Shown piece after piece: positions 1-49,527 of a stretch of 49,527 bases of DNA. Origin of the DNA: Komagataeibacter melomenusus. GTDB lineage: Bacteria; Pseudomonadota; Alphaproteobacteria; Acetobacterales; Acetobacteraceae. A program made the translations under genes and the position numbers. A model generated the notes under the pieces. It had not been told where the DNA came from. It ran no database searches and saw only the letters and a list, made by a program, of their open reading frames with translations. The stretch covers positions 1-49,527 of the forward strand of contig NZ_JABJWC010000023.1 in the NCBI RefSeq assembly GCF_013155395.1, read 5' to 3'. Within the stretch, counting starts at the first letter, position 1. Each line of letters opens with the position of its first letter.

Positions 1-168
1 ACGGGGGCATGCGAGGGTCCTGGCGGCTCATTGCAGGGTAAAACAGGTGTCATGCACGCGTTCGGGTTCATGACGGCTGGCCCCATTGTGGTCCCGAACG
101 CCCTGGCGTGGAAGCCCCTGCGCTCCGGGCAGGCAGTCCTCCCCCTCAATCCTGCATGGGCCGCATGT

Positions 169-1635
169 TCAGCGCCATGCGCTGACGGCCTGAAGCCCCG
201 TATGCAATAGTTGCGCCGCCCGTTCGGGGCTTGCGGCCTCCACATACACGCGCAGTTCCGGCGCGTTGCCTGATGGGCGGAGGTGAATGACCTCGCCCCC
301 GTCAAAGGTCATGCGCAGGCCATCGGTTTCATCCACATGGTCCAGCGCGCCGCAGGCGCCGGTCAGGCCCAGCGCGTCCGCTCCCTGTACCGGGTCATGG
401 CTCAGGGCGGCAATATGGGCGGCGCTCTGCGCGGTGGGCATGTCCTTTAGCCGGTCGCTCAGCGTAAAGCGGCGGGGCAGGGCGGCGACAAGTCCGGCCA
501 GGTCCGTGCCCGCCTCGCGCGCGGCCACGAGCGCGCAGAGCATGGGCAGCACGGAATCCCGCGTGGGCAGGGCGGTGAGCGTGCGGCCGCCGCGCGTGAC
601 CGGGCTTGCCAGCAGGAAGCCGCCATTGGCCTCATACCCGACCGAGGGCTCATGCCCCGCCTGCGCGGCCTGCGTCATGGCCGCGACCACATAGGGCGAG
701 CCGATGCGCGTGCGCTGCACCGTGTGGGCAAAGCCAGCCTGCTCCAGCGCCGTGTTGCTGCTGACCGGGGTGGCCACGGCACGTGCGGCCAGGAAACGGG
801 CGGCCAGAATGCCCAGCACATCGCCGCGCAGCCACGCGCCATGCCGGTCGGCCAGCAGCGGGCGGTCGGAATCGCCATCGGTGGTCAGGATGGCATCGAG
901 CGTGCCGTCGGCGGCCCATTGCCGGGCGAGGGCGGCATCCTCGGGGCGGACGGCTTCGGTATCGACGGGGATGAAACTGTCCATGCGGCCCAATGGCACG
1001 GCGGTGGCGCCAAGCGCCTCGACAATCTGCACCAGCACGTCGCGCCCCACGGCGGAATGCTGGTAGATGCCCAGTTTCAGCCCCGCCAGTGCATGGGCGC
1101 CAAAAAAGTCACGGTACCGGGCCACGAAGCCGGGCACCACATCGGTCACGGGCGGCAGGTCGGGGGGGGCGGTCAGCGTGCCCTGCGTATCGAACCAGCC
1201 TTCGGGCAGGCTTACGTCAAGCGCGCGCATTGCCGCCTCATCGGGCTTGAGGAACTCGCCATGCGCGCGGTTGAACTTGATGCCATTGCGATCCGCCGGG
1301 ATATGGCTGCCCGTGACCATGAGCGAGGGCATGCCATGCGCGAACGCATGCAGGCACAGGGCCGGCGTGGGCACATAACCGCAAAAGACCGGCACGCCGC
1401 CCATGTAACGGATCGCGGCCGCACAGGCGCGCAGGATGCGCGGCGTGCTCGGGCGCAGGTCGCCTGCCACGGCCACCGATGTGCCGGGCGCGAACTCGCC
1501 CAGGGTGGCGAGGTGGCGCAGGTAGCCCACGGTATAGGCGAAGCAGACCGAATCCTTCATGGCGCTGACAAGGCCGCGCGCGCCGCTCGTGCCAAACGCG
1601 ACACCGGAATGCTGCATCCACTGGGCTATCTTCAT
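169..1635 (-). CDS. Phosphomannomutase/phosphoglucomutase (alpha-D-phosphohexomutase family)
   Basis: Interconverts hexose 1- and 6-phosphates for sugar-nucleotide and exopolysaccharide synthesis in the cytoplasm. With the start at 1635 the protein is 488 residues, normal for the family. All four family signatures are visible: the phosphoserine loop TGSHIP (Ser110), the magnesium loop DGDSDR (253-258), the sugar-binding EANGG (335-339) and the phosphate-binding RPSGNAPE (453-460). The reading frame extends upstream to 1689, but the extra 18 residues are low-complexity and a purine-rich stretch (GAGAAAG) precedes the inner ATG, so I prefer 1635. It diverges from the c-di-GMP enzyme. Mannose versus glucose preference cannot be read from the sequence. 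Confidence 0.93.
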   Translation of the reverse strand: MKIAQWMQHSGVAFGTSGARGLVSAMKDSVCFAYTVGYLRHLATLGEFAPGTSVAVAGDLRPSTPRILRACAAAIRYMGGVPVFCGYVPTPALCLHAFAHGMPSLMVTGSHIPADRNGIKFNRAHGEFLKPDEAAMRALDVSLPEGWFDTQGTLTAPPDLPPVTDVVPGFVARYRDFFGAHALAGLKLGIYQHSAVGRDVLVQIVEALGATAVPLGRMDSFIPVDTEAVRPEDAALARQWAADGTLDAILTTDGDSDRPLLADRHGAWLRGDVLGILAARFLAARAVATPVSSNTALEQAGFAHTVQRTRIGSPYVVAAMTQAAQAGHEPSVGYEANGGFLLASPVTRGGRTLTALPTRDSVLPMLCALVAAREAGTDLAGLVAALPRRFTLSDRLKDMPTAQSAAHIAALSHDPVQGADALGLTGACGALDHVDETDGLRMTFDGGEVIHLRPSGNAPELRVYVEAASPERAAQLLHTGLQAVSAWR

Positions 1636-2135
1636 GGGTTCTTTCTCGCTCCTGGCCAATCCTGCGCGGGCTTTCGCGCCTGCCTGCACAACGCAGGCGC
1701 GCGGGCAGGCGTTTATACAAACAATCGTGCCCTGTCGCGGCAGGGGTCATGTTTGCCCCCGCCACGCGGGCCAGCGTGGGGCAGGGGCATGGCGCAAATA
1801 AGGCGGCCCGGACGCAGGGCATGAAGCGGGATATTGTATTTGTGGCTGGTCTGTACTGTGTTTTTTGGGTTTGTTCATAAAAGCATAATAAAAATGTATC
1901 GAAAACATAACACATGCAGGCGGGTGCGGCGGCTAGAGGAAGGGGAAGTGATTAAGGAACGATGAATATGGCCTGCCGGTGCGTTGCGTCATCATGATGG
2001 GCCCGTGTGTCATGGGTCCGTACATCGATTGCCCGCGGCCCCGGTTTTCGGGCCGGTGGGGCAGGCTGCCCTGCGCTTTGTGAACGCTGGCGCAGGCATG
2101 GCGCCCGCCGCTTTGAAATGGTTGTGGAACATTGC
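1636..2135. other. Divergent intergenic region with AT-rich promoter-like core
   Basis: About 500 bases separate the divergent phosphohexomutase and c-di-GMP genes. A conspicuously AT-rich stretch at about 1830-1915 stands out from the GC-rich surroundings and is the likeliest place for promoters in both directions. An open frame runs through 2007-2135 into the c-di-GMP gene, but it looks like read-through upstream of the real start. I see no RNA gene or repeat here. Confidence 0.5.
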
Positions 2136-4271
2136 ATGATGAACGATATCGCCGCCCCGCCAGCCCCTTCGGCCTTCATGACCATGGGCGATATCGCCTG
2201 CAAGGGGCCGGTCATCGGGCCGGATGCGCTGGGTGAGCGGCTGTTCGAGCTGTTTCACAATGACCCCGCGCTGATGCTCGTGGCGGTGGTGGACGGGCAA
2301 GGCACGCCGGTGGGGCTGGTGGAGCGGCAGGCCTTCTTCCTCAAGGTATCGGGCCGGTTTGGCCATGCGCTGTTCAACCGCCGCCCCGTGGCGCTGCTGA
2401 TGGATGACCGCCCGGTCATGATCGATGCCGATATCCCCGCCGCCGAGTTCACGGCGCGCGCGCTCATGACCCAGCCCTCCGACCTCATGCGCGGCTATAT
2501 CGTGACAAAGGCGGGGCGCTATCACGGCACCGGCTCGGCGCTGGACCTGATCAACGCCTCGCATTCCCACGCCGTGGCCTCCGCCTCGGGGCTGAAGGCG
2601 GCGGCGGAAGACCTGCGGCGGGCCAATAAGCGCATATTGCGTGACAAGCTGTTCATCGACACCATTGTCGAGAACATTCCCTCCGCCCTGATCGTGCGCT
2701 CCCTGCGCGATGACCACCCCGTTCTGGTCAACCGCGCCGCCGAGGAGATGATGGGCTGCACCCGCGACCTGCTGCTTGAGCGCAGGGTGGATGACGTGTT
2801 CGATGCGGACGAGATCGGCCATCTGCTGCTCAATCGTGCGGCAGGGCGCGCGCAGGCCGCCGAGCAGGTGCTGTGCGACCACCATGGCACGGCGCGCGCC
2901 ATTGCCACCCGCCATGTCACCATTACCGATGAGCGTGGCGGCGCGCGGTGGGAGATGTGCGTGGCCGATGACGTGACCGAACAGCGCAGCGCCCAGCACC
3001 GCGTCGAGCAGCTTGCCCATTACGACCCGCTGACCGGGCTGGCCAACCGCGCCCTGTTCTCCGCCCGGCTCGAGGCCACCTGCACGCCCGGGCAGATGGC
3101 GACACTGCTGTGCATCGACCTTGATTACTTCAAGACCGTCAATGACGTGTACGGCCACGCGGCGGGCGATACGCTGCTGCGGCTGGTCTCCGCCCGCCTG
3201 CTGGCCTGCAGCCGCCCCGAAGACCTTGTGGCAAGGCTGGGCGGCGACGAGTTTGCCATCATCTGGCCCGATGTGCCCGACCCGGACGAACTGACCGGCC
3301 GCGCGCGCGAGATTGTCGAGACCGTCAGCAGACCCTACATCATTGACGGGCACCATATCGTCATAGGCGCCAGCATTGGTGCCGCGCTGTACCCGCAGGA
3401 TGGCGAGAATGCCGAAATGCTGCTGCAACATGCCGATATTGCGCTGTACCGCGCCAAGTCGCTCGGGCGCAACGGCTTCCAGTTCTTCGATGCCGACCTG
3501 CGCGATGAAATCCAGACCCGCGCGCGCCTGGGCAACGAACTGCGCGCGGCCATTGCGCATGATGCGCTGACCCTGCATTTCCAGCCGCTCTATTCCATGC
3601 CGGCCAACCGCATCAGCGCGTGCGAGGCGCTGGTGCGCTGGCACCACCCCGAGCGCGGCATGATCCCGCCCGACCAGTTCGTGGGCCTGGCGGAAGAAAA
3701 CGGCCTGATCCACGACCTTGGTGAATGGGTGCTGCGCGCCGCCTGCCGTGAGGCGGCGGGCTGGCCCGAGCAGGTGCGCATTGCGGTCAATGTCTCGCCC
3801 ATCCAGTTGCGCAACCCGCGCTTCCTCAGCATTGTGGAAGGGGCCTTGGCGTGTTCCGGCCTTGCCCCCGCGCGGCTCGAGATCGAGATTACCGAGAACA
3901 TTTTTGTGCAGAACAGCGCCACCAACCGCGACATCCTGCACCGGCTGGGCCAGATCGGGTGCAGCATCGTGCTGGATGATTTCGGCACCGGCTATTCCTC
4001 GCTGGGCTACCTGCGCTCGTTTCGCTTCCAGAAGATCAAGATCGACCGCTCCTTCGTGCAGGAACTGCCCGAGCGCGGGGCGGCAGGCATCATCCGCGCC
4101 ATCATCAGCCTGGCGCAGAGCATGGACATCCCCATCACGGCGGAAGGGGTGGAAACACAAGACCAGTGGGCCCATCTCAACGAACTGGGCTGCAACCAGG
4201 TGCAGGGCTTCCTGCTTGGCCGCCCGCAGCCATCGGAGATGATCCGCCAGAGCATCCTGACCCATGCCTGA
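2136..4271 (+). CDS. CBS-PAS-GGDEF-EAL cyclic-di-GMP synthase/phosphodiesterase
   Basis: Cytoplasmic bifunctional-type c-di-GMP enzyme of about 711 residues with no membrane segment. Order: an N-terminal CBS-pair-like region (about 10-150), a PAS-like sensor (about 170-290), GGDEF (about 300-460) and EAL (about 470-705). The diguanylate cyclase motif GGDEF is intact near residue 370, and an inhibitory-site RxxD (RPED) lies exactly five residues before it. The EAL half keeps EAL, VNVSPIQL, EITEN, DDFGTGYSS, AEGVET and QGFLLGRP, so hydrolysis also looks possible. In cellulose-producing acetic acid bacteria c-di-GMP activates cellulose synthase, but no bcs gene is in view. The start is uncertain: ATGs at 2118, 2136 and 2139 are possible, and the frame is open from 2007. 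Confidence 0.93.
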   Translation: MMNDIAAPPAPSAFMTMGDIACKGPVIGPDALGERLFELFHNDPALMLVAVVDGQGTPVGLVERQAFFLKVSGRFGHALFNRRPVALLMDDRPVMIDADIPAAEFTARALMTQPSDLMRGYIVTKAGRYHGTGSALDLINASHSHAVASASGLKAAAEDLRRANKRILRDKLFIDTIVENIPSALIVRSLRDDHPVLVNRAAEEMMGCTRDLLLERRVDDVFDADEIGHLLLNRAAGRAQAAEQVLCDHHGTARAIATRHVTITDERGGARWEMCVADDVTEQRSAQHRVEQLAHYDPLTGLANRALFSARLEATCTPGQMATLLCIDLDYFKTVNDVYGHAAGDTLLRLVSARLLACSRPEDLVARLGGDEFAIIWPDVPDPDELTGRAREIVETVSRPYIIDGHHIVIGASIGAALYPQDGENAEMLLQHADIALYRAKSLGRNGFQFFDADLRDEIQTRARLGNELRAAIAHDALTLHFQPLYSMPANRISACEALVRWHHPERGMIPPDQFVGLAEENGLIHDLGEWVLRAACREAAGWPEQVRIAVNVSPIQLRNPRFLSIVEGALACSGLAPARLEIEITENIFVQNSATNRDILHRLGQIGCSIVLDDFGTGYSSLGYLRSFRFQKIKIDRSFVQELPERGAAGIIRAIISLAQSMDIPITAEGVETQDQWAHLNELGCNQVQGFLLGRPQPSEMIRQSILTHA

Positions 4272-4380
4272 AGGCAGCGGCCGCGGGCAGGGGAGGCGTT
4301 GCTGGCGCAGATGTGAGCGGCGGTGCCCGTAGCGCCAGCCTGCATGGTCTTGCAACCGTAACGGAAAACACGTAAAGCTG

Positions 4381-4534
4381 CTGCCAGCATCAGGAGTTGG
4401 GGCGACGCCCAACGCCAACCTGCCGTTCCGGGCAAGGTGGCGCTCCCGCAAGGGAGGATGTGGCCAGGCCGGCAACCAAGCGGATCATGCCACGTAGCGC
4501 GTCATGCCCCTCGCAATTGAGGATGGACGTGGCA
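4381..4534 (+). promoter_or_regulatory. metA leader: SAM-I-clan-like riboswitch with translational expression platform
   Basis: Seen by hand folding. P1: 4381-4391 with 4457-4467 (10 pairs, two single bulges). P2: GTTGGG 4396-4401 with CCCAAC 4408-4413. P3: GCC-A-ACC-TGCC 4414-4424 with GGCA-A-GGT-GGC 4431-4441. P4: CTCCC 4443-4447 with GGGAG 4452-4456 on a GCAA tetraloop. This three-armed layout and the segments AAGGTGGC and AGGATG resemble the SAM-I/SAM-IV core. Downstream, TGCCACGT (4488-4495) is perfectly complementary to ACGTGGCA (4527-4534) just before the metA ATG, enclosing CCTC/GAGG (4509-4512/4519-4522), which hides the Shine-Dalgarno. The same 4489-4495 segment can instead pair with P1's 3' strand (4458-4464). 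Inferred logic: SAM stabilises P1, frees 4488-4495 and shuts translation off. The class assignment is tentative; the P2 arm has no obvious kink-turn. Confidence 0.7.
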
Positions 4535-5482
4535 ATGCCCATAAGAATACCCGATGACCTGCCTGCACGCGGCACGCTTGAAGCCGAGGGCGTGATGGTG
4601 ATGGGCGAGACCGACGCCATACGGCAGGACATCCGCCCGCTGCGCATCGGCCTGCTCAACCTCATGCCCAACAAGATCCGCACCGAGACCCAGATCGCCC
4701 GCCTCATCGGGGCCACGCCGCTGCAGGTGGAACTCACGCTGGTACGTATGAGCGGGCATGTGCCGCGTAATGCTTCAGCCGATCATATGACCTCCTTCTA
4801 CCGCGCGTGGGAGGATGTGCGCGGCGCGCGTTTCGATGGCTTCATCATCACCGGGGCCCCCGTCGAGCGCCTGCCCTTTGCCGAGGTGACATACTGGGAT
4901 GAACTGCGCCGTGTGTTCGACTGGACCCGGACCAACGTGCACCGATGTTTCAACATCTGCTGGGCCGCCCAGGCCGCGGTGCACCACTTTCATGGCATGC
5001 CCAAGCACGCGCTGGCCCGCAAGGCGTTCGGGGTGTATGACCACCGCATCCTGGCACCGGCCTCGCCCTACCTGCAGGGCTTTGCCGATGACCTGTCCAT
5101 TCCCGTCTCGCGCTGGACGGAGGTGCGGCGCGCCGACCTGCCGCGCCATGCCGGCATGACCGTTCTGGCCGAAAGCCCCGAGACCGGGCTGTGCCTGCTC
5201 GACGACCCGCGCCACCACGCGCTGCACATGTTCAACCACCTTGAATATGATTCCACCTCGCTGGCCGATGAATATTTCCGTGACCGCGCGCGTGGGCTCG
5301 ACATCGCGGTGCCGCACAACTACTTCCCGCATGATGACCCGGCCCTGCGCCCCATCAACCGCTGGCGCGCGCATGCGCACCTGCTGGCAGGCAACTGGAT
5401 CAACCAGATCTACCAGACCACGCCGTTCGATATCGCGCGCATCGGGCATGAAAGCCGCCATCCCGAACTGGTATGCGCCTGA
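4535..5482 (+). CDS. metA: Homoserine O-acyltransferase MetA (probably acetyl-CoA specific)
   Basis: First committed step of methionine synthesis: acylation of homoserine. 315 residues, normal length. Catalytic residues fall at the reference E. coli positions: Cys142 (in NICWAA), His235 and Glu237 (in FNHLEYD). Position 111 is Glu (TGAPVE), the residue associated with acetyl-CoA use in the family; succinyl-CoA enzymes have Gly there. The product is therefore likelier O-acetylhomoserine than O-succinylhomoserine. Start: ATG 4535 gives the usual MPIRIP N-terminus; an in-frame GTG at 4529 has better spacing from GAGG (4519-4522). The structured leader immediately upstream implies control by S-adenosylmethionine. 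Confidence 0.95.
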
Positions 5483-5650
5483 GGGCACACGGATGCGTGA
5501 TGGCGGCATGGCTGTTCGCGCAAACGTCAGGCCATAAGAAGAATGGCGTCGAGATGGGGTATTCTCCCCTGTCGCCGGAGATGCTAGGAAACAGGCAAGG
5601 CCATGATCCGCGGCTCTTTATTGCGGTAAAAAACCGACATAGTTACAGGC

Positions 5651-6826
5651 ATGACATTGCATGGCATGAAGATCGGCTTTCTGTTCAATCACGACTGTAT
5701 CCACCAGGTTTCGCATACGGCGCCCATCATCTGCCAGCTTGTCGCGTTGGGGCAGGATGTGACGGTCATTACCTCATCGGTGGAGCAGGAGGCCCATGTG
5801 CGCCGCACGGTGGCAGGCTGCGCGCAGAATGTAACCTTCGTGCGCATCGACATCAGCCTGCTCGCGCGTGCCATCAATGTGGTGGCCCGTTCCTTCCTGC
5901 CGTTCCGCCGCATTGCCAACCTGCGCGAGAATATCCGCCTGTTCTCCCGCTTTGACGCGCTGGTGGTGCCCGAGACCACATCCGCCCTGCTCAAGAGCCA
6001 TTTCCGGCTTGATATCAAGCTGATCTACTTCCCCCACGGCGCGGGCGACCGCTCCATCGGGTTTCGCGACGTCACGCGGTTTTTCGACCTGGTGCTGCTG
6101 CCCGGTGAAAAGACGCGCGAGCGCATGCAGGCCGGCAACCTGATCCGCCCCGATGCGCATGCCGTGGTGGGCTACCCCAAATTCGACATCGTTGACCTGT
6201 CCAGGCGCCCCCGGTTCTTTGATAATGACCGCCCGACCGTGCTGTACAACCCGCATTTCGATCCGGTCCTGTCCTCATGGTGGGACATGGGGCTGGAGGT
6301 GCTGGACTGGTTTGCGCGGCAGGATGACTACAACCTGATCTTCGCTCCCCATGTCATGCTGTTCAGGCGCAACCTGCATACATCGGTCGAGCACCGCAGG
6401 CTGCGGCTGCGGCGGATGATACCGCACAAGATCCGCAACCTGTCACATATCCTGATCGATACCGGCAGCCCGAACTCGGTCGACATGTCCTACGTGCGCG
6501 GGGCCGACATCTACCTTGGCGATGTCAGCAGCCAGATCTACGAATGGATCTACCAGCCGCGACCATGCATCTTCCTCAATTCGCACCGGGCGCAATGGCG
6601 CGACAATCCCAGCTATGCCCACTGGAACATGGGGCAGGTGATCGACCGGGTGGACCAGTTGCCCCATGCGCTCGCCGTGGCGCAGGCGCAGCAGGCGCTT
6701 TACGGGCCACGCCAGCAGGCGGCATTTGCCGCCACGTTCCACACCGTGCCCAATGAGAGTGCGGCCAGCCGCGCCGCCCGGGACATTGTGTATTTCCTCT
6801 CGCATGGTAAAACATCCGCCGCCTGA
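5651..6826 (+). CDS. CDP-glycerol glycerophosphotransferase-like (TagB/TagF-type) GT-B protein
   Basis: 391 residues, no clear signal peptide or membrane span. The N-terminal half begins with a Rossmann-like KIGFLFNHD strand. The C-terminal half carries the pattern ADIYLGDVSSQIYEW...RPCIFLNS, resembling the D-x-SS-x-x-x-(D/E) region followed by a proline-rich strand in CDP-glycerol:polyol glycerophosphotransferases. PHGAGDR and VGYPKFD match their middle motifs. Such enzymes transfer glycerol-phosphate or other groups to surface polymers; the substrate here is unknown. It is followed 43 bases later by a family-4 glycosyltransferase, suggesting a shared role in envelope polysaccharide. ATG 5666 (MKIGFL) is an alternative start. 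Confidence 0.7.
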   Translation: MTLHGMKIGFLFNHDCIHQVSHTAPIICQLVALGQDVTVITSSVEQEAHVRRTVAGCAQNVTFVRIDISLLARAINVVARSFLPFRRIANLRENIRLFSRFDALVVPETTSALLKSHFRLDIKLIYFPHGAGDRSIGFRDVTRFFDLVLLPGEKTRERMQAGNLIRPDAHAVVGYPKFDIVDLSRRPRFFDNDRPTVLYNPHFDPVLSSWWDMGLEVLDWFARQDDYNLIFAPHVMLFRRNLHTSVEHRRLRLRRMIPHKIRNLSHILIDTGSPNSVDMSYVRGADIYLGDVSSQIYEWIYQPRPCIFLNSHRAQWRDNPSYAHWNMGQVIDRVDQLPHALAVAQAQQALYGPRQQAAFAATFHTVPNESAASRAARDIVYFLSHGKTSAA

Positions 6827-6869
6827 AAGCCAAGAGAACCCATGACCATCGGTGTGGGAGGAGAGGGTC

Positions 6870-7949
6870 ATGCGGATCGCCTATGTCATCAACACGTTCG
6901 AGGGCGGTGGCGCTGCCCTGCCCATACCCGATATCGTGGAGGTATGCCGCGCCAACGGGCACAGTGTTGATGTCGCTGCACTCTCCCCGCGCAATGGCCG
7001 CGCCATGCCCGCCCTGCGCAAGGCCGGGCTGAAGCCGGTGGTGCTGGCCCAGGATACATCATCCCACGCGCTGATGCTGCACCGGCTTGATGCCTGGGTG
7101 CGCGCGGTGCGCCCGACCCATATCTGGACATCGCTCACCCGCGCGACCCTGCTCGGGCAGCTTGTGGGGCTGCGCCAGGGCATTCCGGTGGTGAGCTGGC
7201 AGCATAACGCCTTTCTCAAGCCTGCCAACCTTGCGCTGCTGCGGCTCATGCGCAACCGCAGCCGGTTGTGGGTGGGCGATTCAGGCTACGTGACCGAACT
7301 GACCCGCCAGCGCCTCGGCCTGCCTGCCGATCGGGTCCTGTCATGGCCCATCTTCCGCATCGATCCTGATCTTGCACCGGCCGCGCCGTGGCAGCCGGGC
7401 GAGGGGGTGCGGATCGGTTCGCTGGGGCGGCTTGATCCCTCCAAGGGGTATGATGTGCTGTTCCGCGCGCTGCTGGCGCTGCGTGATGTGCCGGGCCTGC
7501 CGCCTTACACCGTCACCATAGGCGGCGAGGGGGCGGAGCAGGCGCGGCTGCAGGGCTTCTGCCAGCGCCACGGGCTGGATCAGGTGCATTTCGCGGGTTA
7601 TGTCGAGGATACGGCAGCCTTCCTGCGGGGCTGCCATATGTATGTCCAGCCCTCGCGGCAGGAGGGGTTCTGCATCGCCGCCCACGAGGCCATGAACATG
7701 GGCCTGCCGGTGCTCGGCAGCGCCGTGGGCGAAATGACGCATTCCATTACCGAAGGGGTCAGCGGCTGGCATGTCCGCCCCCGCCGCCCGCACGAACTGG
7801 CTGGCAAGCTTGAACTGGCCCTGCGTCAGCCCGAACGCCTTGCCGCGATGGGGCAGGCGGCGCGGGCCTATGTGGCCGGGCATTTCAGCCCGGCGGCCTT
7901 CATGCAGGCCGGGAGCGCGGTGTTGCAGCGCATGGCGGCGCTGGCATAG
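6870..7949 (+). CDS. Glycosyltransferase family 4 (GT-B)
   Basis: Retaining sugar transferase of 359 residues, presumably cytoplasmic and acting on a lipid-linked or surface glycan. The acceptor loop near the N-terminus (FEGGGAA), the mid-protein GRLDPSKGYD and the donor-binding EX7E motif (EGFCIAAHE, followed by GLPVLGSAVGE) are all visible. The start at 6870 is chosen because a strong ribosome-binding site, GGAGGAGAGG, sits just before it; the upstream ATG at 6852 would place that site inside the gene. Probably co-transcribed with the preceding glycerophosphotransferase-like gene, and followed by a terminator/repeat. Donor and acceptor sugars cannot be told. Confidence 0.9.
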   Translation: MRIAYVINTFEGGGAALPIPDIVEVCRANGHSVDVAALSPRNGRAMPALRKAGLKPVVLAQDTSSHALMLHRLDAWVRAVRPTHIWTSLTRATLLGQLVGLRQGIPVVSWQHNAFLKPANLALLRLMRNRSRLWVGDSGYVTELTRQRLGLPADRVLSWPIFRIDPDLAPAAPWQPGEGVRIGSLGRLDPSKGYDVLFRALLALRDVPGLPPYTVTIGGEGAEQARLQGFCQRHGLDQVHFAGYVEDTAAFLRGCHMYVQPSRQEGFCIAAHEAMNMGLPVLGSAVGEMTHSITEGVSGWHVRPRRPHELAGKLELALRQPERLAAMGQAARAYVAGHFSPAAFMQAGSAVLQRMAALA

Positions 7950-7992
7950 CGCCGTCAACCGGCTAAAAGCGAAAAAGTAAACGTTTTTGGGT

Positions 7993-8017
7993 GCCGCCTT
8001 TGTTTCAAAAAGGCGGC
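7993..8017. terminator. GCCGCCTT/AAGGCGGC hairpin, terminator between convergent genes
   Basis: An 8-9 bp inverted repeat (GCCGCCTT 7993-8000, AAGGCGGC 8010-8017) lies between the convergent glycosyltransferase and kdsA genes. The same stem recurs at 37778-37803 and 45504-45529, so it is one member of a small terminator-like family. A second stem, part of the dispersed repeat at 8027-8058, follows directly. Confidence 0.6.
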
Positions 8018-8026
8018 GATCTTCTG

Positions 8027-8058
8027 AAGCTTTTTGAAAGAAGCTTCACCAAAAACTT
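8027..8058. repeat. Dispersed palindromic repeat, copy 1
   Basis: Contains the dyad GAAGCTT/AAGCTTC (8026-8032/8041-8047) and then CACCAAAAACTT. The 32 bases 8027-8058 match 26117-26148 at 31 positions, differing only at 8049/26139. Both copies sit downstream of a gene beside a GCC-rich hairpin, suggesting a mobile or selected intergenic element of this genome. Confidence 0.65.
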
Positions 8059-8080
8059 CTTTCCCTCAGGGGCAGGGTGG

Positions 8081-10587
<2,507 letters not shown>

Positions 10588-10619
10588 CTACGCGCAAAGC
10601 CTACCTGCGGGCTGAGTGA

Positions 10620-10662
10620 AAAAATAAAAAGGCCCCCGTCCGCACGGAGCGGAGCGGGGGCC
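10620..10662 (-). terminator. Rho-independent terminator after secG
   Basis: On the minus strand GGCCCCCG (10655-10662) pairs with CGGGGGCC (10631-10638), followed by a T-rich tail (complement of 10618-10630). This is the clearest intrinsic terminator in the window. It would end tpiA-secG transcripts just before pyrG. Confidence 0.85.
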
Positions 10663-10688
10663 GTAGCCGTTGCCCCGAAGGGGCGGGC

Positions 10689-10982
10689 TTACTTGCCTGC
10701 GGGGGCCGATGTCGCGGGCGGCTGGGCCAGGATATCGTGGCCAACGCCGCTCGAGGCACCGCGGTTCATGACCGCGAGCGTGAGCGAGAGCACCATGAAC
10801 GCCGTGCCGAGCACCGCGGTCGAGCGGGTGAGCAGCGTTGCCGTGCCGCGCCCGGACATGAAGGAGCCCATGCCCTGCGAGCCGCCGATTCCAAGCCCGC
10901 CACCCTCGCTGCGCTGGATCAGGATGGTGCCGATCAGCGCGATGGTGACGAACAGGTGCAGTAGAAGAAGAACTGTAATCAT
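10689..10982 (-). CDS. secG: Preprotein translocase subunit SecG
   Basis: Small inner-membrane subunit of the SecYEG channel. 97 residues with two hydrophobic segments, a glycine-rich cytoplasmic loop (EGGGLGIGG) between them, and FMSGRGTATLLTRSTA before the second span, all typical of SecG. The start at 10982 (MITVLLLL) follows GGAAAG at good spacing; the frame is open further upstream, but that part is not SecG-like. It lies 37 bases after tpiA, a common alphaproteobacterial pairing. Confidence 0.95.
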   Translation of the reverse strand: MITVLLLLHLFVTIALIGTILIQRSEGGGLGIGGSQGMGSFMSGRGTATLLTRSTAVLGTAFMVLSLTLAVMNRGASSGVGHDILAQPPATSAPAGK

Positions 10983-11019
10983 GCGTCTTTCCAGTAGATC
11001 CCCGCAGGCCGCGCGGCAA

Positions 11020-11763
11020 TCACGATGCGCGGGCGGCGCGGACAAGCGGCACGAAGGACTCGGCCTTCAGGCTGGCATTGCCCACCAGCGCCCCGTCAAC
11101 GTGTTCGACAGGCAGGATATCGGTGACATTGCGTGCGTTAACGGACCCACCATAAAGGATTCGGATCGTTTTGCCAGCTTCACCGAACTGCCGCACCAGT
11201 TCGGCGCGGATAAAGGCGGACATATCGGCAATATCCTGCTGCGATGCGGCCTGCCCGGTGCCGATGGCCCAGATCGGCTCATATGCCACGATGCCGGTAA
11301 AGCCCTGTGGCAGCGAGCCCTCGAGCTGCCAGCCCACGGTAGCCTGCGAATCCCCCGCTGAGCGCTGGTCGTCATTCTCGCCCACGCACACGATGGGGGT
11401 CAGGCCGGCGGCCATGGCGGCAACCGCCTTCTCGCGCACCGTCTCGTCAAGCTCATGGTGCTCGGCGCGGCGCTCGGAATGGCCAAGGATGACATATTCC
11501 ACCCCGAGGTCGACCAGCATGGGGGCGGAAATATCACCCGTATGCGCGCCCGATGCATCCTTGTGGCAGTCCTGCGCGCCCAGCGCGATGCCTGCCGCCC
11601 TGAGCCCGGGCGCAAGGCGGGCAAGCTGCGTAAAGGGCGGGCAGACCACCACGTCGGCGCGGGTGGGCAGGGCGGCCAGTTCCGTGGCCAGCCCCGCTAC
11701 CAGCGCGTCGGCTTCGGCGCTCAGGCCGTTCATCTTCCAGTTGCCAACAATGATCTGTTTCAT
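11020..11763 (-). CDS. tpiA: Triosephosphate isomerase
   Basis: Interconverts dihydroxyacetone phosphate and glyceraldehyde 3-phosphate. 247 residues. Signatures: GNWKMNG near the N-terminus (active-site Lys), GHSERR (active-site His), YEPIWAIGTG (active-site Glu) and ILYGGSVN (phosphate loop). The start at 11763 follows a strong GGAGGGG site; upstream open sequence to 11871 is not part of the family. First gene of a tpiA-secG transcript. Confidence 0.97.
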   Translation of the reverse strand: MKQIIVGNWKMNGLSAEADALVAGLATELAALPTRADVVVCPPFTQLARLAPGLRAAGIALGAQDCHKDASGAHTGDISAPMLVDLGVEYVILGHSERRAEHHELDETVREKAVAAMAAGLTPIVCVGENDDQRSAGDSQATVGWQLEGSLPQGFTGIVAYEPIWAIGTGQAASQQDIADMSAFIRAELVRQFGEAGKTIRILYGGSVNARNVTDILPVEHVDGALVGNASLKAESFVPLVRAARAS

Positions 11764-12026
11764 GTTTCCCCTCCTGGCCATGGCCCGGTCGTGCGGCCTG
11801 CGGGCGGCACGGGGCATGGCGATGATGGCGCCAAGCCTACACCACGGCTGTCGCGGCGTTGCAACCCGCACGCACCGCGCAACCGGCCCGCATGCATGCT
11901 AGTGCTGGTCAAACCGCCCCCGTGACCGTATGGTGCCCGACCGGAAAACAGGGCCGCCCGCACGGCGTACGGGGTGCGCGGGTCTGATCCGTCCGCCTTT
12001 GTCTTGGTCCTGGTGCAGGGTTTTTC

Positions 12027-13961
12027 ATGCTGTCTTTTCTGTATCGCGTGTTTGTCGATTCATGGGTGGGGCGTATCGTCGCCGGGCTGTTCTTCCTGGC
12101 CTTCATCGGGTTTGGCGTGGGCGACGTGCTGCTCAATATCGGCACCGAGCGTGCCGACGTGGCCGCCCGCGTGGGCAACCGCCCCATCTTGGTGCAGACC
12201 TACCAGAACGCATTGCAGACCGAGATGCCGCAGGTGGCGCAGTCCATGCACCTTGCCGACCCCTCGCAAATTCCCGCCGCCACGCGCGAGCAGGTGGCCC
12301 AGCAGGTGCTCGGTCGCCTCATGCTGCAGGCCGAGATTGCCGAGGCGGCTGACCGCCATGGCCTGATCGTGCCCGATTCCGTGGTGCGTGACGAGATCTT
12401 CTCCATCCCCGCCTTCAAGGGGCGTGACGGGCAGTTCGACCGCGCCCTGTTCAATGACCGCCTGCGCCGCACCGGCATGACCGAGGGCCGCCTGATCGAG
12501 CTGGTGCAGCAGGAGCAGGCCTCCCGCGTACTGCTCCAGCCGATTCGTGATGGCGTGGCCGCCCCCGATGTGATGGTGCGCCGCGTGTTCGACTTCGAGG
12601 CCCAGACCCGCACCATCGACCTCGTGCGCGTGCCCTTTGCCGGGCAGGCCGTAACCGCCACCCCCACCGCGGCCCAGCTGGCCCGCTACCAGGCCAACCA
12701 CCCGTGGGAATTCACCGTGCCGGAATACCGTCATGCCCGCATCGTGGTGCTGTCGGCCGATACGATTGGCCAGCGGCTGGATGTGACCGATGCCGACCTG
12801 CACCAGGCCTATGAGGCGCAGGCCCAGACCTTCAACCAGCCCGAGCGGCGCAACGTGCAGATCGTGACCGTGCCGACCGAGGACCGCGCCAGGGCGCTCG
12901 CCGCACAGTGGACGGATGGCGGCGCCTGGGCGGGCGTGCAGAAAAACGCGGGCAAGGACGCGGCGGCGGTGGAACTGCCGGGCATCAAGATGAGCGACGT
13001 GCCCTCGGCCGATCTGGGCAAACAGATCTTCACTGCCCCCGCCGATGCAACGCAGGGCCCCATCAGGAGCGAAGGCGGCTGGGTGGTCTTTCGCGTCACC
13101 AGCATCGCTGCCGCCCATGTTACACCCTTTGATGAGGTGAAGCAGGCCCTGCACGACAGGCTGGCGCATGAACGCGCCCAGGCGCTGCTGCCTGACCGGG
13201 TGCAGAAGCTGCAGGATGCGATTGCAGGCGGCGGCCTTGATTCCATTCCAGCCGATCTTGGCGCCACCGCCGTTTCGGGTGATCTGGATGCGCAGGGCCA
13301 GACCCATGAGGGCACGCCCGCCCCCGTTCCCGGCAGCGATGCCGCGCGGCAGGCGATCATCGCGCGTGTGTTTTCGCAGGCCAAGGGCGCGAACCCCGAG
13401 CTGGTGCAGGGGCCTGATGGCGTGTGGTACGCCGTTGCGGTTGATGGCGTAACGGCGGGCCATGTGCAGACCCTGGCCGAGGCCGGGCCGAAGGTGGCCA
13501 CCGCGTGGCAGGAAGCCGCGCGCCGGCACATGGCGGACCAGCAGGCCACCGCCTATTACACGCAGGCGGCGGCCCAGGGCGGGCTTGGCCATGTCAGCCC
13601 CGCCATTGCCGGGCTTGAGCACAGCCAGCCGATCTCGCCCATGCAGCCCGCGCCCGAAATCCCGCGTGAGGTGGCGGCCCTGATCTTCCGCCTGTCGCAG
13701 CCGGGGCAGAGTGTCATGACGCAGGCGGGCGATGCATATGTCGTGGCCACGCTGACCGCCATCAATCACCCCGATCCCGCCACCCAGAAAAACCTGTATG
13801 ACCAGGTGCGTGCCGGGCTGGGCCAGTCGATGGGCGATGATATTGAAATGAGCTATGGCGCGGCGCTTGAGGGCATCGTCAAGCCCAAGCCCAATAACGG
13901 TGCCATTCAGGCGGTCATGGCGGAAGTGACCGGCCATCAGAATGCGGGAGCAGCACAGTGA
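12027..13961 (+). CDS. PpiD/SurA-type peptidyl-prolyl isomerase, membrane-anchored
   Basis: Periplasmic foldase of 644 residues anchored by one N-terminal membrane segment (about 15-37). It resembles PpiD: a SurA-type N-terminal chaperone region (about 38-170), a parvulin-like domain (about 250-370) and a C-terminal extension. Parvulin domains of PpiD proteins are often inactive and I cannot judge activity here. Its TGA stop overlaps the GTG start of trpE. It is the first gene rightward from the tpiA divergent region (263 bases, nothing else seen there). Confidence 0.85.
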   Translation: MLSFLYRVFVDSWVGRIVAGLFFLAFIGFGVGDVLLNIGTERADVAARVGNRPILVQTYQNALQTEMPQVAQSMHLADPSQIPAATREQVAQQVLGRLMLQAEIAEAADRHGLIVPDSVVRDEIFSIPAFKGRDGQFDRALFNDRLRRTGMTEGRLIELVQQEQASRVLLQPIRDGVAAPDVMVRRVFDFEAQTRTIDLVRVPFAGQAVTATPTAAQLARYQANHPWEFTVPEYRHARIVVLSADTIGQRLDVTDADLHQAYEAQAQTFNQPERRNVQIVTVPTEDRARALAAQWTDGGAWAGVQKNAGKDAAAVELPGIKMSDVPSADLGKQIFTAPADATQGPIRSEGGWVVFRVTSIAAAHVTPFDEVKQALHDRLAHERAQALLPDRVQKLQDAIAGGGLDSIPADLGATAVSGDLDAQGQTHEGTPAPVPGSDAARQAIIARVFSQAKGANPELVQGPDGVWYAVAVDGVTAGHVQTLAEAGPKVATAWQEAARRHMADQQATAYYTQAAAQGGLGHVSPAIAGLEHSQPISPMQPAPEIPREVAALIFRLSQPGQSVMTQAGDAYVVATLTAINHPDPATQKNLYDQVRAGLGQSMGDDIEMSYGAALEGIVKPKPNNGAIQAVMAEVTGHQNAGAAQ

Positions 13962-15535
13962 GCGCACAGGCAGCCGCCCTTGGTTCCTCCCTCCATCAGG
14001 CTGATGGCGTGGCCATGCGTGATGCGGCGCTGGCCCGGCTGGGGGCGGGGCAGGCCAGTGTGGCGTGGCGCGTCGAGCCTGCCGACCTGCTCACGCCGGT
14101 CGCGGCCTTCCTGCGGCTGTCAAAACTGGCGCGCAGCCATGGCGGCGGCAATGGCGGGCATAACGCCTTCCTGCTCGAAAGTGTTGAAGGTGGCACCTCG
14201 CGCGGGCGCTATTCGGTCATCGGCCTGCTGCCCGACCTGATCTGGCGCTGCCATGATGGCCGGGCCAGCGTGTGCCACGACCCGGCAGCGCCCACCCACG
14301 TCTTCACGCCCGAGGCCGAGGCCCCGCTGGTCTCGCTGCGGCGCATCCTGCACGCAAGCCGCATCGACCTGCCCGAGGGCCTGCCGCCCATGACCGGCGG
14401 GGTGTTTGGCTATCTCGGCTATGACATGGTGCGCCAGGTCGAACACCTGCCCGACATGCCCGCCGATGACCTGAACCTGCCCGAGGGCATCCTGATCCGT
14501 CCCGGCCTGTTCGCCATATTCGATACCGTGCGTGACGAACTGCTGCTGGCAAGCCCGCTGCGCCCCCGGCCCGGTGTCACGCCCGAGGCGATATGGCAAG
14601 AAGGGCAGGCCCGCCTGCAGCAGGCCCGCGCGGCCCTGTCCACCCCGGTGGAACTGCCTGATGCGCCCACCGGCGCGATCGAGGCGCCGGTGCCGCAATC
14701 CACGCTGTCGCGTGAGGCGTTCTGCGATATCGTGCGCAGGCTGCAGGACTACATCGCGGCGGGGGACGCGTTCCAGATCGTGCCGAGCCAGCGCTTCAGT
14801 GCGCCCTTCACCCTGCCGCCCTTTGCACTGTACCGCGCGCTGCGGCGCATCAACCCCGCACCTTTCCTGTTCTATCTCGACCTGGACGGGTTCAGCCTTG
14901 TCGGCTCATCGCCCGAGATCCTGGTGCGCCTGCGCGAGGGCATGATGACCGTGCGCCCGCTCGCCGGTACCCGCCCGCGCGGCCGCACCACGGCAGAGGA
15001 TCTGGCGCTGGAGGCGGAACTGCTGGCCGACCCCAAGGAACGCGCCGAGCACCTGATGCTGATCGACCTTGGCCGCAACGATGTGGGCCGGGTGTGCGAA
15101 CTCGGTTCGGTCAGGGTGACCGAGAAGTTCGTGATCGAACGCTTCAGCCATGTCATGCATATCTCGTCCAACGTGGAGGGCACGCTGCGACCGGGGCTGG
15201 AGGCTCTTGATGCGCTGATGGCGGGTTTCCCCGCCGGCACGCTGACGGGTGCGCCCAAGATCCGCGCCATGGAAATCATTGATGAGGTGGAGCCGACGCG
15301 CCGGGCAACCTATGCCGGGTGCATCGGCTATTTCGGCCCCGATGGCGACATGGATACCTGCATCGGCCTGCGCATGGCGGTGGTCAAGGAGGGACGGATG
15401 TACGTGCAGGCGGGCTGCGGCGTGGTGGCCGACAGCGTGCCCGAGGCGGAATATGAGGAAACGCGCCAGAAAGCCCGCGCCCTGTTCCGCGCGGCGGAGG
15501 AGGCGGTGCGTTTTGCCACGGATGATGGCGCATAA
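13958..15535 (+). CDS. trpE: Anthranilate synthase component I
   Basis: Makes anthranilate from chorismate with ammonia supplied by TrpG. 525 residues. The N-terminal part has the tryptophan feedback-site segment FLLES...GRYS; the C-terminal chorismate-binding domain has [41 protein letters not shown] and GCGVVADS. Start is a GTG overlapping the foldase stop (GTGA). I see no leader-peptide attenuator because the upstream sequence is coding. A 101-base gap separates it from trpG. Confidence 0.97.
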
Positions 15536-15636
15536 GGCGATTTGATAGCAGGGGCGTACATGATAGGATGCGCCCAGACATGCCGGGGCAGGCCGCAGGG
15601 TTTGACCCGGCCCAGCGGAAAAGCCATGATACGCCC

Positions 15637-16233
15637 ATGATCCTCCTGATCGACAATTATGACAGTTTCACGTTCAATCTTGTCCATTACCTCGGTGACC
15701 TGGGCGAGATGTGTGATGTGTACCGTAACGATGCCATCAGCGTGGAAGCGGCGCTTGCGCTCGGGCCCGAGGCCATTGTCATCTCGCCCGGCCCCTGTTC
15801 GCCCAATGAGGCCGGGATCTGCTGCGACCTGATCGCCGCCGCTGCGGGCAAGGTGCCGGTCTTTGGCGTCTGCCTTGGCCACCAGGCCATAGGCCAGGTG
15901 TTTGGCGGCAAGGTGGTGCGCGCGCCCACGCCCATGCATGGCAAGGTCTCGCCGGTCTATCATGATGGCACCGATATTTTCACCGGCCTGCCGGACCCCT
16001 TCAACGCCACCCGCTACCACAGCCTGACGGTCGACCCCGACAGCCTGCCCGATACGCTGGTGCCCACCGCCCATACATCCGATGGCGTGATCATGGGGCT
16101 GCGCCATGCCAGCCTGCCGATCTTTGGTGTGCAGTTCCACCCCGAGAGCATCGCCTCGGAATATGGCCACGAGATCATGGCCAATTTCCTGTCCATCGCG
16201 CGGGGCAGGAACACACCGCGCAAGGCCGCCTGA
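15637..16233 (+). CDS. trpG: Anthranilate synthase component II (glutamine amidotransferase)
   Basis: Supplies ammonia from glutamine to TrpE. 198 residues, class I amidotransferase: [16 protein letters not shown] at the N-terminus, oxyanion PGP, nucleophile in GVCLGHQ, and the HPES His-Glu pair near the C-terminus. The start at 15637 gives the standard [11 protein letters not shown]; the frame is open upstream to 15568 without family similarity. Six bases separate it from trpD. Confidence 0.96.
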
Positions 16234-16239
16234 ACCGGC

Positions 16240-17574
16240 ATGGACAGCACAATGGACAACGCCCCCGACCCGCAGGCCGCGTTCAGGGATATTCTGGGCC
16301 GCGTGGTCGGGCAGGGGGCGGTGCCCCCTGAACTGGCGCAGGCGGGGCTGGCGCAGGTGCGTGCAGGGCAGGTGGCGGAAATTCCGGCGGTTGCCTTCCT
16401 CACCGGCCTGCGCCTGCGTGGCTTGCTGCATGCCGACCCGGTGGAACTTGAAGGTGTGCTGACCGGGCGCGCGGCTGATCCTTCTGCCGCTTCGGCCACG
16501 TTCCGCGCGATCGTGGATGCGGTGCTTGATGGCCGGGACCTGTCCCCCGAGATGGCGGATGAAGCCTTCGGGCTGGTCATGGATGGCGCGGTGGGCGAGG
16601 GAATGCTGGCTGCGTTCCTGACCGCGCTGCACATGCGCGGCGAGAGCGTGGTCGAGCTTGAAGCCGCCGTAAAGGCCATGCGCGCGCGCATGCTGGCCGT
16701 GCCCGGCCTGCCTGATGGCGCTTTGGATGTGTGTGGCACCGGCGGCGACGGGCTGGGCACGCTCAATGTCTCGACCGCCGTGGCCTTTGTGCTGGCAGCC
16801 CTTGACGTACCTGTGGTCAAGCATGGCAACCGCGCCCTGTCATCACGTTCAGGGGCGACGGACGTGCTGCTGGAACTCGGCGTGCCGATGCCCGTTGAGG
16901 CTGGGCCGATCGGGCAGATGGTGGCAGCACATGGCGTGGCGTTCCTGGCCGCGACCAGCCACCATCCCGCCATGCGGCATGTGGGGGCCGTGCGCCGTGC
17001 GCTGGGGTTCCGCACCATTTTCAACCTTGTCGGTCCGCTTTCAAACCCCGCCAGGGTCAGGCGCCAGCTCCTGGGGGTGTTTGCGCCGCAATGGCTAGAT
17101 GTCATGGTGCGCACCCTGCAGGCACTCGGCTCCGAGCGGGTCTGGGCGGTGAGCGGGGATTGCGGGCAGGGGCGCTTTATTGATGAACTGACCCTCGCTG
17201 GCTCCACCCAGGCCTGCGTGCTGGAAAATGGCCAGGTCCATACCCTGACCATCGAGCCCGAAAGGACCGGCCTGCAACCCGCTCCCATCGCGGCCATTGC
17301 CGGTGGCGCGCCTGCCCATAACGCCGCCGCCCTGCGCGCGCTGGCAGCAGGCGGGCGCGGTGCCTACCGCGATACCGTGCTGCTCAATGCAGGCGTGGCA
17401 TTGCATGTGGCGGGGCGAGGGGACAATATCATGCACGGTGGCGTGATTGACTATGCCGCCCTGCAGGAGAACATCCGCCTGGCTGCGGATGTGCTCGATA
17501 ATGGTGCGGTTGCGGCCGTGCTGGAGGCTGTCCGGCTATTCCGGGCAGACGGGCCAAACAGAGTAACAGGGTAA
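16240..17574 (+). CDS. trpD: Anthranilate phosphoribosyltransferase with duplicated N-terminal helical domain
   Basis: Transfers phosphoribose from PRPP to anthranilate. At 444 residues it is about 100 longer than a usual TrpD. The normal protein appears to begin near residue 87 (FRAIVDAVLDGRDLSPEMA), with the catalytic glycine motif CGTGGDG at 165-171 and KHGNRALSSRSG after it. Residues 15-75 look like a second copy of the helical N-terminal domain: FRDILGRVVGQ...PPELA...AGQVAE...AFLTGLRLRG parallels FRAIVDAVLDG...SPEMA...DGAVGE...AFLTALHMRG. An internal start near 16498 could give a standard-length protein, but coding-like composition begins at 16240, immediately after trpG. Confidence 0.95.
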   Translation: MDSTMDNAPDPQAAFRDILGRVVGQGAVPPELAQAGLAQVRAGQVAEIPAVAFLTGLRLRGLLHADPVELEGVLTGRAADPSAASATFRAIVDAVLDGRDLSPEMADEAFGLVMDGAVGEGMLAAFLTALHMRGESVVELEAAVKAMRARMLAVPGLPDGALDVCGTGGDGLGTLNVSTAVAFVLAALDVPVVKHGNRALSSRSGATDVLLELGVPMPVEAGPIGQMVAAHGVAFLAATSHHPAMRHVGAVRRALGFRTIFNLVGPLSNPARVRRQLLGVFAPQWLDVMVRTLQALGSERVWAVSGDCGQGRFIDELTLAGSTQACVLENGQVHTLTIEPERTGLQPAPIAAIAGGAPAHNAAALRALAAGGRGAYRDTVLLNAGVALHVAGRGDNIMHGGVIDYAALQENIRLAADVLDNGAVAAVLEAVRLFRADGPNRVTG

Positions 17575-17577
17575 AAC

Positions 17578-18492
17578 ATGAACGACACGCCAATGACCCC
17601 CCCCCAGACAGGCAGTGTCCAGCCCGTGGATGTGGACAGCATCCCCGATGTTCTGGAACGTATCTGTGCACGGACCCGGGTGGACGTGGCGCAGCGTGCC
17701 AAGGTCATGCCGCTGAAGGAAATCACCGCCCGCGCGCGTGAGGTGAACACGCCCCCGCGCGGCTTTGGCCAGGCGCTGAAGCAGAAGACCGCCGACCACC
17801 AGATCGGCCTGATCGCGGAAATCAAGAAGGCCTCGCCTTCCGCCGGTATCCTGCGCCCCGACTACGAGCCCACCGTCATTGCCGAAGCCTATGAGGCGGC
17901 GGGGGCTGCGTGCATTTCCGTTTTGACCGAGGGCTCATGCTTCCATGGCAGCGCCGAGGACCTGACCCGCGTGCGTGAGGCGTGCAAGCTGCCCATCCTG
18001 CGCAAGGACTTCATCATCGACCCGTGGCAGGTGCATGAAAGCCGCCTGATGGGGGCGGACTGCATCCTGCTCATCATGGCCATCCTGACCGATGCCGAAG
18101 CCGCCGAACTGCTCGACATCGCCCGTGGCCTCGACATGGACGTGCTGGTCGAAGTGCATGATGAGGGCGAACTCAACCGCGCGCTGGCCCTCGATACCTC
18201 GCTGATCGGGATCAACAACCGCAACCTCAAGACCCTCCAGACCGATATCGAGACCACCTGCCGCCTGGCCCCGCTGGTGCCACCCGACCGGATCATCGTC
18301 TCCGAAAGCGGCATCCGCACGCATGCGGATGTGATGAAGCTCAACGCCGTGGGCGCATCGGGCTTTCTGGTGGGCGAGAGCCTGCTGCGCCATGAGGACG
18401 TGGGCGCTGCCGTGCATGCCCTGCTCGGCACCACCGCCCCGGCCAGTCCCGATGCGGGCAAGGCCGCACCACCCGCCGAGAGCACGCCATGA
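17578..18492 (+). CDS. trpC: Indole-3-glycerol-phosphate synthase
   Basis: Ring-closing step of tryptophan synthesis. 304 residues, slightly long because of an N-terminal extension (about 1-25) and a Pro/Ala-rich C-terminal tail. TIM-barrel signatures: [56 protein letters not shown] and SESGI. Three bases follow trpD, and its stop overlaps the moaC ATG. trpA, trpB and trpF are not in the window. Confidence 0.96.
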
Positions 18493-18980
18493 CCACACCC
18501 CGCCTGTCACACCTCGATGCGGCGGGGCACGCGGTCATGGTCGATGTCTCGGCCAAGCCTGACACGCGGCGCGAGGCCGTGGCGCATGGCCATATAAAAA
18601 TGCGTGCCCAAACGCTGGGCCTGATCCTTGCAGGCGCCATGCCCAAGGGCGACGTGCTGGCCACGGCGCGCATTGCGGGCATCATGGCGGCCAAGAAAAC
18701 GGCGGATCTGATCCCGCTGTGCCACCCGCTGGCCATTTCCTCCGTCAAGGTGGCGCTTGCGCCGGACGCGGCGGGCGAGGGGATCGACATTACCGCGCGC
18801 GTGCGCACCACGGGGCCGACCGGAGTGGAGATGGAGGCGCTGACGGCAGCCTCCGTCGCGGCACTGACGCTGTATGACATGTGCAAGGCCGTGGAGCGCG
18901 ACATGGAGATCGGTCAGATTCATGTGATCCATAAATCCGGCGGCGCGTCTGGCACTTATGACCGTGCATCAGGTTCCTGA
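18489..18980 (+). CDS. moaC: Cyclic pyranopterin monophosphate synthase MoaC
   Basis: Second step of molybdenum cofactor synthesis, acting after MoaA. 163 residues. Signatures: [13 protein letters not shown] in the middle and [20 protein letters not shown] near the C-terminus. ATGA overlap with trpC; trpC-moaC linkage is common in alphaproteobacteria. A 7-bp inverted repeat (CCCGTGC 19021-19027, GCACGGG 19036-19042) follows but has no T-run. Confidence 0.96.
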
Positions 18981-19064
18981 TGCCACCGGCAGAACACTGT
19001 AATCGCAACGGCTGCCCTACCCCGTGCGGATGGCGGCACGGGCACCATCAACCAAGGACGTTCG

Positions 19065-20075
19065 ATGAGTAACGAGACCGATCCCGGCCTGGGGGGCGGC
19101 CATAACAGCCGCGCCATGACCGAAGCCGACCTGAAGCATGCCTATTACCAGATGGTGCTGATCCGGCGCTTCGAGGAGCGTTCGGGCCAGCTTTACGGCA
19201 TGGGGCTGATTGGCGGGTTCTGCCACCTGTATATCGGGCAGGAAGCCGTCGTGGTCGGGATCCAGATGGAACTCAAGCAGGGTGACAAGATCATCACCTC
19301 CTACCGCGACCACGGCCAGATGCTGGCCGCCGGCATGGACCCGCGCGGGGTGATGGCCGAACTGACCGGACGTGAGGGAGGCTACTCCCACGGCAAGGGC
19401 GGGTCGATGCACATGTTCTCGAGCGAGAAGCACTTCTATGGCGGCCACGGCATCGTGGGCGCGCAGGTCTCGCTGGGCATCGGGCTGGCATTCGCCAACA
19501 AGTATCGCGGCACGGACGAGGTCTCGGTCACGTATTATGGCGAGGGGGCGTCCAACCAGGGCCAGGTTTACGAGAGCTTCAACCTCGCCGCCCTGCACAA
19601 GCTGCCCTGCCTGTTCGTGCTCGAGAACAACCGCTACGGCATGGGCACCAGCGTGGAGCGGGCCTCGGCCTCCAAGGCGCTGTGGCGCAATGGCGAGCCG
19701 TGGGGCATTCCGGGCATGTATGTCGATGGCATGGACGTGCAGGCCGTGCGCGCGGCAGCGGCCGAGGCCGTGGCCCATTGCCGCGCGGGCAAGGGGCCGG
19801 TGCTGCTCGAGGTCGATACCTACCGCTACCGTGGCCACTCCATGTCTGACCCGGCAAAATACCGCCAGCGCGCGGAAGTGGATGAAATCCGCAAGAACCA
19901 CGACCCCATCGACCGCGTGCGCCGCGAACTGCTGGCCATGGGCGTGGAAGAAAACGAACTGAAAGCCATGGACGAACAGGTCAAGGCCGTCGTGACCGAT
20001 GCTGCGGAGTTTGCCCAGACCAGTCCCGAGCCCGACCCCTCGGAACTGTGGACGGACATACTGGTGGAAAGCTGA
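19065..20075 (+). CDS. pdhA: Pyruvate dehydrogenase E1 subunit alpha
   Basis: Thiamine-diphosphate decarboxylase half of the pyruvate dehydrogenase complex. 336 residues. Segments: [35 protein letters not shown] and [10 protein letters not shown]. The ThDP-magnesium motif, normally GDG, reads GEG here (Glu160, in [10 protein letters not shown]). This is a conservative change, but it is a metal ligand and worth noting. It is followed eight bases later by the E1 beta gene in a complete pdhABC-lpd run. Confidence 0.96.
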
Positions 20076-20082
20076 TCTAGAG

Positions 20083-21438
20083 ATGGCAACAGAGATACTC
20101 ATGCCCGCCCTTTCTCCGACCATGAAGGAGGGGAAGGTGGCCCGCTGGCTGCGCAAGCCCGGTGACGCGATTGCCGCAGGCGACGTGATTGCCGAAATCG
20201 AGACCGACAAGGCCACGATGGAAGTCGAGGCCGTGGATGAAGGCACCCTTGGCCAGATCCTGGTGCCCGAAGGCACCGAGAATGTCGCGGTCAACACGCC
20301 CATCGCCGTGTTGCTGGCCGAAGGCGAAGATGCATCCGCCATGCCGGCTGCGGCCCCGACCGCGGCTGCAAGGCCCGCGGTGGCCCAGCCCTCCTGCGCG
20401 CCGTCCGTGGCCCCGCCCGTTGCGGCCCCCGTTGCCCCGCAGCCCGAAAAGGACTGGGGCGAGACCACCGAGATCACCGTGCGCGAGGCGCTGCGTGATG
20501 CCATGGCCGCCGAACTCGCGCGTGATGAGGACGTGTTCCTGATCGGCGAGGAAGTGGCCCAGTACCAGGGGGCCTACAAGGTCTCGCAGGGGCTGCTCGA
20601 CCAGTTTGGCGAGAAGCGGGTGATCGACACCCCCATTACCGAGCAGGGCTTTACCGGCATGGCCATTGGCGCGGCCCTGACCGGGCTCAAGCCGATTGTC
20701 GAGTTCATGACCATGAACTTCGCCATGCAGGCCATTGACCAGATCATCAACTCGGCGGCCAAGACGCGCTACATGTCGGGCGGGCAGATGTCGTGCCCCA
20801 TCGTGTTCCGTGGCCCCAACGGGGCGGCGGCCCGCGTGGGGGCGCAGCATTCGCAGTGCTATGCCAGTTGGTACGGCCATGTGCCGGGGCTGAAGGTGGT
20901 CGCCCCCTGGTCGGCAGCCGATGCCAAGGGCCTGCTGCGCGCGGCCATCCGCGACCCCAACCCGGTCGTGTTCCTTGAAAACGAGATCCTGTACGGCCAG
21001 CGCTTTCCCTGCCCGGTGGATGAGGACTTCATCCTGCCCATCGGCAAGGCCAAGGTGGAGCGTGAGGGGCGTGACGTAACCATCGTCACCTTCTCGATCA
21101 TGGTGGGCGTGGCCCTTGAGGCTGCGGCCAGACTGGCCGAGCAGGGCATCGAGGCGGAGGTGATCAACCTGCGCACCATCCGCCCGCTCGATACCCAGAC
21201 CGTGGTGGACAGCGTGAAGAAGACCAGCCGCCTTGTTACGGTGGAAGAAGGCTGGCCGTTCGCGGGCATCGGCGCGGAAGTGGCCATGCAGGTGATCGAG
21301 CATGCGTTCGACTACCTTGATGCGCCGCCGGTGCGCGTGGCGGGGGCTGACGTGCCCATGCCGTTCGCCGCCAACCTTGAAAAGCTGGCCCTGCCCAATG
21401 CGGACTGGATCATCAATGCCGTCCGGCAGGTTGTGTGA
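20083..21438 (+). CDS. pdhB: Pyruvate dehydrogenase E1 subunit beta with N-terminal lipoyl domain
   Basis: 451 residues. An N-terminal lipoyl domain (1-80, lipoyl Lys43 in ETDKATM) is joined by an Ala/Pro linker (about 85-125) to the E1 beta domain (about 130-451: [45 protein letters not shown]). Fusing a lipoyl domain to E1 beta is known in several alphaproteobacteria. Start at 20083 (MATEILMP); upstream open frame overlaps pdhA. The lipoyl-coding DNA is almost identical to that in pdhC. Confidence 0.96.
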
Positions 21439-21450
21439 GGGGAACGCACG

Positions 21451-22680
21451 ATGTCCATCAACATCCTGATGCCAGCCCTTTCGCCCACCATGAAGGAAGG
21501 CACGCTGGCCCGCTGGCTCAAGGCGGAGGGCGACACGATTGCCGCAGGCGACGTGATTGCCGAGATCGAGACCGACAAGGCCACGATGGAAGTCGAGGCC
21601 GTGGATGAAGGCATTCTGGGCCGCATCCTGATCGCGGGCGGCACGCATGGCATTGCCGTCAACACGCCCATCGCCATCCTGGTGGCCGAGGGTGAAAGCG
21701 TGCCGGAGGCGGCAGCCGCGCCGGTTGCGCCGGTCGCGGCACCCACGCCGTCCGCCCCGGCGGCGCCGATGCCTGCCGCCGCACCGGCTGCCATGCCTGT
21801 TGCAAAAGGCACGCGCGTCTTTGCCTCGCCACTGGCCCGCCGCATTGCGGGGCAGAAGGGTATCGACCTTGCCAGCCTCAAGGGCAGCGGCCCCAACGGG
21901 CGCATCGTGCGCCGTGATGTGGAGCAGGCCGCCACGGCCCCCGCGCCAAAGGCCGCAGCGCCTGCGGCTTTGGTGGAAGAAGCGGGCTTCGAGAGCATTC
22001 CGCACAGCACCATGCGCAAGGTCATTGCGCGCAGGCTGACGGAATCCAAGTCCACCGTGCCGCATTTCTATGTGGAAATGGACGTGGAACTCGATGCGCT
22101 GCTGGCACTGCGCAGCCAGATGAACGCGGCCTCGCCTGATGAAGGGCCGGGGGCGTACAAGATTTCCGTCAACGACATGCTCATCAAGGCGGCGGCGGTC
22201 ACGCTGCGCCGGGTGCCGCAGGTCAATGTCTCCTTCACCGAGGAGGCCATGCGGGTCTATGAGGACGTGGACATCTCGGTCGCCGTCTCCATCCCCGATG
22301 GGCTGATCACGCCCATCGTGCGCAAGGCGGATACCAAGAGCCTGCGCCAGATCAGCCTCGAGACGCGTGACCTCGTGGCGCGCGCGCGCGCAGGCAAGCT
22401 CAAGCCCGAGGAATTCCAGGGCGGCACCTTCTCCATCTCCAATATGGGGATGTACGGGGTCAAGGCGTTCTCGGCCATTCTCAACCCGCCGCAGGCCGCC
22501 ATCCTGGCCATTGCGGCAGGCGAGCGCAGGCCGGTGGTCAAGGGCAACGAGATCACCATCGCCACCGTCATGACTGTCACGCTCTCGGTCGATCATCGCG
22601 TGGTCGATGGCGCGCTGGCGGCGCAATGGGTATCGGCCTTCCGCAAGGTGGTCGAAAACCCCATGAGCCTTGTGGTCTGA
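21451..22680 (+). CDS. pdhC: Dihydrolipoamide acetyltransferase (PDH E2)
   Basis: Core acetyltransferase of the pyruvate dehydrogenase complex, 409 residues. One lipoyl domain (1-80, Lys43), an Ala/Pro linker, a peripheral-subunit-binding domain (about 125-165: FASPLARRIA...GPNGRIVRRDV) and the catalytic domain with DHRVVDGA near the C-terminus. A GAGGGGAACG site precedes the ATG; the gene lies 12 bases after pdhB. Confidence 0.97.
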   Translation: MSINILMPALSPTMKEGTLARWLKAEGDTIAAGDVIAEIETDKATMEVEAVDEGILGRILIAGGTHGIAVNTPIAILVAEGESVPEAAAAPVAPVAAPTPSAPAAPMPAAAPAAMPVAKGTRVFASPLARRIAGQKGIDLASLKGSGPNGRIVRRDVEQAATAPAPKAAAPAALVEEAGFESIPHSTMRKVIARRLTESKSTVPHFYVEMDVELDALLALRSQMNAASPDEGPGAYKISVNDMLIKAAAVTLRRVPQVNVSFTEEAMRVYEDVDISVAVSIPDGLITPIVRKADTKSLRQISLETRDLVARARAGKLKPEEFQGGTFSISNMGMYGVKAFSAILNPPQAAILAIAAGERRPVVKGNEITIATVMTVTLSVDHRVVDGALAAQWVSAFRKVVENPMSLVV

Positions 22681-22693
22681 GGGAGCGCGTTCA

Positions 22694-24103
22694 ATGAGCA
22701 CCACACAGTTTGATGTGATTGTTATTGGCGGCGGCCCCGGCGGGTATGTCGCGGCCATCCGCGCGGCCCAACTGAAGCTGAAGGTCGCGGTGGTGGAAGC
22801 CTCGGCCCTTGGCGGCATCTGCCTCAACTGGGGCTGCATTCCCACCAAGGCGCTGCTGCGCGCCTCCGAGATCAACCACCTGCTGCACAATCTGGGCGAA
22901 TTCGGCTTTGCGGCCGATAACGTGCGCTTTGACTTTGACAAGGTGGTCAAGCGCTCGCGTGCCGTCTCGGCGCAGCTTTCGGCCGGTGTCGCCCACCTGC
23001 TTAAAAAGCACAAGGTCACGGTCATCAGCGGCTTTGGCAAACTGGCAGGCACGGCAGGGGCGAACCGCAAGGTCTCGGTCAGCGTGGACGGCAAGGAGAC
23101 CACCGTGCTGACCGCGCCGAACGTGATCGTGGCCACGGGTGCGCGTGCCCGCGTGCTGCCGGGGCTGGAGCCTGACGGCAGGCTGGTCTGGTCCTACCGC
23201 GAGGCCATGGTGCCCAAGGCCATGCCGCGCAGCCTGCTGGTGATCGGCTCGGGCGCGATTGGCGTGGAGTTCGCCTCCTTCTACCGCAACATGGGTGCGG
23301 AGGTGACCATTGTGGAAGTGGCCGAGCGCATCCTGCCGGTGGAAGATGCCGAGATCAGCGCCTTTGCGCGCAAGGCGCTGGAAAAGCAGGGCATGAAGAT
23401 CCTGACCGGGGCAAAGCTGGGCAGGATCAGCAAGGGCGATAATTCGGTCACGGTCGAGGTCACCGCGGGCGGCAAGACCACGCCCATCACGGTCGAGCGC
23501 GTGATCTCGGCGGTGGGCATTGTGGGCAATGTGGAGAATATCGGCCTTGAGGGCACCTCCATCAAGGTGGACCGCACCCACATCACGGTCGATCCCTACT
23601 GCCGCACGGGCGAGAAGGGCGTGTTCGCCATTGGCGACATCGCGGCCCCTCCCTGGCTTGCCCACAAGGCCAGCCATGAGGGCGTGATGGTGGCCGAACT
23701 GATCGCGGGCCGCGAAGTCCACCCGATCAGCCCCATGAACATTCCCGGCTGCACCTATTGCCGCCCGCAGGTGGCCTCCGTCGGCCTGACCGAGGAGAAG
23801 GCGAAGGCGGCAGGCTACAAGATCCGCGTGGGCCGCTTCCCCTTCATCGGCAATGGCAAGGCGATTGCGATGGGCGAGCCCGAGGGCATGGTCAAGACCA
23901 TCTTTGATGACGCCACCGGCGAACTACTCGGCGCGCACATGGTTGGCGCGGAAGTGACCGAGATGATCCAGGGCTACGTGATCGCCCGCACGGGTGAACT
24001 GACCGATGGGGAACTCAAGGAAACGGTCTTCCCGCATCCCACCATATCGGAGACCATGCACGAGGCCGTGCTGGCGGCGTATGACGGGGCGCTGCATATC
24101 TGA
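22694..24103 (+). CDS. lpdA: Dihydrolipoyl dehydrogenase (E3)
   Basis: Reoxidises dihydrolipoamide with NAD. 469 residues. FAD-binding GGGPGGYVAA at the N-terminus, redox-active Cys43/Cys48 (GGICLNWGCIPT), NAD-binding GSGAIGVEFASF, FAIGDIA, and the C-terminal HPTISE base. Start 22694 follows GGGAGCG. Last gene of the pdh run; 150 bases separate it from lipA. Confidence 0.97.
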   Translation: MSTTQFDVIVIGGGPGGYVAAIRAAQLKLKVAVVEASALGGICLNWGCIPTKALLRASEINHLLHNLGEFGFAADNVRFDFDKVVKRSRAVSAQLSAGVAHLLKKHKVTVISGFGKLAGTAGANRKVSVSVDGKETTVLTAPNVIVATGARARVLPGLEPDGRLVWSYREAMVPKAMPRSLLVIGSGAIGVEFASFYRNMGAEVTIVEVAERILPVEDAEISAFARKALEKQGMKILTGAKLGRISKGDNSVTVEVTAGGKTTPITVERVISAVGIVGNVENIGLEGTSIKVDRTHITVDPYCRTGEKGVFAIGDIAAPPWLAHKASHEGVMVAELIAGREVHPISPMNIPGCTYCRPQVASVGLTEEKAKAAGYKIRVGRFPFIGNGKAIAMGEPEGMVKTIFDDATGELLGAHMVGAEVTEMIQGYVIARTGELTDGELKETVFPHPTISETMHEAVLAAYDGALHI

Positions 24104-24123
24104 CCCCCGCTGAAAGCTGGGGG
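24104..24123 (+). terminator. Possible hairpin after lpdA
   Basis: CCCCCGCT and AGCTGGGGG flank a GAA loop directly after the lpdA stop, giving a GC-rich stem with one mismatch. No T-run follows, so intrinsic termination is doubtful. Confidence 0.35.
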
Positions 24124-24253
24124 CAGGGGCCATACCGCACCCTGATCGTGCGGTTGTGATCCTGCGCCCGGCCCAGGGCGGCAAGAATGCTTGACGTCAT
24201 GCTGCAGGCGTTTCACTTCTGGTTATCTGCCTGTTTACGGGATTTTTTGCATC

Positions 24254-25246
24254 ATGTCCGTGCGTTTGATGATCGACCACCGCAAGAAGGGTGAAGCCAC
24301 GCTGCGCCATCCAGAAAAGGCGCACAGGCCCGATAACCCGATCGCCCGCAAGCCAGAGTGGATCCGCGTGCGGGCACCCAACCACCCCACCTATCACGAG
24401 ACGCGCAAGCTCATGCGCGACAACAGCCTCGTGACCGTGTGCGAGGAGGCGGCCTGCCCCAATATTGGCGAATGCTGGTCACAGCGCCACGCCACCATGA
24501 TGATCATGGGCGAGATCTGCACCCGCGCCTGCGCGTTCTGCAATGTCACCACCGGCCTGCCCAACGCGCTTGACGGGGATGAACCCGCGCGCGTGGCCGA
24601 TGCGGTGGCAAAACTCGGCCTGCGGCACGTGGTCATTACATCGGTGGATCGTGATGACCTGCCAGATGGGGGTGCGCATCACTTCGCCCGCGTGATCGGC
24701 GCGATCCGGGCCAGCGCGCCCGATACCACCATCGAGATCCTCACACCTGACTTCCTGCGCAAGCCCGGCGCGCTTGAGGTGGTGGTCCGCGCCCGGCCCG
24801 ATGTGTTCAACCATAACCTCGAGACCGTGCCCCGGCTGTACACCACCATCCGCCCCGGCGCGCGGTACTACCAGTCGATGCGCCTGCTCGATGACGTGAA
24901 GCGGATGGACCCCTCCATCTTCACAAAATCGGGATTGATGCTGGGCCTGGGCGAGGAACGGCCTGAAATCCTGCAGGTCATGGATGACCTGCGTATTGCG
25001 GACGTTGATTTCATCACCCTGGGGCAATATCTCCAGCCTACGGTCAAGCATGCCGCGGTGGCCCGGTTTGTAACGCCTGAGGAATTCGCTGATTATGCGG
25101 GCATGGCCCGGGTGAAGGGCTTCCTGCAGGTCAGTTCCTCGCCGCTGACCCGGTCGTCGTATCATGCGGATTCAGATTTTGCGCAGCTACGCGCCGCCCG
25201 TGAGCAACGCCTGAAGGCAGAGCGTGGCGCAATGGAGATCAAGTAG
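24254..25246 (+). CDS. lipA: Lipoyl synthase
   Basis: Radical-SAM enzyme inserting sulfur into octanoyl groups on lipoyl domains, so it serves the neighbouring pdhB and pdhC products. 330 residues. Two iron-sulfur sites are visible: the auxiliary cluster Cys63-Cys68-Cys74 ([12 protein letters not shown]) and the radical-SAM cluster Cys89-Cys93-Cys96 (CTRACAFC). The C-terminal Ser of the auxiliary site lies in the [12 protein letters not shown] segment. Start is uncertain: ATG 24254 or 24269. Confidence 0.97.
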
Positions 25247-25729
25247 ATGCCCACCCATGCCGAACGTCGGCTCATTGCCTATTCGCCCAGCCAGCTTTTT
25301 GATCTGGTGGCCGACGTCGGGAAATACCCCCAGTTCCTGCCATGGTGCACCAGTGCGCGCGTGCGCACGCGCACCGCAACCGAACTGGTGGCGGACCTGA
25401 CCATCGGCTTTGGCCCCTTTCGCGAGACATTTACCAGCCGTGTCCTGCTTGAGGCGCCCAACACCATCCGCGTCAGCTACGAGGAGGGGCCGTTCCGTTA
25501 CCTCAACAACGTCTGGACCTTCACGCCCGAGCCGCGTGGCTGCCTGGTCGATTTCTTTGTGGATTTCGAGTTCAAGTCCCGCCTGTTGCAGGCGGCGATC
25601 GGGGTGGTGTTCAACGAGGCCGTGCGCCTCATGGTCTCGGCCTTCATCCGGCGTGCGCGTGATATCTATGGCCCGCCGCCTGTTGCAGCCCCCGCGCAGG
25701 TGAGCGCCGCCAAGGCAGGCAACGCCTGA
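25247..25729 (+). CDS. COQ10/RatA-like START-domain protein
   Basis: 160 residues of the polyketide cyclase/START-like fold: FDLVADVGKYPQFLPWC near the N-terminus, a mid-protein GPFRYLNNVWTF, and a hydrophobic C-terminal helix. Homologues bind ubiquinone or another lipid and are needed for respiration; the RatA toxin label used for some members is not supported here because no RatB-like partner is adjacent. It begins directly at the lipA stop (TAG-ATG), so it is surely co-transcribed. Ubiquinone binding is an inference from the family. Confidence 0.88.
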   Translation: MPTHAERRLIAYSPSQLFDLVADVGKYPQFLPWCTSARVRTRTATELVADLTIGFGPFRETFTSRVLLEAPNTIRVSYEEGPFRYLNNVWTFTPEPRGCLVDFFVDFEFKSRLLQAAIGVVFNEAVRLMVSAFIRRARDIYGPPPVAAPAQVSAAKAGNA

Positions 25730-25760
25730 TCCCCCCGTATCGACCACAGGGAAAGACTTC

Positions 25761-26042
25761 ATGAACAGGATTCTCCGCGCCCTTATCGGGGCGGCAGTTA
25801 TGTGCGCGGCCCCGCTGGCGCATGCAGCCTCACCCGCGCCGCACAAGGTGGAAACACCCGCGCCCGGCAGCAATGCCGAGACCGCCGACCTGAACGAGCA
25901 GAGCCTGCAAAAGGCCCGTGCATCCCTTCAGGCGCCCGCTCAGGCGGCATCTGCAGGCCACCCCGTGCAGGCTCAGGGCACGGGCCAGACGGCAAGCCCC
26001 ATCCGCGTGCCGGAAACCGGCAGCACGGTGGCCGGATACTAG
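25761..26042 (+). CDS. Small exported Ala/Pro/Gln-rich protein of unknown function
   Basis: 93 residues. A clear signal peptide (1-22, ending AHAAS) is followed by a low-complexity mature part rich in Ala, Pro, Gln and Ser with no cysteine. AGGGAAAG lies upstream of the ATG. It follows the COQ10-like gene by 31 bases and is followed by a repeat/terminator region. Not recognised. Confidence 0.65.
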   Translation: MNRILRALIGAAVMCAAPLAHAASPAPHKVETPAPGSNAETADLNEQSLQKARASLQAPAQAASAGHPVQAQGTGQTASPIRVPETGSTVAGY

Positions 26043-26074
26043 ATCGCTCCTGAATGTCCTGAAAACAGAAGGAA

Positions 26075-26200
26075 GTTTCTGGGTGTCGCCCTTTTTCAAA
26101 AAAGCGATGTCTTTCAAAGCTTTTTGAAAGAAGCTTCATCAAAAACTTTTATGATTTCAGGGCTTTATTGAGTCTGCCTTTTTTGAAAAAAGGTGGCACC
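26075..26200. repeat. Dispersed palindromic repeat, copy 2, with flanking hairpins
   Basis: 26117-26148 matches 8027-8058 at 31 of 32 positions and carries the AAGCTT dyad. It is flanked by an imperfect TCGCCCTTTTT...AAAAAAGCGA hairpin (about 26086-26107) and by TGCCTTTTTT/AAAAAAGGTGGCA at about 26175-26198. The region lies between convergent genes (small exported protein and cinA) and probably terminates both. Confidence 0.6.
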
Positions 26201-26228
26201 TGAAAACGTCCGTTACCGTGTTGACCCG

Positions 26229-26732
26229 TTATTCCGCCGCCAGTCGGCCCGCATGGTCAAGCAGCAGGCCAAGGGCCGCGCGCACGGCCTGGGTGCGGAT
26301 ATCCCACCGCTCGCCTGCAAAATTATGTGAGACCGTATGCACCGTGCCGCCACCGGCCACGGCAAACCAGACCAGCCCCACCGGCTTGCCCGGCGTGGCC
26401 CCGCCCGGGCCTGCAATGCCGGTAATGGCGACCGACAGGTTGGCATCGGGCGCATGGCCAAGCGCACCCTGCGCCATGGCGGCGGCGACCTCGCGGCTGA
26501 CCGCGCCGTAGTCTTCCAGCAGTTTCAGCGGCACGCCCAGTGCATGGTGCTTCATGCTGTTGGAGTAGGTGACAAAACCACCGCATACGACATCCGACGC
26601 GCCGGCGGCTTCGGTCAGGGCAGCGGCCAGCAGGCCGCCGGTGCAGCTTTCCGCCGTGACAACACGCTGGCCTGCGGCACGCAGGCGGGCCAGGGCATCG
26701 GGCATGCGGCCCAGAAAGGTGTCAGGTAACAT
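26229..26732 (-). CDS. CinA-family nicotinamide-nucleotide amidohydrolase (PncC-type)
   Basis: Deamidates nicotinamide mononucleotide in the pyridine-nucleotide salvage cycle. About 167 residues: only the C-terminal CinA domain, which is a common stand-alone form. Motifs: TAESCTGGLLAAALT near the N-terminus, SNSMKHHALGV, and AITGIAGPGG. The start at 26732 follows GAGGAG; ATG 26750 is possible but would contain that site. Last gene of a minus-strand run with pgpA, the transglycosylase and TerC. Confidence 0.9.
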   Translation of the reverse strand: MLPDTFLGRMPDALARLRAAGQRVVTAESCTGGLLAAALTEAAGASDVVCGGFVTYSNSMKHHALGVPLKLLEDYGAVSREVAAAMAQGALGHAPDANLSVAITGIAGPGGATPGKPVGLVWFAVAGGGTVHTVSHNFAGERWDIRTQAVRAALGLLLDHAGRLAAE

Positions 26733-26767
26733 CCGCAGCGTTCTCCTCATTGTGGGGTGTCAACGCA

Positions 26768-27232
26768 TCAGGCAAGGCAACGGATGCCTGCCAGGATCGC
26801 AGCCGCCATGAGGCCAGCCACCACGTCATCGCCCATGATGCCCAGCGCATCATGCCTGCGGTCGAACCAGCCCACCGGGCCAGGCTTGGTAATGTCGAAC
26901 AGGCGGAACAGGGCAAAGGCCAGCGCCAGCCACAGCCCATCAGCCCAGCGCAGGCCATCGAGCGGCAGCGGGGCGAGGGGGAACATGGCAATCCACATGC
27001 CCGCCACCTCGTCAATCACGATCCAGCCGTGATCTTCCCCGCCTGAGGCAAGCTGTGTGGCGCGGTAGCCCACAAAGGTTACCACCAGCACGGCCAGCGC
27101 CATCCATAGCCACTGCCCCAGCAGCGGCACGCCCACGATCAGGGCGGCAAGCGAGCCCACCGTGCCCGGCGCGCGCGGTGCAAAGCCCGTGCCGCAGAAA
27201 CTGGCAATGAAGCGGGCGGGAGAAAATGCCAT
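26768..27232 (-). CDS. pgpA: Phosphatidylglycerophosphatase A
   Basis: Dephosphorylates phosphatidylglycerophosphate to phosphatidylglycerol. 154 residues with several hydrophobic segments, an N-terminal GTGFAPRAPGTVGS and the acidic IDEVAGMW motif, both typical of PgpA. It overlaps the transglycosylase stop (TGATG). Cardiolipin synthase, which uses the product, is encoded elsewhere in this window. Confidence 0.93.
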   Translation of the reverse strand: MAFSPARFIASFCGTGFAPRAPGTVGSLAALIVGVPLLGQWLWMALAVLVVTFVGYRATQLASGGEDHGWIVIDEVAGMWIAMFPLAPLPLDGLRWADGLWLALAFALFRLFDITKPGPVGWFDRRHDALGIMGDDVVAGLMAAAILAGIRCLA

Positions 27233-29220
27233 CAGCCTGCTCCCAGCGCCGGGTCGGTGGCCTGGTAGATGGCCATGTTTTCCTCCACCCGTTCTACGTA
27301 ATTGCGTGTCTCGCCAAAGGGGATGCTCTCGATCCAGTCCAGCATGGCATCGGGCACCGGGGTGTCGCGCGCCGGGTTGCCCAGGGTGAGCAGCCAGCCA
27401 TCGGTGCGGTGCGGGCCAGCGTTATAGGCTGCGGCCACGTAGGGCACGGCGCCACCCACGCGCCGGGCGATATCGGCCAGGTAGGCAGCACCTAGCTGCA
27501 TGTTCAGGTCCGGGTTGGTCAGGCTGGCGGCGCTGACATTCACGTTCAGGCCCGCCTTGCGCGCGACCTCACGCGCAGTGGGCACGAGCAGCTGCATCAG
27601 GCCAACCGCGTGGGCGGGGCTGACCACGCCTGCGTCAAACCCGCTTTCCTGCCGGGTGATGGCCAGTTCCACATCGGGCGGCAGGGTGCTCGTGGGGGGG
27701 GCGCAGGCGCGGGGCCAGCCCTCATGCACCAGTGTCAGCCCGTCCCTGCCTGCAAGCCGGGCCACCATCACGGCGGCATCGGGCATGCCAAGGCGGGTGG
27801 CCATGCGGGCTGCGAGCACGTGGGTGACGGGGCTGGTCGCCTGCGCATCGAGGGCCAGGACAAAGTCACGCGCATGGTGGCGGTCGTTCCATGCGACGAG
27901 GATCTCGGCCGCACGGGCAAGGTCGGTGGTGTCGAACCGCACGGAATCGGCCACGCTGGGGGTAGGTTCGCTCTCGCGCAGCAGGTGCGCGCGGATCTGG
28001 CGGCCTGCCTGCTCGGGGGTGATGAGCTGGTTGGCGCGGTTGCCTGCCAGCCATTCAATGGCCATCTGGCCGTAAAAGGTGTTGGCAAGGGCGGCTGCCT
28101 GCATCCACTGCGCGCGCGCCGGGGCATGGCGCCCGCGTGCCCAGAGCGCGCGCCCCGTCCAGAACAGCCCCCGGCTGCGGGTAATGACCGGCACCGCCTG
28201 CGCCAGCGGGGCGAAATCGGCCTGCGCATGTTCGGCATCATGCAGGTATTCCAGCCGGATCCAGCCTGCGAGGAACAGGGCGTCATAATGGTTGGCCGCG
28301 CCGATATCCGCCGTGTCGCTGGCCACGAACAGCGCATCATCCACCCGGTGGGCCAGCAGCAGGTCACGCGCCAGCCCGTCACGCTCGCGCCAGAATACGG
28401 TAGCGATCGCGGGGGCCTGCTGCTTTTCGGTATCCACGCCACGGGCGCGCCACAGTTCAAGCGCCTCATCCAGCCGTTGGGCGTGGTGCAGCCAGCGTAA
28501 CTGGTCCAGCACCAGCGCGCCATCGGCCTGCTGCTCGGGCGGCAGGGCGCTCAGGGTATCTTGCGCCTGCGGGTCATTGCGGCGAAATGCCAGGCGCGCG
28601 CGGGCCACGGGCTGCTGCGTGGCTTCAAGCAGCGCCACCTGCCGGGTCGCGGCATCGACCCTGCCCGCGCGTTCCTGCCGGTCAAAGCGCTGCCAGTGGT
28701 CCTGGGGGGTCAACTGAGGGCCGAAGCCCGCCAGCAGGGCCTGTGCATCGGTGGGGCTGTCGGCGCGGTTGATCCATGTATCCCGCGCCCAGGCCGCCAG
28801 TTTCTCGGGGGCGGGGCTGGCATGGGCGCAGCGCAGCAGGGCGTGCACATCGGTCAGCGGCAGGCGGGGGCACAGCGCGCCGGCCACCGCATCATCCGCT
28901 TCGCCCGCCAGCGCCTGCTGGTAGTGCGCGAGCAGCAGGCCACGCTGGGGCCATGCGGGGTTTTCGTTCAGGAAGGTGGCATATTCCTCCGCCGTGCCGC
29001 CCGCGCCTGAAAGCAGGCGCAGATAGACCAGCAGCTTGGCCGCGATGGGGTCATCATCGGCATTGCCCGTGGCAGCCTGTCGCGGCGTGGGCCAGTCGCC
29101 TTCAGCCGGTGTGGTGGCGGCGGGGGCAGGGGTGGCCAGCCCGGCCATGACGGTGGCAAGGCAGGCCGCCCGGCCCCATTGGCGCAGGCATGCGGGGCGC
29201 AGGGCGGGGAGGCGTGGCAT
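27232..29220 (-). CDS. Soluble lytic murein transglycosylase (Slt70-like)
   Basis: Periplasmic enzyme cleaving peptidoglycan with anhydromuramic acid formation. 662 residues: signal peptide (1-34, ending PAPAA), a long alpha-helical superhelical region (about 50-490), and a C-terminal lysozyme-like domain with catalytic Glu525 (RQESGFD), then GLMQLLVPTA and AAYNAGPHR. Overlaps TerC upstream and pgpA downstream (TGATG in both cases). Confidence 0.93.
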   Translation of the reverse strand: MPRLPALRPACLRQWGRAACLATVMAGLATPAPAATTPAEGDWPTPRQAATGNADDDPIAAKLLVYLRLLSGAGGTAEEYATFLNENPAWPQRGLLLAHYQQALAGEADDAVAGALCPRLPLTDVHALLRCAHASPAPEKLAAWARDTWINRADSPTDAQALLAGFGPQLTPQDHWQRFDRQERAGRVDAATRQVALLEATQQPVARARLAFRRNDPQAQDTLSALPPEQQADGALVLDQLRWLHHAQRLDEALELWRARGVDTEKQQAPAIATVFWRERDGLARDLLLAHRVDDALFVASDTADIGAANHYDALFLAGWIRLEYLHDAEHAQADFAPLAQAVPVITRSRGLFWTGRALWARGRHAPARAQWMQAAALANTFYGQMAIEWLAGNRANQLITPEQAGRQIRAHLLRESEPTPSVADSVRFDTTDLARAAEILVAWNDRHHARDFVLALDAQATSPVTHVLAARMATRLGMPDAAVMVARLAGRDGLTLVHEGWPRACAPPTSTLPPDVELAITRQESGFDAGVVSPAHAVGLMQLLVPTAREVARKAGLNVNVSAASLTNPDLNMQLGAAYLADIARRVGGAVPYVAAAYNAGPHRTDGWLLTLGNPARDTPVPDAMLDWIESIPFGETRNYVERVEENMAIYQATDPALGAG

Positions 29221-29825
29221 CAGCCGCCATGCCCCACATGCGCCCAGACCTCGCCGCCGCCCTTGACGATCAGTTCAATGGCCACGGCGAGCACCACCAG
29301 CAGCCCCACCCATGAAATCCATTTGTACCGCTCCAGCAGCCTGGCAATGAGCGAGGCCGCCACCGCCATCAGCACCACCGATATGACCAGCCCGCTCACC
29401 AGCACGCCCATATGCTCGCCCGCAGCCCCCGCCACGGCCAGCACGTTGTCCAGGCTCATGGACAGGTCAGCCACGATGATGCGGATGATGGCGTTACGCA
29501 GGGAACCGGGGGCGGGGGTATCCGTTTCGGCCTCGGCACCGCCGCGCATCTCGCGGAACATGCGCCAGCACACCCACATCAGCAGGAGGCCGCCCGCCAG
29601 TGTCAGCCCGATGATGGCCAGCAGCCTGACCGCCACGAGCGCCAGGCCGATGCGGATGACCGCAGCACCCAGCACGCCGCACAATATGGCGATTCGGCGT
29701 GACTGCTGTGGCAGGTTGCGCACCGCCATGCCCACCACGATGGCGTTATCGCCCGCCAGGGTCACGTCGATCAGGATAACCTGGGCCAGTGCGTAAAGGG
29801 AAGACGGGGAAAAAATGGCAGACAT
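29220..29825 (-). CDS. TerC-family integral membrane protein
   Basis: About 201 residues and roughly six membrane segments. The family motif with paired acidic residues is present: DVTLAGDNAIVVGMA at the N-terminus and DLSMSLDNVLAVAG in the second half. TerC/Alx-type proteins are linked to manganese export or to metallation of secreted enzymes. Start chosen at 29825 (MSAIFSPSS); the frame is open to 29918 without a membrane pattern. I looked for a yybP-ykoY manganese riboswitch upstream and did not find one. Confidence 0.9.
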   Translation of the reverse strand: MSAIFSPSSLYALAQVILIDVTLAGDNAIVVGMAVRNLPQQSRRIAILCGVLGAAVIRIGLALVAVRLLAIIGLTLAGGLLLMWVCWRMFREMRGGAEAETDTPAPGSLRNAIIRIIVADLSMSLDNVLAVAGAAGEHMGVLVSGLVISVVLMAVAASLIARLLERYKWISWVGLLVVLAVAIELIVKGGGEVWAHVGHGG

Positions 29826-29924
29826 GGGCAGATGGATTCCTGAAGACAAGGTCGTGCCGCCGCAGGGCGGGGCGGGCGTGGCAGGTGCTTTATGCCGCCG
29901 CGCGCGGGCAACATGCAATCATGC

Positions 29925-29936
29925 CTGTCATGACAG
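29925..29936. promoter_or_regulatory. 12-bp perfect palindrome in TerC/purB divergent region
   Basis: CTGTCATGACAG is a perfect dyad about 100 bases upstream of the TerC start and about 117 upstream of purB. This is the kind of site a dimeric repressor would bind, but no regulator is encoded nearby and the match could be chance. Confidence 0.35.
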
Positions 29937-30052
29937 ATTGTATGCCACGGGCGGAACGTGGCGTGAATATAAGGGAGACGCACGCGCCAGAATTGGCTAG
30001 GAAGGCGGCCTGATCCTGAATGTGTCGCTTTGAGCCAAGGAAGCCCGAGAAC

Positions 30053-31405
30053 ATGGTACCGCGCTATACCCGCCCCGTCATGGCCGCCATCTGGTCCCCC
30101 GAGAACCGCTACCGCATCTGGTTCGAGATCGAGGCCCTCGCCTGCGAGGCGATGGCGCAATACGGTGCGATTCCGCCCGAGGCCGCAAAGACCATCCGCG
30201 AAAAGGGCGATGCCGCCATGGCCGCCTTCTCGCAGGCCGACCTCGACCGCATTGACGAGATCGAGGCCGAAACCCGCCACGATGTCATCGCCTTCCTGAC
30301 CTGGCTGGCGGAAAAGGTCGGCCCGGACAGCCGCTTCGTGCATCTGGGCATGACCTCGTCGGATGTGCTCGACACCTGCCTGTCGGTGCAGATGGTGCAG
30401 GCGACCGACCTGCTCCTGCAGGATGTCGATGCCGTGCTGGCCGCACTCAAGCGCCGTGCATTCGAGCATAAATATACGCTCACCATCGGCCGCAGCCATG
30501 GCATCCATGCCGAGCCGACCTCATTTGGCCTCAAGATCGCGGGCCATTATGCCGAGTTCGCCCGCAACCGCGCGCGCCTTGTCCGCGCGCGTGAGGAAAT
30601 TGCCGTCTGCGCCATTTCCGGTGCGGTGGGCACCTACGCCCATATCGACCCCCGCGTTGAGGACTACGTGGCCGAAAAGCTGGGCCTCAGGCCCGAGGGC
30701 GTGTCCACCCAGGTTATTCCGCGTGACCGGCATGCGGCCTATTTCTGCGCGCTTGCGGTCATTGCCAGCGGCATCGAGCGGCTGGCCACCGAGGTGCGCC
30801 ACCTCCAGCGCTCGGAAGTGCGCGAGGCGGAAGAGTTCTTCCACAAGGGGCAGAAGGGCTCCTCGGCCATGCCGCACAAGCGCAACCCCGTGCTGTCGGA
30901 AAACCTGACCGGGTTGGCCCGCCTCGTGCGCTCGCATGTCATTCCCGCACTCGAGAACGTGGCGCTGTGGCACGAGCGTGACATCAGCCACTCCTCCGTC
31001 GAGCGCAACATCTGCCCCGATGGCACGATCGGCCTCGACTTCGCGCTCATGCGCCTGGCGGGCATGATGGAAAAGCTGGTGGTCTACCCTGGCCAGATGC
31101 AGGCCAATATCGAAAGCCTTGGCGGCGTGGTGCATTCGGGCGAAGTGCTGCTGGCCCTTGCGCGCGCGGGCATCCTGCGTGAGGATGCGTACCGCATCGT
31201 CCAGCGCAACGCCATGGAAACATGGACGAAGCTGGGGCAGAAGGACGCGAAGACCTTCCGCGAGAACCTGGCCGCCGACCCCGAGGTTGCAGGCCGCGTG
31301 CCGGCGGAAGTGCTCGATGCGGCGATGGACAGCAATGCCCATCTGGGCAGGATCGACCACACCTTCACCCGCGTGTTCGGTGAGGCAGGCCCCGCACGGA
31401 GCTGA
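30053..31405 (+). CDS. purB: Adenylosuccinate lyase
   Basis: Acts twice in purine synthesis: splits SAICAR to AICAR and adenylosuccinate to AMP. 450 residues. Signature [11 protein letters not shown] at about 280-290, [12 protein letters not shown] for the catalytic His, and MTSSDVLDT. Start at 30053 follows AAGGAAG; an upstream ATG-like start at 30020 adds only a short unconserved stretch. First gene of the purine block. Confidence 0.97.
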
Positions 31406-31447
31406 TGCCCCGTGCCCTGACGGAAAACAGCAGCAGGATATCGAGGC

Positions 31448-32188
31448 GTGTGCACAGTCGTCATTTCCCACGATCCGGATCAGGACTGGCCGCTGCTCAT
31501 GGCGGCCAACCGTGACGAACGCCTCGACCGGCCCTGGCTGCCGCCGGGGCGGCACTGGGCTGACCAGCCCAACGTCATCGGCGGGCAGGACCAGGTGGCC
31601 GGTGGCTCGTGGCTCACGCTCAATGATGCGGGCGTGGTCGCGGGCATCATGAACCGCGTGGGCAGCCTCGGCCCCATGCCGGGCAAGAACTCGCGGGGCG
31701 CGCTGCCGCTGCTGGCCGGCCGGTTTGATACGGCGCGGGCGGCGGCCGACCACATCGCCACCATCGATGCGGGCGCATGGCGCTCGTTCAACATGATCGT
31801 GGCCGACCGGGCGGAGGCCTTCTTCATCCGTGGCCCCGGCTATGGCCAGCCGCAGGTCGAGCTGCTCGCCCCCGGCGTGCACATGGTCGCCACCACCGAC
31901 CCCGATGACATGGGCATGCCGCGCATCGCCCGCCACCTGCCGCGCTTTCGGGCAGCCCTCCGGCCCGTGCCGCCGGAATGGACCACCTGGACCACGCTGC
32001 TCGCCGACCGCTCGCTGCCCGCGGGCAGTGAACTCAACATCCCGCCGCGCTCGGGCTTTGGCACGTGCAGTTCATCGGCCATCGGGGTGGCAAAAGATGG
32101 CCGCCGGTCATGGTTTTTTGCCGCAGGCGCGCCTGACCGCGTGGGCTACCGGCCCATCGACCCGGGCACGCCACAGCCACCGGCTTAA
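31448..32188 (+). CDS. NRDE-family protein (TANGO2-like)
   Basis: 246 residues beginning at GTG with the typical Met-Cys-Thr N-terminus, so Cys2 could be an N-terminal nucleophile. The naming motif is present as AANRDERLDRP (about 17-27), followed by GGQDQVAGGSWL and GVVAGIMNR. TANGO2 proteins are implicated in heme or lipid handling, but bacterial function is not settled. It sits inside the purine block between purB and purC; a functional link to purines is not established. Confidence 0.88.
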   Translation: MCTVVISHDPDQDWPLLMAANRDERLDRPWLPPGRHWADQPNVIGGQDQVAGGSWLTLNDAGVVAGIMNRVGSLGPMPGKNSRGALPLLAGRFDTARAAADHIATIDAGAWRSFNMIVADRAEAFFIRGPGYGQPQVELLAPGVHMVATTDPDDMGMPRIARHLPRFRAALRPVPPEWTTWTTLLADRSLPAGSELNIPPRSGFGTCSSSAIGVAKDGRRSWFFAAGAPDRVGYRPIDPGTPQPPA

Positions 32189-32324
32189 GGTAAATATGGT
32201 ATCTTCCCGCCCGGAACGCTGCTATGGCATGCGGACCATTGGGGATCATGCCGCAAACAGATCCTGCAGATCAGGGGAGGGGCCGCTCCCGGCCCGTCCC
32301 CACAGCGTTATGTGAAGGACGAGT

Positions 32325-33089
32325 ATGGGCCGCCGCCGCCAGCTTTACGAAGGAAAAGCCAAGATCCTTTTCGAGGGGCCCGAGCCGGGCACGCTCGTGC
32401 AGTATTTCAAGGATGACGCCAGCGCCGGTAACGGCGCGAAAAAGGGCATCATCACCGGCAAGGGGGTGCTGAACAACCGTATCAGCGAACACCTGATGCT
32501 GCGCCTGCACGATATCGGGATTCCCACCCATTTCATCCGCCGCCTCAACATGCGCGAGCAACTGATCCGCGAAGTCGAGATCATTCCGCTCGAGGTCGTG
32601 GTGCGCAACGTGGCGGCGGGCTCGCTGTCCAAGCGGCTGGGCATTCAGGAAGGCACGCGCCTGCCGCGCCCCATCATCGAGTTCTATTACAAGAACGACG
32701 CCCTGAACGACCCGATGGTGAGCGAGGAGCACATCACCGCATTCGGCTGGGCCTGCCCGCACGACATGGAAGACATCGTGGCGCTGAGCATGCGCATCAA
32801 CGACTTCCTGTGCGGCCTGTTCATGGGCATCGGCATCATCCTTGTCGATTTCAAGCTGGAATTCGGCCGCCTGTTCGAGGGCGACAACATGCGCATCGTC
32901 CTGGCGGATGAAATCTCGCCCGATAACTGCCGCCTGTGGGATGCCAAGACCAGCGAGAAGCTGGACAAGGACCGTTTCCGCAAGGACATGGGCAAGGTTG
33001 AAGAAGCTTATCAGGAAGTTGCGATGCGCCTGGGCATCCTGCCCGAGGCCACGAATTCCGACATGAAGGGACCGGAGGTAATGCAATGA
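32325..33089 (+). CDS. purC: Phosphoribosylaminoimidazole-succinocarboxamide (SAICAR) synthase
   Basis: Joins aspartate to CAIR using ATP. 254 residues. Signatures: [11 protein letters not shown] at the N-terminus, [34 protein letters not shown] and [23 protein letters not shown] precedes the ATG. A 136-base leader precedes it, containing a GC-rich inverted repeat around 32279-32298. Its stop overlaps the purS ATG. Confidence 0.97.
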
Positions 33090-33328
33090 AGGTGCGCGTG
33101 ACCGTCATGCTGAAGGAAGGCGTGCTCGACCCGCAGGGCAAGGCCGTGGAACATGCGCTGCATGTGCTCGATTTTGGCAATGTGGGCGAGGTGCGCATTG
33201 GCCGCGTGATCGAGCTTGAGATCGATGAGACCGACCGCGAGCGCGCCCGCGCGCAGGCCGATGCCATGGCGCGCGCCCTGCTGGCCAATCTCGTGATCGA
33301 GGATTTCACAACGGAGGTCGTTGGATGA
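33086..33328 (+). CDS. purS: Phosphoribosylformylglycinamidine synthase subunit PurS
   Basis: Small subunit bridging PurQ and PurL in the three-part FGAM synthase. 80 residues with the expected [16 protein letters not shown]-like opening (here [19 protein letters not shown]), [14 protein letters not shown] and [16 protein letters not shown] overlaps at both ends, with purC and with the exported Rap1a-like gene. Confidence 0.95.
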
Positions 33329-33708
33329 AGATCGCCCGCCTTCTTGCCCTTGGCTGCGTCCTGGCCGTGGGCCTGCCCGCGGCCCATGCCTCTGCCCAGC
33401 GTGTCTCGCGCCTTGATGGCGCGCGCCTTGGCTCGCTGTGCACCAAGCCCGCAGGCACCGGCATCTGTGATGCCTACATCTCCGGCATTGCGGATTCGGT
33501 AACGCTTGCGCACCTGTTCGAGCGCAATGCGGAAAAGGACGGCAAGGACGTCCCGGCCTTCTGCATCGCATCTGCCACGCCCACGGCGGACATGCGCGGC
33601 AAGGTCGTAAGCTGGATGAAGGACCACCGCGATGACCTCAGCCGCCCGGCGGGCGAGGTCGTGTTCACCGCGCTGCATGAATCCTATCCCTGCGGCGGCG
33701 GCAAATGA
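33325..33708 (+). CDS. Exported Rap1a/Tai-like small protein inside the pur operon
   Basis: 127 residues. A signal peptide (about 1-24, ending AHASA) precedes a small domain with four cysteines at 39, 48, 80 and 123. The pattern LC-x8-C-x2-YI-x-G...FC...W...H...A...VV-x-AL...YPC resembles the Rap1a/Tai immunity-like domain, a periplasmic fold found in many small proteins that are not proven immunity proteins. It overlaps purS and purQ by four bases each, so it is translated as part of the FGAM synthase operon although its product should be periplasmic. Its role is unknown. Confidence 0.8.
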
Positions 33709-34405
33709 AGGCGGCGATTGTAGTTTTTCCCGGTACCAACCGGGAGCGTGACATGGCGATTGCGCTGCGCAGCGTGACCGGGCAGGCCCCGGCCATGGTC
33801 TGGCACCGTGATACGGCCCTGCCCGAAGGGCTGGACCTCGTGGTGCTGCCCGGCGGCTTCAGCTATGGCGATTACCTGCGCTGTGGCGCCATGGCGGCGC
33901 ATGCGCCGATCATGGCGGCCATCCGCGAATTCGCGGCAAAAGGCGGCCATATCCTGGGCGTGTGCAACGGCTTCCAGATCCTGACCGAGGCGCAGCTCCT
34001 GCCCGGCGCGCTGCTGCGCAACGCAGCGCTGCGCTTCCTCTCGCAGGACTGTTTCTTGCGCGTGGAGCGCAATGACACGCCGTTCACGCGGCATTGGGCC
34101 AAGGGCGATGTGTACCGCACCCCCATGGCGCATGGCGATGGCAATTACATTGCCGAGGCCGAGACCATCCGCATGCTTGAAGATACCGGGCGCGTGGCCT
34201 TCCGCTACGTGGCGGAAAACGGGCGGCTTGATGCAGGCGACCCGCAGCTCAACCCCAATGGCTCGATGAACGCCATTGCCGGCGTGTTCAGCGAGAACCT
34301 GCGCATCTGCGGCATGATGCCCCACCCGGAGGATCTGGTTGATCCGCTGATGGGCGGCGAGGATGGCAAACCCCTGTTTACGGGACTTGTGGAGGCTCTG
34401 GTCGG

Positions 34406-34409
<4 letters not shown>
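33705..34409 (+). CDS. purQ: Phosphoribosylformylglycinamidine synthase subunit PurQ (glutaminase)
   Basis: Provides ammonia to PurL. 234 residues, class I amidotransferase: [10 protein letters not shown] at the N-terminus, [12 protein letters not shown], nucleophile in GVCNGFQ, and the C-terminal MPHPED. Overlaps the preceding exported gene and the following purL by ATGA. Confidence 0.97.
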
Positions 34410-36616
<2,207 letters not shown>

Positions 36617-36635
36617 GGCAGGAGTTTTAAGCCAC

Positions 36636-36869
36636 ATGGCAATGACGGCACAGGAAATCGAGACCTACATCCGCGAGGCCCTGCCTGATGCAAAGATCAC
36701 GATCGATGATCTGGCAGGCGATGGCGACCACTATGCCTGCCGCGTGGTGAGCGAGGCCTTTCGTGGCCTGCCCCGCGTGCGGCAGCACCAACTGGTCTAT
36801 AACGCGTTGCAGGGGCATATGGGCGGCAAGCTGCATGCGCTCGCCCTCCAGACCCAGACGCCCGACTGA
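36636..36869 (+). CDS. BolA-family protein
   Basis: 77 residues with the BolA fold pattern: [30 protein letters not shown] and [27 protein letters not shown]. BolA proteins form iron-sulfur heterodimers with monothiol glutaredoxins through a conserved His, and such a glutaredoxin follows 41 bases later. Cytoplasmic, likely iron-sulfur trafficking. Confidence 0.93.
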
Positions 36870-36910
36870 CCAGAAGCGATATCCTTACCCCCAAAGCAGG
36901 AAACAAGATT

Positions 36911-37246
36911 ATGGCCGAAACAATCGCACAGCGCATCCAGGCGCAGATCGATGCCAACCCCGTCATGCTGTACATGAAGGGCGATGCCAACTTCCCGCAA
37001 TGCGGCTTCTCCGCGCGCGTGGTGCAGGTGCTCAAGCACCTTGGCGTGCCGTTCAAGACCGAGAACGTGCTGGCTGACCCCGAACTGCGCCAGGGCATCA
37101 AGGACTTCTCGAACTGGCCCACCGTGCCGCAGCTTTACGTCAAGGGCGAGTTCATTGGCGGCTGCGATATCGTGACCGAGATGTACCAGACCGGCGAGCT
37201 TGAAAAGCTCCTGACCGAGAAGGGCATTGCCACCGCCGCTGCCTGA
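36911..37246 (+). CDS. grxD: Monothiol glutaredoxin (Grx4/GrxD type)
   Basis: Iron-sulfur cluster carrier. 111 residues with the CGFS active site at Cys31 ([11 protein letters not shown]), [26 protein letters not shown] and GGCDIV. AGGAAACAAG precedes the ATG. Pairs with the BolA protein just upstream; a hairpin at 37275-37302 follows. Confidence 0.97.
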
Positions 37247-37274
37247 TCCGGGCGGCCCGAAGGCAGTAAAAATG

Positions 37275-37302
37275 GCGGGCGGGGCAGAAATGTTCCGCCC
37301 GC
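37275..37302 (+). terminator. Hairpin after the purine-bolA-grxD operon
   Basis: GCGGGCGG (37275-37282) pairs with CCGCCCGC (37295-37302) over a 12-base loop, 29 bases after the grxD stop. The following sequence is only moderately T-rich (TGTGTATTTGG). Confidence 0.55.
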
Positions 37303-37388
37303 TGTGTATTTGGGGCATAACATCACTTGCGTCATGCCACCGCTTTCGCCTAGCTTTCCTTGGCATTTGAAAAAAACAAGGGGGCCTG

Positions 37389-37727
37389 ATGCGCTACACT
37401 GACTTGCGTTCTGCTACAATGCTGCTGCTTGGCGCAGGTCTGATTGGAAGCATCGCCACCCCCGCCCATGCCCGCACCCATGCGGTAACCGAGAGCGAGG
37501 CCGACCGGCTGACGCTTGGCGCGCTGATCGCGCCGCCGCCGCCTCCGGTGCGTCATGCCACTTACCGCCACGCAACGGGCAGGGGCCATGGCGCACCTGT
37601 AGTGCTGGCGGCGCATCATGGCAGCACCGCCCATACGCAGCACACGATGGTGCATACCATCGTCTATCACCCGCATGGCGGTGTCACGCACCACATCCAT
37701 CCCGCACCTATGCGCCATCGCGCCTGA
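37389..37727 (+). CDS. Small exported histidine-rich protein
   Basis: 112 residues. Signal peptide (about 1-28, ending PAHAR). The mature part contains a polyproline stretch (IAPPPPPVRH) and many histidines in its C-terminal half (THTQHTMVHT-like spacing, HHIHP), suggesting metal binding. No cysteine in the mature region. AAGGGGGCCTG precedes the ATG. Downstream hairpin at 37778-37803. Not recognised. Confidence 0.6.
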   Translation: MRYTDLRSATMLLLGAGLIGSIATPAHARTHAVTESEADRLTLGALIAPPPPPVRHATYRHATGRGHGAPVVLAAHHGSTAHTQHTMVHTIVYHPHGGVTHHIHPAPMRHRA

Positions 37728-37777
37728 GAGCCTGCCTGAAAACAGGCTGCCGAAGACATGGTAAAGCGTTTTGGGGT

Positions 37778-37803
37778 GCCGCCTTTTTTTGAATAAAGGC
37801 GGC
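37778..37803. terminator. GCCGCCTTT/AAAGGCGGC hairpin between convergent genes
   Basis: Nine perfect pairs, 37778-37786 with 37795-37803. It sits between the His-rich exported gene and yraN, which converge, so it can serve both. It resembles the hairpins at 7993 and 45504, including the following CATTCTTTATGC. Confidence 0.7.
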
Positions 37804-37832
37804 ATTCTTTATGCTGCCGGGACTGCCCGTGC

Positions 37833-38222
37833 TCAGTACTGCCTGAAGGCGTCCGGTATCCATTCAATCACATTGCCCGGCAGCACCGCGCAGAGATCGA
37901 GGCGCATGCTGTCATAGACCCAGTGCGGATTGGCAGCGCAGAGCGCCGTGGCCGCATTCATGATGCGCCTGACCTGCGCAGGCCGGATCGATTCGCCTGC
38001 CGCCAGCAGCGAGGGGCGGGCCTTGACCTCGATAAAGGCCAGGCAGCCCGCACGCAGGGCCACGATATCAACTTCCCCCCAGCGCGTGCGGGCGCGGTGT
38101 AGCAGCACTTGCCAGCCTTTCGCCCGCAGATCGGCCATGGCGGCCTGTTCGGCGGCCAGGCCATCGGCAAAGGCGCGCCTGCCACGGCGCTGGCGATGAA
38201 GGGCTGGCGGGCGTGCTGTCAT
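37833..38222 (-). CDS. YraN/UPF0102 family endonuclease-like protein
   Basis: 129 residues. RHARTRWGEVDIVA-like core (here RARTRWGEVDIVAL, about 44-56) followed by LAFIEVKARP (about 61-70), the restriction-endonuclease-fold D...E-x-K arrangement of the YraN family. N-terminal part RRGRRAFADGLAAEQAA matches the family's GxxAE region. Cellular role not established. The frame is open far upstream over the cls gene, but similarity begins at the 38222 ATG. Confidence 0.88.
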   Translation of the reverse strand: MTARPPALHRQRRGRRAFADGLAAEQAAMADLRAKGWQVLLHRARTRWGEVDIVALRAGCLAFIEVKARPSLLAAGESIRPAQVRRIMNAATALCAANPHWVYDSMRLDLCAVLPGNVIEWIPDAFRQY

Positions 38223-38365
38223 GCCCTGTTTTTTACAGGTTTTCTCCAGTGCCGGTCCAGCAGCCATCCGGCTACAGGCATCAAAGCCTGCCGCCTTTTT
38301 GGCAGAAGGCATCAGGCTGAAACTTTTGTTATTATTTATCAATAGTTTGTTTGAAAAATTTTCAG

Positions 38366-38399
38366 CCCACCGGGTCGTGGCTGTGTAAAACCCGGTGGG
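38366..38399. promoter_or_regulatory. Perfect 10-bp inverted repeat upstream of cardiolipin synthase
   Basis: CCCACCGGGT (38366-38375) and ACCCGGTGGG (38390-38399) are perfect complements with a 14-base loop, 52 bases before the cls ATG. It lies just downstream of an AT-rich stretch (about 38320-38362) that looks like the promoter. It could be a leader hairpin or an operator; as a minus-strand terminator it would have no gene to serve. Confidence 0.45.
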
Positions 38400-38450
38400 T
38401 AGGATAAGAGCATGTAGGGACATGACCGGGCTGGAGCAGGATGAGGTGAC

Positions 38451-39869
38451 ATGATCTTTTATTCCCTGACCATATGGGATCTGGCCCTGCTTGTGCTGCG
38501 GCTGGGCATTCTCGTGCCGGTCGTGATTCATGTGCTCCTGACCAAGCGCGATGTCGGGGCCTCGATCGGCTGGATTGGCGTGACCGTGCTCATGCCGCTG
38601 ACCGGCGGCATCCTCTATCTCATGTTCGGCATCAACCGCGTGCACCGGCGCGCGCGGCGCATGGCGGGGCAGCACCCGTGGCGCAGCCGCACCATGTCCT
38701 CGCAGTGGCGGTGTGATGAGAAGGGCGCCTTCGCCCCGCTCGGCTCCATGGTGGGCAAGCTGACCGGCCGCCCGCTGCTGGGCGGCAACGCCATCGAGCC
38801 GATGCATGATGGCGATGCGGTCTATCCGCGCATGCTGGCCGCCATCAACGCAGCCGAGCGCAGCGTGCTGCTGTGCTCCTATATCTTCCGCGCCGACAGC
38901 ATCGGCCGCCAGTTCTGCGATGCGCTGATAAAGGCCCACGGGCGGGGCGTGGAAGTGCGCGTGCTGGTCGATGGCGTGGGGTCGGGCTATTTCAATTGCG
39001 GGGTGGCCCGCATCCTGCACCGCGCCGGCGTGCCGGTGGGGCAGTTCATGCATTCCATGCTGCCGTGGCGCATGCCGTTCATCAACATGCGCGACCACAA
39101 GAAGATTCTGGTAACAGACGGGCTGACCGGCTTCATGGGGGGGCTGAACATCGGTGAGGAAAACATCGCTGCCTCCCACCCCGCGCATTTGGTATCGGAC
39201 ACGCATTTCCAGATCAGGGGCCCGGTCGTGCACCAGTTGAGCGAGGCCTTCGCGCGCGACTGGGCCTTTACCATGGGCGAGGAACTGACGGCGGACACCT
39301 TCTTTCCGCCCCAGCCCTGCTGTGGCGAAATGCCCAGCCGCATCGTAACGGCCGGACCAGACATGGATCTGGAAAAGATCGAGTACACCATGCTCCAGGC
39401 CTTCACCATGGCGCGGCACAGCATCAGGCTCATGACGCCGTATTTTTTGCCCGATGACCGGTTCCTGACCGAACTGGAACTGGCCTCGCTGCGCGGCATC
39501 GAGGTGGATATCGTGGTGCCCGCGCACAGCAACCACACCCTGCTGGACTGGGCGCGGGCGGCCAACCTGCCGCGCTTTCTGGATTCAGGGTGCCGGATCT
39601 GGATGGCGCGGCCGCCTTTCAACCATTCCAAGCTCATGGTGGTGGACCGGCACTGGTCGTTCGTGGGCAGTTCCAACCTTGATGTGCGCAGCCTGCGCCT
39701 GAACTTCGAGATCAACCTCGAAACCTATGATGACGCGCTGGCGGGCGCGCTTGATGATTTCATCGCCAGCCATCGCCATATCAGGCTCACGCACCATGAT
39801 CTTGACCGACGCCCGTTCCCGCGCAAGCTGCGCGATGCGGCGGCCCGCCTCATGCTGCCCTACCTGTAG
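38451..39869 (+). CDS. Cardiolipin synthase (phospholipase D family)
   Basis: Condenses phosphatidylglycerol into cardiolipin at the inner membrane. 472 residues. Two N-terminal membrane segments (about 8-28 and 38-58) and two HKD catalytic motifs: HKKILVTD near 215 and HSKLMVVD near 391, each followed by the GG or GSSN signature. Its end overlaps the convergent EEP gene by ten bases. Confidence 0.93.
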   Translation: MIFYSLTIWDLALLVLRLGILVPVVIHVLLTKRDVGASIGWIGVTVLMPLTGGILYLMFGINRVHRRARRMAGQHPWRSRTMSSQWRCDEKGAFAPLGSMVGKLTGRPLLGGNAIEPMHDGDAVYPRMLAAINAAERSVLLCSYIFRADSIGRQFCDALIKAHGRGVEVRVLVDGVGSGYFNCGVARILHRAGVPVGQFMHSMLPWRMPFINMRDHKKILVTDGLTGFMGGLNIGEENIAASHPAHLVSDTHFQIRGPVVHQLSEAFARDWAFTMGEELTADTFFPPQPCCGEMPSRIVTAGPDMDLEKIEYTMLQAFTMARHSIRLMTPYFLPDDRFLTELELASLRGIEVDIVVPAHSNHTLLDWARAANLPRFLDSGCRIWMARPPFNHSKLMVVDRHWSFVGSSNLDVRSLRLNFEINLETYDDALAGALDDFIASHRHIRLTHHDLDRRPFPRKLRDAAARLMLPYL

Positions 39870-40573
39870 GCGCGGCTGCCCGCGGGGCGCAGCGTGACCG
39901 AGATGGGCCGGTGGTCGGAGGCATAGTTCTCGATCACGTGCCGCTCGGTGCAGGTCAGGCCGCGCACGAGGCAGCGGTCGAGGCGGATGGGCAGCATGTC
40001 GGCCATGCGGTGGGTGGGCGCGCGTGGCCCCACATCCTGAAAATGGCGGATCAGCGCCGGGCCGACCTGGTTGAAATCCCCCAATATGGCGGCCTGATGC
40101 GGCAGGAGCTGCACCACCCGGCGCAACTGGCGGCGGTTGAGCAATTGCCCGTGCGAAAGATGCACGTTGGCCACGACAAGCGACCGGCACTCGATCACCT
40201 GCGCCACCCGGCGGATGAGCGTGCCCGCGGGCAGGGTGCAGGTCAGCGGCTGGCGGCGATAGGGCCACGGGCTCCAGCACGCCAGCCCGTGAATGCGCCC
40301 GGGCAGGGGCGCGCGCGCGTAATGGCCGCCGATCAGGGTGGGCAGGGTGTCGATTTCCACCGTGGCCTCCTGCATGAGCAGGAGGTCCGGGCGCTCGGCG
40401 TGGATCAGGTTGATCACGTCGCGCACTGTCGCGCCAATGCGGCGCAGCAGGTTCCAGCTGATGATCTTGACCCCATCTCCCTCACGCGCGGGGGGCGTCA
40501 GGTCCAGCCGGGGCGGCGTGCCGTGGCGCGGCTGGACGGAAGGCAGGCGGAGATAGGGGCGGGCAAGGGTCAT
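39860..40573 (-). CDS. Endonuclease/exonuclease/phosphatase (EEP) family protein
   Basis: 237 residues with the EEP metal-dependent phosphoesterase motifs: ISWNLLRR near residue 40, LLMQEA, NVHLSHG, GDFNQ and the C-terminal SDHRPISV. No signal peptide. Substrate unknown; the proximity to cardiolipin synthase does not decide between nucleic acid and phospholipid-type targets. Its ATG overlaps the stop of the AI-2E transporter (ATGA). Confidence 0.88.
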   Translation of the reverse strand: MTLARPYLRLPSVQPRHGTPPRLDLTPPAREGDGVKIISWNLLRRIGATVRDVINLIHAERPDLLLMQEATVEIDTLPTLIGGHYARAPLPGRIHGLACWSPWPYRRQPLTCTLPAGTLIRRVAQVIECRSLVVANVHLSHGQLLNRRQLRRVVQLLPHQAAILGDFNQVGPALIRHFQDVGPRAPTHRMADMLPIRLDRCLVRGLTCTERHVIENYASDHRPISVTLRPAGSRAYR

Positions 40574-41646
40574 GGTTCGATAAACGGCTCGCGGATGTCA
40601 TCAGGAACGGGATTGCGGCTACGGGCATCACCCGCCGCGAATTCGGCGGTGAGCGTATAGCCCACGCCAATCAGCACGGGACCAAGGAAAATGCCCAGCC
40701 CCCCGAAGGTCAGCACCCCGCCGAGCACGCCAAGCACCGTCAGCAGGTAGGGCATCTGCGCGCCACGGGCGATGAACATGGGGCGGATGATGTGGTCGGC
40801 GCCCGATACGATAATGGTGCCATACAGCAGCAGGAAGATGCCCCAGCCGGGATGATGGGTGATGAGCAGGAAAAGGGCGGCGGGAATCCAGATCAGCGGC
40901 GCGCCGATGGGCAGCACGGCCACGAAGGCGGTAACCGCGCCCAGCAGCACCGGGCTGGAAATGCCCGCGATGGCAAACCCGATTCCGGTCAGGATGCCCT
41001 GGATGATGGCCGTGCCCAGAATGCCGTAGACCGTGCCGCGTATGGTGCGCCCCACGATGCCCAGAATCCGGTCGGCATACACGCCCGCGATGCGCCTGAC
41101 CACGGCCACGAACGTGTTGCCAAGCGCATCACCGCCCAGCCAGAAGAAGAAGGAGATGAACAGCGCCATGGCCAGGTGCGCCAGCCCGCTGGCAAGCTGC
41201 ATCATGGCATTGAGGATCGACTGCCCGATGCGCCCGGCATAGGGGCGCACGACCTGGTCTATGCTGCCGACATCGGCTGACCATTTCTGCCATTTTTCAA
41301 CGATTTCGGGGCCGAAATGCGGAATATGGGCAAGGCGCGCGGGCAGCGGCGGCAGGTGCAGCGCGCCGATGGCGTCGACCATGTACTGCAACGTTGCGGG
41401 CACATCGGCAATGCTGCTCGACACCACGATGGCCAGCGGCACCACCAGCACCAGCGCGCACAGCAGCGTCATGGCCAGGGCCGCGGGCAGCAGCGCCATG
41501 TGGGCGCGCAGCCGCATGAAGACCGGCCAGGTGGAAAAGGTCAGGATCGCGGCCCACAGCAGGGCGGTAAGGAAGGGATAGAGGATGAGAACGCAGCCGA
41601 ATGCGATCCCCCCCAGCATCAATCCCATCATAATACGTTCGACCAT
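40570..41646 (-). CDS. AI-2E/PerM family transporter
   Basis: 358 residues with about seven to eight membrane segments. Typical features: an N-terminal pair of hydrophobic helices, a hydrophilic central region (about 95-145), and the C-terminal family core FVAVLPIGAPLIW...IRPMFIARGAQMPYLLTVLGVLGGV...GIFLGPVL. Proposed roles in the family include autoinducer-2 export and Na/H exchange; the substrate cannot be told here. Coupled to the EEP gene. Confidence 0.92.
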   Translation of the reverse strand: MVERIMMGLMLGGIAFGCVLILYPFLTALLWAAILTFSTWPVFMRLRAHMALLPAALAMTLLCALVLVVPLAIVVSSSIADVPATLQYMVDAIGALHLPPLPARLAHIPHFGPEIVEKWQKWSADVGSIDQVVRPYAGRIGQSILNAMMQLASGLAHLAMALFISFFFWLGGDALGNTFVAVVRRIAGVYADRILGIVGRTIRGTVYGILGTAIIQGILTGIGFAIAGISSPVLLGAVTAFVAVLPIGAPLIWIPAALFLLITHHPGWGIFLLLYGTIIVSGADHIIRPMFIARGAQMPYLLTVLGVLGGVLTFGGLGIFLGPVLIGVGYTLTAEFAAGDARSRNPVPDDIREPFIEP

Positions 41647-41765
41647 ATCGGTGGCCTATCCCCTCCTGCCATGAAACGAAAGACAAATGTTCAGCACTTT
41701 CACTCCCGTGCTGTATGCTGCACCTTATTGCCGAACACGCAATTCCTTGAAGACCGGGAGAAGGT

Positions 41766-42617
41766 ATGCATCCGCTGATCTCAGCCAGTGATCTGGCACA
41801 GGCCATCCACAATGGTGGTGACATTCTTGTGCTCGATGCCTCCATGGCGCTACCGGGGCAGGCCTTCGACCCGCAGCAACGCTTTGCCAACGCGCATATA
41901 GCCGGTGCGGTGCGCTTTGATATCGATACTTTTTCTGACCCGGAGTCTCCCCTGCCGCATACCATTCCCGGGCAGGCCCGCTTCACACGCCTCGCCACCG
42001 AGCGCGGCATGGCCAATACCAGGCACATCGTTTTCTATGATCAGGATGGCATGGCGTGCGCCGCGCGCGCATGGTGGCTCACGCGGCTGTTCGGCCATGA
42101 AAACGTGCAGGTGCTCGAAGGCGGCCTGCCCGCATGGAAAAGCGCAGGCCTGCCGCTGGAAAGCGGGCCGGACCTGACCACGCCCGCCCCCTTCATCAGC
42201 CGCCCGCGCTATGATCGGCTGCATGGCACGGGCGATGTGCTCGACATCGTGCACGGGCGCATACCCGGGCTGATCCTTGATGCCCGCAGCCGTGGCCGCT
42301 TTGAAGGGCGCGACCCCGAGCCGCGCGCAGGCATTGAATCGGGCCACATGCCCGGTGCGCGCAGCCTGCCTTATGGCGAACTGCTTGATGATAACGGCCG
42401 TTTCCTGCCCGTTGAGGCGCTGAAGGCAAAATTCGAGACACTGGGCGTAACCGACAGCACCCCCGTCACCTGCTCATGCGGCAGTGGCATGACCGCGTGC
42501 ATGATCGCGCTCGGGCTGGTCTGCGCGCAGATGGGGGCTGGCGAGCCGGTGGTGTATGACGGCTCATGGGCGGAATGGGCCTCGACGCCTGATGCCCCCA
42601 TCGTGTGCGGCGCGTAA
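41766..42617 (+). CDS. sseA: 3-mercaptopyruvate/thiosulfate sulfurtransferase (tandem rhodanese)
   Basis: 283 residues with two rhodanese domains (about 10-130 and 160-280); only the second has the active cysteine, Cys238 in CSCGSGMTA. The CGSGMT-like loop favours mercaptopyruvate over thiosulfate. Hinge signatures (ARAWWLTRLFGHENVQVLEGG-like region and RSRGRF) are present. GGGAGAAGG precedes the ATG. It is followed 15 bases later by metC, a sulfur-metabolism pair. Confidence 0.93.
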   Translation: MHPLISASDLAQAIHNGGDILVLDASMALPGQAFDPQQRFANAHIAGAVRFDIDTFSDPESPLPHTIPGQARFTRLATERGMANTRHIVFYDQDGMACAARAWWLTRLFGHENVQVLEGGLPAWKSAGLPLESGPDLTTPAPFISRPRYDRLHGTGDVLDIVHGRIPGLILDARSRGRFEGRDPEPRAGIESGHMPGARSLPYGELLDDNGRFLPVEALKAKFETLGVTDSTPVTCSCGSGMTACMIALGLVCAQMGAGEPVVYDGSWAEWASTPDAPIVCGA

Positions 42618-42632
42618 GGGCGGACAGGCAGC

Positions 42633-43892
42633 ATGACCGATCCGATGGCCCTTGTGCCCCCAGACCTGCTTGAACGCGTGCTGCGTGGCTGGCGCGACCT
42701 CTCGCCCCGGCTCGTACCCCTTGGCCGTGACCGGCCGGAAGGGGAGCAGGGCATATTCGTCAACCCGCCCGCCACGCGCGGGTCCACCGTCCTGTTCTCC
42801 AGCGTCGGGGCCATGGAGCAGGCGGGCCATGGGCGTTATGGCGATGAACTGATCTACGGCGCCATGGGCACGCCGATTGGCCACCGGCTGGAGCAGGCCA
42901 TTGCCACCATCGAGGGCGGCACGCATGCGCAACTCGTGCCCTCGGGGCTGGCCGCCTGCGCGCTGCCGTTCCTGGCCTATGCAAAAGCGGGCGAGCACTG
43001 CCTGCTTGCGGATTCCGTCTACGGCCCCACCCGCCGCTTTGCCGAGAAGGTGCTGCGCCGCTTTGGCGTGGAGATCACCTACTTCCCCCCCACCGCGACC
43101 GAGGCCGAACTGCGCGGCCTGATCCAGCCCAATACCCGTATCATCTTTGCCGAAAGCCCGGGCAGCCATTCCTTCGAGGTGCAGGACGTGCCGATGCTTG
43201 GCCGCCTTGCGGCCCAGATCGGCGCGCGCCTGATCGTGGACAATACATGGGGCATCGGCCTGTTCAGCCCGTTTCAGCATGGGGCGCATGCGTCGGTGCA
43301 GGCGCTGAGCAAGTACCCCTCCGGTCATTCCGATCTCATTCTCGGCGCGGTCACGGTGGCGAGCGAGGCTGACTGGCGCCCCCTGCGTGATGCCGCCATC
43401 CAGGCAGGGCAGGTGGCAGGCCCCGATGACTGCGCACTGACCCTGCGCGGCCTGCGCACCATGGGCGTGCGCCAGATGCAGCAGGCCGCAACCGCGCTGG
43501 CCGTGGCGCTGTGGCTTGAGGGCCGCCCCGAGGTGGCGCGCGTGCTGCATCCGGCCCTGCCATCATGCCCCGGCCATGAATACTGGAAGCGTGATTTTAC
43601 CGGCGCGTCCTCGCTGTTTGGCGTGGTGTTCGATGCCGCGTTCACCACCGAGGACATGGTGGCGATGATCGACGGGCTTTCCCTGTTCGGCATCGGCGCC
43701 TCATGGGGAGGGTATGAAAGCCTGGTGCTGCCCACCACGGGCGGGATTTCGCGGCAGTGCCCGTCCGTGACGCAGGCCGGGCCAACGTGCCGCCTGCATA
43801 TCGGGCTGGAAGCGGCCGAGGCACTGGTGGCCGACCTGGCCCGTGGGCTTGATGGCATGTCTGCTGCCCGCCACGGGCACGGTCCAGCCTGA
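42633..43892 (+). CDS. metC: Cystathionine beta-lyase (PLP, Cys/Met metabolism family)
   Basis: Splits cystathionine to homocysteine, ammonia and pyruvate. 419 residues. PLP lysine is about Lys227 in LSKYPSGHSD; other family segments are RYGDELIYGAMGTPIG, LVPSGLAA and VDNTWGIGLFSPF. The GHSD after the lysine and GIGASWGG in the C-terminal half are characteristic of MetC rather than MetB. Co-directional with the sulfurtransferase gene. Confidence 0.93.
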   Translation: MTDPMALVPPDLLERVLRGWRDLSPRLVPLGRDRPEGEQGIFVNPPATRGSTVLFSSVGAMEQAGHGRYGDELIYGAMGTPIGHRLEQAIATIEGGTHAQLVPSGLAACALPFLAYAKAGEHCLLADSVYGPTRRFAEKVLRRFGVEITYFPPTATEAELRGLIQPNTRIIFAESPGSHSFEVQDVPMLGRLAAQIGARLIVDNTWGIGLFSPFQHGAHASVQALSKYPSGHSDLILGAVTVASEADWRPLRDAAIQAGQVAGPDDCALTLRGLRTMGVRQMQQAATALAVALWLEGRPEVARVLHPALPSCPGHEYWKRDFTGASSLFGVVFDAAFTTEDMVAMIDGLSLFGIGASWGGYESLVLPTTGGISRQCPSVTQAGPTCRLHIGLEAAEALVADLARGLDGMSAARHGHGPA

Positions 43893-44025
43893 TGCAGATC
43901 AAGGCTGATCCGCCGCCACGGTGAAACAGTCATGCCCCGGATGTCGCCTCCGCCGCCCTGACGGGGCTGGCGGGCGGCAAGGTGCAATACCGGCCCGCTC
44001 AGGGCAGTGAAACTGAAGGTGCAAG

Positions 44026-45060
44026 ATGGTTGGCAAGATGAAGGCGGCAGTCGTGCGGGAATTCGGCAAGCCGCTGACGATCGAGGAACTCGATATTCCG
44101 CAGATCAACGCAAACCAGATTCTGGTCAAGGTCGATGCCTGCGGCGTCTGCCATACCGATCTGCACGCAGCACGCGGCGACTGGCCCACCAAGCCCAGGC
44201 CCCCTTTCATCCCCGGCCATGAGGGGATTGGCCATGTGGTCGAGGTTGGCAGCAACGTCAACTGGGTCAAGACCGGCGACGTGGTGGGCGTGCCGTGGCT
44301 GTATTCCGCCTGCGGGCATTGCGAGCACTGCCTGGGCGGGTGGGAGACGCTGTGCGAAAAGCAGGAGGATACCGGCTATTCGGTCAATGGCTGCTTTGCC
44401 GAATATGTGGTGGCCGACCCCAATTACGTCGCCCACCTGCCCAAGGACATTGACCCGATCAAGACCGCCCCGGTGCTGTGCGCGGGCCTGACCGTGTACA
44501 AGGGCCTGAAGATGACCGATACGCGGGCCGGGGAGTGGGTGGCCATTTCTGGCGCGGGGGGGCTTGGGCAGATGGCCATCCAGTATGCCGTGGCCATGGG
44601 GCTGAACGTGGCCGCCGTTGACATCAGCGATGAAAAACTGGCCGAGGCCCGCAAGCTTGGCGCGCGCGTGACCGTCAATGCGCTCAGGGAAGACCCGGTC
44701 GCCACCATCCGCGCCCAGACGGGCGGCACGCACGGCGTGCTGGTCACGGCGGTGTCGGACAAGGCCTTCAGCCAGGCCGTGGGCTATGCGCGGCGCGGGG
44801 GCACGGTAGTGCTCAACGGCCTGCCGCCCGGTGATTTTCCACTTTCCATCTTTGACATGGTCATGAACGGCACCACGGTGCGCGGCTCGATCGTGGGCAC
44901 GCGGCTCGACATGATCGAGGCGATGTCCTTCTTCACCGATGGCAAGGTGACCACCGTGGTCAGCCCCGACCGGCTGGAAAACATCAACACCATTTTCGAT
45001 AATCTCGAACATGGCCGGGTAGCCGGGCGCGTGGTGCTTGACTTCCGTAACGGGGCGTAA
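44026..45060 (+). CDS. adhP: Zinc-dependent alcohol dehydrogenase AdhP
   Basis: Cytosolic NAD-dependent alcohol dehydrogenase, 344 residues. Catalytic zinc ligands Cys42 and His65 (GHEGIGH), structural zinc cysteines 96, 99, 102 and 110 (CGHCEHC...C), and Rossmann GAGGLGQMAIQYA near 176. Distinct from the membrane quinoprotein ADH that performs vinegar-type oxidation. AAGGTG lies five bases before the chosen ATG; 44038 is an alternative. The 133-base gap upstream shows nothing notable. Confidence 0.95.
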   Translation: MVGKMKAAVVREFGKPLTIEELDIPQINANQILVKVDACGVCHTDLHAARGDWPTKPRPPFIPGHEGIGHVVEVGSNVNWVKTGDVVGVPWLYSACGHCEHCLGGWETLCEKQEDTGYSVNGCFAEYVVADPNYVAHLPKDIDPIKTAPVLCAGLTVYKGLKMTDTRAGEWVAISGAGGLGQMAIQYAVAMGLNVAAVDISDEKLAEARKLGARVTVNALREDPVATIRAQTGGTHGVLVTAVSDKAFSQAVGYARRGGTVVLNGLPPGDFPLSIFDMVMNGTTVRGSIVGTRLDMIEAMSFFTDGKVTTVVSPDRLENINTIFDNLEHGRVAGRVVLDFRNGA

Positions 45061-45163
45061 GGCAACCCGGACCGTTTTGGGGCGTTTGGATCAATGACAG
45101 GGCAGGGTGCCCCCCTGCGGGCGCCTTGCCGCAACAGGAAACGGACGGACAGGTAAGGACATC

Positions 45164-45460
45164 ATGAAAAAGACAGTGATTGCGGCAGTGCTGTGTGCAA
45201 CCGGCCTGAACGTGGCGATGCTTGCGCCAGCACTGGCTGATTCGTGCGATGGCGTGACCGACCATGCCGAATGCGAAGTGCGGCTCAAGGCGCACGATAC
45301 CAAGGAAGGCACGCGCCATACGGCGCACAAGGCCCACGAAAAGGCCGAGGAAGGCACCGATAGCGCCAAGGACTGGGGCGATCGCACCGGCAAGAAGCTG
45401 GACAAGTGGGGCCATGACACCAAGGGCGACATGAGCCAGTTCTTTACGGGTCACCGCTGA
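45164..45460 (+). CDS. Small exported Lys/His/Asp-rich protein
   Basis: 98 residues. Signal peptide (1-24, ending PALAD), then a highly charged mature part with the repeated theme AHDTKEGTRHTAHKAHEKAEEGTD, probably helical, and two cysteines near its N-terminus (CDGVTDHAEC). AAGGACATC precedes the ATG. Terminator directly downstream. Not recognised; the charge pattern suggests a periplasmic or surface-associated protein. Confidence 0.65.
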   Translation: MKKTVIAAVLCATGLNVAMLAPALADSCDGVTDHAECEVRLKAHDTKEGTRHTAHKAHEKAEEGTDSAKDWGDRTGKKLDKWGHDTKGDMSQFFTGHR

Positions 45461-45503
45461 GGCGCGCGCGCTGAAACAGCGCATTGATGCAAAAAATCTT
45501 GAT

Positions 45504-45535
45504 GCTGCCTTTTTTAAATAAAAGGCGGCATTTTT
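45504..45535 (+). terminator. Rho-independent terminator (GCTGCCTTTT/AAAAGGCGGC)
   Basis: GCTGCCTTTT 45504-45513 pairs with AAAAGGCGGC 45520-45529 (one G-T pair), followed by ATTTTTT. Third member of the GCCGCC hairpin family in this window and a good intrinsic terminator on the plus strand. Confidence 0.8.
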
Positions 45536-45607
45536 TATGCGTAGATCGTGATGTGCCTGGCCTGTGGCCCTTGATGCTCCATCAGGACCATTCCCCGCCT
45601 GCGCATT

Positions 45608-46072
45608 TTATAAAAACACAGTGACAGTATCCAAACTGACATCAAGGCTTTTATCAAAATCACAGGAAAAGAAATTCACGCCGATGGAGGGTGCGCAGAA
45701 GCCGACATCTGTCATTTCTGTTTTGATGCCCTTGTGATTCAATTCATCGTAGACATTTTTCATTTTGGCATTGAACAGGTTGGTATCGTCATAGAATAAT
45801 CCGAATTCATCAAATGGCTCATATGGTATTCTGAATTCGACTGTGGCTATGGTATAGTCTTTTTTAAATTCAATTTTCAGATGTGCGCCGAATATATAGG
45901 CGACAATGCCTATTGTTTTTGATTTTATTAATCCGCGCATGCTATTTATTGCAAATGAGTCGGCTATATGGATCAGATCAATATTTCTAGGAATATCCAC
46001 AAAGTCCTGCCGTGGCGAATTTGCAGGATATCGAGGTACCTGCATTATTTTTTCAAAAGGGAAAAGCTCCAT
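45608..46072 (-). CDS. Unknown AT-rich gene, probably acquired
   Basis: 154 residues, no signal peptide or membrane span, predicted mixed alpha/beta with many Phe, Asp and Ile. The DNA is markedly AT-rich compared with every other gene in the window, a sign of recent transfer. The second half has SIGVNFFSCDFDKS near residue 130. It lies 45 bases downstream of the Cys/His-conserved gene at 46118-46588 on the same strand, so the two probably form a transcript. Small acidic AT-rich proteins next to small unknown genes are often immunity proteins, but no match can be claimed. Confidence 0.6.
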   Translation of the reverse strand: MELFPFEKIMQVPRYPANSPRQDFVDIPRNIDLIHIADSFAINSMRGLIKSKTIGIVAYIFGAHLKIEFKKDYTIATVEFRIPYEPFDEFGLFYDDTNLFNAKMKNVYDELNHKGIKTEMTDVGFCAPSIGVNFFSCDFDKSLDVSLDTVTVFL

Positions 46073-46117
46073 AATAAAAATTTTCCATCTTACGTAAATT
46101 TCATGTAAAATATATCA

Positions 46118-46588
46118 TTACATGCCAAAGCGATGTGTAAACACCTTGCCATTAAAACTATGCGTGCAGCACGCGCAGGTAGGTTTCAGGCTGTTCTCGT
46201 CCAGACCCGGATCAACAGCGGACAGAATGCCATCTTCATCCACAAACAGACCACTGAAATAAGAGTTCTCACTTGCCACGAAATAGGCGCGCCTGTCGGC
46301 CTCGCAGGTTGCGACCATCCAGGATAGCGGCTCGACGTCGTCCAGCCGTGCACAGGCTTCCTTGAAGACGCCATCCCATTTCTGCCCTATGCGGGATAAT
46401 AAAAACCGGAACAGTGGCGTATAATCGCGTCCATGTCGCTGCCCACCATGCATGGACGCCTGCAGGGACGGGTTATCCAGGGCTTTCTTTGCATGGCGCT
46501 CCCAGCGGAATTTTTTACCAGAACCATGATGTACGCCATGCGTCCTGGTATTGACCTTTCTGTAGAGTGGTCCGGGCGTTCCACGCAT
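46118..46588 (-). CDS. Unknown small protein with C-terminal CxCCTHSFNG motif
   Basis: About 156 residues from the ATG at 46588, which follows a good GGGAG site. A longer frame reaches 46669 but would span the terminator at 46615-46646. Notable conserved-looking blocks: an Arg/His-rich N-terminal half (KVNTRTHGVHHGSG, HGGQRHGRDYTP) and a C-terminal Cys cluster (CACCTHSFNG) beside ENSYFSGLFVDEDG. The His and Cys groups suggest metal binding or catalysis. I do not recognise the family with confidence. Confidence 0.65.
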   Translation of the reverse strand: MRGTPGPLYRKVNTRTHGVHHGSGKKFRWERHAKKALDNPSLQASMHGGQRHGRDYTPLFRFLLSRIGQKWDGVFKEACARLDDVEPLSWMVATCEADRRAYFVASENSYFSGLFVDEDGILSAVDPGLDENSLKPTCACCTHSFNGKVFTHRFGM

Positions 46589-46614
46589 CTGTATCTCCCA
46601 ACGGGCGGCATATG

Positions 46615-46646
46615 AAAAAGGGGAAGCGTTGCGCACGCTTCCCCTT
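46615..46646 (-). terminator. Rho-independent terminator, minus strand
   Basis: A perfect 12-bp stem (46618-46629 with 46635-46646) with a five-base loop is followed on the minus strand by TTTTT (complement of 46615-46619). It sits 23 bases after the stop of the 46669-46857 gene and before the start of the 46588 gene, so these are separate transcription units. Confidence 0.85.
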
Positions 46647-46668
46647 GCCGGCTTGATTGCGGCAGTCA

Positions 46669-46857
46669 TCAGGAATGATGGTGATCAGCCGCCTCATGCT
46701 CGCGCCAGCCGCTTTCAATCGCGTGCAGGAAGGTCTTGAAGTGCTTCTTCACCTCATCGGGCGAGGCCTTTTCCATCACGTCCTTCTTCGCTGCCGTCAG
46801 GGTGGCGGCGGCATGGATGAGGGCAGCGTGGATAACGTCGGTCGGTTCTTTGCTCAT
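46669..46857 (-). CDS. Small unknown protein with His-rich C-terminus
   Basis: 62 residues from ATG 46857, which follows GGAGAG; open frame upstream to 46974 is probably not translated. Helical, charged, ending in EHEAADHHHS. No signal peptide, no recognised domain. It has its own terminator immediately downstream. Confidence 0.55.
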   Translation of the reverse strand: MSKEPTDVIHAALIHAAATLTAAKKDVMEKASPDEVKKHFKTFLHAIESGWREHEAADHHHS

Positions 46858-47225
46858 GGAATTCTCTCCGTTACGTGATGCGTCACGATGGAATAGGACC
46901 TCCGCGCTGGCAACCATGCCCCCTGCATGACAGCCGTTCCCTTCCTGGCCCTTGATTTGGCGGGGGGCCATCACAGGGGCATTACGGGCCGGGAATGATC
47001 GTGTGAGAAGGTGATTTTATAATACAGAGGGTAAACAGGCATATCGATTTCAGGCGGTGTTATGATTCTGCCGCCAGTTTTTATGAAGATGCCTCTGGCG
47101 TGGAAAGGAGCCGCCCCGATCCGTGGCGGCAGCCGGGAAAAACAAGCAGGCCCGGTCCCTTGCCGTGGAACTTCAGGCCCGCCCTTCCGTTGCCCTGGTC
47201 AGACACAGACCAGATGGGATATCCG
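46858..47225. other. Intergenic region between divergent small genes
   Basis: About 370 bases. A -10-like TATAAT lies at 47018-47023 in an AT-rich patch (about 47005-47080), a candidate plus-strand promoter for the glycine-zipper gene, with no convincing -35 box. Nothing else recognised. Confidence 0.4.
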
Positions 47226-47534
47226 ATGTTTTCAAGGCTTACCGCACTGACCCTTGCCACCACGGCAGTACTTGCCCTGCCGGTTGCCGCCCGGGCCGAG
47301 CCGGGGGGGTGCGTCAAGGGCGCTGTAGCCGGGGGCGTGGCCGGGCATTTTATTGGCAGTGGTCATGGCAAGGGGGGTGCTGCGGCGGGTTGTGCCGCAG
47401 GCATGGTGCGCCGGCATAATGCGCGCAAGGCCGAGCGGGAAGGGGCTGCGGCCCAGAACCAGCAGCCCGAGGGCGGCCAGCCCGGCGGCAATGGCGCGCC
47501 GCCGCCCCCGCCCACCAATGGCAGCAGCGAATAA
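47226..47534 (+). CDS. Exported glycine-zipper protein
   Basis: 102 residues. Signal peptide (1-23, ending ARAEP), a glycine-zipper segment (about 28-55: GAVAGGVAGHFIGSG...GGAAAGCAAG) as in 17-kDa surface-antigen-like 2TM domains, then a charged and Gln/Gly/Pro-rich tail with polyproline. Likely outer-membrane or periplasmic. ATG 47214 is an alternative start. Confidence 0.65.
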   Translation: MFSRLTALTLATTAVLALPVAARAEPGGCVKGAVAGGVAGHFIGSGHGKGGAAAGCAAGMVRRHNARKAEREGAAAQNQQPEGGQPGGNGAPPPPPTNGSSE

Positions 47535-47552
47535 GACCGGCGCCGCACGCCG

Positions 47553-48878
47553 TCAGGGTACCGCCCTGACGGAGGAGGCCCCCATGGCCCACGCGTAACA
47601 CATGGTCAACTGGTTGCGCGGGTCGGGGTTGATGCCAACGAAGATGATGTCCTTGTGCACGTAAAGCAGCTTGTGCCGTGGCCCCATCGTGACCTGATGC
47701 AGCACGACCGGCTGGTCACGCGCCACCTGCGCGCGCGTGCTCACAGCCCAGTCGTGGCTGATGCGGGCCAGCAGCGTCAGGTCGGGTATGACAATGGCCA
47801 GATGCATGACCGCAAGCCCTGCGCAGGCCCCGGCCATGACCCGGTTGAAAACCACGCCCACCGGGCATGAAAACAGCAGGCAGGCCAGATAGCACACCAA
47901 AAACACGCTGGCGGGATACGACACGCGGGCCGCCAGCGCCTGGCGGGGAAAGATGAGCAGCAGCAGCATGTAGGCCAGCGCGAGGGCCGCAAACATCCAG
48001 TCCCGCCCGCAGCGCAGGCAGGCAGGAAAATGCAGTTGCCGCCTGCCCATAAACAGGCCCACGCCAATCAGCAGCACGAAGGGCACCCAGAACGGGTCGA
48101 ACAGGCTGCCCAGATTGCCAATCAGCGCATCAAGCCGGTCGGGTGGCGAGCTGGGTGTCATCAGCCGTTCGCGCACGTAGTTGCCGGGTGCGATGCCCAG
48201 CGTGAACGTGCCCAGCGCGTGGCTTGCCGCCAGTGCCCAGGGCACCGGGCGGCTGTTTTTCCACGCCCATGCAGCCCACCCCAGCACGAACAGCGCCATC
48301 AGCAGCGAGATTGATTCCATGGCCGTGGCGATCAGGAACACCACCGCGTACTGCGCCACGGTCATGCGCGCCCGCCCCGCCAGCACGCGCGAGAGGATCC
48401 ACATCTCGCCTGCAACCGCCCACAGGTAGCCAATGGCGCCGGTTTTCCATAAAGCCACCTCGGCTATGGTGCGGGGCAGCCACCACAGCATCAGAAAAAC
48501 CAGCAGGCACTGCACAAACCCGGTGCGCGCCGAAGGGGCGGGCTCATGCCCCGCCTCGCGCCTGCACATATGCACCACCACATGCACTAAAAACACGAAT
48601 ACGCCCGCATTCACCACGGCAAAGGCGACCAGCGAGCCATAATGATGCAGGTCGAGGATGAAAAAGGTGACAAGGGTGATGAACCACCGCCCGGTCCAGA
48701 AAAAATAGTTGCCCCACACGATATGGAAGATCATGCGCGGGCTGAACGGGATGGTGCGGCAGTAATCATCGGCCCAGAGCGGCGTGACCCAGTTGGCCCA
48801 CAACAGGAACGCGAAGCACAGGCCAAGGGCCAGTTTCTCGCCAGGCAGGAAGCGGCGCGGTAAAGGTGCAGATGCCAA
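47553..48878 (-). CDS. DUF6056-like polytopic membrane protein
   Basis: 441 residues with about ten membrane segments and the family opening WANWVTPLWADDYCR (about 28-42; an acidic pair after the first span), WGNYFFWTGRWF and GNYVRERLMTP. Such proteins resemble membrane glycosyltransferases of the GT-C type, with acidic residues in the first external loop, but activity is unproven. The N-terminal 10 codons overlap the truncated sugar-porter fragment in another frame, so the native start and promoter may have been replaced by rearrangement. Confidence 0.75.
   Translation of the reverse strand: MASAPLPRRFLPGEKLALGLCFAFLLWANWVTPLWADDYCRTIPFSPRMIFHIVWGNYFFWTGRWFITLVTFFILDLHHYGSLVAFAVVNAGVFVFLVHVVVHMCRREAGHEPAPSARTGFVQCLLVFLMLWWLPRTIAEVALWKTGAIGYLWAVAGEMWILSRVLAGRARMTVAQYAVVFLIATAMESISLLMALFVLGWAAWAWKNSRPVPWALAASHALGTFTLGIAPGNYVRERLMTPSSPPDRLDALIGNLGSLFDPFWVPFVLLIGVGLFMGRRQLHFPACLRCGRDWMFAALALAYMLLLLIFPRQALAARVSYPASVFLVCYLACLLFSCPVGVVFNRVMAGACAGLAVMHLAIVIPDLTLLARISHDWAVSTRAQVARDQPVVLHQVTMGPRHKLLYVHKDIIFVGINPDPRNQLTMCYAWAMGASSVRAVP
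47805..47881. repeat. Direct repeat, internal copy (partner 49451-49527)
   Basis: 77 of 77 bases identical to the last 77 bases of the window, offset 1646. The base before the match differs (47804 G, 49450 C). The true length cannot be known because the window ends inside the second copy. Confidence 0.95.
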
Positions 48879-49290
48879 TCGCCACCCCGATCAGGAACCG
48901 CCCGAGCAGGATCTGCCCGATCAGCCCGGCCGTGGCGCAGAGCAGCGCGCCTGCGCCGATCAGCAACGTGGCGGTGCCCAGCGCCAGCCTGCGGCCAAAG
49001 CGGCGCGAGAACACCCCCGCCCCGAGCGAGCCGAGCAGCGCGCCGATCATCAGCACCGACACGATCCATTCCTGCGCGCGCGCACCGGCATGAAAATCGT
49101 GGCCGATAAAGCCCAGTGCCTCGGCAATCAGCCCGGTATCAAGGCCAACGAGCAGGCCCGCCATGGCCGTGGTCAGCGCCGCGCGCACCCCCGTGGCACC
49201 CGGCGGGGAGGCCTGCGGCGGGCATGGCGTGGCGATGGGCGAAGAGACGGGCTGTAACACGTGGCTTGATCCCCTGCGCTGCGGCGCCAT
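48850..49290 (-). pseudogene. 5' fragment of an MFS sugar porter (GalP/AraE-like), truncated
   Basis: The first about 147 residues are a normal sugar-porter N-terminus: AGLLVGLDTGLIAEAL (TM1), QEWIVSVLMIGALLGSLGAG (TM2) with GRRLAL after it, and GRFLIGVAIGICTFTAPL (TM4). Similarity stops at TAPL, where TM5-12 should follow, and the frame runs into the DUF6056 gene in a different phase. A full porter needs about 470 residues, so this is a broken gene joined at about 48845-48855. Confidence 0.8.
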
Positions 49291-49450
49291 CGGGATCGAG
49301 TGCGCCGCTCACCCTTCCTTCATAGGCGTGGCGCCAGTCCTTTATCCATGACACAACCCCGCCTGGAGGCGCATTATGGGTCATCATTTTCGCGTATGCG
49401 CCATGCCGTGTTACGCACGCAGGCCCCGACACCGCAAAAAGACCCCGCCC

Positions 49451-49527
49451 CATGACCGCAAGCCCTGCGCAGGCCCCGGCCATGACCCGGTTGAAAACCA
49501 CGCCCACCGGGCATGAAAACAGCAGGC
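49451..49527 (-). pseudogene. Partial second copy of DUF6056-like gene, cut by the window edge
   Basis: Exact 77-base copy of 47805-47881 in the same orientation, encoding the FNRVMAGACAGLAV part of the DUF6056 protein. On its low-coordinate side (49450) the match stops abruptly and the frame continues into unrelated sequence upstream of the sugar-porter fragment. Confidence 0.75.

What the first reader, a model, noticed from the sequence alone, without database searches (positions are those of the whole stretch)
4381..4537. metA leader folds as a SAM-I-clan-like riboswitch with an explicit on/off switch
The aptamer-like part has P1 (4381-4391/4457-4467), P2, P3 with a bulged A on each strand, and a GNRA-capped P4. 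This is the three-armed layout of SAM-I/SAM-IV RNAs, upstream of the first methionine-specific gene. The expression platform is unusually legible: 4488-4495 is perfectly complementary to 4527-4534 next to the ATG, with CCTC covering the GAGG Shine-Dalgarno, and the same segment can instead pair with P1's 3' strand. The P2 arm is short with no evident kink-turn, so it may be a variant subclass. SAM-II, the class usual in alphaproteobacteria, is not what I see.
Basis: partly seen in the sequence, partly recalled or inferred. Interest (0 to 1): 0.75.

Follow-up and report, generated by a model that had tools for sequence, protein, structure and literature searches.

The report
SAM riboswitch before metA gene
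The leader of this bacterial methionine gene is a known type of RNA switch that senses S-adenosylmethionine, and comparison with relatives suggests it flips by an unexpected route: one arm of the sensor itself unfolds to free the start site of the gene.

Summary
The leader at 4382-4489 is a SAM-I/IV riboswitch: Rfam RF01725, 53.7 bits against a gathering score of 41.1. In the genus, switch and metA match in the same 10 of 19 genomes.

The expression platform is partly as described. Pairing of P1's 3' strand with 4489-4493 is conserved and covaries. The "perfect" 4488-4495/4527-4534 stem is perfect only in this species; the recurrent sequestor is 4498-4503/4526-4531, with GAGG inside.

The new result is a second alternative helix: P2's 5' arm and loop (4399-4408) pair with 4499-4510, the 5' strand of the sequestor. 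This complementarity is lineage-specific in the discovery set, in two later sets and in a third that overlaps them, beyond composition controls. I propose that without SAM this helix opens the start site and that SAM holds P2 shut. Nothing was tested at the bench. My paper searches, seen as listings and passages, turned up no such pairing; the key structure paper is not held.

The parts
4382..4489 (+). SAM-I/IV riboswitch aptamer (RF01725)
   Evidence: 53.7 bits, gathering 41.1, full model 1-99
4387..4391 (+). P1 5' strand GCATC (partner 4457-4461 GATGT)
   Evidence: Rfam alignment
4397..4412 (+). P2 hairpin, arms 4397-4401/4408-4412, loop 4402-4407; no internal loop
   Evidence: sequence; Rfam alignment
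4399..4408 (+). P2 5' arm plus loop, GGGGCGACGC: proposed antisequestor strand, partner 4499-4503 and 4506-4510
   Evidence: minimum-energy fold; lineage-specific complementarity
4413..4442 (+). P3 with the SAM-pocket CAAC (4416-4419) and U4438
   Evidence: Rfam alignment; SAM-I contact list read against the SAM-I sequence for CAAC; U4438 by recall of SAM-I
4427..4430 (+). PK-2 5' strand UCCG in the P3 loop (partner CGGA 4481-4484)
   Evidence: sequence; UCCG/CGGA against UCCCG/CGGGA in relatives, read by eye, not counted
4443..4456 (+). P4 stem with GCAA loop
   Evidence: sequence
4457..4464 (+). P1 3' strand and following bases, GATGTGGC; 4460-4464 is the target of the P1-competing segment
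4463..4473 (+). P5 hairpin (GCC/GGC plus one mismatch)
   Evidence: Rfam alignment
4481..4484 (+). PK-2 3' strand CGGA
   Evidence: by eye
4489..4493 (+). GCCAC, competes for the P1 3' strand (4460-4464)
   Evidence: covariation U:A / C:G in relatives
4498..4531 (+). recurrent sequestor hairpin CGCGUC 4498-4503 / GACGUG 4526-4531, with CCUC 4509-4512 on GAGG 4519-4522
   Evidence: longest stem of at least 6 bp in 18 of 20 metA leaders with an SD-like tetramer inside in all 20 (no chance control for this search)
4499..4510 (+). switching strand GCGUC-AU-GCCCC shared by the P2 alternative helix and the sequestor
4535..5482 (+). metA, probably homoserine O-acetyltransferase
   Evidence: NF047918 MetA_acetyl 440.7 bits, cutoff 460.5; TIGR01001 384.2, cutoff 495; both below cutoff

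Best explanation
A SAM-I/IV riboswitch that turns metA translation off when S-adenosylmethionine is plentiful. With SAM (inferred): P1-P5 and PK-2 form, P2 stays shut, strand 4498-4512 is free and folds back on 4519-4531, covering GAGG. Without SAM (inferred): the P2 5' arm and loop (4399-4408) pair with 4499-4510 and GCCAC 4489-4493 pairs with the P1 3' strand; this dismantles P1 and P2 and takes the 5' strand of the sequestor away, so that ribosomes can start. Shown here: family membership, lineage-specific complementarity of both alternative helices, predicted energies of the two states within 3 kcal/mol in 9 of 16 metA leaders, and lower predicted pairing of the SD in the second state in 14 of 16. 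Not shown: SAM binding, regulation, or direction of the switch.
For: Aptamer. Context: the same 10 of 19 genus genomes match metA and the switch; of the 80 closest metA homologues kept, 69 have a SAM-I/IV-like leader by pattern; of 16 of the 80 given to cmscan, 14 match RF01725, the other two being pattern-negative as well. P2-platform helix, energy of own pairing minus that of pairs crossed between genera or families: -2.57 kcal/mol for 62 loci in 23 groups, against -0.18 (sd 0.36, 100 shuffles) and -0.20 to +0.37 for reversed or displaced platforms. Later sets: 27 loci of 19 families -2.73, P 0.001; 14 loci of 9 families -4.03, P 0.001, shuffled -0.27, sd 0.74; 69 metA leaders of 30 genus-like groups, partly the same records, -1.66, P 0.002. 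All 103 loci with one definition: -3.08; other aptamer segments -0.27 to -0.75. 50 of 103 loci pass a per-locus shuffle test at 0.05, the window among them (0.027); 49 of these 50 use 3 or more P2-arm bases and 49 have that strand also paired downstream in the fold. P1-competing segment: 29 U:A, 14 C:G, 5 U:G, 0 C:A in 48 of 62 loci. SD pairing is lower in the P2-open state in 14 of 16 metA leaders.
Against: No experiment. The P2-open state is lower in predicted energy than the P1+P2 state in only 5 of 16 metA leaders, equal in 1, and up to 10.6 kcal/mol higher (L004, L006). SD pairing does not fall in L006 and L042. 53 of 103 loci fail the per-locus test; the window gave 0.027, 0.063 and 0.005 under three definitions. 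The threonine-aldolase-type subset shows no significant signal (-1.22, shuffled sd 0.73). In the complementary subset the reversed-platform control reaches -0.79, and L3 and the first P4 segment give -0.59 and -0.75 with P 0.025 and 0.007, so part of the effect is background. 14 of 62 loci lack the GCCNC segment and L138 has C:A there. GAGG lies 12 bases from the ATG, further than usual.
Confidence: 0.68

Rival explanations
1. One reading: 4488-4495 alone toggles between the P1 3' strand (on) and 4527-4534 by the ATG (off).
For: Both pairings exist in the window; the P1-competing pairing covaries; forcing P1 in the model gives the 8-bp stem in the window species.
Against: The 4527-4534 pairing is 8/8 only in this species among 20 metA leaders. 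Forcing the P1-competing helix instead of P1 leaves SD pairing unchanged to two decimals in 12 of 16 leaders, raises it in 2 (window 0.80 to 1.00, L005) and lowers it in 2 (L003 0.97 to 0.93, L049 0.71 to 0.55).
Confidence: 0.12
2. P2 loop and platform form a loop pseudoknot in the SAM-bound state with P2 intact, as AdoCbl riboswitches do with their C-rich loop.
For: The loop bases 4402-4407 carry much of the variation; an aptamer loop pairing with the platform has a precedent in AdoCbl riboswitches (passage in PMC2258182).
Against: 49 of 50 supported helices run 3 or more bases into the P2 5' arm, and the arm changes with the platform, e.g. GAGC/GCUC in L107 and L110 and GGAC/GUCC in L083; these bases cannot pair with both at once.
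Confidence: 0.12
3. Aptamer real, but regulation acts mainly through PK-2, and the platform pairings are secondary or only affect folding order.
For: PK-2 can form here (by eye) and, by recall of the abstract of the SAM-I/IV structure paper, a pseudoknot is part of the regulatory switch of the crystallised RNA.
Against: The PK-2 3' strand CGGA (4481-4484) is separated from GAGG by 34 bases and does not cover it in this leader; two further pairings recur downstream.
Confidence: 0.1

Closest known systems
SAM-I/IV riboswitch (RF01725; structure 4L81)
   Same: Score above gathering, undivided P2, P4 present, P5, PK-2 complementarity, conserved pocket bases, methionine gene downstream.
   Different: Downstream platform of about 45 bases with two alternative helices beyond the family model, which ends at 4489.
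SAM-I riboswitch (RF00162)
   Same: Bases equal to SAM-I A6-C8, G11-A12 and C44-C47 all present; P1 3' strand competed for by the platform.
   Different: P2 not divided, no kink-turn; P5 and PK-2 complementarity present. No RF00162 match is listed (one lower same-clan match was left out by the tool).
SAM-IV riboswitch (RF00634, accession recalled)
   Same: P5 and PK-2.
   Different: SAM-IV has P2a/P2b and PK-1 and lacks P4 (passages of PMC6890682); here P2 is one helix and P4 exists.
SAM-II (SAM_alpha) riboswitch
   Same: Used before metA, metX and metY in other alphaproteobacteria (passages of PMC4239095).
   Different: Different fold (recalled); no match here.
AdoCbl riboswitch loop-platform pseudoknot
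   Same: An aptamer loop pairs with sequence outside the core (passage of PMC2258182).
   Different: There it forms on ligand binding; here the helix invades the arm and is proposed for the ligand-free state.

Membership tests
SAM-I/IV (RF01725) | Covariance-model score above the curated gathering score | tested here: met
   53.7 against 41.1 bits
SAM-I/IV (RF01725) | P2 without internal loop, not divided into P2a and P2b | tested here: met
   4397-4401/4408-4412; definition from passages of PMC2864571 and PMC6890682
SAM-I/IV (RF01725) | P4 and P5 present | tested here: met
   P4 4443-4456 in the sequence, P5 in the Rfam alignment with one mismatch
SAM-I/IV (RF01725) | PK-2 between the P3 loop and the 3' tail | tested here: met
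   4427-4430/4481-4484 complementary; strands change together in relatives, read by eye, no count made
SAM-I/IV (RF01725) | PK-1 absent | not tested
   no search for a PK-1 pairing was made
SAM-I/IV (RF01725) | SAM-pocket bases | tested here: met
   A4389 U4390 C4391, G4394 A4395, C4416-C4419 equal SAM-I 6-8, 11-12, 44-47 (list, sequence); 57-59 and 87 not comparable from those passages
SAM-I/IV (RF01725) | Binds SAM | not testable with these tools
   needs in-line probing or calorimetry
SAM-I (RF00162) | P2 with internal loop (kink-turn) | tested here: not met
   P2 is a 5-bp stem with a 6-base loop
SAM-IV | P2a/P2b and no P4 | tested here: not met
   P4 4443-4456 present, P2 undivided
SAM-II | Rfam match | tested here: not met
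   no match at gathering level in the window

The most novel reading that the evidence does not exclude
SAM-I/IV riboswitches of Proteobacteria generally switch by strand exchange in an inner aptamer arm: without SAM the P2 5' arm and loop pair with the 5' strand of the SD-sequestor or terminator, and SAM prevents this by locking P2. The lack of PK-1, which in SAM-I and SAM-IV ties up the P2 loop, would be what frees that loop for this task.
Probability: 0.6. Interest if true: 0.6.

Novelty: new variant of a known kind. Interest (0 to 1): 0.5.

Why it matters
The aptamer is known, but in what I could read the wiring of its class to gene expression is thinly described. A covarying helix that opens P2 gives a specific, testable mechanism for the class, suggests what the P2 loop does, and departs from the usual P1-centred view of riboswitch switching. 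It also shows that of the 80 closest metA homologues, 69 carry a SAM-I/IV-like leader, although the held survey of methionine regulation in Proteobacteria names SAM-II for metA in alphaproteobacteria (passages).

Tried and rejected
Simple fold of the leader: z only -1.81, not used as proof. A script that placed a fixed 10-base P2 register mis-registered many hairpins, dropped 30 of 89 loci and ended in an error; its mean own score 11.5 against 9.2 crossed points the same way but was not used. The first gene survey used 15 minus-strand hits in the wrong orientation and was redone. One search located two phylum loci (L103, L108) at a wrong CCAAC; redone by coordinates. Searches cut the P2 region short wherever its 3' arm reads CCCAAC, which spoiled arm counts and segment controls; one search repeats them with the core found correctly. 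The superseded values were: 42 of 103 supported, 36 of 42 with 3 or more arm bases, 41 of 42 paired downstream, 31 of 42 with an SD-like tetramer; own minus crossed -1.74, -2.45, -4.14 for the three sets and -2.97 for all; segment controls -0.57 to -0.87 and, for a P2 segment that overlapped the loop, -2.22.

Rows: one search gave 57 places and five more, in all 62 loci, one of them (L002) from another family; L054 and L062 were second copies and were dropped. Of 39 places, 3 were held already, 27 were fetched as loci and used, 9 were not (one of these, in G590, came in). Of 19 places, 14 were new. One search used P4 segments of 95 of 103 loci. The sets sample overlapping groups; the 69 leaders include records of the earlier sets. 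A pattern scan for promoters and terminators in 4200-4700 found none.

Papers: listings only (empty); passages only of PMC2864571, PMC4239095, PMC6890682, PMC5393176, PMC10907184, PMC11477058, PMC2258182. None of what I saw describes the P2-platform helix. The SAM-I/IV structure paper (PMC4020084) and the SAM-IV paper (PMC2327355) are not held; what I say of the former beyond its citation is recalled from its abstract. Supplements could not be read, so the 2010 family description there is unread.

Full report
What is there. The window holds one Rfam match at gathering level, RF01725 SAM-I-IV at 4382-4489, 53.7 bits against 41.1; a permissive scan of 4300-4600 adds a weak sRNA match at E 0.73, with one lower same-clan match left out by the tool. 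It ends 45 bases before the ATG (4535) of metA, whose product fits the MetA_acetyl model best (440.7 bits, cutoff 460.5). It is the only match in the genome. The closest named metA relatives listed are Komagataeibacter.

Anatomy. P1 4387-4391/4457-4461; P2 4397-4401/4408-4412 with loop 4402-4407; P3 4413-4442; P4 4443-4447/4452-4456 with GCAA; P5 4463-4465/4471-4473; PK-2 4427-4430/4481-4484 (by eye). The bases that correspond to SAM-I positions 6-8, 11-12 and 44-47, listed as lying near the ligand and read against the SAM-I sequence, are all identical. The undivided P2 together with P4, P5 and PK-2 is what separates SAM-I/IV from SAM-I and SAM-IV (passages).

Distribution. In the genus, 10 of 19 genomes match metA and the same ten match the riboswitch. 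RF01725 is in 54 of 299 family genomes, 35 of 385 class genomes and 19 of 398 phylum genomes; these samples overlap, and the stricter filters used for large searches lose weak matches. Of the 80 closest metA homologues, 69 have a SAM-I/IV-like leader by pattern; of 16 of the 80 given to cmscan, 14 match, and the two that do not (L134, L189) are pattern-negative too. In the 62 family-set loci the next gene is metA in 16 and a threonine-aldolase-like frame shared by 19 (one of them, L063, matches PF01212).

Expression platform, first pairing. A GCCNC segment follows PK-2 at a near-fixed distance in 48 of 62 loci; its fourth base tracks the P1 3' strand: 29 U:A, 14 C:G, 5 U:G, none C:A. By genus this is 12, 3 and 2, and two riboswitches of one genome (L032, L074) differ in step.

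Second pairing, sequestor. The longest stem between the strand after GCCAC and the bases before the ATG has 6 or more pairs in 18 of 20 (5 in L006, 4 in L049), mostly GCGUC with GACGC or close variants, and encloses an SD-like tetramer in all 20. This was a search for the best stem and had no chance control. In the window it is 4498-4503/4526-4531.

Third pairing, new. In the minimum-energy fold of the window leader, 4399-4408 (P2 5' arm and loop) pairs with 4499-4503 and 4506-4510. In relatives the same pairing recurs with changes on both sides: AACGC/GCGUU in L005, GGGAC/GUCCC in L029 and L042, GGGCCGACGC/GCGUCGGCCC in L088 beside GGGCUGACGC/GCGUCAGCCC in L077, AUGAUUUGACG/CGUCAAAUCAU in L113 and GAGC/GCUC in L107 and L110. 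In L025 the strand runs into the 5' side of a terminator-like hairpin followed by a run of T.

Test. For each locus the duplex energy of its P2 segment with its own platform was compared with platforms of other genera or families, one locus per group. Own minus crossed: -2.57 kcal/mol (62 loci, 23 groups); controls: bases 30-60 and 60-90 further on +0.30 and -0.14, upstream +0.37, reversed -0.20, 100 shuffles mean -0.18, sd 0.36, lowest -1.24. The hypothesis was formed on that set. In sets fetched later: 27 loci of 19 families -2.73, P 0.001, shuffles -0.21, sd 0.46, displaced controls -0.25, -0.50 and -0.58 with P 0.33, 0.14 and 0.11; 14 loci of 9 families -4.03, P 0.001, shuffles -0.27, sd 0.74, lowest of 40 -1.96; 69 metA leaders of 30 genus-like groups -1.66, P 0.002, shuffles -0.08, sd 0.27, reversed -0.36 with P 0.13 (this set shares records with the others). 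With one definition for all 103 loci the value is -3.08, P 0.001, and by set -1.96, -2.70 and -4.03.

Against it: 50 of 103 loci pass a per-locus shuffle test at 0.05 (26 of 62, 18 of 27, 6 of 14) and 53 do not; the window gives 0.027, 0.063 and 0.005 under the definitions. The threonine-aldolase-like subset is not significant (-1.22, shuffled sd 0.73), and in the rest (-2.83) the reversed control reaches -0.79. Other aptamer segments give -0.28 (P2 3' arm, P 0.07), -0.59 (P3 loop region, P 0.025), -0.75 and -0.27 (P4, P 0.007 and 0.18), so a small part is background.

Exchange rather than loop contact. Of the 50 supported helices, 49 take in at least 3 bases of the P2 5' arm, 49 have the platform strand also paired downstream in the fold, and in 39 an SD-like tetramer is paired to it. 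The P2 helix and the platform helix exclude each other, and so do the platform helix and the sequestor.

Energies. With P1+P2 forced or the two alternative helices forced, the P2-open state lies between 2.9 kcal/mol below and 10.6 above the other; it is lower in 5 of 16 metA leaders, equal in 1, and within 3 in 9. SD pairing falls in the P2-open state in 14 of 16 (window 0.80 to 0.41) and not in L006 and L042. PK-2 and SAM are not in the model. Forcing only the P1-competing helix leaves SD pairing unchanged in 12 of 16, higher in 2, lower in 2.

Conclusion. A SAM-I/IV riboswitch, known class, sits before metA and most likely represses its translation when SAM is abundant. The antisequestor appears to be the P2 5' arm and loop together with the P1 competition. 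Direction and ligand response are inferred from the family and from gene context.

Noticed in passing
L014, L046, L048, L053, L055-L061, L063, L065-L070, L072: In 19 of 62 family-set loci the SAM-I/IV riboswitch precedes a threonine-aldolase-like frame. For L063 it matches PF01212 (216.8 bits) but stays far below NCBIfam cutoffs for threonine aldolase; a SAM switch on this enzyme suggests an unassigned role in sulphur or methionine metabolism.
   Followed up: partly
L032, L044 and, by shared frames, L035, L039, L040, L041, L043, L045, L051, L064: The riboswitch precedes a small open frame (97 residues from ATG in L044) without Pfam or NCBIfam match; part of the frame similarity is the aptamer itself.
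   Followed up: partly
L025 and L073 (two copies in genome G118): Two SAM-I/IV riboswitches of one genome are followed by a terminator-like hairpin with a T run.
   Followed up: partly
window 4382-5482: Nine of 19 genomes of the genus show no match to metA or to the riboswitch, so the pair was probably gained or lost as a unit.
   Followed up: no
window 2103-4271: The upstream neighbour matches GGDEF/EAL c-di-GMP phosphodiesterase models, below their cutoffs except the GGDEF domain (best 25 of 31 families shown).
   Followed up: no
L103, L108 (phylum set): Aptamers of one other family with P2 beginning GAUGGCUUUGUCGCCAC and GCAACC in place of CCAACC; platform helix unclear (p about 0.2).
   Followed up: no
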